A stretch of 55,173 bases of DNA from a virus: IMG/VR virus record IMGVR_UViG_3300034095_000182, positions 1 to 55,173 of that record, one strand, 5' to 3'. Below the pieces are notes generated by a model. The model was not told the DNA's origin. It ran no database searches and saw nothing but the letters and a program-made list of their open reading frames with translations. How positions within the stretch are numbered: position 1 is the stretch's first letter; each line of letters opens with the position of its first letter. Position numbers and translations under genes: made by a program. Shown here in pieces: positions 1 through 55,173 of the stretch.

Positions 1-522
1 GGTTTGACCAACACGACCTTTGCGTTTACTGCGTTGGTCAAACCTGTCGTCTCTGGAACCTACACGCTGACAACCAGCGAAGCGCAGAATGTGATCCAAG
101 AATATGTTGGATCGCTCACGGGTAATGTGGAGGTTGTGTTCCCGCAGGTTGTGACCTTGTATGTGATCTCTAATCAGACCACCGACAACGGCTATACGCT
201 CACAATCAAGACCAGCGCTTCAGGCGCATCATCCACAACGATTCCACCGGGCCAGCAAGCAACGCTGGTGTGCGACGGCGTCAACTTCTTCAACGCCAAC
301 ACTGTGCAGGCTGGTGCAACCTCGTTGAACCTGATCAACGGCACGGTCGGAACTCCTGCGATTAACTTTGCCGCTGAGACCAGTTCGGGTATGTATCGCC
401 CCGGTGTTGGTCAAGTGGCGTTTGCAATTTTGGGAAGCCAGATCATGAACATTCTGTCGACTGGCATATCTATCACTGGTGAAGGCAAGTTCAGTGGTGG
501 CGTTAAGGGCGGGACATTCTGA
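1..522 (+). CDS. Beta-rich virion structural protein, C-terminal part (wraps around from 54324)
   Basis: This is the 3' part of a gene that starts at 54324. Joining 54324-55173 to 134-522 gives one frame of 412 residues. The visible part is rich in Thr, Ser, Gly and Val with alternating beta-strand patterns and ends shortly after a GEGKFSGG segment. I recognise no domain. It precedes the tail-hub gene with a TGATG overlap (stop 520-522, next start 522), and follows an adaptor gene, so a tail-spike, fibre or hub-associated role is likely. The first seven bases of the window are not genuine sequence of this gene. Confidence 0.75.
   Translation, partial: GLTNTTFAFTALVKPVVSGTYTLTTSEAQNVIQEYVGSLTGNVEVVFPQVVTLYVISNQTTDNGYTLTIKTSASGASSTTIPPGQQATLVCDGVNFFNANTVQAGATSLNLINGTVGTPAINFAAETSSGMYRPGVGQVAFAILGSQIMNILSTGISITGEGKFSGGVKGGTF
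8..133. repeat. Left copy of 126-bp terminal overlap
   Basis: Bases 8-133 are identical to 55048-55173, so the window closes on itself. The repeat lies in the middle of a reading frame and stays in frame across the join, which fits a circular assembly overlap of a circularly permuted genome better than a functional terminal repeat. Bases 1-7 do not match the other end. Confidence 0.95.
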
Positions 523-2513
523 TGACACAAAAAGTCTTCGCTCTCGACACCAAGCCGGGCATCCAGCGCGACGGTACGATCTTCGACAAGGAGTTCTATA
601 ACGATGGTCGATGGGTTCGTTTCCAGCGTGGCCGTCCTCGCAAAATTGCCGGGTATCGCGAGATCGTCAACGACATGGCAGGCCCATCTCGTGGCATCTA
701 TGTAATCCCAGAGAATAACTTTAACAATGTCTACAACGGCTATTCTGATGGCCTGCAACTGATCCCAATCAACAATGTGGGCATCGGCTCTGGCGTCACT
801 GATATGACGCTGTCGGACTTCACGCCCAACCAATACAACCTCTGGCAGTTTGATTCGCTCTTCGACTCTTCTGGCGGTGGTGATGAGTTGCTTGTTGTTC
901 ATCCCGGCCAGAACTTGTTGTTGATTGATAGTTCCGTCAACACCCCTGTACTTGCAGGCTCGACCTCTGGTACATCCTTTGCGGCGATTGGCGTGTTCAC
1001 TGTGGCCGCAACGCTGAACTCGACCACGACGGTAACTGTTGCAAACACCAGCCTGCTTGGCGCGGGTCAATCTATATCTGGAACTGGTATCCCTTCAGGC
1101 ACAACGATTGTGTCGGTGACCAACACTACGACCTTTGAAATCAGCGCCGCCGCAACAATCACTGGTGCCTCGACGCTGACCATTGACAACAATGTTGATG
1201 TCTCTGGTGGTGTGGTGGTCTTGCACCCCTATGTCTTTGTGTACGGCAACAACGGCTTGATCCGCAATTGCGCGGCAGGTAATCCAAACGACTGGGTCTC
1301 TGCTGACGCCAACGAGACCAATGTGGCCTCAACCAAGATCGTCAAGGGCTTGCCTGTGCGAGGCGGCTCGAATGCTCCGTCTGGCCTCTTCTGGTCTTTG
1401 GACTCACTGATCCGTGTTTCGTACAACCCGACCACCATCACCGTGGGCGGCACGCCTCAGACTTTCTACTGGCGCTACGACATCATCTCGTCTCAGTCTT
1501 CAATTCTGTCAAGCCAGTCTGTGATTGAGTATGACGGTATCTACTACTGGGCTGGTGTTGACCGCTTCCTGCTCTACAACGGTGTTGTGAAAGAGATTCC
1601 AAACACCTTCAATCAGAACTACTTCTTTGACAATCTGAACTACGATCAGCGTCAGAAGGTCTTTGCAACCAAGGTTCCTCGCTTCGGCGAAATCTGGTGG
1701 TTCTTCCCGTCCGGCAACTCGACCGAATGCAATGACTGCGTGATCTACAACATCCGCGAGAACTGCTGGTATGACCTCGGTGAAGCATTGGGCGCTCGTC
1801 GCTCGGCTGGATTCTTCTCTCAAGTGTTTCACTATCCCATCAATGCTGGATGGGAGACCAATAGTGTTGGCGGCGTGAATGCGTTTACTCTGACCTCTGG
1901 CGGTACTTTGTACACCGACGGCACCTACCTTGCGCAACCTTTAACAGGCGGCACGGGTACTGGCGCAACCGCTGACATTGTTGTTGCTGGCGGCATCGTT
2001 ACCTCTGTGACTATCGTTAACCGTGGTCAGAACTACACCGTGAGCGACATCTTGTCTGCGGCCATCCCTGCTGGTTCTGGCTTGCAGATCACTGTCAACA
2101 CATTGATGAACTTCACCAGTCTGTGGCAACACGAAATTGGCACTGACGCCGTGCAAGGCGCAACATCAAACGCCATTGAGTCTTACTTCGAGACCAATGA
2201 CCTTGGCTGGGTCTCTGGTGGCCCATCGCAACCTTCTCCCGTTGGCGAGAACCGCTGGCTTCGCATTGAGCGCGTTGAGCCTGACTTCTTGCAAACAGGG
2301 AACATGGAGTTGTACATCACAGGCCGTCCGTTTGCTCAGTCAACTGACGAGACATCCACGGCTTATGTGTTTGCGCCCAACACCAACAAGATTGACATGA
2401 AAGAACAGCGTCGCGAACTTCGTGTGAAGTTTGTCAGCAATGTGGCTGGCGGCGACTACCAACTCGGCAAGGTCTTGCTAAATGCGACCATCGGAGATGT
2501 CCGTGGCTACTAA
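522..2513 (+). CDS. P22 gp10-like tail hub / DNA-stabilisation protein
   Basis: A 663-residue protein whose opening (parameters such as GIQRDGTIFDKEFYNDGRWVRFQRGRPRK) and later blocks (IEYDGIYYWAGVDRFLLYNG; ECNDCVIYNIRENCWYDLG) match the style of podoviral packaged-DNA stabilisation proteins, which form a beta-propeller closing the portal channel. Residues about 145-235 are a Thr/Ser-rich insertion resembling an Ig-like or adhesin domain, and a second Gly-rich segment lies near 450-530. Context supports this: an adaptor gene lies just upstream across the join. The assignment is from recalled family style and context, not alignment. Confidence 0.7.
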   Translation: MTQKVFALDTKPGIQRDGTIFDKEFYNDGRWVRFQRGRPRKIAGYREIVNDMAGPSRGIYVIPENNFNNVYNGYSDGLQLIPINNVGIGSGVTDMTLSDFTPNQYNLWQFDSLFDSSGGGDELLVVHPGQNLLLIDSSVNTPVLAGSTSGTSFAAIGVFTVAATLNSTTTVTVANTSLLGAGQSISGTGIPSGTTIVSVTNTTTFEISAAATITGASTLTIDNNVDVSGGVVVLHPYVFVYGNNGLIRNCAAGNPNDWVSADANETNVASTKIVKGLPVRGGSNAPSGLFWSLDSLIRVSYNPTTITVGGTPQTFYWRYDIISSQSSILSSQSVIEYDGIYYWAGVDRFLLYNGVVKEIPNTFNQNYFFDNLNYDQRQKVFATKVPRFGEIWWFFPSGNSTECNDCVIYNIRENCWYDLGEALGARRSAGFFSQVFHYPINAGWETNSVGGVNAFTLTSGGTLYTDGTYLAQPLTGGTGTGATADIVVAGGIVTSVTIVNRGQNYTVSDILSAAIPAGSGLQITVNTLMNFTSLWQHEIGTDAVQGATSNAIESYFETNDLGWVSGGPSQPSPVGENRWLRIERVEPDFLQTGNMELYITGRPFAQSTDETSTAYVFAPNTNKIDMKEQRRELRVKFVSNVAGGDYQLGKVLLNATIGDVRGY

Positions 2514-2748
2514 TCAGTCGCTTCTCTATGACCCCCGATACCAGACATTTGAGGATTGGGCATCCCTCATGTGTGAGCAGTACGCGGCTCAACAACTCTC
2601 TATTCCAACATCCGGCACAGACTGGAAGGTATGGGGGGCTGGGCTGTTGGCGATTGATGTCTTTACAAACGAAGCGGCTCCCGATCCTTACCTGTTCGAT
2701 AACTGGCAAGACTGGGCGGCGGCTCTTTTAGCGGCGATGAATCCATGA
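2503..2748 (+). CDS. Small phage protein, possible structural component
   Basis: An 81-residue protein if it starts at GTG 2503, which has a GGAG Shine-Dalgarno sequence six bases upstream. The in-frame ATGs at 2482 and 2497 have no well-spaced site. It overlaps the tail-hub gene by 11 bases and the ACP gene by 4 (ATGA). It is Trp- and Asp-rich (WASLMCEQ, DWKVWGAG, NWQDWAAALL) with no recognised domain. It is likely co-translated with the ACP, so a link to the acyl cassette or to the tail is equally possible. Confidence 0.7.
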   Translation: MATNQSLLYDPRYQTFEDWASLMCEQYAAQQLSIPTSGTDWKVWGAGLLAIDVFTNEAAPDPYLFDNWQDWAAALLAAMNP

Positions 2749-3032
2749 CAAACTTTATTGAACTGTTCAACATGGTGTCGCAGGTTGCGCGTCCGGCTCA
2801 CGCTAAGGAAGCACCTGCAACATCCATGGAAGACAAGTTGGCAGATATAGGTATCGACAGCCTTGATGGCTTGATCATGACAATGTACTTCTGTGAACTC
2901 TACGGAATTCCAGAAGACGACGAAACCAAAGACTGGCACCCGACCTCCGTTCAGGAGGTCTTCGACTATCTGATAAGGCGTAAAACGCAAGAGCCGGAAT
3001 CACTCGAAGCGGCCCGGGAGGCAATCAAGTGA
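2745..3032 (+). CDS. Acyl carrier protein
   Basis: A 95-residue protein with the signature DIGIDSLDGLIMTMYF (residues 34-49). This matches the phosphopantetheine attachment site of acyl carrier proteins (DLGADSLD in E. coli AcpP), with Ser39 as the expected attachment residue. The following helix and acidic segment (ELYGIPEDDETKDW) and the helix-IV-like VQEVFDYLIRR also fit. The N-terminus is about 10-15 residues longer than in AcpP. It overlaps the upstream gene (ATGA at 2745) and the downstream ketosynthase (3029) by 4 bases each, so the two are translationally coupled. It would carry acyl intermediates in the cytoplasm after modification by a host phosphopantetheinyl transferase. None is seen in this window. 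Confidence 0.88.
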   Translation: MTNFIELFNMVSQVARPAHAKEAPATSMEDKLADIGIDSLDGLIMTMYFCELYGIPEDDETKDWHPTSVQEVFDYLIRRKTQEPESLEAAREAIK

Positions 3033-4144
3033 TCTACCTCACCCACTACCGTACAGCGGCCACATCGAATGTGGAACTCTTCGAGGACATCGTGTTCCCC
3101 CAGCGGGTTCACTGGTTCCCCGAGACCTACAACCGCACGCAGACCGGGATGTTTTATGTCCCGCACAAACTGGCCGAGAAGGTGCTTGACGCCGACCTCA
3201 TCAAATATCTGCGTGAGAACCAAGTCGGCAAGACGGCGTTCATCCTCGCTGGTGGCAACGCTCACTTTGCCGGGATCGGTCAGAGGGCATACAACAGCCG
3301 CCTGACCTACACCTACAAGTTCCTGCCCTTCACGCTGACTCAGGTTTACGCTGGTCGTACCGCTCAGTCTTTTGGCGACATGGACTTGGTGACCACCGAT
3401 GCGTCTGCCTGCGCCAGCAGTCTGAAAGTCATGATGGATGTCGAGGTGTTGATGAAGCACTACGGCTTTGAGCGTGTGATTGTCCTGACGGTTGAAGACG
3501 GTGTGTCAAACGCTGTTCTTGAGTTCTTTGGCGAGTCCCGTGCTGTTTTGACGGCCAAGGAAGAGAACGAGACCGGGGTTAAGCCTTCGGCATTCGACAG
3601 CAAGAATCGCGGCTTCTATGTCGGTCAGGGCGCCGCCTTGGCGATCTTTGAAAGCGAGTGGGCTGTCAACAAACTGAACCGTGACCCTCTGGCTCGTCTT
3701 GTAGGGGCCTACAGCGCCTCTGAGGCATCTACCAATGCCATCGGTCAATGTGAGGACGGTCAGGGCTTTACGAAGGCTATAGAGGGCACCTTGCGCTACA
3801 GCGGAGCATTGCGTCAGGACATCAAGATTGTCAAAGCGCACGGCACCGGAACCGAGTCAAACAACAAAGCAGAGAAGGCCGCAATCATGAGCGCGGGCCT
3901 TACAGATTTTGTCGTGACCTCTTACAAACAAAAAATAGGTCACACAATGGGTTCCTCTGGACTGCTGGAATCATTATTATTGCTGGAGGACATGAAAAAG
4001 GGATTCGTTCCTCCAATCGAAAATCGAACCGAATCCGATTCGGTTTTCTTGTCGGAACCGACAAAGCCCCCCAAAGGGTTGGTGCTGAGTCTGGCGGCTG
4101 GGATGGGCAACATCTACAGCGCCGCAATATTTGAGGGGCTATGA
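3029..4144 (+). CDS. Beta-ketoacyl-ACP synthase (condensing enzyme)
   Basis: A 371-residue thiolase-fold condensing enzyme. The nucleophile Cys128 lies in TTDASACASSL, the first His in KAHGTGTES (His271), and the Lys/His pair in YKQKIGHTMGSSG (Lys300, His305) with the same five-residue spacing as in E. coli FabF. All catalytic residues for Claisen condensation of acyl and malonyl-ACP are therefore present. It is shorter than FabF (about 410), and the usual GFGGTN tail motif reads AAGMGN, so the acyl-pocket gate differs. GTG/ATG choice: ATG-like start at 3029 within the overlap ATGA/GTGA of the ACP stop. It is cotranscribed with virion genes, so expression is probably late. Confidence 0.9.
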   Translation: MIYLTHYRTAATSNVELFEDIVFPQRVHWFPETYNRTQTGMFYVPHKLAEKVLDADLIKYLRENQVGKTAFILAGGNAHFAGIGQRAYNSRLTYTYKFLPFTLTQVYAGRTAQSFGDMDLVTTDASACASSLKVMMDVEVLMKHYGFERVIVLTVEDGVSNAVLEFFGESRAVLTAKEENETGVKPSAFDSKNRGFYVGQGAALAIFESEWAVNKLNRDPLARLVGAYSASEASTNAIGQCEDGQGFTKAIEGTLRYSGALRQDIKIVKAHGTGTESNNKAEKAAIMSAGLTDFVVTSYKQKIGHTMGSSGLLESLLLLEDMKKGFVPPIENRTESDSVFLSEPTKPPKGLVLSLAAGMGNIYSAAIFEGL

Positions 4145-4145
4145 G

Positions 4146-4589
4146 ATGCTGGTAAATAGTAAAGAAAAACAACTTGGTGAGCAGGCGATCCTGATGATTG
4201 CCGCTGAAGAGACCAAGTCAAAATATTCCGCCGCGCAGGTGTACGCCGCGCTGGTTGCCGAGATGAATCTGCGTGGCACGACCACCTATCGCGCTGGCAA
4301 CACTATTTTCATGATGCATCACGCCAAGGGCCGTGTGGGGACTTTCCGCGCCCTCAATGCTGACACCGCACGCAACTATCTGGAGAACTCCTACGAGTTC
4401 ATTCAAGCCGCATACAAGATGGGTTTTGACACTCTGGTGACCGAGTTTGAAGACCCGACCATCATCAACATTTTCAAGGCCATCTCCCGCAACCCTCCCC
4501 GGGATCAAATGGGCTACAAGGCCGAGAGAACCAATAAGGGCTTCCGCGTTACTGTGAAACTCGGCCCGAAGCGGGAGGATAAAGAATGA
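4146..4589 (+). CDS. Unknown phage protein, possibly GNAT-like acyltransferase
   Basis: A 147-residue protein. ATG 4146 is chosen because AGGGG at 4134-4138 gives a seven-base spacing. The second half alternates strands and helices (TIFMMH, GRVGTFRALNADT, YEFIQAAYKMGFDTLV, then MGYKAERTNKGFRVTVKLG), reminiscent of the GNAT acyltransferase fold in phage proteins of this size. No acetyl-CoA loop of the classical R/Q-x-x-G-x-G/A type is visible, so the assignment is weak. Its place directly after ACP and ketosynthase makes an acyl-ACP user imaginable, but it also directly precedes ejection-protein genes. It overlaps the next gene by 4 bases. Confidence 0.55.
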   Translation: MLVNSKEKQLGEQAILMIAAEETKSKYSAAQVYAALVAEMNLRGTTTYRAGNTIFMMHHAKGRVGTFRALNADTARNYLENSYEFIQAAYKMGFDTLVTEFEDPTIINIFKAISRNPPRDQMGYKAERTNKGFRVTVKLGPKREDKE

Positions 4590-6457
4590 GTGCAGTCGTA
4601 AGTTTTGTTGCGGATGTTGTTGAGACCGTTGTCGACGCAGTCGGTGATGTCGTTGAGACTGTTGCTGATGTCGTTGAAGACGCCGTTGAGTTCGTCGGCG
4701 ACACCGTTCAGGCCATCGTTGAAGACCCGCTTCCAACGCTGTTGTCTATTGCTGGCTCGTTTGTAGGCATTCCCCCGCCCGTGACCATGGCCGCTGTGAC
4801 TGCGGCTCGTGGCGGTGACCTTGAAGACATCGTGCTGTCTGCTGGTGTTTCGTACTTTGCGCCACAAGCAAGTAATGTTCTGTCGTCCACATTGTCGTCA
4901 ACCATTGGCGGTTCAATCATCAATCAAACCGTGTCCGACATCGTCGTTGATGGCGTGAGCAAGGGCCTTGTAAGCGGCACCATTGCAGAGATTCGCGGCG
5001 GAGATTTTGAGGATGGCTTTGCTGGTGGCTTTACTGGCTCTATTGTGAACTCCTCTGTTGGTGAGTTCACCAATGAATTTATTGCGCCCGGCGTGCAAGA
5101 TATGCTGTCCGATTCTGGTTTGGATACCAGCACCATTAACACTATTGTGAAGACGGGCACGCAGGCTGTGTCTTCTGGATTGACTGCTGAGTTGACTGGC
5201 CGTGGCGACTTTGATGATGCATTCATCAACAGCGTGCAGAACTCTACGATTAACCTTGGCACGAACTACGCCGTCAACACGATTGGTGAGCAGTTCCGTT
5301 CTGTTGAGCAAGGTCTCAGCACCGTTCAAAAAGAAGAAGACAAAGAAAGTGATCTGCTGAATTTTGACGATTACTTTGCGCTCGATACAACTCGCGACTC
5401 TGACGCTACTGGCGCTGGCATCTCTGATGATATTGTTGATCAAGTTGAAGTTGCCGATCTTGGCGACAACACCGGAAATGTCACCAGCACTCTGGCAAAC
5501 ACAGACCTGTCGACATCGTTTGATACGCAACTAGATACGGAGTTGGCCTCATACGGCACAGACACTGGGTCAAGCCTTGGATCAACTTCCAATGTCGACA
5601 CATTGATGGCCGACACTGACGCAAGCGAGATCATTGATGAGTTTGGCGGCGAGGACACCGATGGCGACGGCGCAACCGTTACCGTTGAAGGATTGCCGTC
5701 TGATCTTGAAGACATCTACGAACAGTATGCGTTTGACACTACTGAGGATGATGAGGCAGTTGATACTGCGGATACCACTCCAAGGATTGAACTGGCTGAC
5801 GCAACCGCAGGACAAGACACATCTGGCGGCTTAAATGTTGTAAAGAAGGCTGTCGAGACGCCAGCCAACTTGACGGAAGAGGACATTGTGTTCTCTGGCG
5901 GCAAAGCAGACATCGATGCAGAAGATAGTCTTGTTGACACATCGCAAGTTGCAAGCGCCAAGAAGACAACCGCTGTTGATCCTTATGCTGGTCTGGATGA
6001 GAACATCACCAACCTTGCTGAAGACAGCACTGTTGACATCGCTGGTCGCTCAGGCCCAACCATCATTGATGGCGGCTTGAATGTTCTAAATGACATTGCG
6101 GGCCGTACTGGTCTGGTTGATAGCGGCGGCGGCATCTCTACCGACAAGTTAGTCACTGGTGCATTGAATCAGTTCTTGCGCCCAGCAATTAAGTCTGGCC
6201 TGACCAAAGTAATCAAGGGCAAGCCAACAAAGACTCTTGTCAAGAGGCCAGTGCAGAAGAAAGCGCCGCTTACTGCATTGCAGGCTCAACAAGCGCGTGG
6301 GGCAACTAAACAGCCGCCGAAAACGATTGACATGACCAAGGTTGCAAGCAGACCCGTCACCAAGGTTGCGCCACCTAAGAAGGTCGATGTCAAGACGCTG
6401 ACGCCGATCACCAATGTGGCAAGTCTTTCTTCGATTCTGTCTGGCGGCAAAGGATAA
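4586..6457 (+). CDS. Putative internal virion protein with N-terminal amphipathic repeats
   Basis: A 623-residue protein. Residues 4-45 are built of Val/Asp/Glu 11-residue repeats (VVETVVDAVGD, VVETVADVVED), forming a strongly amphipathic helix like LEA or apolipoprotein repeats. A Gly/Ser-rich, weakly hydrophobic stretch (about 60-230) follows, then an acidic Asp/Thr-rich linker (about 260-420) and a basic Lys/Pro-rich tail (about 520-623). There is no catalytic motif. Its position in a block of large proteins ending with a murein hydrolase suggests a protein packaged in the head and ejected with DNA, where the amphipathic helix could contact the membrane. Function is inferred from context. 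Confidence 0.7.
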   Translation: MSAVVSFVADVVETVVDAVGDVVETVADVVEDAVEFVGDTVQAIVEDPLPTLLSIAGSFVGIPPPVTMAAVTAARGGDLEDIVLSAGVSYFAPQASNVLSSTLSSTIGGSIINQTVSDIVVDGVSKGLVSGTIAEIRGGDFEDGFAGGFTGSIVNSSVGEFTNEFIAPGVQDMLSDSGLDTSTINTIVKTGTQAVSSGLTAELTGRGDFDDAFINSVQNSTINLGTNYAVNTIGEQFRSVEQGLSTVQKEEDKESDLLNFDDYFALDTTRDSDATGAGISDDIVDQVEVADLGDNTGNVTSTLANTDLSTSFDTQLDTELASYGTDTGSSLGSTSNVDTLMADTDASEIIDEFGGEDTDGDGATVTVEGLPSDLEDIYEQYAFDTTEDDEAVDTADTTPRIELADATAGQDTSGGLNVVKKAVETPANLTEEDIVFSGGKADIDAEDSLVDTSQVASAKKTTAVDPYAGLDENITNLAEDSTVDIAGRSGPTIIDGGLNVLNDIAGRTGLVDSGGGISTDKLVTGALNQFLRPAIKSGLTKVIKGKPTKTLVKRPVQKKAPLTALQAQQARGATKQPPKTIDMTKVASRPVTKVAPPKKVDVKTLTPITNVASLSSILSGGKG

Positions 6458-9745
<3,288 letters not shown>

Positions 9746-9746
9746 G

Positions 9747-10760
9747 ATGGCCGGACTTTTTCAAGGTGATCCGTTACCAGCACTAACCAAAACCACGGAA
9801 CAACAACAGGTTGCTCCGGAGTTTTATACCAATTATCTTCAGGACATTGCGAACCTAGGTCAGAACGCTGTCACGCAAGGCGGTGTTGCTGGCTTCTCGC
9901 CGTTGCAACAGCAGGCCCTACAGATGGCGCCGAATGTGGCGTTCTCTGGTGCGGGTTCGTTGGGCGCGGCGTCTCAATTGCTTGGTGAGGCTGGCGCCAC
10001 TACGATGCCTGATGTGGTGGCCGACTACATGAACCCATACACCCAAGCGGTGGTGGGCGAGATGGGTCGTCTGCAACAGCGCAACATTCGCGAGAATGTG
10101 TTGCCCAACCTTGCTGGCGCCGCTGTCGGCACTGGTCAGTTTGGATCGCGCCGTCAGGCTCAGGTTACCGGGCAGGCTTTGCGTGACCTCCAGTCTGACT
10201 TGATTGGCAAGCAGATGGGCGCTCTACAGCAGGGCTACACCGAAGCGGGTAAGTTTGCTCAGACTGATCTTGAGCGTGCGCTCAATGCTGGTCGCTCGTT
10301 TACTTCGCTGGGCCAAGAGCAACAGCAACTTGGCGTTGGTGGTCTCAAGACTCTGTTTGACTACGGCGGTCAAGAGCAGGCCCTCGGCCAGAAGATGCTC
10401 GATTACCCGATGGCTCAGACACAAGCCTTTGCAAAACTCTTGCAGGGCTATCAGGTGCCCACTGGTACTGTTCAGCAGACCACTGGCTCCGAAGGCTACA
10501 GCAACGCACCGCTGGCGCAGATTGCTGGCTTGTTGCAAGGTTTGGGTGCATTCTTGCGCTCAGAACCCGGCAAGGCTCATGGCGGCGTAATGCGCAAAGC
10601 AAAGGGTGGCGCACTGCGCAAACAACCCATGGCGGCGACAATGGCAGGCAAAGGTCGTCGGATGAAGATGGGTGGTTATGCAGAAGGTGGCGCTACGCCA
10701 ATTGCCTACACCGATGGCGAAGGCAACATTTATGACACCGATGGAAACCTAGTGGGGTAA
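9747..10760 (+). CDS. Putative internal virion / ejection protein
   Basis: A 337-residue Gln-, Ala- and Gly-rich helical protein. Residues 1-270 have repeated helices (QQQALQMAP, YMNPYTQAVVGEMGRLQQRN, GSRRQAQVTGQALRDLQSDL) typical of phage internal virion proteins found beside ejection genes. The tail is a basic Gly-Gly segment (KAHGGVMRKAKGGALRK, MKMGGYAEGG) ending with one DGEGNIYDTDGNLVG unit, the same YD-like repeat that is amplified in the preceding gene. It starts one base after the previous stop and is followed by a 3-base gap, so it belongs to the same operon. Confidence 0.7.
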   Translation: MAGLFQGDPLPALTKTTEQQQVAPEFYTNYLQDIANLGQNAVTQGGVAGFSPLQQQALQMAPNVAFSGAGSLGAASQLLGEAGATTMPDVVADYMNPYTQAVVGEMGRLQQRNIRENVLPNLAGAAVGTGQFGSRRQAQVTGQALRDLQSDLIGKQMGALQQGYTEAGKFAQTDLERALNAGRSFTSLGQEQQQLGVGGLKTLFDYGGQEQALGQKMLDYPMAQTQAFAKLLQGYQVPTGTVQQTTGSEGYSNAPLAQIAGLLQGLGAFLRSEPGKAHGGVMRKAKGGALRKQPMAATMAGKGRRMKMGGYAEGGATPIAYTDGEGNIYDTDGNLVG

Positions 10761-10763
10761 GAC

Positions 10764-12668
10764 ATGGCAATACAACAACAACCGCCAACCGGAGGTCTTA
10801 ACCAAGTCGCTCGTCCTGCGGCGCCTCCTGCGGCACCTCCTCAGCAACCTCCTAAGCAGGAGAACCTCGCCGCTCGTGCCGCTGGCATGGAGCAAGAAGG
10901 TGACGAGTCTCCGCAGGATTACTTCACCAAGACTCTTGCAGAGCGTCGCGCACAGTCTGAAGCCCTGATGGCTCAGATTGAAAAACTGAAGTCGTCTTTG
11001 GACAGCCGCAAGGGGTTGCCGTTTGACCCGGTCATGATGGCTGGTGCCGCTGGCTTCTTAAAGCCAACCAAAACCGGATCGTTCGGCGAATCGCTTGGTT
11101 ATGCCGCTGAAGGTATGTCGAGCGAAGCAGAAAAAGAATTTGCTCGTCGTCAGGCCATGCAGAAACTCGAACTTGAGTTGGCCGAAAAAGGATTGTCTGC
11201 AACGACCAAGAATCTGGAAATGGAAGACCTGTTGCGCTTGTCTGGCATGGGTGGCAAAGCAATGCCTGCACCGAGAGTTGGCCCCGCTGGCGCTCCTGCG
11301 GCTGGTGGTGCCCCTGCCGCGCCCGCTGGCGGCGCTCCTGCCGGAGGCCCCGCACCTGCACCCGCTCCCGGCTCTGTCGGTCAGACTGGCGCACCGAATC
11401 AATTGCGTCTTATCACCGACTCGGACATCACTCGCGCTTATGCCATCTCCAAAGAGCATGGCGACAAGATCGCGAATATCGCAAAGATGCAACGCGAGGA
11501 CATCATCTCTACGCCGGATGGCCCGTTCTCTCGTTCACAGCAAAAGTATCTCGAAGTCGAACCGCATCAAACCAAAATCATCGAGCGCGACTTCGGTCGC
11601 TTCATCGGCCCGAAGAAGGTGCCAGAGCGTCTGTCCCGCGAGTACGACAAAATTCGTGCAGAGGCAGTCGAGAAGAACGATCCAGACATCGAGTTTAACT
11701 GGTTCAAGCGTCAAGGCTGGCTCGAAGGCCCAATCAAGCCCACGAAAGAAGAGATTGCCGCAGGCAAGGCCCCGGTACAAACCAAGCCCGGCGACGAGCC
11801 GCTCTCAGAGTCCGAGCGCAAGATTCGTGATGAGTTGCGCAAGAAGCGTGGCGAGACAGAAATTGAGGAAGAGAAGACTCAGATCAGCACCGTCCGCCAG
11901 AACATGGAGAAGGCTCGTGGCCTGACCAATATCGCCAAGGACATGACGACTTATGCGTCGTCCAATCCTCGTGCGTTCCAGTTGTTGCAGGACACCACCA
12001 TCAAGGACGCCATCTTCCGTGCGGCTGAGAAAGGTATCACCACACCGGGCGGAACAATTGCGTTCCCTGCTCGTGAGTTGGAGACCTACAAACTCAGCCC
12101 GCAGGATCGTGAAGCGCTCCAGATGTTCATGCAGAAGTATGCTGAGTTGACGGTCAACTTCCGTAAGGTGGCTCGTGCCCCGGGCGAAGGCGCAACGACC
12201 GAGAGCGAAGGTTTGCTGTTCTCGCAGTTGGGCGCATTGCCGTCCGACACTGCGCGAGTCATCATTCTCAAGTCGCACGCACTCGAACTCAAAGCCGAGT
12301 ACGACAAGCAACTGTTCCGCGCATGGACAAAATTCAAGGGCGCAAACAAAGACGCATCCTACGGCGAATTCCTTGCTTCCGATGTCAAGGATACGCTCGA
12401 CAATCAGTACGACGCGACCTTGCAGAAAGTTCGTGAGCGCAACGCTGATCTGTTTGGTGGCAAAAAACCAGCAGAGACTAAACCAGCCGCACCTGCGGCC
12501 CCTGCGGCTCCAGCCAATCGTCCGCCTGCGGCGTCTGCTCCTGCGGCGCCTGCCGCTGGCCCAGTGCGTATCAGAAGCAAGGCGGATGAGGCGTTCAAGA
12601 AACTACCTGTTGGCGGCGTCTACATCGATGTCGACGGTACAGTGAAAAGAAAGAGGGATGGTGAATAA
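10764..12668 (+). CDS. Putative internal virion protein
   Basis: A 634-residue protein, mostly charged helices with two Ala/Pro/Gly linkers (residues about 165-205 and about 575-605). A coiled-coil-like region around 60-150 contains EKEFARRQAMQKLELELAEKGL, and a long helical part around 340-520 follows. The last 20 residues read as a small hydrophobic-basic tail (VGGVYIDVDGTVKRKRDGE). No enzyme motif was found. It overlaps the murein-hydrolase gene by one base (TAATG at 12666-12670) and is most likely ejected with it. Confidence 0.65.
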   Translation: MAIQQQPPTGGLNQVARPAAPPAAPPQQPPKQENLAARAAGMEQEGDESPQDYFTKTLAERRAQSEALMAQIEKLKSSLDSRKGLPFDPVMMAGAAGFLKPTKTGSFGESLGYAAEGMSSEAEKEFARRQAMQKLELELAEKGLSATTKNLEMEDLLRLSGMGGKAMPAPRVGPAGAPAAGGAPAAPAGGAPAGGPAPAPAPGSVGQTGAPNQLRLITDSDITRAYAISKEHGDKIANIAKMQREDIISTPDGPFSRSQQKYLEVEPHQTKIIERDFGRFIGPKKVPERLSREYDKIRAEAVEKNDPDIEFNWFKRQGWLEGPIKPTKEEIAAGKAPVQTKPGDEPLSESERKIRDELRKKRGETEIEEEKTQISTVRQNMEKARGLTNIAKDMTTYASSNPRAFQLLQDTTIKDAIFRAAEKGITTPGGTIAFPARELETYKLSPQDREALQMFMQKYAELTVNFRKVARAPGEGATTESEGLLFSQLGALPSDTARVIILKSHALELKAEYDKQLFRAWTKFKGANKDASYGEFLASDVKDTLDNQYDATLQKVRERNADLFGGKKPAETKPAAPAAPAAPANRPPAASAPAAPAAGPVRIRSKADEAFKKLPVGGVYIDVDGTVKRKRDGE

Positions 12669-14368
12669 TGGCTGAACAAAAAGCGCCACCTAAGCAAAGC
12701 GAAAGCGTCTCTGCGTTCGTCCAACAATACGGCCCCATCGCCGAGCGCGTAGGTGCAGACATTGGCGTCGACCCAAAGATCATTCTTGGTCAGTGGGGTC
12801 ATGAGACTGGCTGGGGTACAAAGATCATCCCGGGTACCTATAACCTTGGCAACATCAAAGACCCAAGCAACAAAGGCCAAAAAGCATACGACAAGCGCGA
12901 GAAGTCCAACGATGCATATCTGCGGTTTGAAGACCCAGAAGTGTTCGGCGACTACTACTCTGACTTCATCAAGCGGATGTACCCAAAAGCCGTCGGTGCT
13001 GGCTCTGATGTCACCAAGTTCTCGCAGGGCTTGAATCAAGGCGTGCGCGGTGCATATGCAAGCGACGAGAACTACCCACTCGCTTTGCGATCCGCTTACA
13101 CAACGGTTTCTAACATCCGTCCGGCGGGCGAAGAGACTAACCCGTTTGATCGCGTTCAACCGCCGTCAGACGAGACCTTAGAGTCTTCAACCCAAGGTGG
13201 CGGGCCAATGCCCGAGCGTTCTCGCCCAACCGAAGACGCCGCCACGATTGGTACGGCAATTGGTCTTGGCAAAGGCGTTTTGGAGCGTGGTGCTGAAGTC
13301 TACAAGCCGCCATCAACCGCCGCCGCAGAGGAAGGTCTTGCAAGGGCGCAGGATCGCTTCAGAATCGCTCAAGAGCGTCTGGCGAACCCTCCGCCTTCCG
13401 GAGTCAATGTCGCCGACCTAGAGGCCGAATTTCAGCGTTCCCAGAGCGTTCTACAGCAAGCAGAGCGAGAGTTGGGCGAGGCCCGCTCCAGAGCCGCGTC
13501 TATGCGCCCCGGTGCCGCCCCGGCACCTGCCGCCCCGGGTGGGGGTGGTGGCATCCCAACCGATGCCCAGAACCAGCGCGTTCAGTTGGGCACCGTGGAT
13601 GAGTCCGGAACCACTGGCCGTCAGCGTATGGGCTTCAACGAGCGCACAGCCGCAGAAGCCGCACGCCGTGAGGAGGTTGCAAAGGTTCAGGAAGAACTGC
13701 GCCGCAAGGGCGTTCTAACCGACAAGAATGTGCTGGCCGAAGCGCCCGGCATGACCACGACCAAAGGCGGCATTCAGGTGCCAGCCAGCGCGGTCTATGA
13801 GGATGAGTTGGCCCAGCGTCAAGCCGATGCTCGTACAGCGTCTCAAAGAGCCGCCGCAGACACCGAAGTCGAGCGTCTGAAGGCAGAGCAAAAGCGGGCC
13901 AGTATTGAGGCCAGCCAGAGGCGTCGAGCCGTTGAACAAGCCAAACGCGCAGAACAGCAAACGACACAGCGTGCTACTCAAAGCGCGGCCAAAGCAGAAG
14001 ATGCGTTGGCTGTGGCTCAGGCGGCGGCAGATCGCGCCCAGAAGTCTGGTCTCTCAAACTTCCAGAAGGCTGGCAAGTATGTTGCCAAGGCGCCTGTACT
14101 GGCGAATGTGGCCGGAGGTCTTGGGGCTGGATTGTCTGTTGATGAGGCTGTCAAGCGGTATCAGGCTGGTGACTATTCTGGCAGTGTGCTGGCGACTATT
14201 GAGGCCGCACTGGCGACTGCATCGATGGCTCCCCCAGTAGGCCCTGCTGGGCTTGCGGCCAAAGGCGTTGGTACGGTAGGTGGCCTTGCTATGATCCCAG
14301 TCATGATTGCTCACGACTACTTCCGCAAGCGTGGGGCGTGGGCAGAGCCTGAGAAGGCCCCGCAGTAA
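12668..14368 (+). CDS. Ejection protein with N-terminal murein hydrolase domain
   Basis: A 566-residue protein. The N-terminal 150 residues match the glucosaminidase/lysozyme-like fold (FlgJ, GH73 style): FVQQYGPIAERVGADIGVDP leads to GQWGHETGWG, where Glu46 is the expected catalytic acid. YNLGNIK and a Tyr-rich segment (EVFGDYYSDFIKR) follow. Residues 230-475 are a long Arg/Glu/Ala helical coiled-coil region. About 475-560 is Gly/Ala-rich and hydrophobic, suitable for membrane contact. This architecture matches podoviral internal proteins that digest peptidoglycan during DNA entry, like T7 gp16. It is the last gene before the UUCG terminator. Confidence 0.8.
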   Translation: MAEQKAPPKQSESVSAFVQQYGPIAERVGADIGVDPKIILGQWGHETGWGTKIIPGTYNLGNIKDPSNKGQKAYDKREKSNDAYLRFEDPEVFGDYYSDFIKRMYPKAVGAGSDVTKFSQGLNQGVRGAYASDENYPLALRSAYTTVSNIRPAGEETNPFDRVQPPSDETLESSTQGGGPMPERSRPTEDAATIGTAIGLGKGVLERGAEVYKPPSTAAAEEGLARAQDRFRIAQERLANPPPSGVNVADLEAEFQRSQSVLQQAERELGEARSRAASMRPGAAPAPAAPGGGGGIPTDAQNQRVQLGTVDESGTTGRQRMGFNERTAAEAARREEVAKVQEELRRKGVLTDKNVLAEAPGMTTTKGGIQVPASAVYEDELAQRQADARTASQRAAADTEVERLKAEQKRASIEASQRRRAVEQAKRAEQQTTQRATQSAAKAEDALAVAQAAADRAQKSGLSNFQKAGKYVAKAPVLANVAGGLGAGLSVDEAVKRYQAGDYSGSVLATIEAALATASMAPPVGPAGLAAKGVGTVGGLAMIPVMIAHDYFRKRGAWAEPEKAPQ

Positions 14369-14408
14369 AGAGTTTCTTTGCAAGGAGCAGTTGCCGCTCT
14401 CCTTCTTG

Positions 14409-14433
14409 GCCCCTCTTCGGAGGGGCTTTTTTT
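14409..14433 (+). terminator. Intrinsic terminator of the virion operon
   Basis: A 7-bp perfect stem GCCCCTC/GAGGGGC (14409-14415 and 14420-14426) closes a TTCG loop and is followed by seven T residues (14427-14433). The T-tract overlaps the stop codon of the convergent minus-strand gene. It should end plus-strand transcription only. No T-tract is present on the other side. Confidence 0.92.
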
Positions 14434-14668
14434 ATGCGTTGCCAGCGGTGCAAAGCATCAGAAGAGCGGTTTGCTTGTGCCGCTCCTCTGATTCGTGTAC
14501 CCCTTGATCAAAGCCAGTCTCATAAGCCGCGACGATGAATTTGGCGATGATGCACTCTTCATTGTGTACACCCTCGTCGAATGCTGTCGCCATCTGCCTG
14601 ATGATGTGCATATCAATCTCGAAGTTGCCTTCGGATGTCGTTTTCATGGCTTGATGAAGGACTGACAT
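14432..14668 (-). CDS. Hypothetical protein, last gene of minus operon
   Basis: A 78-residue acidic-to-neutral helical protein (HQAMKTTSEGNFEIDMHIIRQM; EECIIAKFIVAAYETGFDQG). The start has a GAGGTGA Shine-Dalgarno sequence. No family was recognised. The gene's stop lies in the T-tract of the opposing terminator, so the two operons converge with no spare bases. Confidence 0.65.
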   Translation of the reverse strand: MSVLHQAMKTTSEGNFEIDMHIIRQMATAFDEGVHNEECIIAKFIVAAYETGFDQGVHESEERHKQTALLMLCTAGNA

Positions 14669-14671
14669 AGT

Positions 14672-14893
14672 TCACCTCGGTGCGTATTTTTCCAGTGTCT
14701 CGCCTACCACGCGGTTCATATCTTTCACCATTGCAACACATCGAGCGTGTTCTTGCTTGGCAATTTCAATGCGGGCCACGGCAATTACATTCTCGGCAAA
14801 CTGGACAATGTCCACCTCGTCTGCCAAGAGGGCGTCCTTGCGGGGCTTGTCGCTTTGGAAAAAGATTTGCTTGATAAATTCTTCACTCAGCAT
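14672..14893 (-). CDS. Hypothetical protein
   Basis: A 73-residue charged, helical protein (IVQFAENVIAVARIEIAKQEHARCVAMVKDMNRV) with no known domain. It overlaps the upstream gene by 11 bases. It is probably co-translated in the SSB-exonuclease operon. Confidence 0.65.
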   Translation of the reverse strand: MLSEEFIKQIFFQSDKPRKDALLADEVDIVQFAENVIAVARIEIAKQEHARCVAMVKDMNRVVGETLEKYAPR

Positions 14894-15098
14894 TTTTGAC
14901 TTTCCATAGTTCCCAGTTGATGATTGTGTTTCGAGCGATAACGCGCTGTGGCCCGGTGTAAGGGTTCAGATCGCTATCAAGAAACTCTTCGACGATCATG
15001 TCCTTTTTCAAGAACAACTCGTGGCGCTCGGCCTTGAGTTTGTCGTCAAAGAGAGACCCGTCGCTCGTCTTAAAGGCTTCGATTTTTTCCATGATCAT
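14883..15098 (-). CDS. Hypothetical protein downstream of exonuclease
   Basis: A 71-residue protein (MIMEKIEAFKTSDGSLF; RHELFLKKDMIVEEFLD; NTIINWELWK). Start 15098 is chosen because its ATG overlaps the exonuclease stop as ATGA. An upstream extension would lie in shadow frame. The IEAFKTSDGSLF..K..A..HE pattern resembles small phage proteins with a short beta-hairpin and helix. Function unknown. Confidence 0.7.
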   Translation of the reverse strand: MIMEKIEAFKTSDGSLFDDKLKAERHELFLKKDMIVEEFLDSDLNPYTGPQRVIARNTIINWELWKVKNAE

Positions 15099-15850
15099 TT
15101 GTGTTGATTTTTGGTTTGCCAGAAAGTCAACAGTGCATGGAACATCTGCCAGCCACGAGCAAGGTCTGCCTGATCCCATTCAATGATCTTGACGAGGCCC
15201 GGCACATTGCGTGACACGAAGATGTTCGCGCATCGGGCGTCTGGCATACCCAGCCCGACACGGTAAGCAGACAACTGCATCATGTGTTCATCATAGGCGT
15301 CCACCTTGTCCGGATCAGTGAAGTCCTTGGTCTTGATGTCCACCACGAGGTTTTGAGCGTGCAGGTCGCACTTGCCGCCAAAGCCAATCTCATGGCCGAA
15401 GGAGCGCTCTGCAACCCACGCCTGATGCCCAAAATAAGCCTGTAGGGCCTCCACACAGCCCTTGACATGGTCTTGGTGCTTGTCGGCCTGTACGCCCTCG
15501 TAGAACGACTGTATCGAGGCGTGGATGTCGGTGCCAAGGTCAGCGGCGGCGCGGCCCTGCTCCTTGGAGTCATCCATGATGCGTGCGATCCACTCATCCT
15601 CTGGCTCGTCAGGGCGACGGGGAAGGGTCAATGCGGCCAACAGTACCTGCCGCTGGAGCCACTGGTTCAGAGCGGGCTTTGCGGCCACATTCAGCACCGT
15701 GGTCACTGAGGGGATCAGACCCTCTTTGCGGGCGTCACGCAAGGTTGTGTTGCGCTCCTTGCCGTTGGCCCCCACCACGGTATACCGAGGCACGCCGTCG
15801 CGGGTGTACCAGTGATTCGATTCGCTGGCGCGTGGTTCTTTTGCAATCAT
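15095..15850 (-). CDS. PD-(D/E)XK exonuclease, Cas4/RecB family
   Basis: A 251-residue nuclease. Visible motifs are LGTDIH (His110), GGKCDL (Asp162), VVDIKTK (Asp171 and Lys173), and MQLSAY (Gln192 to Tyr196, the QxxxY motif). Together these are the RecB/Cas4-type metal-dependent active site. Such phage enzymes resect DNA ends for recombination-based replication and repair. It sits four genes downstream of the SSB-like gene in the same operon, and no RecT/Erf annealing protein is seen. The start at 15850 is followed by a normal N-terminus. It overlaps both neighbours by 4 bases. Confidence 0.85.
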   Translation of the reverse strand: MIAKEPRASESNHWYTRDGVPRYTVVGANGKERNTTLRDARKEGLIPSVTTVLNVAAKPALNQWLQRQVLLAALTLPRRPDEPEDEWIARIMDDSKEQGRAAADLGTDIHASIQSFYEGVQADKHQDHVKGCVEALQAYFGHQAWVAERSFGHEIGFGGKCDLHAQNLVVDIKTKDFTDPDKVDAYDEHMMQLSAYRVGLGMPDARCANIFVSRNVPGLVKIIEWDQADLARGWQMFHALLTFWQTKNQHK

Positions 15851-16017
15851 TGTTGTGTGTCCTTGTCTTTGTTGAATGCGATGAACGCATCAGCGAGTTC
15901 GTAGGCCCGCTCAATGGCCTTGTCATCCCACTTCTCGGCGCCTTCGACCAGAACGAACTTCCAGTCAGCGCCGATGATGGCCTTGAGAATTTCCAGAGCG
16001 ATGAGGTTGCGATCCAT
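15847..16017 (-). CDS. Small hypothetical protein
   Basis: A 56-residue protein (MDRNLIALEILKAIIGADWK; AIERAYELADAFIAFNKD). The ATG at 16017 overlaps the stop of the upstream membrane gene as TAATG, so this start is preferred over the longer shadow extension. It is helical and amphipathic, and no domain was recognised. Confidence 0.7.
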   Translation of the reverse strand: MDRNLIALEILKAIIGADWKFVLVEGAEKWDDKAIERAYELADAFIAFNKDKDTQQ

Positions 16018-16181
16018 TACCAGACCCCCAGCCATACCCCGGTGCCGTGAATCCACGCAACCGGGAAGAAGAGGGCGCCAGCGATGAGAAAGCCCCATGA
16101 GGCGGTTTTAAGGCACACCACAATGTGTGTGATCCATGCGGCAATGATCCAGCCGACGAAGATGAGTGCGCCTAAGTTCAT
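16017..16181 (-). CDS. Tiny two-helix membrane protein
   Basis: A 54-residue frame reading MNLGALIFVGWIIAAWITHI onward to ...TGVWLGVW. Two hydrophobic segments (residues about 4-22 and 27-42) separated by a short polar turn suggest a hairpin membrane protein. It is joined to its neighbours by ATGA (start) and TAATG (stop) overlaps, which supports it being real. Function unknown; membrane-targeted host-takeover or superinfection roles are possible. Confidence 0.7.
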   Translation of the reverse strand: MNLGALIFVGWIIAAWITHIVVCLKTASWGFLIAGALFFPVAWIHGTGVWLGVW

Positions 16182-16390
16182 TTTGCGGGCCTCCCGGGGC
16201 GCTTTTTGGGCGTCCCATCTTTCTTCAAGCCGTACTTGGTGCGAGGGGCTGGCTGAGGTGCCGCCTGCGGTTGCAGTTGCGCCTCCACTTGCATGGATAG
16301 GCCCTCAAGGATTGCTGTGGTGCGCAGTTTGATTGCCGCCACGATGAACGGGTAATCGTCTGCTTGTATTTTTAGATGTAGGTAGTTCAT
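16178..16390 (-). CDS. Small protein with basic proline-rich tail
   Basis: A 70-residue protein. The N-terminal half is helical (MNYLHLKIQADDYPFIVAAI), then a Gln/Pro/Ala linker, and it ends in a Lys/Arg/Pro/Gly tail (KKDGTPKKRPGRPAK) that looks like an AT-hook-type DNA-binding tail. A strong AAGGAGAG ribosome-binding site precedes ATG 16390. Role unknown; DNA binding is an inference from the tail. Confidence 0.7.
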   Translation of the reverse strand: MNYLHLKIQADDYPFIVAAIKLRTTAILEGLSMQVEAQLQPQAAPQPAPRTKYGLKKDGTPKKRPGRPAK

Positions 16391-16408
16391 TGCCGCTCTC
16401 CTTCTGCC

Positions 16409-16561
16409 TTAGAAGCAGGTTGTGTTGCAGTTCCCGCGACTATCACAGCAAGTCGTGCAGGTCACGAACTTGTTGCCGTAAGACACGGTGCTGGTGGTAC
16501 AGGTCGCGTAGGCCACTGATGCAAGACCTGCAAACACTAAGCCGATAAATGCTTTTTTCAT
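16409..16561 (-). CDS. Secreted cysteine-rich micropeptide
   Basis: A 50-residue frame with a clear Sec signal peptide (MKKAFIGLVFAGLASVAYA, cleavage expected after AYA) followed by a mature part of about 31 residues with six Cys (CTTST, FVTCTTCCDS, NCNTTCF). GAGGAGAG lies just upstream of ATG 16561. It would be exported to the periplasm, where disulfides or metal binding are likely. I do not recognise a family. It is unusual in a phage replication operon. Confidence 0.75.
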   Translation of the reverse strand: MKKAFIGLVFAGLASVAYATCTTSTVSYGNKFVTCTTCCDSRGNCNTTCF

Positions 16562-16570
16562 GTTCTCTCC

Positions 16571-17221
16571 TCAAAATGGGATGTCGTCGTCCATATCGTC
16601 AAAGCCGGAAGACTTCGACGCGCTCTCGTTTTTGGCGTACTGCTGACCCTCACGGGCTTGCCATTCAGGTGAACCCTGAATCTTTTGCTTCAAGCCATCG
16701 CTGAAGGTGTCGAACATGGTCATGTCCGGTTCGTCGATGGAGAAAATGCCGGGCTTGTTGTGCCCCTCGGGGAGGCCAGCCTTTTTGACCTGCGGTGGTA
16801 CCTGCATGATCGCGGCAATGTTGGTGTACTCCTTGCCGTTGTTGCCAGTGGACTTGATGACCGAGATCATTGCCCATGCACCCAGCACATTCTTGAGTTC
16901 AAAGCCACGGAGTTCTTCCGCAGTGAACTCACGGCCACGCCAAGTCTGCAAGTCTTTGCGCAGGGTGGCTTTCTCGGCCAACGACAGCGTGAAGTTCTTG
17001 CTGATAGTCATGGGTTCGCCTTTGGCGGTGAGGATCGGTTTGCCGTTGTCGTCTTCGCCATGCACCTCGAACTGCAACATCACCTTGGGCAGGTGTTTGA
17101 TGGTTCCAAGGTACTCGGACTTTTGAGTTCCGAGGTCGACGACGCGGTAGCAACGCGCCAGATGCATACCGGGTGGTACGGGGGTGAAGGTGCCTTCGCC
17201 TTCTTTCGCTATCAAAGCCAT
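16571..17221 (-). CDS. Single-stranded DNA-binding protein-like replication protein
   Basis: A 216-residue protein whose last residues, DDMDDDIPF, form the acidic tip used by SSB proteins to recruit partners. The body (residues 1-150) is beta-rich with a conserved phage pattern (GMHLARCYRVVDLGTQKSEY, KVMLQFEVHGE, KNFTLSLAEKATLRKDLQTWRGR) known in proteins encoded next to phage exonucleases. It would coat ssDNA during replication and recombination. AGGAGCG precedes the start, which overlaps the upstream stop as TAATG. Confidence 0.8.
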   Translation of the reverse strand: MALIAKEGEGTFTPVPPGMHLARCYRVVDLGTQKSEYLGTIKHLPKVMLQFEVHGEDDNGKPILTAKGEPMTISKNFTLSLAEKATLRKDLQTWRGREFTAEELRGFELKNVLGAWAMISVIKSTGNNGKEYTNIAAIMQVPPQVKKAGLPEGHNKPGIFSIDEPDMTMFDTFSDGLKQKIQGSPEWQAREGQQYAKNESASKSSGFDDMDDDIPF

Positions 17222-17397
17222 TATTCGCTCCTAGAGGTTTCAAGTTGAGATTGACGACGAGGTACGCCGCATTCGTAGCGGATCGTTGCCCAGTCGTCGG
17301 GGGTAGCAACGCCAGCCTCAGCCCGGTCAAGGGCCTCCTCTAGCATTTGCATTCTTTCAAGCATCGCTTGATGAAATTCTGCTTCTCTGTCGTCCAT
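17221..17397 (-). CDS. First gene of leftward operon, small hypothetical
   Basis: A 58-residue protein (MDDREAEFHQAMLERMQMLE; DWATIRYECGVPRR). The N-terminal half is an amphipathic helix. It is the first gene behind the leftward promoter. Upstream of ATG 17397 is GAAAGCGAACT, the same start-proximal box seen before 22933 and 24736, and no canonical Shine-Dalgarno sequence. Function unknown. Confidence 0.7.
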   Translation of the reverse strand: MDDREAEFHQAMLERMQMLEEALDRAEAGVATPDDWATIRYECGVPRRQSQLETSRSE

Positions 17398-17410
17398 AGT
17401 TCGCTTTCAG

Positions 17411-17442
17411 GTTAAACACAGGCTGACTGTACCATGTTTAAC
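17411..17442. promoter_or_regulatory. Inverted repeat, candidate operator
   Basis: GTTAAACA (17411-17418) and TGTTTAAC (17435-17442) form a perfect 8-bp inverted repeat with a 16-base spacer. The repeat surrounds the -10 element of the leftward promoter. GTTAAAC/GTTTAAG sequences recur at the other two early promoters. It is a candidate site for the YdaS/Cro-like product of 17515-17724. Confidence 0.55.
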
Positions 17443-17454
17443 TTTAAGATACAA
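17426..17454 (-). promoter_or_regulatory. Leftward sigma-70-like promoter
   Basis: On the minus strand TTGTAT (17454-17449) and TACAGT (17431-17426) are separated by 17 bases. The match is moderate. It lies within the inverted repeat and would drive the SSB-exonuclease operon. Confidence 0.5.
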
Positions 17455-17459
17455 CCCCC

Positions 17460-17487
17460 TTGACAAGGGAGTTTTGTAGTGTATGAT
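17460..17487 (+). promoter_or_regulatory. Rightward sigma-70 promoter
   Basis: TTGACA (17460-17465), 16-base spacer, TATGAT (17482-17487). This is a near-consensus promoter 27 bases upstream of the YdaS-like gene. A strong AAGGAGA ribosome-binding site follows. It should drive the rightward replication operon. Confidence 0.8.
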
Positions 17488-17514
17488 CACCTTAAACCAA
17501 CCCAAGGAGAGTGT

Positions 17515-17724
17515 ATGACCCTAGAAGAGTACTTTGCAGACAAACCGAGAGGCGCCAAGATCGCTCTCGCCAACAAGTTGGGGGTGTCCAAGACTTGGAT
17601 GTCTCTGCTTGTCAGCGGGCGCGAACAGCCTAGTGCTGGCCTTGCCCTCATGATCGAAAAATTCACCAAAGGAGCCGTCACGCGCAAGACACTGCGGCCC
17701 GATTTATTCGGAGAAATCAAGTGA
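17515..17724 (+). CDS. YdaS/Cro-like helix-turn-helix regulator
   Basis: A 69-residue protein starting at ATG 17515 with AAGGAGAG upstream. KIALANKLGVSKTWMSLLVSG is a helix-turn-helix of the YdaS/Cro type, and the C-terminal VTRKTLRPDLF is the family's usual ending. It probably binds the operator region beside its own promoter and controls both divergent operons. It is the only candidate transcription regulator near this switch, and no CI-like partner was found. It overlaps the next gene by 4 bases. Confidence 0.85.
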   Translation: MTLEEYFADKPRGAKIALANKLGVSKTWMSLLVSGREQPSAGLALMIEKFTKGAVTRKTLRPDLFGEIK

Positions 17725-18362
17725 TCTGGTACAAATTTCACCTCGGTGATTACATCACCCACACACTGCATCTATCGGACGCGGAAGACCTTGCGTACCG
17801 TCGACTGCTCGACCTGTACTACATGAGCGAGAAAGCGATCCCGCTCAATACAGAGGAGGTGGCACGAAAAATCCGTTTGGATTTGGACATAACCGAATCG
17901 GTTTTGGGGGAGTTTTTTGAGAAGACCCCAGAAGGGTATCGAAACAGTCGTTGTGATGAAGAAATTGCGAAATATCAACATCAAGTTGCGACAAACCGAT
18001 CCCTCGGAAAGCGAGGCGGGAGGCCGAAGAAAACCGAATCGGTAACCGAATCGGAACCGAAAGCAAACCCTAAGAAGATACAGATACAGAAGAAGAATAT
18101 AAATACATCGTCGAGATTCGACGAGTTTTGGGCGGCATGGCCTTCATCAAAACGCAAGGTTGGCAAAGCCGCTGTGTTGGCGAAGTGGGAGAAGCATGGC
18201 CTTGACGAAGTGGCTGACATCATCATCGCCAATGTCGACGAACTCAAGAACTCCGAGCAGTGGACGAGTGGGTTCGAGCCAGCGCCAATGACCTACATCA
18301 ACCAACGCCGCTGGGAGGATGAGTTGATGTCTGACATCCCACCAAGCCGGAGGGCTATATGA
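17721..18362 (+). CDS. DUF1376 (YdaU-like) replication protein
   Basis: A 213-residue protein with the DUF1376 opening (WYKFHLGDYITHTLHLSDAE; RRLLDLYYMSEKAIP), which occurs in phage replication-initiation proteins. A Lys/Glu/Ser linker (about 100-130) and a C-terminal helical domain (FDEFWAAWPSSKRKVGKAA; PMTYINQRRWEDE) typical of helicase-loader/primosome proteins follow. It likely recruits the helicase encoded at 18780. The linker region carries tandem 12-bp repeats (18032-18055). Overlaps of 4 bases on both sides indicate coupling. Confidence 0.8.
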   Translation: MIWYKFHLGDYITHTLHLSDAEDLAYRRLLDLYYMSEKAIPLNTEEVARKIRLDLDITESVLGEFFEKTPEGYRNSRCDEEIAKYQHQVATNRSLGKRGGRPKKTESVTESEPKANPKKIQIQKKNINTSSRFDEFWAAWPSSKRKVGKAAVLAKWEKHGLDEVADIIIANVDELKNSEQWTSGFEPAPMTYINQRRWEDELMSDIPPSRRAI

Positions 18363-18793
18363 CCCCTGTTGAGGGCATCCTGTCCCGGCTCCAGAAGGTC
18401 AAGGGCAAGAATGGCTCTTGGACTGCCTGCTGTCCTGCACACAACGACAAAGGGCCATCACTCGCCATTCGCGAGGCTGATGATGGTCGGGTGCTGTTGC
18501 ACTGCTTTGCCGGGTGCGAGGTCAACAGCGTGGTGACCGCCTTGGGCATGGATATGACAGACCTGTTCCCGCCAGACAACAAGCGGCGCGACTACCCCGT
18601 CGAAGGCAAGCCCCGTCTCAAGCCAGCGTTCTACGCAAGTGACCTGATCCGCATCCTCGCGTTTGAGGCTTTGGTGGTCAGCATTTGCGCACACGACCTG
18701 CGTAAGGGTAAGGCTCTCCCAGACGAGGACTATGAGCGATTGAAAGTGGCACAACAGCGAATTGAAGAGGTAATGCACTATGCAAACATCTAA
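18359..18793 (+). CDS. Primase-type zinc-binding protein without catalytic domain
   Basis: A 144-residue protein. CCPAHNDKGPSLAI and LLHCFAGCEV (residues about 20-57) form the CHC2-type zinc ribbon of phage primases. The rest is a helical tail. There is no TOPRIM or archaeo-eukaryotic primase catalytic core in this or the next gene. It may serve as the DNA-recognition subunit for the host DnaG or a helicase partner. It overlaps the helicase gene by 14 bases. Confidence 0.8.
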   Translation: MTPVEGILSRLQKVKGKNGSWTACCPAHNDKGPSLAIREADDGRVLLHCFAGCEVNSVVTALGMDMTDLFPPDNKRRDYPVEGKPRLKPAFYASDLIRILAFEALVVSICAHDLRKGKALPDEDYERLKVAQQRIEEVMHYANI

Positions 18794-19784
18794 TGTGGCC
18801 GAGCGTGCAAAGGCGCTCGATGAGGCCCGCAGGGTCAGGCTCTTGAAGCCAGAAGATGTCGATGTCGACAAGTACTTGCACGCGACCGACATTACCAACA
18901 AGGTTCGTGAGGTAACTGGCCTGCTTGACGAGTTGCGCGACGAGATTGCCAACCCGACCAAAGAGGTCACGCACACCATGCCATGGCCGAAGACAGAACA
19001 CAGTTTTCGTTTTCGTCCGGGTGAAGTAACGCTGTACGCCGGGTCAAACGGTGGTGGCAAGTCTTTGATCACGGGTCAGATCGCACTGGGCCTGATCAAG
19101 CAAAAGCAAAAGATTTGCATCCAGTCGTTTGAGATGAAGCCCAAGCGTACGCTGTATCGGATGCTTCGACAGTTCGCTGGCGAGAACATCGAGTTCCCAA
19201 AGTTCATGTCGAAGGAAAAGTACATCGGCAGGTTACTGGATCGCTTTCACGACTTTGCTGGCAACAAGATGTGGCTCTACGATCAGCAAGGCACGGTGAC
19301 GACACAGCAGGTCATTGCTGTTACTCGCTACTGCGCGATGGAGTTGGGTATTGGTCATGTGTTTATCGACTCATTGATGAAGTGTGTGCCCGGCGAGGAT
19401 GACTACAACGCGCAGAAGATGTTCGTTGATGAGATCACTGCTGTGGCCCGCGATCACAACATCCACATTCATTTGATCCATCACATTCGCAAGTTGCAGA
19501 ACGAAGAGTTGCAACCCAACAAGAATGACATTAAGGGTACGGGCGCGATTGCTGACCAAGTCGACAATGTTTTGCTGGTCTGGCGCAACAAGAAAAAGGA
19601 ACACGACAAACAGAAGAAGGGCGTGGCTGATGAGAAGTTGCCCGACACCATGCTGATGTGCGAGAAGCAACGCAACGGCGAAAGCGAGGACTGGTTCAAT
19701 CTCTGGTACGACAAAGAGAGCCAGCAGTTCGTTGAGATGCCCGGTGCAGTTGCTATGCAATTCGACGCCGGAGGTTCGTTCTGA
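18780..19784 (+). CDS. DnaB-like replicative helicase (RecA-fold ATPase)
   Basis: A 334-residue ATPase. The Walker A motif GSNGGGKS has Lys94. Walker B is HVFIDSL, followed by a His motif (IHLIHHIRK) and the hexamer-helicase signature GTGAIADQVDNVLLVWRNK. The N-terminal 75 residues lack the DnaB N-terminal domain, as in compact phage helicases. It unwinds DNA at the fork, probably with the DUF1376 protein and the zinc-binding protein. ATG 18780 lies inside the end of the preceding gene. Confidence 0.85.
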   Translation: MQTSNVAERAKALDEARRVRLLKPEDVDVDKYLHATDITNKVREVTGLLDELRDEIANPTKEVTHTMPWPKTEHSFRFRPGEVTLYAGSNGGGKSLITGQIALGLIKQKQKICIQSFEMKPKRTLYRMLRQFAGENIEFPKFMSKEKYIGRLLDRFHDFAGNKMWLYDQQGTVTTQQVIAVTRYCAMELGIGHVFIDSLMKCVPGEDDYNAQKMFVDEITAVARDHNIHIHLIHHIRKLQNEELQPNKNDIKGTGAIADQVDNVLLVWRNKKKEHDKQKKGVADEKLPDTMLMCEKQRNGESEDWFNLWYDKESQQFVEMPGAVAMQFDAGGSF

Positions 19785-20059
19785 TGCCGATCATCAAAGG
19801 GGATGTCCGTGAGTACTACAGAAATTGGAAAGAGGGAGAGGGCGACGACGAACATCGTCACCGTTGTCTCGTTCGATGGGTCATTCAAAAAAGAATTGAA
19901 GATCGCGATGGAGCGTATCGATGGCTCAATGGTTACATTGACGACACTGGCCGTCATCACAAAGGATGGAATGACTTACATAAGGGATCACGGCTTGAAC
20001 AAGATGTTCGAGATCAGTGGAGCAAAGGCAATCGTGGAACAGAAGGAGAATGGAAATGA
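19784..20059 (+). CDS. Hypothetical protein (overlaps an alternative frame)
   Basis: A 91-residue Arg/Trp/Asp-rich protein (RCLVRWVIQKRIEDRDGAYR; DVRDQWSKGNRGTEGEW). The ATG at 19784 overlaps the helicase stop as TGATG and has GGAGG nine bases upstream. The stop overlaps the next start as ATGA. The pattern fits a short phage protein family seen next to helicase and RusA genes. An alternative frame at 19803-20063 encodes an 86-residue protein of normal composition. See findings. Confidence 0.65.
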   Translation: MPIIKGDVREYYRNWKEGEGDDEHRHRCLVRWVIQKRIEDRDGAYRWLNGYIDDTGRHHKGWNDLHKGSRLEQDVRDQWSKGNRGTEGEWK

Positions 20060-20340
20060 GTAAGGTTGATTTGAGTGATTTTCAAAAGCGCTTTCTGCTT
20101 GGTCAGGGCGCGGGGCAAACGCTGTACACAGCAAAAGAGTTTGAAGAGGCGCTGGCGCAGGCTAAAGCCGAGATCATGGCGGTAGCGATACAGACCAGCA
20201 AGCAGGCCATCATGATCGAGCGTGAGGAGTGTGCCCGTATTCTTGATGACGAGATGGCCGAGCAAGATACCGCAGTGCGTGGTGTGCTTGAGATTCTTGC
20301 CGAGAAAATTCGCAACCGTATACCTTCGCAGAGGCAATGA
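20056..20340 (+). CDS. Hypothetical protein
   Basis: A 94-residue protein starting at ATG 20056 behind AAGGAG. It is helical throughout (YTAKEFEEALAQAKAEIMAV; MIEREECARILDDEMAEQDT). No domain was recognised. Coupled to both neighbours by 4-base overlaps in the replication operon. Confidence 0.75.
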   Translation: MSKVDLSDFQKRFLLGQGAGQTLYTAKEFEEALAQAKAEIMAVAIQTSKQAIMIEREECARILDDEMAEQDTAVRGVLEILAEKIRNRIPSQRQ

Positions 20341-20570
20341 TGCAAAAACATAAACGCATACTTGAGCAGATCACTCAAAACGATTTGGTGGCCTCGTTTG
20401 GTCAAGAGGTGGAGGTCACATACCCAACGAGCGACGAGTTCCCTCCCATGAGGGGCCGACTGTTTGTTTTTTCGCCAGCGCAATTTGAGGCGATGCTCGA
20501 TCAGGTTGTTGAGTTCTCGTATCACGAGACTTTCAGTTTGATTAAGCGTCAAGTGAACCGGAATGATTGA
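20337..20570 (+). CDS. Hypothetical protein
   Basis: A 77-residue protein (MMQKHKRILEQITQNDLVAS; VVEFSYHETFSLIKRQ). It has two adjacent ATGs (20337, 20340), and the first overlaps the previous stop. A predicted helix is followed by beta-strands. Function unknown. Confidence 0.7.
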   Translation: MMQKHKRILEQITQNDLVASFGQEVEVTYPTSDEFPPMRGRLFVFSPAQFEAMLDQVVEFSYHETFSLIKRQVNRND

Positions 20571-20913
20571 TCTGACACTGCCATGGCCCCCAAGCGTAAA
20601 CAGATACTGGCGGACATTCCAAGGCCGGATGATCATCAGCGCGGAGGGCCGCTCTTATCGCAAGGCTGTCGCGGATCAAGTGCTGATCCAGCGAGGGGCA
20701 AAGCACTACGAAAAGAAGTTGCGCGTGGTGATCGAGGCATGGAGACCAGACAACCGTCGCCGGGATTTGGACAACCTGCTCAAAGCAGTGCTGGACTCAT
20801 TGACCCACGCTGGGGTTTGGTCGGACGACGGAAACATAGTCGACCTGCGCATCTATTGGGCGCCGGGGATTGCAGGGATGTTGAAAATTCACATACAGGA
20901 GGTGCCGCAATGA
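20563..20913 (+). CDS. rusA: RusA-family Holliday junction resolvase
   Basis: A 116-residue protein, the usual RusA length. The opening LPWPPSVNRYWR and the catalytic stretch RRRDLDNLLKAVLDSL (Asp68, Asp70, Lys74) with GVWSDD (Asp88/89) match the family's active site. It resolves branched DNA before packaging. It sits in the replication operon and overlaps both neighbours. Confidence 0.92.
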   Translation: MIDLTLPWPPSVNRYWRTFQGRMIISAEGRSYRKAVADQVLIQRGAKHYEKKLRVVIEAWRPDNRRRDLDNLLKAVLDSLTHAGVWSDDGNIVDLRIYWAPGIAGMLKIHIQEVPQ

Positions 20914-21065
20914 AAGAACCAACCATGAAACAAGTTTGGGCTGGCCTCGCCATGTTGGCGTTGTTGACTCGCAGAGATTACGAAGGCGACTTCGCAGACA
21001 TCGCGGCTGATGCATGGCGCATGGCTGACAAGATGGAAGAGGAGGAGCAAGATCGTGACGAGTGA
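20910..21065 (+). CDS. Small hypothetical protein
   Basis: A 51-residue protein (MKEPTMKQVWAGLAMLALLT; DIAADAWRMADKMEEEEQDR). GGAGGTG lies upstream of ATG 20910, which overlaps the rusA stop. It has a short hydrophobic stretch and a very acidic tail. Similar small proteins are frequent in phage early regions. Function unknown. Confidence 0.7.
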   Translation: MKEPTMKQVWAGLAMLALLTRRDYEGDFADIAADAWRMADKMEEEEQDRDE

Positions 21066-21291
21066 AGAAGCGTTCGAGTTCATCTTCGGCAAGTACGGCA
21101 TCCATGATGCTGGCTTCAAGATTTGGGAGGCCGCAGTGAGATGGGAGCGCGGCGAGTGTGAGGATGTGGCAAAGCGTTATGCACAGCGTAACGACGGCAT
21201 CAAAAGGTTTGCTGGCAAGTCAATCGCCAGTTCGATTAAGCGTAGGTCGTTGAAGAAGAAAACTGTTGAAAAAGGAGAAGGCAATGTTTGA
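21055..21291 (+). CDS. Small basic hypothetical protein, GTG start
   Basis: A 78-residue protein starting at GTG 21055 with GAGGAGGAG upstream. No ATG in this position has a ribosome-binding site. A helical N-terminal half (EAFEFIFGKYG; GFKIWEAAVRWER) is followed by a Lys/Arg-rich tail (IKRRSLKKKTVEK). Nucleic-acid contact is possible. No family was recognised. Confidence 0.65.
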   Translation: MTSEEAFEFIFGKYGIHDAGFKIWEAAVRWERGECEDVAKRYAQRNDGIKRFAGKSIASSIKRRSLKKKTVEKGEGNV

Positions 21292-21424
21292 TTCGTTTGG
21301 AGATTTTTTCTGGTCATTCATGGCGCTGTCCGGTGTCATGTTCTGGGTTTGCTTTGCGGTTTTTGTGTTGATGGTGATCCGTCGCAATCGTCGCAAGTTT
21401 GGCTTTCGCAAAGACATCTACTAG
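21284..21424 (+). CDS. Single-pass membrane microprotein
   Basis: A 46-residue frame (MFDSFGDFFWSFMALSGVMF...) with one long hydrophobic segment (residues about 8-31) followed by a positively charged RRNRRKFGFRK stretch. This predicts a periplasmic N-terminus and cytoplasmic C-terminus. AAAGGAGAAGG precedes ATG 21284. Function unknown. Confidence 0.75.
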   Translation: MFDSFGDFFWSFMALSGVMFWVCFAVFVLMVIRRNRRKFGFRKDIY

Positions 21425-21432
21425 GAGCGCCC

Positions 21433-21552
21433 ATGGAAATATTTGTCGACATCGTTAGAACGATATTGATTTTGACTGGCGCCGTGGTTTGGTTTTTGGG
21501 CGCGTTTGTTGTTGCCTTTTTGTGGCTGTCACAGCGCCCACCTAAAGATTGA
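21433..21552 (+). CDS. Single-pass membrane microprotein
   Basis: A 39-residue frame (MEIFVDIVRTILILTGAVVW...) with a transmembrane helix at about residues 8-31 and a short polar tail (SQRPPKD). AGGAGC precedes ATG 21433. It lies in a run of tiny membrane genes. Function unknown. Confidence 0.7.
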   Translation: MEIFVDIVRTILILTGAVVWFLGAFVVAFLWLSQRPPKD

Positions 21553-21563
21553 AAGGAGAAGCA

Positions 21564-21899
21564 ATGTCTACAGAAGATCGAGACCCGCACAAGGCGGTTG
21601 ACTACATCATCAAGAACGCAAAGCACTTTGCAAAAGCGAAGGCAGAGCGCGTGTACCTTGAGGAGTACCGCAAGTCCCTCAAGGCCATTCTCATGAAGCG
21701 TTCGATGGAGGCCGCTATCGGTGCGCAGGAGCGCGAGGCGTATGCCCATGAGGAGTATGTCCAGTTGCTTCAGGGTCTGCGTGAGGCCGTCGAGGCGGAG
21801 GAGAAGTTGCGCTGGGACTTGATTGGTGCGCAGGCCCGTGTTGAGATATGGCGTACAGAGCAGGCGAACAATCGCGCTGAAGGAAAGGCGACGATATGA
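21564..21899 (+). CDS. Conserved-type phage hypothetical protein, helical
   Basis: A 111-residue protein starting at ATG 21564 behind AAAGGAGAA. It is almost entirely alpha-helical and charged, with EREAYAHEEYVQLLQGL and EKLRWDLIGAQARVEIWR segments. I recall very similar hypothetical proteins in betaproteobacterial phage early regions but know no function. Coiled-coil pairing or DNA-replication accessory roles are possible. Confidence 0.8.
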   Translation: MSTEDRDPHKAVDYIIKNAKHFAKAKAERVYLEEYRKSLKAILMKRSMEAAIGAQEREAYAHEEYVQLLQGLREAVEAEEKLRWDLIGAQARVEIWRTEQANNRAEGKATI

Positions 21900-22045
21900 A
21901 CGGCTTCCAGTTGATGGTGATCCACGCCCTCGGCTGGGTTGCTGTTCTTTTCGACGGCTGGGTTTTGCACAGTCACTGGTTGGCTGGCGCAGGGTTCATC
22001 ATGATGGTTGTTTCAATTTATCTAATCGTTAAAAAAGGATATTGA
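21896..22045 (+). CDS. Small membrane protein, two hydrophobic segments
   Basis: A 49-residue frame (MNGFQLMVIHALGWVAVLFD...) with two hydrophobic stretches (about 5-19 and 27-45) and a basic end (VKKGY). ATG 21896 overlaps the previous stop as ATGA. No family was recognised. Confidence 0.7.
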   Translation: MNGFQLMVIHALGWVAVLFDGWVLHSHWLAGAGFIMMVVSIYLIVKKGY

Positions 22046-22047
22046 AA

Positions 22048-22290
22048 ATGGTTGCAAGAGTTGGAAAAAAGAAATTGATGCTGGTGGCCGACATGAGTGT
22101 GGCCCCGCAGGAAAGTGAGACCTACGAGACCCCGTGGGGCAAGGTCTGGGTGCATGGCGCTGATGTGATGAAGACTTGGAAGAATGTCGTCATCGACAAG
22201 AAGACTGGCGAGAAGTGGATGCCGCCAAGCGAATACCGTAACGACTACCTGTTCAAGATCAACCGCGATGCTGGATACAAGAATGACTGA
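22048..22290 (+). CDS. Hypothetical protein
   Basis: An 80-residue protein (MVARVGKKKLMLVADMSVAP; TWKNVVIDKKTGEKWMPPSE). ATG 22048 has AAGGA upstream and is preferred over TTG 22042. It is probably a small beta-sheet protein. It overlaps the next gene by 8 bases. Confidence 0.7.
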   Translation: MVARVGKKKLMLVADMSVAPQESETYETPWGKVWVHGADVMKTWKNVVIDKKTGEKWMPPSEYRNDYLFKINRDAGYKND

Positions 22291-22528
22291 GAAGACGCCA
22301 GAGGATGAGGCGTTCGAAGAGATCGAGCGCAAACAGAGGGAGGCTCAGGCCGAAGGCTGGCGCAAGCGGCAGGTGATGAAGGTCAAAAGTTTTGAGGACG
22401 CATTCAGCGACTACCTCGACAACATGGGCGCACCGCGCACCGCAGGCAACGAAGAGGTGCGTCGTCATTTCAACGCTGGATGGGTCGCGGGTATCCGTAA
22501 CGAATGGGCGAAAGAGAGGAACGATTGA
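22283..22528 (+). CDS. Hypothetical protein
   Basis: An 81-residue acidic N-terminal, helical protein ending in HFNAGWVAGIRNEWAKER, a pattern common to short phage proteins (F..GW..G...). The start at 22283 lies inside the end of the previous gene. Function unknown. Confidence 0.7.
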   Translation: MTEKTPEDEAFEEIERKQREAQAEGWRKRQVMKVKSFEDAFSDYLDNMGAPRTAGNEEVRRHFNAGWVAGIRNEWAKERND

Positions 22529-22821
22529 CCACGCTGGCCGAAAAGAAACACATGAGCCGGGTGGCCGAACTGGGGTGCGCCGTCTGCCGACGGATGGGCT
22601 ACCCGGGCACCCCGGCTGAGTTGCACCACCCAAGGGCCGGAACCGGGGCTGGAAGACGCGCAAGCCACATGGATGTCATCCCACTATGCCCGGAGCATCA
22701 TCGCGGCTCTACGGGCCTCCATGGCCTCGGGACGAAGGGGTTCCCCAAGAAGTGGGGGTTTGACGAGGCTGATCTGCTGGCTGACACCCGGCTTTTGCTC
22801 AATCAGGACATCCTAGGGTAA
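22525..22821 (+). CDS. Ref-like HNH endonuclease
   Basis: A 98-residue protein if it starts at TTG 22525, whose TTGA overlaps the previous stop and follows GAGAGGA. ATG 22504 is the alternative. CAVCRRMGYPGTPAELHHPR and DVIPLCPEHHRGSTGLHG show the Cys pair and His cluster of phage Ref-type HNH nucleases, which cut DNA with RecA. GRR and the C-terminal FPKKWGFDE also fit that family. It is likely a recombination or repair nuclease. It ends within a perfect palindrome (22813-22829). Confidence 0.82.
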   Translation: MTTLAEKKHMSRVAELGCAVCRRMGYPGTPAELHHPRAGTGAGRRASHMDVIPLCPEHHRGSTGLHGLGTKGFPKKWGFDEADLLADTRLLLNQDILG

Positions 22822-22829
22822 GTCCCTAG
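22813..22829 (+). terminator. Palindrome over the stop codon, possible weak terminator
   Basis: CTAGGG-TAAGT-CCCTAG is a perfect 6-bp inverted repeat that includes the stop codon of the HNH gene. An A-rich stretch, not a T-tract, follows. A similar palindrome sits at 24618-24632 at the same distance from the next promoter. It could be a transcription attenuator or a protein-binding site. Confidence 0.4.
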
Positions 22830-22850
22830 AAAAATATTTGAAAAAAGGTG

Positions 22851-22878
22851 TTGACAAGGTTTAAGTCTGGGTTATACT
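22851..22878 (+). promoter_or_regulatory. Sigma-70 promoter, cassette copy 1
   Basis: TTGACA (22851-22856), 16-base spacer, TATACT (22873-22878). The spacer starts AGGTTTAAG, as in copy 2 at 24654. It drives the block beginning at 22933. Confidence 0.85.
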
Positions 22879-22885
22879 AACACCA

Positions 22886-22909
22886 CTGACCAAGCAATCC
22901 CGCCGTCAG
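22886..22909 (+). promoter_or_regulatory. 5' leader stem-loop, copy 1
   Basis: CTGAC (22886-22890) pairs with GTCAG (22905-22909). It lies at the expected 5' end of the transcript. The stem is conserved in copy 2 with a different loop. The start-proximal box GAAAGCGAGTTAAAC (22918-22932) follows directly before ATG 22933. Confidence 0.5.
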
Positions 22910-22932
22910 GTAACAACGAAAGCGAGTTAAAC

Positions 22933-23220
22933 ATGAATGCAATCACCACCAGCCAAGTCGACACCCTCGGTCAACTCCTCGCTCAGATCGCTGATCTGAC
23001 CAAGCAGGCTGACGCCATCAAAGACCAGTTCAAGGACAGCGCCTCCGCAGGCGGTGCCAAGGCTATCGAGGGCGACCTGTTCAAAGCCACCTACATCGAG
23101 TCCAACCGCTCTGTGGTTGACTACAAAGCCCTCTGCGCCGCTCTTGGCATCACTGCCGAGCAGATCGCCGAGTACACCAAGACCACCGCTGTGTTCAGCG
23201 TCAAGGTCACCAGCCGTTAA
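22933..23220 (+). CDS. Phage protein, Gp157-like style
   Basis: A 95-residue protein. The first half is a helix (LAQIADLTKQADAIKDQFKD), and the second is beta-rich (AIEGDLFKATYIESNRSVVDYKALC; TTAVFSVKVTSR). This pattern is common in phage early proteins found near DUF932 genes; the exact role is unknown. It is the first gene behind promoter copy 1 and has no canonical Shine-Dalgarno site, only the GAAAGCGAGTTAAAC box. Confidence 0.75.
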   Translation: MNAITTSQVDTLGQLLAQIADLTKQADAIKDQFKDSASAGGAKAIEGDLFKATYIESNRSVVDYKALCAALGITAEQIAEYTKTTAVFSVKVTSR

Positions 23221-23233
23221 TCAGGGGGCCGAC

Positions 23234-23449
23234 ATGAAAACTCTGTACGACAAAGCCTACGACGAGTATTCCGGCCTGCCAGAGGTTCGAGTCGACCCGC
23301 TGGATATGCCCGAAGACATCAGCCACATGGTCTTCCGCGCACAGCACGAGATTGACTTGGTGGAGGAGGGTGAGCGCGATGACGATATGCCATCGAAGGC
23401 TGATCTAGCCAAGATCAAGCGGTTCATCAAGAAGTGGACTGGCAAGTAA
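23234..23449 (+). CDS. Hypothetical acidic protein
   Basis: A 71-residue protein starting at ATG 23234. It is acidic in the middle (DLVEEGERDDDMP) and basic at the end (LAKIKRFIKKWTGK). No domain was recognised. A UNCG-like hairpin follows it. Confidence 0.7.
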   Translation: MKTLYDKAYDEYSGLPEVRVDPLDMPEDISHMVFRAQHEIDLVEEGERDDDMPSKADLAKIKRFIKKWTGK

Positions 23450-23457
23450 ACCAACCG

Positions 23458-23471
23458 GGGGCCTCGGCCCC
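23458..23471 (+). repeat. Intergenic GC hairpin (CUCG loop)
   Basis: GGGGC-CTCG-GCCCC, a 5-bp stem with a tetraloop directly after the gene and without a T-tract. It is one of four similar intergenic hairpins. It probably protects or attenuates the mRNA. Confidence 0.6.
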
Positions 23472-23498
23472 TATTCAAAAGCGAAAGGAAAGCGAATC

Positions 23499-23804
23499 AT
23501 GCTCACACTGAACGACATCAACACCATCGAGTCCGACGAGGACGCAACTGAAGAGGAGTACTTCCTCTCGATCCAGCGGGCCATCAACTCTGGCGCGTGG
23601 AGCCTGCAAGGTTCCTACGGTCGCACGATGATGGACGCCATCAACGCAGGCCGCTGTGTACTTGGCCGCAACCGTGCCCGCGACTACTGGGGCAACACCA
23701 TTCCCTCGCGTGACGATGTCAAGCAGGGCACCAAAGGCTCGTATGACTTCGTGGCTGATGCCATGGGCGCCGAGTGGGCCGACATGATGTCGGAGGTCGC
23801 ATGA
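23499..23804 (+). CDS. Hypothetical protein
   Basis: A 101-residue protein (DATEEEYFLSIQRAINSGAW; YGRTMMDAINAGRCVLG; GTKGSYDFVADAMGAEW). GAAAGGAAAGCGAATC precedes ATG 23499, combining a Shine-Dalgarno sequence with the recurrent AGCGAA box. It is helical, and no family with known function was recognised. Confidence 0.75.
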   Translation: MLTLNDINTIESDEDATEEEYFLSIQRAINSGAWSLQGSYGRTMMDAINAGRCVLGRNRARDYWGNTIPSRDDVKQGTKGSYDFVADAMGAEWADMMSEVA

Positions 23805-23953
23805 TCAAGTACGGCATCCTCGACTACATGGGCAAGGTCGTGCGCTGGGTGTGGGAGCGCCCCGCCGATCACTACAAGTTCGTCACGGTGAAGATCAAGC
23901 GCCAGCGTAAGCCGCGCTTCGACCTGAGCCAATTACCGGAGGCACCATTCTGA
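23801..23953 (+). CDS. Small basic hypothetical protein
   Basis: A 50-residue frame (MIKYGILDYMGKVVRWVWER; VTVKIKRQRKPRFDLSQLPE). ATG 23801 overlaps the previous stop, and the stop overlaps the next start as TGATG. Basic and beta-prone. Function unknown. Confidence 0.7.
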   Translation: MIKYGILDYMGKVVRWVWERPADHYKFVTVKIKRQRKPRFDLSQLPEAPF

Positions 23954-24393
23954 TGAGCAAGAAAATTTTGCGCCGCGTGCGTGACGAGTTGCAGTCCATC
24001 CGCACCAACGACATCTTCGTCGCCGACGCCATCAAGACCTGCATCGCGCTGTGTGAGTCGGGCCTGACCCCGGGGCTTCTGCCCCCTCACCAGCACCACA
24101 GTGACACCAGCCGGGAAGCCGCCGCCGCCATCGCGCCGAAGTTCGGTCGCATGACCAGCGCGGTGCTGACCCTGATCGCCCGTTACGCCGACGGCCTGAC
24201 TGACGAGGAGGGTCAGAAACTCATGGCCCTTGAGGGCAATTCTTACCGCCCCTGCCGGGTCACGCTGGCCGACAAGGGGTTCGTGACTGACACCGGGGTG
24301 AGACGCCTTACCGCGCACTGCAAGAAGGCCGCTGTGTGGGCCATCACGCCCGCTGGTACCGAGTACCTAATCAACCAAGGAGGATCGCTATGA
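23953..24393 (+). CDS. Winged-helix DNA-binding protein
   Basis: A 146-residue protein. Residues 65-140 (FGRMTSAVLTLIARYADGLT; LEGNSYRPCRVTLADKGFV; KKAAVWAITPAGTEYL) have the helix-helix-wing pattern of winged-helix regulators, with a segment seen in many phage proteins of this type. It may regulate the two promoter cassettes that flank its block. DNA binding is inferred from the fold pattern. Confidence 0.7.
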   Translation: MSKKILRRVRDELQSIRTNDIFVADAIKTCIALCESGLTPGLLPPHQHHSDTSREAAAAIAPKFGRMTSAVLTLIARYADGLTDEEGQKLMALEGNSYRPCRVTLADKGFVTDTGVRRLTAHCKKAAVWAITPAGTEYLINQGGSL

Positions 24394-24557
24394 CCAAGCC
24401 ATACAGCCCGGAGGACATCCAGTACATCAAAGGCTTCGAGGCCGGGTGCGACTACATCGTGGCCGAGATCGAGCGGTACATCGAGGTGTACCCCAGCAAG
24501 GAGTTCGTTCTGCATGAGTTGCTGGCCCACCTGAAGATGGAAGACAGGCCCAAGTGA
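24390..24557 (+). CDS. Small hypothetical protein
   Basis: A 55-residue protein (MTKPYSPEDIQYIKGFEAGC; EVYPSKEFVLHELLAHLKME) starting at ATG 24390 with AAGGAGG upstream. It is helical and acidic. No domain was recognised. Confidence 0.7.
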   Translation: MTKPYSPEDIQYIKGFEAGCDYIVAEIERYIEVYPSKEFVLHELLAHLKMEDRPK

Positions 24558-24667
24558 CCCCGATCAAGTCTCCCTTCTGGCACATCCTCCAGCGAGTTAT
24601 CGCCGAGCGGAAGGCATTAGGGAAACTCCCTACAAAAAATTCTCAAAAACCTGTTGACAAGGTTTAA
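24554..24667 (+). CDS. Possible micro-ORF running into promoter copy 2
   Basis: A 37-codon frame starting at GTG 24554, overlapping the previous stop as GTGA. It ends at 24667 inside the promoter cassette. The first 22 residues (MTPIKSPFWHILQRVIAERK) look protein-like, and the rest is encoded by palindrome and promoter DNA. It may not be a real gene. Confidence 0.3.
   Translation: MTPIKSPFWHILQRVIAERKALGKLPTKNSQKPVDKV
24618..24632 (+). terminator. Palindrome upstream of promoter copy 2
   Basis: TAGGGA-AAC-TCCCTA is a perfect inverted repeat. An A-rich stretch (ACAAAAAATT) follows. It has the same layout as 22813-22829. A weak terminator or binding site is possible. Confidence 0.4.
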
Positions 24668-24681
24668 GACAGTGTTAAACT
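24654..24681 (+). promoter_or_regulatory. Sigma-70 promoter, cassette copy 2
   Basis: TTGACA (24654-24659), 16-base spacer, TAAACT (24676-24681). The spacer again starts AGGTTTAAG. It drives the DUF932 block. Confidence 0.8.
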
Positions 24682-24688
24682 ATCTTCA

Positions 24689-24709
24689 CTGACCGCATGG
24701 TGTGGTCAG
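24689..24709 (+). promoter_or_regulatory. 5' leader stem-loop, copy 2
   Basis: CTGACC (24689-24694) pairs with GGTCAG (24704-24709). The stem is conserved with copy 1 and the loop differs. GAAAGCGAGTTAAAC (24720-24734) follows just before ATG 24736. Confidence 0.5.
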
Positions 24710-24735
24710 GCAAACAAATGAAAGCGAGTTAAACC

Positions 24736-25593
24736 ATGTACCAATATGCCCGTTCTGCAAACCAGACTTCCTTCCGCTCCAACGCTCCTTTGAGCAACGA
24801 GCAAATTGCCCAGTACGCACCCAGCGTGTTGGCTGAGACCGCCCACGAATCCCGTGGTGAGCGCTACACCTTCATCCCCACCATCCAAGTTCTGGACGGC
24901 CTGCGCAATGAAGGCTTCCAGCCCTTCGAGGTTCGTCAGACCCGCGTCAAGGATCAGTCCCGCCGCGAGTTCACCAAGCACATGGTGCGCCTGCGTCACG
25001 CCACCAGCATCGAGGCCGCTGTCGGTGAAGAAGTGCCCGAGATCGTGCTGATCAACAGCCACGACGGCTCCTCGTCCTACCAGTTGCTGGCCGGGTTCTT
25101 TCGCATGGTCTGCTCCAACGGCCTGATCGCTGGCGACATCTGCAACGACATCCGCGTGCGCCACTCCGGAAATGTGATCGACGATGTGATCGAGGGTTCG
25201 TTCCGCGTTCTCGACAATGTCGAGGAGATCGGCTCCCGCATCGAGACCTACAAGGCCATCGAACTCAAGCCCGAAGAGCAGTCGCTGTTCGCCAACGCCG
25301 CCCTGCAATTGCGTTGGGACGACAAGGCCCCCGTCGAGGCTGACCGCATCCTGCGTGCCCGCCGCTGGCAGGACAACAAGACCGACCTCTGGACGACCTT
25401 CAACCGCGTGCAGGAGAACATGATCAAAGGTGGTGTGGCTGGCCGCTCCGCTACTGGTCGCCGTATGTCCACCCGCGCTGTCGGTGGCGTCAATGAGAAT
25501 GTCAAGTTGAACCGCGCCCTCTGGACGCTGGCTGACGGCTTGGCCCAACTCAAGCAGGGCGTCGTGGACATCGAGGAACTGGTGGCCGCTTAA
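24736..25593 (+). CDS. DUF932 phage/plasmid-like protein
   Basis: A 285-residue protein of the DUF932 family, recognised by ETAHESRGERYTFIPTIQVL, FEVRQTRVKD, LLINSHDGSSSYQLLAGFFR-like text (IVLINSHDGSSSYQLLAGFF) and the N-G-L-I-A/G cluster. Members are frequent in phages and plasmids; their biochemical role is not settled. It is the first gene behind promoter copy 2 and is followed by a strong UACG hairpin, suggesting high expression. Codon use is GC-rich. Confidence 0.88.
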   Translation: MYQYARSANQTSFRSNAPLSNEQIAQYAPSVLAETAHESRGERYTFIPTIQVLDGLRNEGFQPFEVRQTRVKDQSRREFTKHMVRLRHATSIEAAVGEEVPEIVLINSHDGSSSYQLLAGFFRMVCSNGLIAGDICNDIRVRHSGNVIDDVIEGSFRVLDNVEEIGSRIETYKAIELKPEEQSLFANAALQLRWDDKAPVEADRILRARRWQDNKTDLWTTFNRVQENMIKGGVAGRSATGRRMSTRAVGGVNENVKLNRALWTLADGLAQLKQGVVDIEELVAA

Positions 25594-25600
25594 TCAACCC

Positions 25601-25616
25601 GGGGGCTACGGCCCCC
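25601..25616 (+). repeat. Intergenic GC hairpin (UACG loop)
   Basis: GGGGGC-TACG-GCCCCC, a 6-bp stem with a UNCG-type tetraloop and no T-tract, eight bases after the DUF932 stop. Confidence 0.7.
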
Positions 25617-25631
25617 ATCAAGGAGACCAAC

Positions 25632-25907
25632 ATGAATCACTTCGACACCATGGACACCATCGTCAAGCAGTTCTTTGACCATCCCGTGTTCAACCGCCCC
25701 AACAGCCTGCTGGCCTACTGCGACTACATCGCCACGGTCATCAGCAAGGAACTCAAGGCCAACGACACCGAGCGCCTGCTGGCAAGCGTGAGCCGCCCCA
25801 AGTACGACCTGAGCGAGAGCGGCTCGTTCCAGTCCACCAAGAAGACCATCGAGGTCGAAGACCGCTTCGGCAAGAAGTACCGCGTGACGGTCGAGGAGGT
25901 CAAATGA
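25632..25907 (+). CDS. Hypothetical protein
   Basis: A 91-residue protein with AAGGAGACC before ATG 25632. A helical first half (MDTIVKQFFDHPVFNRPNSL; YCDYIATVISKELKAND) is followed by a beta-hairpin (KKTIEVEDRFGKKYRVTVEE). No family was recognised. Confidence 0.72.
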   Translation: MNHFDTMDTIVKQFFDHPVFNRPNSLLAYCDYIATVISKELKANDTERLLASVSRPKYDLSESGSFQSTKKTIEVEDRFGKKYRVTVEEVK

Positions 25908-26041
25908 GCCACACCACACAAGCCTTCGGGGTTGTGCTGGCGCTGACAGTCTTCTGGGGCGCGGTGGTGGTGATCTGCGCTCAGGAGCCTGCCCCGGTGA
26001 TCGAGCGCCCGGTCAAGCAAGAGCGGGTGATCTGGGTATGA
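25904..26041 (+). CDS. Single-pass membrane microprotein
   Basis: A 45-residue frame (MSHTTQAFGVVLALTVFWGA...) with a hydrophobic segment at residues 8-26 and a polar, Pro- and Lys-containing tail. ATGA overlaps occur at both ends. It could be membrane-anchored with the tail in either compartment. Function unknown. Confidence 0.7.
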   Translation: MSHTTQAFGVVLALTVFWGAVVVICAQEPAPVIERPVKQERVIWV

Positions 26042-26463
26042 CGATCCCGATCATCCCCGAGCGCTCCTGCGGTGAGTGCGCCGAGTGTTGCAAGGGCTGG
26101 CTGACGGGTGAGGCCCACGGCCACATCTTCCACCCCGGCAAGCCCTGCTTCTTCCTGAACGGCACCTGCGGCATCTATCAGGCGCGGCCAGAGAACCCCT
26201 GCAAGGGCTATCGATGCGTCTGGCTGGGCGCGAATGACCTGCCCCTGTGGATGCGCCCGGATCAGTCCAAGGCCATCGTCACCGAGCGCGAGGTCAACGG
26301 TATCAAGTTCTGGGATGTGGTCGAGTGCGGCCAGACCCTGAGTTCTGAGGTTTTGTCTTGGCTGATCGTCTGGACGCTTGAGAACAACGGCAACCTGCAA
26401 TACCGGATCAAGGGCGGTGCCCACAAGATCGGCACCCCGGAGTTCTTGGAGGCCGAGACATGA
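26038..26463 (+). CDS. YkgJ-like cysteine-cluster (putative Fe/Zn-chelating) protein
   Basis: A 141-residue protein. CGECAECCKGW (residues 11-21), CFFLNGTCGIYQARPENPC and YRCVW give the eight-Cys arrangement of the YkgJ/UPF0153 family, thought to bind a metal or Fe-S cluster. The function of the family is not established. Coupled by 4-base overlaps to small membrane genes on both sides. Such a protein in a phage may modify or protect host metabolism, but this is speculation. Confidence 0.82.
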   Translation: MTIPIIPERSCGECAECCKGWLTGEAHGHIFHPGKPCFFLNGTCGIYQARPENPCKGYRCVWLGANDLPLWMRPDQSKAIVTEREVNGIKFWDVVECGQTLSSEVLSWLIVWTLENNGNLQYRIKGGAHKIGTPEFLEAET

Positions 26464-26555
26464 GAGGCGAGTCGGTCTGGCAGTTGTATTTCGTGTGGGG
26501 CGTCTTCGTTGTGCTGGCGCTCTGTGTTCTGGTTTTACTCAATTGGAGATGGTGA
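26460..26555 (+). CDS. Membrane microprotein, 31 residues
   Basis: Frame MRGESVWQLYFVWGVFVVLA... with a single hydrophobic helix and an NWRW end. ATGA at the start and TGATG at the stop couple it to both neighbours. Very short, so confidence is moderate. Confidence 0.55.
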   Translation: MRGESVWQLYFVWGVFVVLALCVLVLLNWRW

Positions 26556-26689
26556 TGACTAAGCAAGAGATTGACGACATGATGAAAGACCTGCCCAGTC
26601 AGCGGGGCTGGCAGGAGGAGTCACTGTTGGAAAAAATCCTCGGGGGGTTGGCATTTACCCTGTTCATGCTTATGATCTGCTTTATGTAA
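26555..26689 (+). CDS. C-terminal-anchored membrane microprotein
   Basis: A 44-residue protein (MTKQEIDDMMKDLPSQRGWQ...) with a polar N-terminal helix and a C-terminal hydrophobic anchor (GGLAFTLFMLMICFM). TTGGAGATGG lies upstream. Last gene of the early block. Function unknown. Confidence 0.65.
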   Translation: MTKQEIDDMMKDLPSQRGWQEESLLEKILGGLAFTLFMLMICFM

Positions 26690-26691
26690 AA

Positions 26692-26719
26692 AGCGAATGT
26701 ATAGCGAACAGGTAGCGAA
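26692..26719. repeat. Three AGCGAA direct repeats at 11-bp spacing
   Basis: AGCGAA occurs at 26692, 26703 and 26714, one helical turn apart. The same hexamer or AGCGAG occurs just before several start codons (17397 minus, 22933, 23499, 24736). An iteron-like binding array, operator or packaging-related site is possible. Confidence 0.6.
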
Positions 26720-26723
26720 CTCA

Positions 26724-26736
26724 AACCGAGTCGGTT
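26724..26736. repeat. 13-bp palindrome AACCGAGTCGGTT
   Basis: AACCGA-G-TCGGTT is a perfect palindrome around one central base, directly after the AGCGAA array. Related copies lie in coding sequence at 4027, 17891, 18032 and 37336. It may be a protein-binding site. Confidence 0.5.
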
Positions 26737-26770
26737 ACTCAAGGGGTGGTGCCCTCTACCAACACCGGAG

Positions 26771-26799
26771 GCCCGCACACGATGCGGGTCTTCCTTTTT
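26771..26799 (+). terminator. Intrinsic terminator of the early region
   Basis: CCCGCA (26772-26777) pairs with TGCGGG (26783-26788) around CACGA, followed by TCTTCCTTTTTC. It ends the early block before the packaging genes. The rest of 26690-26856 holds the repeats described and a possible TACAAT -10 element (26825-26830) without a good -35. Confidence 0.75.
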
Positions 26800-26856
26800 C
26801 TGGCGGTTCTGTTAAAATTTGAGTTACAATAACCCTAATAAAAGATTGGAGCGGCA

Positions 26857-27087
26857 ATGGCCCAGCAACGCATTTATTTGGTCGGCACGCCCGACAACAA
26901 AGTTCGCCTGATCAAGGCATCTTTGCGCCAGCAGGCGGTGAGTCATGTGGCAAACACCATGTTGACTGTCCGCGTGGCGTCGCAAGATGATCTGGTGAAG
27001 GCACTGACCAGCGGAATCGAAATTGAGCAGTACAACGCGCCCGAACAGCAAGACCTGATCGAACACAGCGAATCACCCGCGAACTAA
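26857..27087 (+). CDS. Hypothetical protein preceding terminase
   Basis: A 76-residue protein with the opening MAQQRIYLVGTPDNKVRLIK, then HVANTMLTVRVASQDDLVKAL. I recall this type directly upstream of small terminase genes in related phages. TTGGAGCGGCA precedes the ATG. Function unknown; its fixed place suggests a link to packaging or late control. Confidence 0.78.
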   Translation: MAQQRIYLVGTPDNKVRLIKASLRQQAVSHVANTMLTVRVASQDDLVKALTSGIEIEQYNAPEQQDLIEHSESPAN

Positions 27088-27136
27088 ACCCTCGCACGGT
27101 TACCCGGCGCCGTAAGCCCGGGACAAAACACTGGCG

Positions 27137-27175
27137 AAGTGAAAGCGAATCGATTACACTGAACCGCATTCACTT
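27137..27175. repeat. Imperfect inverted repeat before terS
   Basis: AAGTGAAAGCG (27137-27147) and CGCATTCACTT (27165-27175) pair at 10 of 11 positions around an AT-rich 17-base loop. It lies 19 bases upstream of the small terminase start. An operator, leader structure or packaging signal is possible. Confidence 0.45.
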
Positions 27176-27193
27176 TCAAGGGGATTAGGGGTA

Positions 27194-27778
27194 ATGCCTG
27201 AAACTGCCAGCAAACCGCGCAAAGCGCCTCAGAAGGCCGTGAAGCCCACCAAAGCAGGTGGAAGTACCAGCGCACCCCAAAAACCCGCCAAAGCCCCGAA
27301 AAAGACCCTCATCGGTCGTCCTACCAAGTACGACACCAACATCGCTTCCGAGATATGCGTAAGGCTCAGTAATGGAGAGCCATTGAGACAGATATGCATG
27401 GAAGACGATATGCCAGCGCAGTCGACGGTTTATCTCTGGTTGACGCGCCACCCTGACTTTTCGGAGATGTACGCACGCGCACGCGACGAGCAGGCCGACA
27501 CGCTGGCTGACCAGATCATCGCCATCGCCGACGAGATGCCGATGGAGACGACTGACAAGGACGGGAATACCAAATTCGACTCTGCCTACATTCAATGGCA
27601 GAGAAGCCGGGTTGACGCCCGCAAGTGGGTAGCGGCCAAACTCAAGCCCCGCAAGTACGGTGACCGCGTGGCGGTTGAGGGTACAGAGGATGGCGCCCCG
27701 ATCAAGACCGAGGACACCGGGTCAAGCCGCCTCTTCGAGTTGATCAAGAACATGGAGATGGCAAAGCGTGCTGGTTGA
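27194..27778 (+). CDS. terS: Terminase small subunit (Sf6-type)
   Basis: A 194-residue protein. After a Lys/Pro/Ala-rich N-terminal tail (1-35), residues 38-170 carry GRPTKYDTNIASEICVRLSN, the helix-turn-helix LRQICMEDDMPAQSTVYLWL, RARDEQADTLADQIIAIADE and RVDARKWVAAKLKPRKYGD. This is the order of the Sf6-type small terminase. It recognises the packaging site and feeds DNA to TerL. It overlaps terL by 11 bases. Confidence 0.9.
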   Translation: MPETASKPRKAPQKAVKPTKAGGSTSAPQKPAKAPKKTLIGRPTKYDTNIASEICVRLSNGEPLRQICMEDDMPAQSTVYLWLTRHPDFSEMYARARDEQADTLADQIIAIADEMPMETTDKDGNTKFDSAYIQWQRSRVDARKWVAAKLKPRKYGDRVAVEGTEDGAPIKTEDTGSSRLFELIKNMEMAKRAG

Positions 27779-29174
27779 ACACCTCGACGAAGAACTGGCC
27801 CGGGAGTTCGATGCCGAATCGCCCGAGAACCAGATCGCCGTCTTGGCTCACGCTGAATGGGTGGCTGGCGCCCACCGCTACCAGATACCGCCCCCGCTGG
27901 AGATCGATTACACCGTCTGGATGATGCTGGCTGGCCGGGGTGCAGGTAAGACCCGGAGCGCCGCTGAGGCCCTGTGGTGGTGGGCATGGATCACGCCCGG
28001 CTCTCGCTGTCTCGTGCTGGCCCCTACATCGAACGATGTGAAGTTCACTTGCTTCGAGGGTCAGTCTGGCCTGCTGTCAGTGATCCCGCAGGAACTGATC
28101 GTCGACTACAACAAGCAAGACCATCAGATCAAACTGATCAACGGCTCCATCATCCGGGGTATCTCAGCCGACTCATACGAGCGTCTGCGCGGCCCGCAGT
28201 GGCACTTCGCATGGTGTGACGAGTTGGCCGCATTCACCTACCTGCAAGAGGCGTGGGACATGATGATGTTCGGTCTGCGTCTGGGTGATCAGCCCCGCGT
28301 GATCGTGACCACGACACCGCGCCCGAAGGACTTGATCCTCGACCTCGTTGGCCGGGAAGGTGACGATGTCATCATTGACCGCGCCAGCACATACGAGAAC
28401 GCCGCCAACCTCGCTGAGAACTTCTCCAAGCAGTTGGAGCAGTACAAGGGTTCGAAGTTGTACCAGCAAGAGGTGCTGGGCGAGATCGTCGACCTCGAAG
28501 ACGGCAAGGTCGTGGGGCGCGATATGTTCAAACTGTGGCCCGCCAACAAGGCGTTCCCCAAGTTCGAGTTCATCATCCAGTCGTATGACTGCGCCTTCTC
28601 TGAGAAGACCTACAACGACCCGACGGCTATGACCACATGGGGCGTGTTCAAGCCCATGGACGGCCCAATGTCTGTCCTGCTGATCGACTGCTGGGCCGAG
28701 CATCTCGACTTCCCCCGGCTGAAGCCCCGCGTGCTGGATGAGTGGCGCGTCTCTTACGGTGAAGGCAAGGACGCCAAGCGACCCGACCTGATCATCGTGG
28801 AGGACAAGGCCGCAGGCATCTCGCTCATTCAGGAGTTGCGTCACGCCCACCTGCCTGTGATCCCATGGAACCCGGGCAAGGCCGACAAGATGCAACGCCT
28901 CCAGATCACCGCATCCATCTTTGCGACTGGCCGTGTCTGGTTGCCTGAGAGCGGTGTACGCAAGGGATATGTGAAGGACTGGGCCGAAGGGTTCCTGAGT
29001 CAGTTGTGTTCGTTCCCCGACTCATCGCATGACGACTATGTCGATAGCGCTACGCAAGCGATTCGATACCTCAAAGACGCGGGATGGCTAGATATAAATC
29101 CCGAGCCTCGTTATGATGATGATGATGATTACTTTGACGCCATGCCGAAGCGCGTCAATCCATACGCGGCGTGA
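27768..29174 (+). CDS. terL: Terminase large subunit
   Basis: A 468-residue packaging motor with GTG start at 27768 inside the end of terS and GGAG ten bases upstream. Walker A is LAGRGAGKT (Lys61), Walker B is HFAWCDE (about 143-149), and coupling motif VTTTPRP. The RNase H-fold nuclease is indicated by SYDCAF (near 273), IIVEDKAAG (near 344) and SHDDYVDS (near 421). It cuts concatemeric DNA and pumps it into the prohead. Near the end is a (GAT)5 run encoding Asp residues. TerL type with TerS suggests headful packaging. Confidence 0.95.
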   Translation: MLVEHLDEELAREFDAESPENQIAVLAHAEWVAGAHRYQIPPPLEIDYTVWMMLAGRGAGKTRSAAEALWWWAWITPGSRCLVLAPTSNDVKFTCFEGQSGLLSVIPQELIVDYNKQDHQIKLINGSIIRGISADSYERLRGPQWHFAWCDELAAFTYLQEAWDMMMFGLRLGDQPRVIVTTTPRPKDLILDLVGREGDDVIIDRASTYENAANLAENFSKQLEQYKGSKLYQQEVLGEIVDLEDGKVVGRDMFKLWPANKAFPKFEFIIQSYDCAFSEKTYNDPTAMTTWGVFKPMDGPMSVLLIDCWAEHLDFPRLKPRVLDEWRVSYGEGKDAKRPDLIIVEDKAAGISLIQELRHAHLPVIPWNPGKADKMQRLQITASIFATGRVWLPESGVRKGYVKDWAEGFLSQLCSFPDSSHDDYVDSATQAIRYLKDAGWLDINPEPRYDDDDDYFDAMPKRVNPYAA

Positions 29175-29185
29175 AGGGATAAAAC

Positions 29186-32100
29186 ATGGCGGACTACAAA
29201 AAGGCAGGAGCAAAATTCGCTGAGGCATTTGCCAAGGCGGGGAAAGAGGCCGAGGCCGCAATGGCCGCACAGAAGGCCGCTGAAGAGTCTGCCAAGATGG
29301 AGGCGATCCTCAAGTCAAAGCAGGCGCCCATGACCACGCCTCAAGGCACTGGCCTGCCGCTGATGCCTCGCTCTCAAGGGATGTACACACCCGGTGTGGA
29401 GCAGAAAGACCTGCCCCGGATGCCGATGGTTGACAAGGCCCGCGCAGAAGGCAAGACGCCCAAGTACACGCCCCGAATGCAAGACCTGCTGGACAGCCCG
29501 ACTGCCCGCAAGAAGGTCAACACGCTGATCGAGAAGGGGCGCGACCTCGGTATGACCGAGTGGTACGGCACCGAGCCTCTGCGTCAGGTCGCCATGGACA
29601 TCGGCATGAGCCAGAAGGACTTCGACACCTTCCTCGCCCAAATGGCCTCAGCGTCACAGCGCAACCCGGTCGACCAACAGAACAAGATGGGCAGTTACCT
29701 CTGGCACCTGAGTCAGACGGGCCAACTACCTGACGACGCATTCCTGCTGACCAACAAGATCAAGCGTGGCAAGGAAGCCGCGCCCAAAGGGACGGCCATC
29801 GAGTTGCCGCCCGGCTATGGATCGCTGGCGCAGGGTGACATCTTCTCCCGTGGCAAGCAGATCGCCGCCGGAGACATCGAGGGCGCCCTGCCTCCTGACA
29901 AGAAGTTGGGCACCTTCTACCGAAACTATCAAGGCAACCTCAAGCCCGTGACCGTCGATGTGAACGCGGTGCGTGGCCCCATCATCGAGCGTGGTGATCC
30001 GCGCTGGCTGGCTTCCAAGTTGGTCGAGAAGGATGAAGAGGGCAATGTGATCGCGACGCACTTTCCCCGGAAGGATGTCGAGTCGGGCAAGATGAGCATC
30101 AAGCAGGCGAAAGAACGCCCCGGCTTTTGGGAGGCCGCCCCCTCTGGTTCAGAGTATGCTGGTTTCGAAGACCTCTGGCAACGCGCCGCCAAGCGGTATG
30201 GCATCAGCCCCGCAGAAGCGCAGGCGCTGGGCTGGTACGGCTCTGCTGATGTGACCGCACTGAAGACCAAGCCGGAACTCTACATCGACAACCTCGAACG
30301 CATGATCCGCCGCACCGCCGAGCAGACGGGGCAGAATCCCCGGCAGGTGATGGAGGATGTCCTGCGTGGCAAGCAGTACCTCAAGAAGGATGGCGGCAAG
30401 GTGAGCGAGTCTGACTATCAGGCCCGCCTCGATGCAATGCTGGAGAAGGCTGTAGGCATGGCTAAGGGTGGCGCAGTGAGCGACTACCAGTCTCGTCTGG
30501 ACAGCATGATCGCCAAGCACATGGGCATGGCCGACGGTGGCGTGATCGACAACATGACGCCTGACATGACCGACAGCGGCGACATGAACTACGGCGGTGA
30601 GTACGCCGAAGGTGGTGCCGCATTCAAGACCCTGCAATTCAAGGCAGGCGGTGGCTGGGCCAAGGCAGGCAAAGCGATTGCCAAGGCCGCACAAGAGGCT
30701 GGCGCAATGAAGGCGCCCCAGACCGCAGAGAAAGACCTGACGACCCTGCAAGACTTCCACACCTCACTGGGTGATTCTGTGCGTGCTAGAGCCATGGAAG
30801 CCCAAAAGATGATGGAAGGGTTTGACTACAAGTACGACAAGGGCCAGCGCGTGTTCACCAAGGACAGCGCCGCCAAGAACAAGCCGCCCTACACAATCCT
30901 GCATCGCACTCGTGTGGGTAACGCACCCATGCGTGAAGACATGAGTGACTTGCGAAGCAAGAAGATCATCGATCCAGAGACTGGCAAGACTAAGCGCACG
31001 CCCTACGAACCCGGCTACCGTGTCCGCTATGAGAACGGTGACCAGTGGAGCGAGTTCGACATTCCGGCCTCAGCCATCATCGGCGATGTTGAGATGGCGA
31101 AGGGTGGCGAGATCAAGAGCCTGCCATGGAAAGCCAAGCAAGGCGGTGTCGCAAAGTTCGACGGTGGCGGTATCGCCAGCCCCGAAGAGAGCCTCACACC
31201 TCCCTCTGACAGCCCGAGCAAGTTACGCCTGACGGCAGAGATTCTGGCCCGCATGGCAAAGGAACAGGGCAAGGAAGAGATCGCATCCCTAAAAAAGCCC
31301 CGCGCCCTTACTGACCTAGTGAACCGGGGAATGATTGCCCCGCTGGTTGGTGCCCCTGTTGACATCATCAACATGGGGTTGGAGGGCGTCGACGCTCTGC
31401 GTGATTTAGCGAGTGGTAAGCGAGTCGAAAACCGATTGGCTTCTGAGAAACCTGTGGGCGGATCAGAGCAGATCAAAGACCTGATGAACCGCTTCAACAT
31501 GACAAGCGGTGAAGACCGTCCCATGATGGAAACGGGCCTGTCGTTGGTGTCTCCTGCTGGTGTAGTGAAGGGCACAGCCAAGACCGGGCAGAAAGCCACT
31601 GGCGCCCTGAGTAAAGTCAACACAGAGTTAAACAATTCTGGTAAACTAACCGTCCCCCTCACTGAGGCAAAGACGGCTACGACCGGGACACCACAAGGAG
31701 CAAAGTATGCAACCAAACAAGAAGGGCCTTACTTCAGAGTCAGGCCAACCGCCGCTGATACGAGCAAGGCAAAAGGTAGCGGAACTAGAGAAGCGACTGG
31801 GCTACCAGTCGAAAGGTCTGTCGGACAAGGATCGGGAGAAACTGGACTCGGACTTCCGCAACGCTATTCGCCGGAGGAAGTGGATCGAATAATCGCCGAT
31901 CCGAACCTCAACGAACCGCTACAGATCGCACAGCGATACACCAAAGAGAATCTGGGCACTGACTTCGTCGCGCCCGACATTCCCCCTAGCAGTCTCGCCA
32001 AGCAGAGCGCGATTGCCCGCACGCATGAACTCGCGCTGACTGACAGCCCCGAGTACAAGGATGCCGTGTTCTCGGCCTATGCCCGCACCATGCCCGATGT

Positions 32101-33241
32101 GCTGGAGCAGGCTGGCGCCAAGGACTACGACGACCTCATGGAGAAGGCATACCGCCAACTCGCCAAAGAGACCGACGCCCAGTTCCAAGCCCTGCCGTTC
32201 AACTTCTCGTACCACCGTGGTGGCGAGGGCAACTACAGCGGAACCCGCGAACTCCTCGAAGACATCCATGGCAACAAGCATATGTATGTCTACCAAGGCG
32301 GCGACAAGCATGACTTCCTGAACAAGGTCGACGATGTCACGGGCCTGAACGAGAACGAGAAGTTCCGCGCAGTGCATGACGCCATGGGCCACGCCATCTA
32401 CGGCAACGAGTTTGGCCCGCTGGGTGAAGAGAAGGCATGGGCCATCCACCAGCAGATGTACAGCCCGCTGGCCCGTCTGGCAATGACCGCAGAGACCCGG
32501 GGCCAGAACTCACTGGTCAACTACAGCCCGCTCAATGTCAACATCAAGGAGGAGGTCGCCAAACTGCGCGAGATGCAGATTGAGGCCCGCCGCCGTGGTG
32601 ACCGTGAGGGTGAGCGCATTGCCACTGAGGCCATCCGCGACGCCTTCAGCGGCTTCCAGTTCGCGCCCCAGAAGTCGATCCTTCTGCCGCCCGAGTTTGT
32701 CGATCCCAAATACCGTGGCGGGATGCCTGAGTACATCCAGCCGCTGATCACCCCAGCCGCAGGCACGACAACGCAGTCGGCCCTGACGCACTTCTCGCAC
32801 AACCCCAACCTAACGGTGACCGATCCGGCCAAGTACGGCTCTGGCATCAAGGGCGCGGAGAAGGCCCGTCTGGAGGGCACAGACAATCCGCTGGTGCCCC
32901 GCACTTACTTCTACGCTGGCGAACCCGGCGCAGTAGCACCGGAACCCGGCCTCGGAGTGAATCGTTACCGAACCGAATCCGAATCGCTTTACGACATCAC
33001 CAAAGACCCGCTGAGATTCCGTCCGCTGGCCCGTGAGTCGAATCGCACCCCTTTCACCTCGAAGTACAACGCAGGCATGAGGTCGCCCGATCAGGAATTG
33101 ACTGACATGGAGCGCATGATCCGCGAGTACGGCTACGAGGGCTACATCAACCCACAAGCAAGCAAACCTGCCGCAGTGGTCTACACACCCAAGCAGGTGG
33201 AGCGCCGCCGTAAAGGTGGACTTGCTCTGGCAAAAGCATAA
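29186..33241 (+). CDS. Large polyvalent virion-associated protein
   Basis: A 1351-residue multidomain protein between TerL and portal. Residues 90-290 hold a conserved phage module (MTEWYGTEPLRQVAMDIGM; MGSYLWHLSQTGQLPDDAFL). About 400-460 has two tandem units (SDYQARLDAMLEKAVGMAKGG and its copy), then Gly-Gly motifs. About 710-735 is hydrophobic (MIAPLVGAPVDIINMGLEG). Residues about 920-1170 have AVHDAMGHAIYG and AMTAETRGQNSLVN, a recurring phage domain with a possible metal-binding His/Asp/His set. The last 160 residues (KYGSGIKGAEKARL; RTYFYAGE; GYEGYIN) resemble ADP-ribosyltransferase-like modules of phage polyvalent proteins. Probably packaged and injected. Confidence 0.72.
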   Translation: MADYKKAGAKFAEAFAKAGKEAEAAMAAQKAAEESAKMEAILKSKQAPMTTPQGTGLPLMPRSQGMYTPGVEQKDLPRMPMVDKARAEGKTPKYTPRMQDLLDSPTARKKVNTLIEKGRDLGMTEWYGTEPLRQVAMDIGMSQKDFDTFLAQMASASQRNPVDQQNKMGSYLWHLSQTGQLPDDAFLLTNKIKRGKEAAPKGTAIELPPGYGSLAQGDIFSRGKQIAAGDIEGALPPDKKLGTFYRNYQGNLKPVTVDVNAVRGPIIERGDPRWLASKLVEKDEEGNVIATHFPRKDVESGKMSIKQAKERPGFWEAAPSGSEYAGFEDLWQRAAKRYGISPAEAQALGWYGSADVTALKTKPELYIDNLERMIRRTAEQTGQNPRQVMEDVLRGKQYLKKDGGKVSESDYQARLDAMLEKAVGMAKGGAVSDYQSRLDSMIAKHMGMADGGVIDNMTPDMTDSGDMNYGGEYAEGGAAFKTLQFKAGGGWAKAGKAIAKAAQEAGAMKAPQTAEKDLTTLQDFHTSLGDSVRARAMEAQKMMEGFDYKYDKGQRVFTKDSAAKNKPPYTILHRTRVGNAPMREDMSDLRSKKIIDPETGKTKRTPYEPGYRVRYENGDQWSEFDIPASAIIGDVEMAKGGEIKSLPWKAKQGGVAKFDGGGIASPEESLTPPSDSPSKLRLTAEILARMAKEQGKEEIASLKKPRALTDLVNRGMIAPLVGAPVDIINMGLEGVDALRDLASGKRVENRLASEKPVGGSEQIKDLMNRFNMTSGEDRPMMETGLSLVSPAGVVKGTAKTGQKATGALSKVNTELNNSGKLTVPLTEAKTATTGTPQGAKYATKQEGPYFRVRPTAADTSKAKGSGTREATGLPVERSVGQGSGETGLGLPQRYSPEEVDRIIADPNLNEPLQIAQRYTKENLGTDFVAPDIPPSSLAKQSAIARTHELALTDSPEYKDAVFSAYARTMPDVLEQAGAKDYDDLMEKAYRQLAKETDAQFQALPFNFSYHRGGEGNYSGTRELLEDIHGNKHMYVYQGGDKHDFLNKVDDVTGLNENEKFRAVHDAMGHAIYGNEFGPLGEEKAWAIHQQMYSPLARLAMTAETRGQNSLVNYSPLNVNIKEEVAKLREMQIEARRRGDREGERIATEAIRDAFSGFQFAPQKSILLPPEFVDPKYRGGMPEYIQPLITPAAGTTTQSALTHFSHNPNLTVTDPAKYGSGIKGAEKARLEGTDNPLVPRTYFYAGEPGAVAPEPGLGVNRYRTESESLYDITKDPLRFRPLARESNRTPFTSKYNAGMRSPDQELTDMERMIREYGYEGYINPQASKPAAVVYTPKQVERRRKGGLALAKA

Positions 33242-33250
33242 GGAGAAAAC

Positions 33251-35758
33251 ATGGCAACACAGATGCCTATCGACCCAGAATTTAACCGCTTCATTGAGGG
33301 CCTGAAAGACTCGCCTGAAGGAGGTCTTGAGGTCGAACTGCCGCCTGAAGACGCTGATGTTGAGGAGATGCCTGACGGCTCTGCTGTGGTGACCATGGAA
33401 GAGTTCAATGGCCCCAGCGAGAACGAAGACTTCTACGGCAACATGGCCGAGAACTATGACTTCTTCGAACTTGACAAGATTGCCCTGCGCTACATCGAGT
33501 TGGTGGGCAAGGACAAAGAGGCCCGCAAGGAGCGTGACAAGCAGTACGAAGAGGGCTTGAAGCGCACTGGCTTGGGCAACGACGCGCCCGGCGGCGCTCA
33601 GTTCCAAGGCGCCAGCAAGGTCGTGCATCCGATCATGGCCGAGGCGTGCGTGGACTTTGCTTCTCGCGCCATGAAGGAGATGTTCCCGCCTGATGGCCCG
33701 ACCCGCACCAAGATTCTGGGCGAGGTCACTGAAGAGAAGACCGAGATCGCCGAGCGCAAGCGCGACTACATGAACTGGCAGTTGACCGAGCAGATTGAGG
33801 AGTTCCGAGACGAGCAAGAGCAGTTGCTGACTCAGTTGCCTTTGGGTGGATCACAGTTCCTGAAACTCTGGTACGACGAGCAGAAGAAGCGCCCATGCGC
33901 TGAGTTCGTGCCTATCGACAACATCCTCCTGCCGTTTGCCGCGACCAACTTCTACACGGCACAGCGTGCAACCGAAAAGCAAGAGATCACTGACTGGGAA
34001 TTCAAGACTCGGATCAGCCGTGGCCTGTACCGCGATGTCTCGTTCATCCGGGCCACCGCAGAACCCGAGCAAAGCGCCGCAGAGAAGGCCAACGAGAAGA
34101 TCGAAGGCAAGCAGTACCAAGACGGTTCTGACGGCCTGCGCACGGTCTATCACATCTACACATGGTTGACCCTTGACGACGACCAGTACAGCAAAGGCGA
34201 GAACGCCCCCTACATCCTGATGATCGATGAACTCGACAATAAGGTTCTGGGCCTGTACCGGAACTGGGAAGAGGGCGACGAGACGATGACCAAACTGGAC
34301 TGGATCATCGAGTACAAGTTCATCCCGTGGCGCGGCGCTTATGCTATCGGCCTACCCCACCTGATCGGTGGTCTGTCTGCCGCGCTGACGGGTGCCTTAC
34401 GCGCCCTGCTGGACACCGCGCATATCAACAACAGCGCGACTATGCTCAAGATCAAGGGCGCGAAGATCAGCGGCCAGTCACAGAATGTGGAGGTCACGCA
34501 GGTCACTGAGATCGAGGGCGCCCCGGGCGTGGACGATGTCCGCAAAATCGCCATGCCGATGCCGTTCAATCCGCCTTCGCCTGTCCTCATGGAGTTGCTG
34601 GGCTGGATCACAACCGCCGCCAAGGGCGTGGTTACCACCGCCGAGGAAAAGATTGCCGATGTGAAGTCTGGCACCCCTGTGGGCACAACGCAGGCTCTGA
34701 TCGAGCAAGGCGCCGCAGTGTTCTCCAGCATCCACGCCCGCCTGCATGACAGCCAAGGCCGTCTGCTCAAGGTGCTGGGCCGCATCAACCGCTGGTATCT
34801 GGACGAGCAACGCAAGGGCGATGTGGTCGCCGAGTTGCCAATCCGCCGCGATGACTTCAAGCGCAACAGCGATGTGGTGCCTGTCAGCGACCCGCACATC
34901 TTCAGCGAGACCCAGCGTATCGCCCAGATGCAGGCCGTGATGCAGATGGCGCAAGCCTACCCGCAGATTTTCGACCAGCGTGCCGTTGTGGGCCGGATGC
35001 TCAAGCAGTTGAAGGTGCCCAATGTCAACGAACTGATCCCGAACGCTACCAAACCTGCCGAGATGAATGCCGCAGACGAGAACAGCGCCATGGCTCTGGG
35101 TCGTCCTGCCTTCGCATACCCTCGCCAAGACCAATTGGCGCACCTACAGTCGCATTTGAACTTCGCCCTAGACCCTACCCTAGGCTCGAACCCTTTGATC
35201 GCTCCAAAGTACATCCCGCAGGTTTTGGAGCATATCAAGCAACACATGATGCTCTGGTACACAAGCCAGATGTCTGGCTATGTGCAAGGTGGCACCAAGG
35301 TCAACTTCGACAAGTACGAGGACAGCAAACTGGTCAAAGAGATCGACAAGGCCATCGCGCTGGCGTCCGACCATGTCAAGATGGACACGCAAGAAGTCTT
35401 CCAAGGCGTCATGCCAGCCCTACAGCAACTCCAGCAGATCATGCAACAGTTCAAACCGCCTGCACCGCCTATGGATGGCGAGGCACAAGCCGTGTTGCAA
35501 GCCTCTTTGGCAGAGACTCAGCGTCGCGCCGCACGCGATCAAGCCGACATCCAACTCGACAGCGCACGCCTACAGGCCGATGCGGCAGAGAAAGAAAAGG
35601 ATCGTCAGGTCAAGATCGCCATGAACGCCGAGAACAACCTTACGCAGGAGCGCATCAAGACCGCCGAATTGACGGTTGACGAGGCGAAACTGCAAAAAGA
35701 GCAGTCGGAAACTGCAATCAAACTCAACGAAGCAACTCAACGCAACCTAGGAGGTTAA
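33251..35758 (+). CDS. Portal protein
   Basis: An 835-residue protein of the large podoviral portal type. Key stretches are GASKVVHPIMAEACVDFASR, FLKLWYDEQKKRPCAEFVPI, a stem and crown part (LLDTAHINNSATMLKIKGAK; KSGTPVGTTQALIEQGAAVF), and a long Gln/Ala/Lys helical C-terminus (690-835) like the barrel of P22 portal. It forms the dodecameric ring at the unique vertex for DNA entry and exit. A strong AAGGAGAAAAC ribosome-binding site precedes the ATG. Confidence 0.88.
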   Translation: MATQMPIDPEFNRFIEGLKDSPEGGLEVELPPEDADVEEMPDGSAVVTMEEFNGPSENEDFYGNMAENYDFFELDKIALRYIELVGKDKEARKERDKQYEEGLKRTGLGNDAPGGAQFQGASKVVHPIMAEACVDFASRAMKEMFPPDGPTRTKILGEVTEEKTEIAERKRDYMNWQLTEQIEEFRDEQEQLLTQLPLGGSQFLKLWYDEQKKRPCAEFVPIDNILLPFAATNFYTAQRATEKQEITDWEFKTRISRGLYRDVSFIRATAEPEQSAAEKANEKIEGKQYQDGSDGLRTVYHIYTWLTLDDDQYSKGENAPYILMIDELDNKVLGLYRNWEEGDETMTKLDWIIEYKFIPWRGAYAIGLPHLIGGLSAALTGALRALLDTAHINNSATMLKIKGAKISGQSQNVEVTQVTEIEGAPGVDDVRKIAMPMPFNPPSPVLMELLGWITTAAKGVVTTAEEKIADVKSGTPVGTTQALIEQGAAVFSSIHARLHDSQGRLLKVLGRINRWYLDEQRKGDVVAELPIRRDDFKRNSDVVPVSDPHIFSETQRIAQMQAVMQMAQAYPQIFDQRAVVGRMLKQLKVPNVNELIPNATKPAEMNAADENSAMALGRPAFAYPRQDQLAHLQSHLNFALDPTLGSNPLIAPKYIPQVLEHIKQHMMLWYTSQMSGYVQGGTKVNFDKYEDSKLVKEIDKAIALASDHVKMDTQEVFQGVMPALQQLQQIMQQFKPPAPPMDGEAQAVLQASLAETQRRAARDQADIQLDSARLQADAAEKEKDRQVKIAMNAENNLTQERIKTAELTVDEAKLQKEQSETAIKLNEATQRNLGG

Positions 35759-35760
35759 TC

Positions 35761-35940
35761 ATGTCAGTAACTTTGAAAGATGAGCAGTCTGAAGCCGTTC
35801 GCCAACAGCACCGCAATGCCACTGGCGCATGGATCAATGGACAACAATTGAAAGAGGAATCAAAAGCGACCCAGCCAAAAGCCAATAGCGATCATGGGAA
35901 TTTCTCCCAGAACAAGGGCGTGGACAAGAAAAACGCATGA
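35761..35940 (+). CDS. Small hydrophilic hypothetical protein
   Basis: A 59-residue, Gln/Lys/Asn-rich, disordered-looking protein (MSVTLKDEQSEAVRQQHRNA). TAGGAGGTTA overlaps the portal stop and gives a strong start. ATGA overlap with the next gene. Possibly a head-assembly accessory; no family was recognised. Confidence 0.75.
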   Translation: MSVTLKDEQSEAVRQQHRNATGAWINGQQLKEESKATQPKANSDHGNFSQNKGVDKKNA

Positions 35941-36122
35941 GGTATGTATCCGACTTCATTGGCGCTGTAAAAGCGCGTAGAGCCGAGATCGCCGAGTCGA
36001 TTGCCGCAGGCAACTGCGTCAACTTCGAGTCGTATCAGAGGCTGGTCGGTCAACTTCAGGGCCTTGAAGAAGCCCTTGTAATCCTTAACAACCTATTGAA
36101 GGAAGAAGAAGATGACAACTAA
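35937..36122 (+). CDS. Small helical hypothetical protein
   Basis: A 61-residue protein (RYVSDFIGAVKARRAEIAES; YQRLVGQLQGLEEALVILNN), a two-helix hairpin as often found between portal and scaffold genes of podoviruses. It overlaps the GroES-like gene by 11 bases. Confidence 0.75.
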   Translation: MRYVSDFIGAVKARRAEIAESIAAGNCVNFESYQRLVGQLQGLEEALVILNNLLKEEEDDN

Positions 36123-36537
36123 ACCGGAAGCGGGTAATGCCGCTGACATCGCTTGGGCATTTCCGAGCGTCGACCCCGGTGCCAAGCCCCTTGGTGGGCG
36201 AGTTTTGGTGCAACTGCGCCGCACAAAGAAAACTGTGACGAGTGCCGGGATTATTTTGGTCGAAGAGACCAAGGAAACCGAGAAGTGGAACAACATGGTC
36301 GCCAAAGTGATCGAGAACGGGCCTCTTGCTTTCAAGAAGCGCGACTCGATGGAGCCGTGGCCCGAGGGTTCATGGTGTGAGCCGGGCGACTACATCCGCG
36401 TCCCCAAGTGGGGCGGAGACCGTTGGGAGGTCGAGGTGGGTGACGAGGAAGAAAAAGCCTTGTTCATGATCCTCAATGACCACGAAATCATCGCCAAAGT
36501 CACTGGCGATCCACTTCAAATGAGGGCATTCGTATGA
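36112..36537 (+). CDS. GroES-like co-chaperonin (Cpn10)
   Basis: A 141-residue protein. PLGGRVLVQLRRTKKTVTSAGIILVEE holds the first strand and mobile loop of Cpn10 (the loop is TKKTVTSAGIIL), followed by VAKVIENGPLAF and WCEPGDYIRVPKWGGDRWEV, the usual G(D/E)xV strand. It is longer than GroES (97) because of N- and C-terminal extensions. It probably caps host GroEL to fold the capsid protein, as T4 gp31 does. It lies within the head gene cluster and overlaps the scaffold gene by 4 bases. Confidence 0.88.
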   Translation: MTTKPEAGNAADIAWAFPSVDPGAKPLGGRVLVQLRRTKKTVTSAGIILVEETKETEKWNNMVAKVIENGPLAFKKRDSMEPWPEGSWCEPGDYIRVPKWGGDRWEVEVGDEEEKALFMILNDHEIIAKVTGDPLQMRAFV

Positions 36538-37541
36538 GTACAGACACGCAAGACAAAGAGCAGGTCGAAGTCATTGGAATTCAAGAGGAAAAAGACGGTT
36601 CCGCGACTATCGAACTACCTGCAAGCATCCCTTCTCCCGAGGCTGGCGCCGATTCTGGTGCTGAAGACCACGATGTTGGGTCTGATGAGGACGATGAGGC
36701 CGCAAGACAGCGCGAAATGGCTGTTGGCGGTGAGGTCGACCCCGATGCAGAGCGTCTAAGGGAGCAAAAGCGTCAAAAACGCCGCGCCCGCAAGGACTAT
36801 CACAAGCAAGTTGCCGCCGAAAAGGATGTCAAATTGACCCTTTTGGAGCGTCAGAACCAAGAATTGCTTGAGAGACTGTCTGTTTTGGAGAAAAAGTCGC
36901 ACGGAAGCGATATTGCACGCCTAAATAAGGCGCTGGAAGATCAGCACGCACGCATTTTGTTCGCAAAACAGAAAATTGCCGAAGCAACCTCGACCGGAAA
37001 CGGCGAATTGCTCACTTCTGCGCAGGAAATGTGGTTCGAAGCCCGCCGTCAGTTCGAGGCGCTTGAGTCAATCAAGAAAAAGGCTGTCGCACCGCAAAAA
37101 CAGCGCACCATTCAAGCCCCCGATCCGCAACTTCAGCGCTTTGCCAGCGCATGGATGAGCAACAACGGTTGGTACGATCCTCAAGGCAAAGACCCCGACT
37201 CAAAAGTCGCTCTTGCCATCGATCAAGCCATGGGTGAAGAAGGCTGGAATCCCAAGACAGCAGAGTATTGGGAAGAACTTGACAATCGCTTGCAAAAATA
37301 TTTACCACACCGTTATACTGGTGAAACCGATGAGAAACCGATTCGGAACTCTAGACCAAGGAGCGCTGTGACTGGATCAGGCCGCGAGAATGCGTCAAGT
37401 AGTGGAGGTCGAAACACCTTCACGCTTTCACCCGAACAGGTGAGGGCAATGAAAGACGCAGGAATGTGGGATGACCCAGATAAACGGGCAAAGATGATTC
37501 GTCGTTATGCCCTCGAAGCACGCAACAGCAACCAACGGTAA
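36534..37541 (+). CDS. Putative scaffolding protein
   Basis: A 335-residue acidic then basic helical protein. Residues 30-80 are Asp/Glu-rich. Residues 85-190 form a coiled coil (KQVAAEKDVKLTLLERQNQE; DQHARILFAKQKIAEA). About 200-265 is compact (ASAWMSNNGWYDPQGKD). A Ser/Arg-rich linker and a C-terminal helix pair (LSPEQVRAMKDAGMWDDPDK) end it. Position between portal and capsid and the composition fit a scaffold that directs prohead assembly. Confidence 0.78.
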   Translation: MSTDTQDKEQVEVIGIQEEKDGSATIELPASIPSPEAGADSGAEDHDVGSDEDDEAARQREMAVGGEVDPDAERLREQKRQKRRARKDYHKQVAAEKDVKLTLLERQNQELLERLSVLEKKSHGSDIARLNKALEDQHARILFAKQKIAEATSTGNGELLTSAQEMWFEARRQFEALESIKKKAVAPQKQRTIQAPDPQLQRFASAWMSNNGWYDPQGKDPDSKVALAIDQAMGEEGWNPKTAEYWEELDNRLQKYLPHRYTGETDEKPIRNSRPRSAVTGSGRENASSSGGRNTFTLSPEQVRAMKDAGMWDDPDKRAKMIRRYALEARNSNQR

Positions 37542-37553
37542 AGGAGTAGGAAA

Positions 37554-38093
37554 ATGGATTCTCGTTTGAAAAAATCATTGTCAGCAGGTGGACGCGAAAG
37601 TCGCGCGAGTCTTGATAAAAGTCGAGAGGCACCTGAAGACAGTTTCGTGTCAGCCGATGAGCGTCGCAAGGCGTGGAAGGATGAATGGACACAAAGAGCA
37701 TTGCCAGAAGTTCCGGAGATTCCCGGTTGGCATTTGTGCTGGTTGTCGACAACCAATAGTTACGACAGCATTGATAAGCGTATTCGGTTGGGGTATGTGC
37801 CCGTGAAAGCGGATGAAGTACCCGGATTCGAAAGCAATCGCGTAAAGGCTGGCGAACACACTGGTTTTGTGGCGTGTAATGAAATGCTTCTGTACAAGAT
37901 TCCTATGGATGTGTACCAAGAAGTCATGGCTCATTTCCACCACGAGGCACCGCTTGAGGAGGCGAACAAGATTCGTGTCCAAGCAGAGCAGGTTGCTGGT
38001 CGAGACAGTAAAGGCCGACAGTTGGGACAAATCGAAGGTGACGGTCTGGACAACATTGACAAACCGATCCCTGCACCCGCATTCCAAGGGTAA
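37554..38093 (+). CDS. Head-cluster hypothetical protein
   Basis: A 179-residue protein. The N-terminal 50 residues are charged, followed by VPEIPGWHLCWLSTTNSYDS, RLGYVPVKADEVPG and NEMLLYKIPMDVYQEVMAHF, a mixed alpha/beta domain seen in other podovirus head clusters just before the capsid gene. No function is known to me. GGAGTAGG precedes the ATG. Confidence 0.75.
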   Translation: MDSRLKKSLSAGGRESRASLDKSREAPEDSFVSADERRKAWKDEWTQRALPEVPEIPGWHLCWLSTTNSYDSIDKRIRLGYVPVKADEVPGFESNRVKAGEHTGFVACNEMLLYKIPMDVYQEVMAHFHHEAPLEEANKIRVQAEQVAGRDSKGRQLGQIEGDGLDNIDKPIPAPAFQG

Positions 38094-38123
38094 TGGGAGT
38101 TTTAACAAACAAGGAGTAAGACT

Positions 38124-38696
38124 ATGTCTGCAACTAATGCTCCGTTCGGTATGCGCCCTGCGTTCCATCCTTCTGGTCTGGATCGCGCACAAGCGCTTGC
38201 CAACGGTATCGTGTCGGCGTATTCGTCCGACATTCTGAAGGGTCAACCCGTCAAGTATGTCACTGGTGGAACTATCGAACCAGCGGCGGCTGGCGACCGT
38301 TTTGCTGGCGCATTCGCTGGCGTTGAATGGACTGACACCACTGGTCGTCGTCGCGTATCGAACTACTGGCCCGCAAACACTGCGTACCAAACTGGTTCGT
38401 GCGTTGCGTATTTCTACAACGATCCTTTGATCGTGTATGAAATTCAGGCTGATGGTTCTTTGACCCAAGCCTCGGTTGGCGATCAAGCCGATCTGAGCAA
38501 TACCACTGCTGGTTCTTCGACTACTGGTCTGTCGCAAGCAACTCTGTCCACCACTTTGGCTGGTGCAGGTGCAAGCGCTCAGATGCGTATTGTTGATCTG
38601 GCTCCGTACCCCGACAACGCTTGGGGCGATGCGTACACGATTGTTCGCGCAACCATTAACGAGGCGCAGTTCCAAGCGTCCGTTAACGCCATTTAA
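38124..38696 (+). CDS. Putative head decoration / structural protein
   Basis: A 190-residue beta-rich, Ala/Thr/Ser-rich protein (NAPFGMRPAFHPSGLDR; SDILKGQPVKYVTGGTIEPA; CVAYFYNDPLIVYEIQADGS). This layout, with a short extended N-terminus and jelly-roll-like strands directly before the capsid gene, is typical for capsid cement proteins. A strong AAGGAGTAAG ribosome-binding site suggests high expression. Confidence 0.72.
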   Translation: MSATNAPFGMRPAFHPSGLDRAQALANGIVSAYSSDILKGQPVKYVTGGTIEPAAAGDRFAGAFAGVEWTDTTGRRRVSNYWPANTAYQTGSCVAYFYNDPLIVYEIQADGSLTQASVGDQADLSNTTAGSSTTGLSQATLSTTLAGAGASAQMRIVDLAPYPDNAWGDAYTIVRATINEAQFQASVNAI

Positions 38697-38710
38697 GAAG
38701 GGGGTAGATC

Positions 38711-39625
38711 ATGGCCGCTCCGATGCGAAGTACCGACTTTCGGTCGATTGTTGAACCCATTCTGAATGAGTGCTTTGATGGTGTGTACGATCAGCGCACT
38801 GATGAATGGTCTCGGGTTTTCACCGAGCAAGAAGGCATTCCTCGTAATTACCACGAGGAACCTGTTCTGTATGGCTTTGGTGCCGCACCTCAACTTCCTG
38901 ATGGCACTCCTGTGTCCTATCAGCAAGGTGGCGTGTTGTTCCTCAAGCGCTATGTCTACAATGTGTATGGCCTCGCCTTCGCATTGACCAAAGTGCTGGT
39001 GGAAGACGGTGACCATATCCGTATTGGTCAGGTGTATGCCCGTCACTTGGCTCAGTCTTTGATTGAGACCAAAGAAACTCTTAGCGCCAATGTGCTGAAC
39101 CGTGCGTTCAACGCCGCTTATCCCGGTGGTGACGGCGTTCAGTTGAACAGCGCAAGCCATCCTATCGTCAACGGTACCTTCAGCAACTTGCTGTCGACCG
39201 CCGCGAACCTCAGCCAAACCTCTCTTGAGCAGATGCTGATCCAGATTCGTCAGGCTGTGGACAACAACGGCAAGAAGATTCGTCTGGTTCCACGCCAATT
39301 GGTCGTGGCTCCCGGCAATGTCTTCCAAGCCGAAGTGTTGCTCAAGTCCGTTCTGCGTGCTGGCAATGCCAACAACGACATCAACCCGATCAAGTCTATC
39401 GGCTTGCTCGACGAGGGTGCCGCTGTTCTGTCGCGTCTGACTTCAGCCACCGCATGGTGGGTGCAGACTGATGCCCCAGAAGGCATGAAGTTGCTCATGC
39501 GCCGCAAACTTGAGAAGACCATGGAAGGTGACTTCGAAACTGACTCTATGCGCTACAAAGCGACAGAGCGTTACGATGTTGGTTTCACTGACCCTCGTGC
39601 CATGTATGGCACGCCGGGCGTATAA
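38711..39625 (+). CDS. Major capsid protein (HK97-fold expected)
   Basis: A 304-residue protein located after scaffold and cement genes. Segments such as FRSIVEPILNECFDGVYDQR, KRYVYNVYGLAFALTKVLVE, AHSL-type helix (ARHLAQSLIETKETLSANVL), PRQLVVAPGNVFQAEVLLKS and TAWWVQTDAPEGMKLLMRRK match phage capsid proteins of this length. A conserved closing segment (RYDVGFTDPRAMYGTPG) gives the T-loop/axial end. A UUCG hairpin follows the stop. The fold is inferred. Confidence 0.85.
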   Translation: MAAPMRSTDFRSIVEPILNECFDGVYDQRTDEWSRVFTEQEGIPRNYHEEPVLYGFGAAPQLPDGTPVSYQQGGVLFLKRYVYNVYGLAFALTKVLVEDGDHIRIGQVYARHLAQSLIETKETLSANVLNRAFNAAYPGGDGVQLNSASHPIVNGTFSNLLSTAANLSQTSLEQMLIQIRQAVDNNGKKIRLVPRQLVVAPGNVFQAEVLLKSVLRAGNANNDINPIKSIGLLDEGAAVLSRLTSATAWWVQTDAPEGMKLLMRRKLEKTMEGDFETDSMRYKATERYDVGFTDPRAMYGTPGV

Positions 39626-39634
39626 ACATGGGAC

Positions 39635-39652
39635 GGGGGGCTTCGGCTCCCC
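39635..39652 (+). repeat. Intergenic GC hairpin (UUCG loop) after capsid gene
   Basis: GGGGGGC-TTCG-GCTCCCC, a 7-bp stem with one G-T pair. No T-tract. It probably stabilises the 3' end of the capsid mRNA or attenuates read-through. Confidence 0.7.
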
Positions 39653-39670
39653 TCTTCACAGGAGAACGAC

Positions 39671-40120
39671 ATGGCACAAACCTACTTTGGTTCAACCCTG
39701 CGCTCCGGTTCTGGCACATTGACTGACACTACTGACGGCGGATTCGTCGTTTTGAGTCAGACCACTACTGTCACTACCGCGTCCGCAGGTACTGCAACAA
39801 GTGCATCACTGACGCTCCCTGCCAATTCCCAAATCATCGACTTCAATGTCGACATGGTTCAGGATGAGGTAGTTGGCGGAGGTACTGCAACACAAATCGC
39901 GATGACTATCGGAACTGCGGCGGCAGGCACTCAATATGTGTCTTCCACCAACATTTTCGCTGGTGGCCGCGCCGCTTTGACCTTTACCGCCGCTCAATTG
40001 GCCGCGATGGCTGACATTGGCTCCAACCAGTCTGTCTTCATCACTGTCGATCCCAACGGCACGATCAGCACGACTCAAGCGATTGTTCGCCTGACCGTTG
40101 TGTATGCTCAGAAAGTTTGA
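39671..40120 (+). CDS. Putative virion structural protein
   Basis: A 149-residue Thr/Ala/Ser-rich beta protein (VVLSQTTTVTTASAGTATSA; LPANSQIIDFNVDMVQDEVV; SNQSVFITVDPNGTISTTQA). AGGAGAACG precedes ATG 39671. It is of the type found as head-fibre or decoration proteins. It follows the capsid gene, so a head location is likely. Confidence 0.7.
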   Translation: MAQTYFGSTLRSGSGTLTDTTDGGFVVLSQTTTVTTASAGTATSASLTLPANSQIIDFNVDMVQDEVVGGGTATQIAMTIGTAAAGTQYVSSTNIFAGGRAALTFTAAQLAAMADIGSNQSVFITVDPNGTISTTQAIVRLTVVYAQKV

Positions 40121-40131
40121 GGAGGCACACT

Positions 40132-41274
40132 ATGGGCCAATTCAAACCTATGGTCAAGATGATGACCACCGAGCCTTCAGTTGAATTGAAACTGAAGAAG
40201 GGTGGCTCCGTCAAATCGATGACCAAAATGAAGTCCGGTGGCAGTGGCTCCGGTCACAAGAAGATGGCTGACGGTGGTGGTGCGATGAGCGCCATCATGG
40301 GCACGCCTGCTCTTGTTGGTCGTCCTGCTGTCAATGCGCCTGTACGCACCCCCGGCAAGCCTCCGATGGCTCAACGCCGCAAGGCAATGGCCCCGAAGGC
40401 TAAGATGCCCGCAACCCCGATGATGAAGAAGGGTGGCGAGACTGAGAAGGAACACAAGGCTGAGATGTCGAAGATGAAGGGTCTTGAAAAAGAACTGAAG
40501 TCTCACGAGTCCAAGCCTGCCAGCAAAGGCCATAAAGGTCTGAAGACTGGTGGTGTTGCCAACGGTCAGGGTGGCTACAAAAAAGGTGGCGCAACCAAGA
40601 AGTACGCCAAAGGCGGAATCATCAACACCGAGAATCAAGGTGGCGCTTATCGCAACACCAAGATGCACACCGCTGAATACACTGGCAAGACCAGTGGAAC
40701 TACTGGCGGCGTGAAAGAAGGCAACGCAGGCGGTTATAAGACTGGCGGCGTAGCACTCGGCAATGGCGGTGGTTACAAGATGGGCGGTAAGGCAAAAAAA
40801 GCCTTCGCGGCGGGGGGAACTGTTGATAGCGGCCACCCCGTCGCAATGCCCCAAGGCCGCAAAAAACCGTCGACGCCCGTAAGCATCAATCAACTCGCTG
40901 GTACCTTCAAAAAGGGTGGCTCTGTTACCCCGGCGCAAGGTGGCTTGCAGAAGATGTTCGCAAAGGAAAACGCCCCGGCCATGAAAGCGGCCAAAGCGCA
41001 ATCCAACGAGGTCTACAGCAAGTACGGCAAGATGAAGATGGCGAAAGGTGGCGAAGTTGAGGATATGTCCAAAGGTGCATATGACCGTCATTACGCTCTT
41101 GAGAAAGAGGAGAATGAGGCCATGAGAAATGCAGTGATGGGCATTCCTAAGCGCATGATGGAAGGAGTCAAGGGTCTATTCGGGCCTAAGAATCCAAAAG
41201 GCGCCGAGAGTGTGACCAAGACCGAAAAGTCTGTAACAGTCACACCTGCTAAAAAGCGCGGTGGTCGTTGTTGA
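40132..41274 (+). CDS. Highly basic Gly-Gly-repeat protein
   Basis: A 380-residue protein from ATG 40132, which has GAGGAGG seven bases upstream. The longer TTG frame is not used. It is extremely Lys- and Gly-rich. Units such as KKGGSV, KSGGSG, KTGGVANGQGGYKKGG and KTGGVALGNGGGYKMGG repeat through it. No hydrophobic core is visible. It may bind DNA or capsid interior. C-terminal end is KKRGGRC. Related Gly-Gly units occur in other virion proteins here. A UUCG hairpin follows. Confidence 0.75.
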   Translation: MGQFKPMVKMMTTEPSVELKLKKGGSVKSMTKMKSGGSGSGHKKMADGGGAMSAIMGTPALVGRPAVNAPVRTPGKPPMAQRRKAMAPKAKMPATPMMKKGGETEKEHKAEMSKMKGLEKELKSHESKPASKGHKGLKTGGVANGQGGYKKGGATKKYAKGGIINTENQGGAYRNTKMHTAEYTGKTSGTTGGVKEGNAGGYKTGGVALGNGGGYKMGGKAKKAFAAGGTVDSGHPVAMPQGRKKPSTPVSINQLAGTFKKGGSVTPAQGGLQKMFAKENAPAMKAAKAQSNEVYSKYGKMKMAKGGEVEDMSKGAYDRHYALEKEENEAMRNAVMGIPKRMMEGVKGLFGPKNPKGAESVTKTEKSVTVTPAKKRGGRC

Positions 41275-41282
41275 AAACGAGT

Positions 41283-41298
41283 GGGGGCTTCGGCCCCC
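41283..41298 (+). repeat. Intergenic GC hairpin (UUCG loop)
   Basis: GGGGGC-TTCG-GCCCCC, a perfect 6-bp stem, nine bases after the stop. No T-tract. Confidence 0.75.
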
Positions 41299-41319
41299 GC
41301 TTCTAATTGGGGATAGGAC

Positions 41320-41622
41320 ATGAAGGTACAGACCGTATCAAAGACTGGCGTTGGTTCCAGCGATGCTTTGGTGATGAATACCAACATCAGCCCGTTTAAT
41401 GTCGGGTTTGGTGTTCTTGTGACTGGCACGGTTGACTACACCGTTCAGCACACTTTTGATGACCCGGCAGTGGGTTTTACGACTTGGTTCTCGCATCCCA
41501 GCGTGGCTGGTGAGACAACCAATCAGGACGGCAACTATGCCTTCCCGGTGACTGGCGTCAAGGTTCTGGTGAACTCTGGCACTGGCACTGCAACCATGAA
41601 ACTGGTTCAGGCGGGCATCTAA
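41320..41622 (+). CDS. Putative virion structural protein
   Basis: A 100-residue beta-rich protein (MKVQTVSKTGVGSSDALVMN; GVLVTGTVDYTVQHTFDDP; VLVNSGTGTATMKLVQAGI). This is a jelly-roll-like pattern I recall in podovirus head/tail clusters. It overlaps the next start by one base (TAATG). Confidence 0.72.
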   Translation: MKVQTVSKTGVGSSDALVMNTNISPFNVGFGVLVTGTVDYTVQHTFDDPAVGFTTWFSHPSVAGETTNQDGNYAFPVTGVKVLVNSGTGTATMKLVQAGI

Positions 41623-41861
41623 TGGGAAAAGTAGGCTACGGCGGGGTCGCTGACCAAGCGAACACCAGCGATGGTTTTGCCTCCGATATTGGGGCGCAGA
41701 ACATTGTTGGCGGAACCGACTTTGGCCTAGATGTGGGTGACGGCGGTGTTGTCGATATGTACGGCGGGACGCCTGTGGCAACCTTTTATATCGCTGACGA
41801 AACTTCTCCCGGATATGTGCTTCAAGAGGACAACAGCAAAATTATTCTGGAGGCTTCGTAA
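41622..41861 (+). CDS. Small virion-cluster protein
   Basis: A 79-residue Gly/Asp-rich protein (YGGVADQANTSDGFASDIGA; VVDMYGGTPVATFYIADETS). It has no recognised domain. Overlaps on both sides couple it to neighbouring structural genes. Confidence 0.65.
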   Translation: MGKVGYGGVADQANTSDGFASDIGAQNIVGGTDFGLDVGDGGVVDMYGGTPVATFYIADETSPGYVLQEDNSKIILEAS

Positions 41862-42445
41862 TGGCTGATCAAAAAATCTCGGCAATGCCCTCAGCGGCAA
41901 CGCTGACTGGCGCAGAACTTATCCCGCTCGTTCAGAGCGGCGCTAATGTCAAAGTAACGCTCGATGTTCTGCGTTCTTATGACAACGCATACGGCGGCTT
42001 CAGTGATAGCACAGATCAAACTGGCAGTGTTTCTGCCGGGACTGTGATGACATTCAACACCGTTGATGTTGCAGATGGCATCACGCTGGTAAGTAGCAGT
42101 CAGATCACCGTACCAAACACAGGCAAATACAGCCTGCAATTCAGTTCGCAGTTTAAGAACACAAACAATGCCCAAGAAGATGTGACCGTGTGGTTGCGCA
42201 TCAACGGCGTTGATCTTGCAAACTCTGCAACTCAATACACGATCCCAGCCCGCAAAAGCGCTGGAATTTTTGGATATGGCGTGGCGTCGCTGACATTCTT
42301 GTTGGACTTGACCGCAAACGACTATGTTGAAATTTTGTGGATTCCAACCAATACGACCGTGACGATGGAGCATCTGCCTGCCAGCGTGACGCCCGCATAC
42401 CCGGCCATTCCTTCTGTCATTGCAACAGTGTCGCAGGTGGCCTAA
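41861..42445 (+). CDS. Putative structural protein with C1q/TNF-like jelly roll
   Basis: A 194-residue protein. The first 45 residues (KISAMPSAATLTGAELIPLV) are an N-terminal module common to phage fibre and appendage proteins. The remaining 150 are a beta-sandwich (TVMTFNTVDVADGITLVSSS; ITVPNTGKYSLQFSSQFKN; DYVEILWIPTNTTVTME) in the style of C1q/TNF jelly rolls. It may form a trimeric appendage. The opening resembles that of the fibre at 44277. Confidence 0.75.
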   Translation: MADQKISAMPSAATLTGAELIPLVQSGANVKVTLDVLRSYDNAYGGFSDSTDQTGSVSAGTVMTFNTVDVADGITLVSSSQITVPNTGKYSLQFSSQFKNTNNAQEDVTVWLRINGVDLANSATQYTIPARKSAGIFGYGVASLTFLLDLTANDYVEILWIPTNTTVTMEHLPASVTPAYPAIPSVIATVSQVA

Positions 42446-42853
42446 ATGCCAGCAAAGAGCAAGTCCCAGTTTCGCTTGATGAAGGCCGCAGAGAACAATC
42501 CTGCGTTTGCCAAAAAAGTCGGTATCAGCAAGTCGACTGCGGCTGAGTTTACTTCGTCAAATACTGGCAAGAAGGCTTACGCAAAACTCCCGGAGAACAA
42601 GGCCAAGGGCGGTGTGTCTTTGGCTGTTGGTCGTGGTGAGAAACTTCCGACCGATAAAGGTGCTGGTCTTACAGCGAAGGGTCGGGCAAAATATAACCGT
42701 GAGACTGGGAGCAATTTGAAGGCTCCGCAACCTCAAGGTGGGTCGCGCAAGGATTCGTTTTGTGCGCGAATGTCAGGTGTAGTAGAACATTCAAAAGGGG
42801 ACGCGGAACGCGCCAAAGCATCGCTAAAGCGTTGGAAGTGCCCCGGATGGTAA
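42446..42853 (+). CDS. DUF6321-like basic protein
   Basis: A 135-residue basic protein. KSQFRLMKAAENNPAFAKKV, then LTAKGRAKYNRETGSNLKAP and SFCARMSGVVEHSKGDAERA are conserved in phage proteins with this domain. The family function is unknown to me. It probably contacts DNA because of its charge. It starts directly at the previous stop. Confidence 0.78.
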   Translation: MPAKSKSQFRLMKAAENNPAFAKKVGISKSTAAEFTSSNTGKKAYAKLPENKAKGGVSLAVGRGEKLPTDKGAGLTAKGRAKYNRETGSNLKAPQPQGGSRKDSFCARMSGVVEHSKGDAERAKASLKRWKCPGW

Positions 42854-42862
42854 AGGACAGTT

Positions 42863-43936
42863 ATGGCTTATTCGGGAACCATCGGCGAGACCGTCATCAA
42901 TGTTCAGACATTGATTGATCACGGTGCGCGTCGTTGCGGAAAACTCGCTGAAGAATTAACCTCAGAACAGCAACTGTCTGCTCGGCAGTCGTTGTTTTTT
43001 CTGCTTTCCCATCTAGGCAACAAAGGCATCAATTACTGGGCCATCAACAAAAAGGTCTTCGGTCTGAAGGCTGATCAGTACATCTACACGATGCCATTGG
43101 GTTGCATCGATGTGCTGAATGTGCTGTATCGCACAATGAACCGCCCATCGGGTGATTACACCTCGTCCGCAGGCGGCGTTGTCGCAAATGTGTACGACAG
43201 TGACATTGACACTTGGTGCCAGCAGTCTTCTGCCAACGGCAACATCTCTGTGTTCTACGGCACCAACAATCCCATCTACGCTGGCTCTATCGGCATCCTG
43301 CCTTACATCTCTGGTGGTGGCTCGGCTTTGTGGTCGATCATCTTTGAATACAGCGTTGACGGCATCACATGGAACACGCTCGATGACTTGGGCGAGATCG
43401 CTGTGTCTGACAACCAATGGGTGTGGACAGACATCGATCCGGGCCAGAGCGTGATGTATTACCGCGTCCGTGCCTACAACGGCACCACGCTGGCTTTGCG
43501 CGAACTTTTCATCGGCAACAACAGCCGCGAGATTCAGATGTCACGCTTGAACCGCGATGACTACACCAACCTGCCAAACAAGAACTTCACGGCCAATCAG
43601 CCCTATCAGTTCTGGTTTGACCGCACCATCCCTCAGCCAACTGTCTATCTGTGGCCTACGCCTTCTGATCCGTTCATTCAAATGACCGTGTGGTATCAGC
43701 GGCAGATCATGGATGTTGGCGCACTGACTGACGAACTTGAGATTCCTCAGCGCTGGTATGAGGCCATCCAATTCATGCTTGCGCACCGCATGGCTTTAGA
43801 GTTGCCGCAAGTGGCGGCTGATCGCATTGGCTATCTTGAGAAGATGGCCGACAAGTACCTCTTTGAGGCCGAGCAAGAAGAGCGCGACAAGTCACCAATC
43901 TACTGGGCGCCGAACATCTCGGTGTACACACGATAA
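42863..43936 (+). CDS. Head-tail adaptor-like protein with inserted beta domain
   Basis: A 357-residue protein. The N-terminal helices (QTLIDHGARRCGKLAEELTS; RQSLFFLLSHLGNKGINYWA) and the C-terminal part (QFWFDRTIPQPTVYLWPTPS; RWYEAIQFMLAHRMALEL) match gp4/gp11-like podoviral adaptors, which join portal and tail. Residues about 110-215 (ISVFYGTNNPIYAGS; FEYSVDGITWNTLDDLG; VMYYRVRAYNGTTLALRELF) form an inserted fibronectin- or galactose-binding-like beta domain. A second adaptor-like gene is at 53698. Confidence 0.72.
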   Translation: MAYSGTIGETVINVQTLIDHGARRCGKLAEELTSEQQLSARQSLFFLLSHLGNKGINYWAINKKVFGLKADQYIYTMPLGCIDVLNVLYRTMNRPSGDYTSSAGGVVANVYDSDIDTWCQQSSANGNISVFYGTNNPIYAGSIGILPYISGGGSALWSIIFEYSVDGITWNTLDDLGEIAVSDNQWVWTDIDPGQSVMYYRVRAYNGTTLALRELFIGNNSREIQMSRLNRDDYTNLPNKNFTANQPYQFWFDRTIPQPTVYLWPTPSDPFIQMTVWYQRQIMDVGALTDELEIPQRWYEAIQFMLAHRMALELPQVAADRIGYLEKMADKYLFEAEQEERDKSPIYWAPNISVYTR

Positions 43937-44277
43937 TGCCAATTTTCCTCGACACTCGCGGCTTATCTTCTGTCGCCATCGCTGTGTGCGATAGGTGCAA
44001 GATGAAGCGCACCTTTGTGTCGTTGCAGGCCGACCCGAACTTCCCGGGTCTTCGTGTTTGCGATCAGGGTTGCAAGGATGAGTTTGACCCATATCGCTTG
44101 CCCGCACGCAAAACCGAGCGCATCAACCTGCGCTTTCCACGCCCCGATGAGAGTGTTGCCGTCGATCCGGATGCACTGCTCACGAATGGCCCGAATAACT
44201 TTGAGATTACGACCGAAGGGAATACGGACACTCCGGAAAACAACGGCAATCTCGACAACATCGCACCGAGTCCCTAA
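43936..44277 (+). CDS. Zinc-ribbon-type phage protein
   Basis: A 113-residue protein. CDRCKMKRTFVSL and GLRVCDQGCKDEFDPYRLP supply two Cys pairs of a zinc ribbon, followed by a disordered acidic tail. I recall this type between adaptor and fibre genes in related phages. It overlaps both neighbours by one base (TAATG). Function unknown. Confidence 0.78.
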   Translation: MPIFLDTRGLSSVAIAVCDRCKMKRTFVSLQADPNFPGLRVCDQGCKDEFDPYRLPARKTERINLRFPRPDESVAVDPDALLTNGPNNFEITTEGNTDTPENNGNLDNIAPSP

Positions 44278-47186
44278 TGGCACAAGTACAGATTACTCAA
44301 TTACCAGCCGCCGGGGCCATTACTGGCTCTGAGTTGGTGCCTATTGTCCAGAATGGCGTTACCGTCCGCACCACGACGGGCGCGATTGCCGCGTCTCCGT
44401 CGCAGACTCAGACCTTCTTGACCCTAAATCAGGAGCCTTCGCTTCCAAATTCGCGTCGTTTGTCTGGTGGGACTGGCATTGGTTTGGTCGACAACGGCGC
44501 CCAAAGCACGCTCCAGATTACTTTGAACGGCACTTCTGGCTCGTTGGAGACCGCTGGCACCGGGATCATTGCAAAAAACTCGGCCAGCACGGTTGTAAAC
44601 CGCACCTTGACAGCCACTGGGGCTGGTTTTGGCATCACCAACGGCGATGGCGTCTCTGGAAACCCTACTTTTGGCCTGACCGGACTACCTCTGGCCCTTG
44701 CCAACACCTCCGGCACCGGAATGCTGGCGGTTGTGGGCGGAACAGTCATTGCTGGCCGTCAAATTTACGGCACAGCCAACCAAATTACGGTCGCTAACGG
44801 CAACGGATCAAATGATCCGACCATTTCGATCACAGACAACCCGAACATCCCCGGTACTGGGGCCATGCGGGTGCCTATTGGCACATCTGCCGAGCAACCA
44901 GTGGGCACAAACGGCCAAGTGCGTTATGACACCACCTTGGGCGGCTTCTACGGCTACTCAGCAGGCTCTTGGCGCCAGTTTTCTCTGGCTGGTGGGGTTA
45001 CCCTCATCAACACCGGAACGGGTCTCACAGGTGGCCCTATCACGGCCACAGGCACCATTTCGATTGCCAATACGGCTGTCACTGCTGGAACCTACGGTTC
45101 CTCGACTCAGGTGGGTCAATTCATCGTCAATGCGCAAGGCCAACTGACCTCCGCAACCAATGTGACCATCACACCGTCGTCGATTGGCGCCATTTCGGCT
45201 GTCAACGGCACAACGGCTGAAATTGACTCGTTGCAGGTCGGAACTGTCGTCACTTTGAGTCTGCCGACCAACATGACCTTCACGGGCAAGACTGTGACGG
45301 GCGGCACCTTTGTTACGCCCAACATTGCCACGATTGTCAACACCGGAACGCTGACGCTCCCGACCAGCACCGACACCTTGGTGGGTCGCGCTACGGCTGA
45401 CACGCTCACCAACAAGACAATGAGCGGCGCCAGCAACACTTTCACAAACTTGCCAAACAGTGCGCTGACCAACAACTCAGTGACCTACAACGGCGTAAAT
45501 GTGGCGCTTGGTGCCTCTGGAACCATTGCGGCCAACACCACGAACACCCTGACCATTGGTACAGGCTTGAGCGGCGGCTCGTTCAACGGCTCTTCGCCGA
45601 TCACGATTGCCATCGATTCGACCGTGGTGACTTTGACTGGCACCCAGACTTTGTCCAACAAGACGCTTACAGCGCCCGTCATTGCAACGATTGTCAACAC
45701 TGGCACCCTTACCCTGCCCACAAGCACTGACACGCTTGTAGGCCGCGCTACGACCGATACGCTGACCAATAAGACCATCGACGGCGCCACAAACACGCTT
45801 CAGAACATTCCGAACGCGGCTTTGTCCAACTCGTCGATCACTATTGGTACGACCAATATTGCGTTGGGCGCGACCAGCCTTACTCTGGCTGGCGTCACAT
45901 CGATTGACCTCACGCAGAACCCGACGACGGCTTTGCAGGCCGCAACCAAACAGTATGTGGATACGCTGGTGTCTTCTGGCATCACCTATCACTCCCCGGT
46001 CAAGTACGAGGTGCCAAACAGCACTGGCAACCTGAACGCGACCTACAACAATGGAACCGCAGGTGTTGGCGCAACTTTGACCAATGCAGGCACTTTGGCC
46101 GCTTTTGCGCCGGACGGCCCAACTGCATCGCCGGGTGATCGCATCCTTATTTACAACCAGACCAATGCGTTTGAAAACGGCGTCTACACCGTCACAGTGG
46201 TTGGCGATGGCTCTACCGCTTGGGTGTTGACCCGCGCAACTGATGCAGACACCTACTCTCTCAAGAGTCCAAACGGCTTGGGTGAGGGCGACGCATTCTT
46301 CATTCAAAGCGGTAACACTGGCGCTGGCGAGACTTATGTCTGCAACACGCAGGGCGTGATCACCTTTGGTACGACCGCGATCAACTTTGTTCAAGTTTCT
46401 GCTTCGCAGGTTTACTCTGCTGGCACTGGCCTAAGCCTGACCGGAACACAGTTCTCGATTGCAAACACTGCTGTGACCGCAAGCACTTATGGCTCTGCAT
46501 CGCAGGTGCCTGTGTTTGCCGTGAACGCTCAAGGTCAGTTGACCAGCGTCACCAACACATTAATTTCGATTAACGGCAACCAGATCACTTCTGGCACCGT
46601 TGGCTCTTCGTACATCAGCGGCTCCTACACTGGCATCACTGGTGTTGGAACCCTGACTGCTGGTACTTGGAACGCCACAACGATTGATCCTGCCTACGGC
46701 GGAACCGGGGTGACCAGTTACGCCAATGGCGACCTGCTTTATGCCACTGGCCCAGCCACGCTGTCTAAATTGACGATTGGCACGGCTACCCAAATTCTGA
46801 CATCAACCGGGTCTGCTCCTCAGTGGAGTGCGCCTTCTTCTTTGATTGTTGGAACCGCTACCGCTCTTGCTGGTGGTGTTGCTGGTGATCTGCCATATCA
46901 AACCGCATCCGGGGTGACAGGCTTCTTGACTCTTGGAACCGCTGGCTATGTGCTGGTGGCCGGAGCAAGCGCACCAACTTATGTGGCTCAATCAACCTTG
47001 TCTGTTGGGTCGGCTACAACCGCAACAACTTCAACAAATCTTGCTGGCGGTGCGGCAAGCCAAATACCGTATCAAACAGGAGCCGGGACGACTGCTTTCC
47101 TTGCCAACGGCACGGCTGGTCAAGTGCTTGTCTCTCAAGGCGCAAGCGCACCACAATGGCAAGGAATATCTGGAGGAACTTTCTAA
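44277..47186 (+). CDS. Large repeat-rich tail fibre protein
   Basis: A 969-residue Thr/Gly/Ala/Asn-rich fibre. The N-terminal module AQVQITQLPAAGAITGSELV matches other fibre openings here. Two 48-residue repeats (codons at 45324-45467 and 45681-45824) contain LPTSTDTLVGRAT.DTLTNKT. The C-terminal part has GGAASQIPYQTGAGTTAFLA units found in phage fibres. It has no obvious catalytic site. Probably the main side fibre or an adhesin stalk. Confidence 0.82.
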   Translation: MAQVQITQLPAAGAITGSELVPIVQNGVTVRTTTGAIAASPSQTQTFLTLNQEPSLPNSRRLSGGTGIGLVDNGAQSTLQITLNGTSGSLETAGTGIIAKNSASTVVNRTLTATGAGFGITNGDGVSGNPTFGLTGLPLALANTSGTGMLAVVGGTVIAGRQIYGTANQITVANGNGSNDPTISITDNPNIPGTGAMRVPIGTSAEQPVGTNGQVRYDTTLGGFYGYSAGSWRQFSLAGGVTLINTGTGLTGGPITATGTISIANTAVTAGTYGSSTQVGQFIVNAQGQLTSATNVTITPSSIGAISAVNGTTAEIDSLQVGTVVTLSLPTNMTFTGKTVTGGTFVTPNIATIVNTGTLTLPTSTDTLVGRATADTLTNKTMSGASNTFTNLPNSALTNNSVTYNGVNVALGASGTIAANTTNTLTIGTGLSGGSFNGSSPITIAIDSTVVTLTGTQTLSNKTLTAPVIATIVNTGTLTLPTSTDTLVGRATTDTLTNKTIDGATNTLQNIPNAALSNSSITIGTTNIALGATSLTLAGVTSIDLTQNPTTALQAATKQYVDTLVSSGITYHSPVKYEVPNSTGNLNATYNNGTAGVGATLTNAGTLAAFAPDGPTASPGDRILIYNQTNAFENGVYTVTVVGDGSTAWVLTRATDADTYSLKSPNGLGEGDAFFIQSGNTGAGETYVCNTQGVITFGTTAINFVQVSASQVYSAGTGLSLTGTQFSIANTAVTASTYGSASQVPVFAVNAQGQLTSVTNTLISINGNQITSGTVGSSYISGSYTGITGVGTLTAGTWNATTIDPAYGGTGVTSYANGDLLYATGPATLSKLTIGTATQILTSTGSAPQWSAPSSLIVGTATALAGGVAGDLPYQTASGVTGFLTLGTAGYVLVAGASAPTYVAQSTLSVGSATTATTSTNLAGGAASQIPYQTGAGTTAFLANGTAGQVLVSQGASAPQWQGISGGTF
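45324..45824. repeat. Two 144-bp coding repeats in the fibre gene
   Basis: 45324-45467 and 45681-45824 encode closely similar 48-residue units (IATIVNTGTLTLPTSTDTLV...). The DNA differs largely at third codon positions, so the duplication is old or under protein-level selection. Confidence 0.85.
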
Positions 47187-48227
47187 ATGGCACAAAGCGG
47201 CTACACCCCAATTCAGTTGTACTTCAGTACGACTCCAAGTGCGGTTCCGACTGCTGGCAACCTTGCTGACGGCGAACTTGCAATCAACATCGTCGATGGC
47301 AAGTTGTACTACAAGGACAATACCGGAACGGTTCGTCTTCTGGCTTCTCAGAGTGACCTGACGACGATCAGTTTTGGCACTACTGGCCTGACTCCATCGA
47401 CCGCTACTGGCGGCGCTGTAACCGTGGCCGGAACTCTGGTGGCTGGTAACGGCGGTACGGGAATCAACTCGTACAACGGCGGTGACATCCTTTACGCGAC
47501 TGGCTCGACAACTCTTGCTCGTCTTGGTATCGGCACAAACGGCCAGATCATCACATCCAACGGCACTGTGCCTCAGTGGACTTCTGGCTCGTCAATCTCT
47601 GTTGGCACGGCCACAAACCTTGCTGGTGGTTCTGCCGGGTCTCTGCCTTATCAATCCGGAGCAGGTGCAACAACCTTCTTGTCGATTGGTTCTGCAAACC
47701 GTGTTTTGACCTCGACTGGCTCTGCCCCTCAGTGGTCGACCGATCTGTCGATTGGCGCCCTGACTGCATCGAGCGACTCCGCTTTTACATCGACCGGGGC
47801 TTTGACAATCAGCAAGGGTACGACAGCACAGCGGCCCGGATCGGCTGTCAGCGGTATGTTCCGCTTCAATACATCAGACAGCGCTTTTGAGGGCTACAAC
47901 GGTTCTGCTTGGACTTCTGTCGGCGGCATCACGCTTGCAAACGATACGACCACTGCATCCAACCTGTATATGCTCTTTAGCGCGTCTACAAGCGGTGCGG
48001 TTTCAACGCAGTATGTGTCTTCGACCAAACTGCTTTATCGTCCTTCTGACGGTCAATTGACTGCGCCGGAGATGTACGCAAGCAATGGTGTATTGACTCA
48101 TGCTAATCAGGTGACTTCAAATTACACTGTTCCAACAAATGCAAATGTGATTACTGTTGGCCCGTGGACTGTTGCATCCGGCGCATCGTTCACGCTTCCA
48201 TCTGGAAGCCGTCAGGTATTGCTATAA
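47187..48227 (+). CDS. Tail fibre protein
   Basis: A 346-residue protein. The opening (YTPIQLYFSTTPSAVPTAGN; LADGELAINIVDGKLYYKDN) is a classic phage fibre N-terminus. Middle repeats (LAGGSAGSLPYQSGAGATTF; SANRVLTSTGSAPQWS) resemble those of the preceding fibre. Near the end GTTAQRPGSAVSGMFRFNTS is the shared module seen at the start of the next Gly-rich proteins. A fibre with a knob-like C-terminus is likely. Confidence 0.82.
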   Translation: MAQSGYTPIQLYFSTTPSAVPTAGNLADGELAINIVDGKLYYKDNTGTVRLLASQSDLTTISFGTTGLTPSTATGGAVTVAGTLVAGNGGTGINSYNGGDILYATGSTTLARLGIGTNGQIITSNGTVPQWTSGSSISVGTATNLAGGSAGSLPYQSGAGATTFLSIGSANRVLTSTGSAPQWSTDLSIGALTASSDSAFTSTGALTISKGTTAQRPGSAVSGMFRFNTSDSAFEGYNGSAWTSVGGITLANDTTTASNLYMLFSASTSGAVSTQYVSSTKLLYRPSDGQLTAPEMYASNGVLTHANQVTSNYTVPTNANVITVGPWTVASGASFTLPSGSRQVLL

Positions 48228-48239
48228 GAGGAAAAGAAC

Positions 48240-49331
48240 ATGAGTGAAATTCGAGCAGGCACTACGACCACAACGGCGCTGACTTCAACTGGCGACACGA
48301 CGGGTAATCTCGTTCTGACGCCAGATTCCGGTATTGCAACAATTAACGGAACTGGTGCGCTTACGATTGCAAAAGGCACAACCGCGCAACGCCCCGGCTC
48401 TCCGGTTACTGGTATGCAACGATTCAACACTACACTTGGTTATCCGGAGTGGTATGACGGCGCAACTTGGCAAGCAATTCAGCAGTCAGTATATGCTATT
48501 GATTATCTGGTGGTTGCGGGTGGCGGCGGCGGTGGTGGAGCAGGGCCAGCAAACGCCGGAGGCGGCGGCGGCGGAGCAGGAGGCTATATTGCCTCGTCAT
48601 ACTCATCAGTTCTACAGGGCACTTCTTACTCAATCACAATTGGGGCTGGCGGCGCTGGCGGAAACTCATCAAACGACAATAAAACATCTGTTTCTGGGTC
48701 AAATTCTTCTTTGATAGGAACAGGAATTAGCCAAACTGCGATTGGCGGAGGTTCTGCTCCAAACAGTAACAACACTTATAACGGCGCCGACAGAAATGGT
48801 GGTTCTGGCGCCGGAGGCTCTGGTAACCCAAATTCATCGACAGGTTTCCCGGGTTCAGGAACTTCGGGCCAAGGCAACTCTGGAGGAACATCTGACTACG
48901 CCACAAATTATGGTGGCGGCGGGGGAGGTGGTGCTGGCGCCGTCGGGGGAAATGCAACTTCTACAACAGCGGGAAATGGCGGAAATGGCCTAGATTGGCA
49001 ATCTCTTGGAACCTTTTACGCTGGTGGTGGCGGCGGTGGTTTATACAATTCTTCGTCATATTCTTCCGGAGGGTCGGGTGGCGGCGGTGCTGGTAGCGGA
49101 AATAACACTGGTTCTGCCGCTCCTTCAGGCACAGCGAACAGAGGTGGTGGCGGAGGAGGTAATGCAGGAGCGGCTGGCGGCGGTGGTGGCGGAAACGCCG
49201 GGGGCGCGGGCGGCTCCGGTATCGTAATCATTCGCTACGCAGGTTCTCAGCGTGGCACGGGAGGCACAGTGACCTCTGTTGGCGGCTACACCTACCACAC
49301 CTTCACAACCAGTGGCACCTACACGGCATAA
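48240..49331 (+). CDS. Glycine-rich fibre/adhesin, paralogue 1
   Basis: A 363-residue protein. Residues 1-80 hold the fibre module (TAQRPGSPVTGMQRFNTT; YPEWYDGATWQA). Residues 85-330 are strongly glycine-rich (GGGGGGAGG patterns with Asn and Ser), as in PG-II-type tip adhesins of T4-like phages such as S16 gp38. The conserved end is GSGIVIIRYAGSQRGTGGTV then YHTFTTSGTYTA. It is the first of three tandem paralogues of about 360 residues and likely binds the host surface. Confidence 0.8.
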   Translation: MSEIRAGTTTTTALTSTGDTTGNLVLTPDSGIATINGTGALTIAKGTTAQRPGSPVTGMQRFNTTLGYPEWYDGATWQAIQQSVYAIDYLVVAGGGGGGGAGPANAGGGGGGAGGYIASSYSSVLQGTSYSITIGAGGAGGNSSNDNKTSVSGSNSSLIGTGISQTAIGGGSAPNSNNTYNGADRNGGSGAGGSGNPNSSTGFPGSGTSGQGNSGGTSDYATNYGGGGGGGAGAVGGNATSTTAGNGGNGLDWQSLGTFYAGGGGGGLYNSSSYSSGGSGGGGAGSGNNTGSAAPSGTANRGGGGGGNAGAAGGGGGGNAGGAGGSGIVIIRYAGSQRGTGGTVTSVGGYTYHTFTTSGTYTA

Positions 49332-49345
49332 GAGGGAAAAAGAAT

Positions 49346-50419
49346 ATGACATCAATCATCAAAGCAGACGACGGAGTTGTATCCGGCGTCACTGGTATAA
49401 CCAGCAACGCTGACAACACTGGCACGCTTGAGTTGCAAGCGACGAGTGGTCTAGTCAACATGAACAATGTGACGGGCGCACTGGCTTTGCCAGCAGGAAC
49501 AACTGCACAGCGCCCTGCAAGCCCGATAAATGGACAACAGCGCTACAACACCTCAACAAATGTTGTTGAGGTTTATGTAAATGGTTCTTGGGTAACTGTT
49601 ACGACATCAACTCCTACCTACACTGCTAATTACCTTGTTGTTGCTGGCGGTGGTTCTGGTGGTGGCATTAACTCTGGTGGCGGTGGTGGCGCGGGCGGAT
49701 TGTTGACAGGAACAGCAACTTTTACCCCTTCTACAGCATACTCAGTAGTAGTTGGAGCAGGAGCGTCTGGAACATCGAGTGCGGTGCAAGGCTCAAACGG
49801 CTCCAATTCAACTCTAGGAACATTGGTTAACGGCTCAACTGGCGCAGTTGGTGGAGGCGGGGGCGGTAGCAACGAGTTGTCTAGCAGTTCTGCTAATAGA
49901 AATGGCTTGTCTGGCGGTTCTGGCGGAGGCGGTTCTTATAACGCAGGTAATGGCGGATCAGGGACTGCTGGTCAGGGAAATGCTGGTGGCGCAGGAAGCG
50001 GTAGTGTCGGTGCCGGGGGCGGTGGCGGAGGCGCAGGCGCAATAGGCTCAACTCCCGGAGGAGTTCCGGGTGGCGATGGCGGCGCAGGAACTGCATCAAG
50101 CATATCTGGCTCTTCTGTTACATACGCTGGTGGCGGAGGCGGAGGCGCTAATGGTGGCAGTGGAGGAACTGGCGGCGCTGGCGGTGGTGGCAATGGAGGT
50201 TTTTCGACAACTACATCCGCAACCAGCGGAACAGCAAACACTGGCGGAGGTGGTGGCGGAGCGGGCGCTTCTGGCACAACGCCGTTATCTGGAAATGGTG
50301 GCTCTGGGATTGTGATTATTTCTTACGCTGGTGCCCAACGGGGCACGGGCGGAACGGTCACTTCCGCTGGCGGAAACACAATCCACACCTTCACCACTTC
50401 TGGAACATACACCGCATAA
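49346..50419 (+). CDS. Glycine-rich fibre/adhesin, paralogue 2
   Basis: A 357-residue protein with the same layout as its neighbours: TTAQRPASPINGQQRYNTST module, then YLVVAGGGSGGGINSGG, glycine-rich core (about 100-320), and the ending GGTVTSAGGNTIHTFTTSGT. The core sequence differs strongly from paralogue 1. GAGGGAAAAAGAATATG at its start has a weak ribosome-binding site, so its level may depend on coupling to paralogue 1. Confidence 0.8.
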   Translation: MTSIIKADDGVVSGVTGITSNADNTGTLELQATSGLVNMNNVTGALALPAGTTAQRPASPINGQQRYNTSTNVVEVYVNGSWVTVTTSTPTYTANYLVVAGGGSGGGINSGGGGGAGGLLTGTATFTPSTAYSVVVGAGASGTSSAVQGSNGSNSTLGTLVNGSTGAVGGGGGGSNELSSSSANRNGLSGGSGGGGSYNAGNGGSGTAGQGNAGGAGSGSVGAGGGGGGAGAIGSTPGGVPGGDGGAGTASSISGSSVTYAGGGGGGANGGSGGTGGAGGGGNGGFSTTTSATSGTANTGGGGGGAGASGTTPLSGNGGSGIVIISYAGAQRGTGGTVTSAGGNTIHTFTTSGTYTA

Positions 50420-50431
50420 GGAGAAAAGAAT

Positions 50432-51514
50432 ATGGCACAAATTTTCAGCGGCACAGACGGAACGACTCCATCGTCATGGACGACGGCGGGGCGTCCAACT
50501 TCGCCTGCAAACGGCCAGTTTGGTCTGAACACCACCCTCAATCAGATGGAGTGGTACAGCACCACATCTGGGTCATGGATTCCATTTAGTGACCCAACTC
50601 AATATTCCGTTCAATACATAGTTGTTGCTGGCGGTGGCGCCGGAGGCATGGGGCAAACTGCTGGTGCCGCTGGCGGCGGAGCGGGTGGTTATCGCTCTTC
50701 AGTGACTGGAGAATCATCCGGGGGAGGTGGCTCTGCCGAATCCGCTTTAACCCTAACTCCCGGAACTACTTATACGGTAACTGTTGGTGCTGGCGGTTCT
50801 GGTTCTGCCAGTGCGGGTCAAAACGGAGCAAACGGAAGTAATTCTGTTTTTTCAACCATTACATCGATTGGCGGTGGTGGTGGACAGGGTTATGTATCCA
50901 CATCTGGCGGCACAGCCCCTTCTGGCGGTTGCGGCGGAGGTGGTGGCGCTCAAAACGGTTTAGGCGGGGCAGGAACTACTAATCAGGGATACGCTGGAGG
51001 AAATGGTAATGGAGGCGCCGACAATTACCCCGGTGGTGGCGGGGGTGGTGCCGGAGCAATCGGTCAAACATCTCCAGCGGCAAATAACGGCAAGGCTGGT
51101 GCGGGCGGGGTTGGTGTGCAGTCCAACATTGATGGAAACAATTACTACTATTCTGGTGGTGGTGGTGGTGGTGGTTACCAATCTGGAAACGGCGGTGGAA
51201 ACGGCGGTCTTGGCGGCGGCGGTGGTGGATCAACCGAGATTGGCGCAGGGGGAACTGGAGGTGGCTCTGCAAGGAACAGTGGTCAAGCAGGTGGCACCCT
51301 TAGTGGTGGTGCCAACCTATCCGCCGGAGGCGCAAACACTGGCGGTGGCGGTGGCGCTGGATATGTCACTCTTTCTGGAACCGCTGGCAACGGCGGCTCT
51401 GGCATTGTGATTATTCGCTACGCTGGCACGCAACGCGGCACTGGTGGAACCGTTACATCTTCCGGTGGATATACCGTCCACACATTCACTTCATCTAGCA
51501 CTTACACTGCTTAA
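50432..51514 (+). CDS. Glycine-rich fibre/adhesin, paralogue 3
   Basis: A 360-residue protein: module PSSWTTAGRPTSPANGQFGL with NQMEWYSTTSGSWIPF, then VQYIVVAGGGAGGMGQTAG, glycine-rich core and the ending GTQRGTGGTVTSSGGYTVHT. AAGGAGAAAAG gives a strong start. Conserved ends and a divergent core suggest recombination or rapid change of the binding core. Confidence 0.8.
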   Translation: MAQIFSGTDGTTPSSWTTAGRPTSPANGQFGLNTTLNQMEWYSTTSGSWIPFSDPTQYSVQYIVVAGGGAGGMGQTAGAAGGGAGGYRSSVTGESSGGGGSAESALTLTPGTTYTVTVGAGGSGSASAGQNGANGSNSVFSTITSIGGGGGQGYVSTSGGTAPSGGCGGGGGAQNGLGGAGTTNQGYAGGNGNGGADNYPGGGGGGAGAIGQTSPAANNGKAGAGGVGVQSNIDGNNYYYSGGGGGGGYQSGNGGGNGGLGGGGGGSTEIGAGGTGGGSARNSGQAGGTLSGGANLSAGGANTGGGGGAGYVTLSGTAGNGGSGIVIIRYAGTQRGTGGTVTSSGGYTVHTFTSSSTYTA

Positions 51515-51532
51515 TTCAAAGGAGAAACAGCA

Positions 51533-51919
51533 ATGGCACATTTCGCAAAAGTAGTCGACGGCAAAGTGACGCAAGTCATCGTCGCAGAACCTGAATTCTT
51601 CAACACCTTCGTCGATTCGTCGCCGGGTGAGTGGATTCAAACCTCGTACAACACTCGTGGTGGCGTTCATTACGATCCCGCTACCAGCAATCCTTCTGTA
51701 GACCAAACCAAGGCTCTGCGCAAGAACTACGCTGGCATCGGCTATTCGTATGACCGCACTCGTGATGCATTCATTCCCCCACAGCCTTTTGCTTCGTGGA
51801 ACCTGAATGAGACTTCTTGCTTGTGGGAGGCGCCTGTTGCTTATCCTACCGATGGCAACCGCTATTCATGGGATGAGGCAACGACTTCTTGGAAGGCTGT
51901 TGCAGGGGTGGCGGCATGA
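51533..51919 (+). CDS. Putative tail-fibre-associated protein
   Basis: A 128-residue protein (MAHFAKVVDGKVTQVIVAEP; FFNTFVDSSPGEWIQTSYNT; SYDRTRDAFIPPQPFASWNL). This opening and the YD.TRDAFIPPQPF segment are familiar from small proteins next to fibre genes in many phages (cyanophages and others), often called fibre-assembly-like. AAAGGAGAAAC precedes the ATG. Confidence 0.78.
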   Translation: MAHFAKVVDGKVTQVIVAEPEFFNTFVDSSPGEWIQTSYNTRGGVHYDPATSNPSVDQTKALRKNYAGIGYSYDRTRDAFIPPQPFASWNLNETSCLWEAPVAYPTDGNRYSWDEATTSWKAVAGVAA

Positions 51920-52071
51920 AAAAACTGCTGATTACCGAGCAACTGCTCAACGCAATCATTGGTTATCTTGGAACTCGCCCGTACCAAGAAGTGTTTCAAC
52001 TGGTAGAAGCCTTGCAGGCTGAGGCCAAAGATCAGCCCAAGGCAGATGATGGACAACCAAACGCTAATTAA
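51916..52071 (+). CDS. Small helical hypothetical protein
   Basis: A 51-residue protein (KKLLITEQLLNAIIGYLGTR; QEVFQLVEALQAEAKDQPKA). ATG 51916 overlaps the previous stop as ATGA. It overlaps the next gene by about 23 bases. A short amphipathic helix pair. Role unknown. Confidence 0.7.
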   Translation: MKKLLITEQLLNAIIGYLGTRPYQEVFQLVEALQAEAKDQPKADDGQPNAN

Positions 52072-52270
52072 CTTGGCGTTTGGTGTAGCGGGAGCGTTTG
52101 GTGGGTGGATTCTCAACTCGCTCTCTCGCTCAATCATTCGCATAGAAGATCGTATTTCAGAGATGCCTCTGCAATATGTGACTCGGGACGACTATCGCAA
52201 CGACATCAGTGAAATCAAGGGGATGCTTGGCAAGATTTTCGACAAACTCGACAACAAGGTGGATAAGTAA
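52049..52270 (+). CDS. Small membrane protein of the lysis block
   Basis: A 73-residue protein (start 52049 or 52046). NLAFGVAGAFGGWILNSLS is one hydrophobic segment, then a polar helical tail (RIEDRISEMPLQYVTRDDYR; SEIKGMLGKIFDKLDNK). N-terminal anchor with a coiled-coil tail resembles phage accessory holin/antiholin or spanin-like proteins. It directly precedes other lysis genes. Confidence 0.65.
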   Translation: MDNQTLINLAFGVAGAFGGWILNSLSRSIIRIEDRISEMPLQYVTRDDYRNDISEIKGMLGKIFDKLDNKVDK

Positions 52271-52539
52271 TGGCTTGGTCAGATGTCCTCAAGGCAGTAA
52301 TTCCAATCGTGGTTGCCGCCCTTGCGTGGCTTCTAGGCCAAGTCGCATCCTTCTCTGAGCGGTTGACGAAGATCGAAGGTCAGATGCCTGCTCTCATCAC
52401 CAAAGAGGGTATTCCGACCGACAGCCCCATCTCCGCCGAGCGTCGCGCCATACAGAAAGAACAGTTGATGCAACACATCAATGAGTTGCAGGTCAAGGTT
52501 CGTTTGCTTGAAGAGCGCGAGAAACTGGGGAAAAAATAA
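52270..52539 (+). CDS. N-anchored coiled-coil protein, possible i-spanin-like
   Basis: An 89-residue protein with an N-terminal hydrophobic helix (VLKAVIPIVVAALAWLLGQV) and a charged coiled-coil (FSERLTKIEGQ; LMQHINELQVKVRLLEERE). The layout fits an inner-membrane spanin or small holin partner. An outer-membrane lipoprotein partner was not found, so the spanin label is tentative. One-base overlap with both neighbours. Confidence 0.6.
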   Translation: MAWSDVLKAVIPIVVAALAWLLGQVASFSERLTKIEGQMPALITKEGIPTDSPISAERRAIQKEQLMQHINELQVKVRLLEEREKLGKK

Positions 52540-53036
52540 TGTTTGATCTACTCGGCGGCGGAATTATTGGTTCTCTACTTGGCGGTGTGTTCCGCCTTGT
52601 GCCGGAGGTCATCAAGTACTTCGACAAAAAGAACGAGCGCCAGCACGAGTTGGCGATGTTCGACAAGCAGTGCGACCTTGAGAAGGTGCGCGGTCAGATC
52701 AGGCTTGAAGAGATTGGCGCCCAGCGTGACATGGCTGTCGATGTTGGGGTCATGGATGCCTTCAAAGCCGCTATCGACCAGCAGACCGAGATGGTCAAGG
52801 CCGCAGGGGGCTGGGTGGCCTCTCTGAGCGCTTCTGTGCGCCCGGTGATGACCTACTACCTCCTGCTCCTCTACGGCGTCGCTAAGACCGCCGCAATCAT
52901 TTTGGCGTACTACGCAGGCCAGCCGATGCTGGAGGTGCTGAAGAACGCTTGGGGTGTTGATGACATGGCCCTGCTTTCAGGCGTCGTCAACTATTGGATT
53001 CTTGACAGGACACTGGCGAAGCGTGGACTTGCATGA
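52539..53036 (+). CDS. Three-TM holin (GTA-holin-like)
   Basis: A 165-residue protein. It has a Gly-rich N-terminal segment (GGGIIGSLLGGVFRLVPEVI), a charged coiled region (KKNERQHELAMFDKQCDLEK), a conserved ASVRPVMTYYLLLLYGVAKT hydrophobic helix, and a second (ALLSGVVNYWILDRTLAKRG). The SVRPVMTY signature fits the three-TM holin family. It would permeabilise the inner membrane at lysis. It overlaps the endolysin by 4 bases. Confidence 0.75.
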   Translation: MFDLLGGGIIGSLLGGVFRLVPEVIKYFDKKNERQHELAMFDKQCDLEKVRGQIRLEEIGAQRDMAVDVGVMDAFKAAIDQQTEMVKAAGGWVASLSASVRPVMTYYLLLLYGVAKTAAIILAYYAGQPMLEVLKNAWGVDDMALLSGVVNYWILDRTLAKRGLA

Positions 53037-53491
53037 ACTTAGACATTGCGACCGAACTTTGCCGGAGGTTCGAGGGCTATAAGGCTAAACCCTACCTCTG
53101 CCCCGCTGGCGTGCCCACGATTGGGTACGGCTCGACCTTCTACGGTGACGGTCGCAAAGTCACGCTACAAGACCCGCCCATGGACGAACCCACGGCGCGG
53201 GCTTTGCTCGTTTCTGAACTGATGCATCGGTATGCGCCCGGGACGATTCGGCAGTGCCCGATCCTCCTGACGCTTGCTATGACGGCAAATGACTGGGGCA
53301 AACTGAATGCGATTGTGGATTTTGCGTACAACCTTGGGGTAGGCAGGTTACAGACCAGCACGCTCAAGCGCAAGATCAATGAGCAGGACTGGGAGGGCGC
53401 CAAAGAGCAGTTGATGCTTTGGACTAGGGGAGGTGGCAAGGTTTTGCCGGGCCTCGTTAAACGCCGTCAGGCGGAGTGCGCTGTTATGTAA
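53033..53491 (+). CDS. GH24 endolysin (T4-lysozyme-like)
   Basis: A 152-residue muramidase. RFEGYKAKPYLCPAGVPTIG places Glu14, Cys23 and Thr29 at the positions of T4 lysozyme Glu11, Asp20 and Thr26. The catalytic Asp is replaced by Cys, as in other phage endolysins with this YLCPAGV text. A C-terminal AYNLGVGRLQTSTLKRKIN and GLVKRRQAE follow the family. No signal peptide, so it depends on the holin. Confidence 0.9.
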   Translation: MNLDIATELCRRFEGYKAKPYLCPAGVPTIGYGSTFYGDGRKVTLQDPPMDEPTARALLVSELMHRYAPGTIRQCPILLTLAMTANDWGKLNAIVDFAYNLGVGRLQTSTLKRKINEQDWEGAKEQLMLWTRGGGKVLPGLVKRRQAECAVM

Positions 53492-53524
53492 ACAGCGTTG
53501 TCAATATGAAAGCCGAGGTTTACA

Positions 53525-53698
53525 ATGAAAGATAAGCCCGTATGGGAAAAGAAGCGCCCAAAATCGCTGGGGAAGCCGAAGGAGTTGAGTCCTAATCAAA
53601 AAAGAGCCGCGAAGGCTTTTGCCCAGAAAACAGGAACAAAATACCCATCGCTCGTCGCGAACATGGCAGGCGCTAAAGCCAAGAAAGGTGGTTGGTGA
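53525..53698 (+). CDS. Small basic virion-cluster protein
   Basis: A 57-residue Lys-rich frame (MKDKPVWEKKRPKSLGKPKE; AKAFAQKTGTKYPSLVANMA). Similar short basic proteins (KR.K.LGKPK.LSP) are widespread in podovirus structural regions. Its stop overlaps the next start as TGATG. Function unknown; possibly an internal head component. Confidence 0.72.
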   Translation: MKDKPVWEKKRPKSLGKPKELSPNQKRAAKAFAQKTGTKYPSLVANMAGAKAKKGGW

Positions 53699-54327
53699 TG
53701 GCCGTCGTGATGACATACAACTCGCTCGTTACAGACATCCAGCAATATCTGGAGCGTACCGACGCCGAGACGATTGCCAAGATACCCACCTTCATCATGC
53801 TGGCGGAGCAGGTAATCGCCGCAGAGATCAAGTTTCTCGGCAACCTGACTGTCAACACCAGCAACATGGTACAGGGCAACCCTGTCATCGAAAAGCCTGC
53901 TCGGTGGCATAAAACCGTGTCCATGAATGTGACTGTAGGCGGCGTTCGACAGCCCGTCCTTCTCAGAAAATACGAGTACCTTCGCGAGTATTGGCCGAAT
54001 CAAACCCTTGAGGATGTTCCGGCCTACTACTGTGACTACGACTACACCCATTGGCTGGTAGCCCCCACCCCGGCATCGGCCTACGCCTTTGAGGTGTTGT
54101 ACTACGAGCGCGTCCAGCCTCTGGATGTGTCCAATCAAACCAACTGGTTCACCCAGTACGCCCCCCAAGCACTGCTCTACGGCTCCCTGTTGCAGGCCAT
54201 GCCGTACCTCAAGAACGACGAGCGCATTGCTATGTGGCAAGCCCAGTACGACGGCATCATGAAGGTGCTGAAGACTGAAGACATCCAGCGTATCGGTGAC
54301 CGACAAGCGGCGGTACTTGACACATGA
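53698..54327 (+). CDS. Head-tail adaptor protein (gp4/gp11/SU10-type)
   Basis: A 209-residue protein from ATG 53698 (TTG 53692 and GTG 53695 are alternatives). YNSLVTDIQQYLERTDAETI, AEQVIAAEIKFLGNLTVNTS, ARWHKTVSMNV, YEYLREYWPNQTLEDVPAYY and YAPQALLYGSLLQAMPYLKN follow the adaptor family order, forming a ring under the portal. It overlaps the structural gene at 54324 by 4 bases. Compact, unlike the extended adaptor at 42863. Confidence 0.85.
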   Translation: MAVVMTYNSLVTDIQQYLERTDAETIAKIPTFIMLAEQVIAAEIKFLGNLTVNTSNMVQGNPVIEKPARWHKTVSMNVTVGGVRQPVLLRKYEYLREYWPNQTLEDVPAYYCDYDYTHWLVAPTPASAYAFEVLYYERVQPLDVSNQTNWFTQYAPQALLYGSLLQAMPYLKNDERIAMWQAQYDGIMKVLKTEDIQRIGDRQAAVLDT

Positions 54328-55173
54328 GTTATGTTTCCCCATTCACGGGCGATGTCATACAGCCCACCGATGTCTCGTACCGGACGGTAGCACTGTCGGC
54401 CAACACTCAACTGAATTGGCCCTCGAACAGCACCACCGCGACTGACTTCATCGCTCGAATCATGCAGGTCAACGCCTCATCGGCTGGCCTGCAATTGCGC
54501 GTTCCTGCGGCCAATGAAGCGTCTGTCGGCGAAGACTCGCTGATTCGAAATGTCGGCTCAAACTCGTTTACCGTTACGACTTACGGCGGCGCGTCCACGA
54601 TCATCACTGTGGCCCCGGGTGAGGCAAAGTACATCTACATCACCGACAACAGCACTGTTGCTGGTACATGGGGCAATATTGCATTCGGCGCAGGCTCTTC
54701 GTCTGCTGATGCGGCAACACTTGCCGGGTATGGCTTGCTTGCAATCAGCACCACACTGAACCAAAGCCATCCAACTTCTGCGCTGACCAACGGGTACACC
54801 TACCTTGCCGCAGATCGCGCTCAAACCAAAATTTGGTCAAGCGGCTCTGGCACATCGACACTGCCTCTTGCCTCTTCACTGGGCGACAACTGGTTCACGC
54901 TGTTCAAGAACAACGGCACCGGAACAATGACCATCGGGACGACATCGTCCGAATTGATTGATGGCCTGACCACAAAGACATTCCAGCCCGGTGACGCCGC
55001 GTTCATCATTTGTACTGGGTCTGCCTATGTGACGGTGGGCTACGGCGCCAACACGACCTTTGCGTTTACTGCGTTGGTCAAACCTGTCGTCTCTGGAACC
55101 TACACGCTGACAACCAGCGAAGCGCAGAATGTGATCCAAGAATATGTTGGATCGCTCACGGGTAATGTGGAGG
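54324..55173 (+). CDS. Beta-rich virion structural protein, N-terminal part (continues at 134)
   Basis: The first 283 codons of a 412-residue protein that continues into 134-522. The start ATG 54324 overlaps the adaptor stop as ATGA. Segments such as TVALSANTQLNWPSNSTTA, ARIMQVNASSAGLQLRVPAA and NVGSNSFTVTTYGGASTIIT have regular beta-strand spacing. A middle GYGLLAISTTLNQSHPTSAL segment may be a short alpha/beta linker. Similar strands repeat (FTLFKNNGTGTMTIGTT), suggesting repeated beta domains. Tail accessory or fibre-like; no family was recognised. Confidence 0.8.
   Translation, partial: MSYVSPFTGDVIQPTDVSYRTVALSANTQLNWPSNSTTATDFIARIMQVNASSAGLQLRVPAANEASVGEDSLIRNVGSNSFTVTTYGGASTIITVAPGEAKYIYITDNSTVAGTWGNIAFGAGSSSADAATLAGYGLLAISTTLNQSHPTSALTNGYTYLAADRAQTKIWSSGSGTSTLPLASSLGDNWFTLFKNNGTGTMTIGTTSSELIDGLTTKTFQPGDAAFIICTGSAYVTVGYGANTTFAFTALVKPVVSGTYTLTTSEAQNVIQEYVGSLTGNVE
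55048..55173. repeat. Right copy of 126-bp terminal overlap
   Basis: Identical to 8-133. See the left copy. The unit length is therefore 55,040 bp. Confidence 0.95.

Follow-up and report, generated by a model that had tools for sequence, protein, structure and literature searches.

A phage-encoded acyl carrier protein and condensing enzyme linked to a GNAT-fold protein in a virion operon

The window analysed here is the whole 55,173-nucleotide stretch of IMG/VR virus record IMGVR_UViG_3300034095_000182 (positions 1 to 55,173). Between a stabilization protein and ejection-type proteins it encodes an acyl carrier protein (ACP) and a beta-ketoacyl-ACP synthase-like condensing enzyme (KAS), followed by a third cassette member that we refer to as orf3. 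The features of the locus are as follows:

522..2513, + strand: stabilization protein, P22 gp10-like, forming the left flank (PHROG 3287, E=8e-23; the homologue in MW202545 is annotated as phage stabilization protein)
2497..2748, + strand: small acidic protein of 88 aa, upstream of the cassette
2745..2748, + strand: ATGA, 4-base overlap of the small protein and ACP genes, read from the sequence
2745..3032, + strand: ACP, 95 aa, with a DSLD site (Ser39 codon AGC at 2859-2861)
3029..3032, + strand: GTGA, 4-base overlap of the ACP and KAS genes, retained in nearly all relatives
3029..4144, + strand: KAS, 371 aa, with a GTG start (Cys128 codon at 3410-3412)
4146..4589, + strand: orf3, GNAT-fold and acyltransferase-like by AlphaFold and Foldseek, assigned to the cassette by its linkage to KAS
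4586..6457, + strand: ejection-type (internal virion) protein of 623 aa, directly downstream of orf3

An earlier, sequence-only reading of this DNA had described the ACP-KAS pair and its 4-base overlaps, both of which are present, and that part of its cassette stands; it overlooked orf3, whose association with the pair proves to be the closest of any gene. The orf3 start is placed at ATG 4146, one base past the KAS stop, because relatives begin M-L-V-D-S-K there, and a start at 4131 is therefore not conserved. The small protein is 33% identical over 66 aa (E=2e-11) to a 78-aa protein of Caulobacter phage GB2A, and we regard it as the left edge of the insertion because its homologue adjoins the stabilization protein in phages lacking ACP and KAS as well. 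The base composition of the ACP and KAS genes matches that of the remainder of the window.

Assignment of the ACP to the PP-binding carriers draws on its DSL serine and on a family profile, which when compared with the PDB has solved ACPs as its top matches and almost its only ones (2lol, E=6.4e-5, with the alignment covering the DSLD site). Single-sequence Pfam matches are weak: the window ACP alone has none, and PF00550 is matched weakly by nine of 16 relatives, with a best E of 0.0033. Ser39 is a serine in all 126 distinct relatives, in keeping with the intact DSL site originally proposed. Acidic residues in helix II of AcpP contact the host fatty acid synthesis (FAS) enzymes, and in an alignment the phage ACP has hydrophobic or variable residues at those positions.

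The KAS matches both halves of the ketoacyl synthase domain in Pfam (Ketoacyl-synt_C, E=6.4e-16, 58.9 bits; ketoacyl-synt, E=2.1e-6, 28 bits), each above the curated cut-off of 20.8 bits for PF00109 and PF02801, and its best PDB sequence match is FabF of S. pneumoniae (E=2.4e-21). An AlphaFold model (pLDDT 80, pTM 0.85, with low confidence for residues 78-101) was compared with known structures using Foldseek, which returned KasA, FabF and type II PKS ketosynthases at E values of about 1e-20 and TM scores of 0.72-0.80; the match to KasA (E=7.2e-22, TM 0.79) places the 371-residue protein in the thiolase fold, a check that the sequence-only reading had called for. Cys128, His271, Lys300 and His305, which it had named as an intact catalytic set, align with the catalytic Cys, His, Lys and His of E. 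coli FabF and do not vary among the 110-113 distinct KAS proteins that have letters at those positions. Pairwise dN/dS values of 0.02-0.15 for ACP, KAS and orf3, and of 0.02-0.12 for the ACP-KAS pair, indicate strong purifying selection, and because the active-site residues are invariant and dN/dS is low we conclude that KAS is kept for catalysis; condensing activity itself is predicted from the active site and fold. The same two observations rule out a decayed or non-catalytic pair, and chance is excluded as the source of the ACP-KAS observation.

The KAS is related to the FabF/KasA (KAS I/II) enzymes by its thiolase fold, its Cys-His-His plus Lys set and the adjacent ACP gene, as in acpP-fabF, but it is shorter (371 aa), divergent at the N-terminus and accompanied by no other fab genes. 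Against the FabF equivalog TIGR03150 it scores 103.1 bits, far below the cut-off of 493.75, and judged by its sequence it is not a FabF equivalog. The gate Phe of FabF, in the GFGGTN loop, is replaced by Met359, which is invariant in 113 of 113 distinct relatives. The protein belongs to PHROGs family phrog_35856, which is listed as function unknown.

A query with one protein identified 48 viral loci, and a profile query confirmed at least 590 stretches, the analysis continuing with the best 80; with KAS, ACP and orf3 as baits there are at least 128 distinct ACP/KAS junctions. Counts of loci given here refer to the best matches listed, in which several contigs appear as two loci. The carriers are hundreds of uncultured phage contigs, mostly from freshwater. 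The ACP and KAS genes invariably neighbour each other, in most cases with the identical 4-base overlap, and are split only at contig ends, so the conserved linkage in related phages for which the sequence-only reading had looked is found. With either as bait the other is always present, contig ends apart, and the trio is nearly complete throughout, missing ACP or orf3 genes being accounted for by contig ends except in a lineage of bog phages. When orf3 is the bait, KAS lies upstream in all loci listed, and among these no orf3 of the ACP-KAS-plus type was found without KAS. Among 84,980 prokaryote genomes there is one relative, a phage-like contig carrying the trio in a Balneolaceae MAG, and besides this contig one ordinary FabF-type match. 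Contamination by bacterial fab DNA is ruled out by the phage genes that surround the pair in the viral loci read, by the base composition and by the virus-specific family; most low-identity matches in the phage collection (H2-H16) are unannotated and resemble bacterial DNA, and were left out.

Only one annotated phage, MW202545, is a close relative with the same gene order, and all close relatives of the window phage are uncultured. The nearest cultured relatives infect Caulobacter, and sequence comparisons hint at an alphaproteobacterial host. Among cultured phages, the large terminase (27768-29174) and the stabilization protein are closest to those of Caulobacter phages GB2A, RW, RLK and KcrB (about 43%). 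A GroES/Cpn10-like protein (36112-36537; PF00166, E=3.5e-7) is encoded just before the capsid genes of the window and at the same place in MW202545.

The sequence-only reading had supposed that the phage relies on partner enzymes of the host, and the gene content agrees with this: a search of the window and of 17 related phage records, with controls behaving as expected, gave no ACPS-type phosphopantetheinyl transferase (PPTase) or short-chain reductase, and the window contains no FabD-type acyltransferase (malonyl-transferase) domain. Lacking PPTase and reductase genes of its own, the phage must have its ACP charged by enzymes of the host. Decarboxylation of malonyl-ACP is within the reach of FabF-type enzymes, and a carrier with a condensing enzyme but with none of these partner genes could act as a malonyl sink, draining or decarboxylating malonyl-ACP, or competing for phosphopantetheine, and thereby slowing host lipid synthesis. 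We consider such a takeover quite improbable, as the catalytic set of KAS is complete including the lysine and the position in the virion operon of most phages would be late for a takeover.

No family could be found for orf3 by sequence in Pfam, PHROGs or PDB searches, and known acyltransferases including RtxC gave no Pfam or PDB sequence match. The AlphaFold model has a pLDDT of 92.6, and Foldseek returned 19 PDB matches at E<=0.001, all of them acetyltransferases with TM scores of about 0.44-0.56, the best being GNAT acetyltransferases at E values of 3e-4 to 1e-3; unnamed phage proteins are closer structural matches than the GNAT entries of the PDB. On the basis of this model we are confident that orf3 has a GNAT fold and is acyltransferase-like. 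The CoA pyrophosphate loop, [QR]xxGx[GA], is absent throughout 116 of 120 orf3 proteins of ACP-KAS-plus phages and present in four, and several polar residues are conserved. Directly downstream, the family of the 623-aa ejection-type protein is preceded by orf3 in 80 of 80 loci among the matches listed when the start of that protein is the bait.

The position of orf3 raises the question of whether it is a virion morphogenesis factor comparable to T7 gp13, possibly non-enzymatic, with ACP and KAS as merely historical neighbours. In cobaviruses a GNAT gene, pc40, stands beside the internal virion proteins and has been compared with T7 gp13 (PMC6775973); like orf3 these genes lie between tail and ejection genes, and pc40 shares the GNAT fold, although ACP and KAS are lacking there. 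Proteins annotated as acetyltransferases occupy the same operon position in DB2 and MW202879, again without ACP and KAS. However, orf3 has no sequence relationship to T7 gp13 (PF11090; hhalign probability 0.3%), and homology to the DB2 and MW202879 proteins is not supported by profile comparison. Its subfamily also switches with ACP-KAS, as described below, and together with the conserved polar residues this leads us to regard a morphogenesis factor as improbable. Profile comparison shows no similarity to orf3 for annotated acetyltransferases at this operon position without ACP and KAS, as at L299:8263-8619 and L301:7121-7495.

Acyl-ACP is the substrate of GNAT-like enzymes such as LuxI-type and N-acyl amino acid synthases, and the fold of orf3 would fit such an activity, with ACP, KAS and orf3 making a small acylated amine (LuxI-like or FeeM-like) for signalling between phages or between phage and host. 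But the trio has no linked gene for a receptor or regulator, and in the search with the ejection-type protein as bait orf3 always lies directly before that protein, even where ACP and KAS are absent, which makes signal synthesis a remote prospect.

The members of the cassette can be found apart. In the search with the 623-aa protein as bait, orf3 and the ejection-type protein occur without ACP and KAS in 10 of the 80 loci listed, and orf3 is therefore not always dependent on the pair. In the ACP-KAS-minus loci read, the slot separating the small protein from orf3 is either empty or, in L368, holds a gene for a predicted metal-dependent hydrolase (L368:2279-2977; PF10118, E=8e-40); metabolic genes can thus be accommodated at this site upstream of orf3. 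Caulobacter phage GB2A, whose stabilization protein, small protein and downstream proteins are homologous to those of the window, has no ACP, KAS, orf3 or recognisable 623-aa protein, and there the stabilization protein, the small protein and a homologue of the 6461-9745 product follow one another. In the window, 6461-9745 encodes a 1094-aa protein containing GTGTKTG and acidic repeats in long low-complexity stretches, and only the C-terminus of this protein matches tape-measure families and GB2A. In freshwater bog phages (L038-L040, L209-L211 and L213) ACP and KAS lie between a SNF2 helicase and other replication-type genes with no orf3 nearby; orf3 is thus not required for the pair to be of use, and the virion-operon position reported for the pair holds in the window and in most phages but not in this lineage. 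These dissociations therefore indicate two couples, ACP with KAS and orf3 with the ejection-type protein, that usually travel together.

The type of orf3 nevertheless follows the presence of ACP and KAS. Stabilization proteins of ACP-KAS-minus relatives are 62-73% identical to that of the window, similar to the 61-79% of plus relatives outside the nearest kin, whereas identity of orf3 is 31-34% in minus relatives against 42-77% in those plus relatives and 42-95% in all plus phages compared. Six minus phages form one clade in the orf3 tree (SH-aLRT 99), but the stabilization protein tree rejects this clade (AU p about 1e-55) and places L378 among plus phages; this conflict implies that ACP-KAS presence and orf3 type move together, the changes in presence numbering two on the orf3 tree and three on the stabilization tree, which are small counts. 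A histidine following GNTxFxx in orf3 is found in 118 of 120 proteins from plus phages versus one of seven from minus phages (L001 and L036 lack it, and L380 has it), a correlation that few independent events underlie. From these sequences, the coupling could be functional or mere linkage.

These patterns bear on whether ACP and KAS are a general lipid auxiliary metabolic module that supplements or redirects host fatty acid elongation, for membrane supply or chain length, in a slot for metabolic genes and with no special link to orf3. The unrelated hydrolase in the L368 slot, the bog-lineage pair without orf3, the acpP-fabF gene order that is identical in E. coli, and reports of lone phage ACPs (PMC5463345, PMC11705849) and of fabF in viromes and a pelagimyophage (PMC10653327, PMC7029224) are all consistent with this. 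We nonetheless think it somewhat unlikely, given that the orf3 subfamily tracks the pair across independent backbones, that no plus-type orf3 without KAS occurs among the loci listed, and that helix II of the phage ACP has hydrophobic or variable residues in place of the acidic ones used by the host enzymes.

We tentatively propose, at rather less than an even chance, that the locus is a phage-dedicated supply of acyl-ACP for orf3, an acyltransferase-like protein of the virion operon. Such a supply is favoured by the invariant catalytic residues, the purifying selection on all three genes and the adjacency of ACP and KAS; by the linkage of orf3 to KAS, its GNAT fold mostly without a CoA loop and the tracking of ACP-KAS by its type; and by the absence of PPTase and reductase genes from the 17 related phages. 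Against it stand the bog-lineage pair without orf3, the ten orf3 loci without the pair, and the lack of sequence similarity of orf3 to any known acyltransferase or to T7 gp13; adjacency alone can also cause co-transfer. In the proposed scheme a host phosphopantetheinyl transferase would load the arm onto Ser39 of the phage ACP, with malonyl and acyl groups supplied by the host malonyl transferase and FAS enzymes. KAS would take an acyl group onto Cys128 and condense it with malonyl on the partner ACP through His271, His305 and Lys300, giving a beta-ketoacyl-ACP that the host might reduce, and orf3 would then pass the acyl chain carried by the phage ACP on to an amine.

The best candidate acceptor would be the adjacent 623-aa ejection-type protein or another virion protein, modified much as a toxin is acylated by HlyC-type enzymes with acyl-ACP as donor, and a lipidated ejection protein would aid DNA delivery across the cell membrane. 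That a custom acyl chain, made by virus-specific ACP and KAS, is attached by orf3 to the ejection protein to give a lipid-modified DNA-delivery machine is doubtful at present. The ejection-type protein begins M-[S/G/A] in 94 of 95 cases, and M-[S/G/A]-A-V is striking in ACP-KAS-plus phages. An N-terminal acylation signal was rejected as specific evidence, a small residue 2 being found also in minus phages, and the M-[S/G] N-terminus is not specific because those phages share it. The phage GNAT Rac of phiKMV-like phages acts on the host, triggering cleavage of the RNA polymerase alpha subunit (PMC7552054), and caution is therefore needed in assigning a virion target to orf3. Lysis and envelope change, which the sequence-only reading had offered as purposes of the acyl chain, are not supported, as nothing found here shows either.

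Several known systems resemble parts of the cassette. GNAT-like RtxC enzymes have been reviewed as lacking CoA elements and using acyl-ACP (PMC8339906), and RtxC and HlyC share with orf3 the GNAT-like fold, the missing usual CoA loop, a gene directly upstream of the presumed acceptor and acyl-ACP as proposed donor; they differ in that orf3 has no sequence similarity to them, its donor and acceptor are putative, and HlyC uses the host ACP. Lone phage ACPs (PHROG 5934, as in Erythrobacter phage R6L and Alteromonas phage R22Y), and the ACP encoded together with ACPS in two MED4-infecting myoviruses (PMC3037559), have the DSL serine, but the window-type ACP always accompanies KAS, as a rule together with orf3, lies in the virion operon in most cases and has no ACPS. 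Predicted prophages of Rhodobacteraceae carry fabG-acpP-fabF clusters (PMC8224337) in which acpP likewise adjoins fabF, but such clusters keep fabG and the bacterial fab order, whereas the phage cassette has no fabG and its KAS belongs to a distinct, virus-specific family (phrog_35856). No account of a virus-specific ACP and KAS pair accompanied by a GNAT-fold protein in a virion operon was found in the open-access literature.

Phage ACPs and virome fabF genes have previously been listed as auxiliary metabolic genes with an unclear role, and an inseparable, strongly selected pair tied to orf3 before an ejection protein narrows this to a specific question that has a small number of possible answers. 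Acylation of a virion protein, if it occurs, would be viral protein lipidation from virus-made acyl-ACP, and would hint in chemical terms at the way short-tailed phages form a channel for their DNA across the cell envelope.

Two other regions of the window deserve mention. A DUF932 protein (24736-25593, E=1.4e-49) is encoded among the genes upstream of the terminase. At 47187-51514 lie four ORFs in a row, each of 346-363 aa, with short stretches of about 40 aa that closely resemble one another, and the C-termini of three of the four are 84-87% identical, forming a mosaic tail fibre array.
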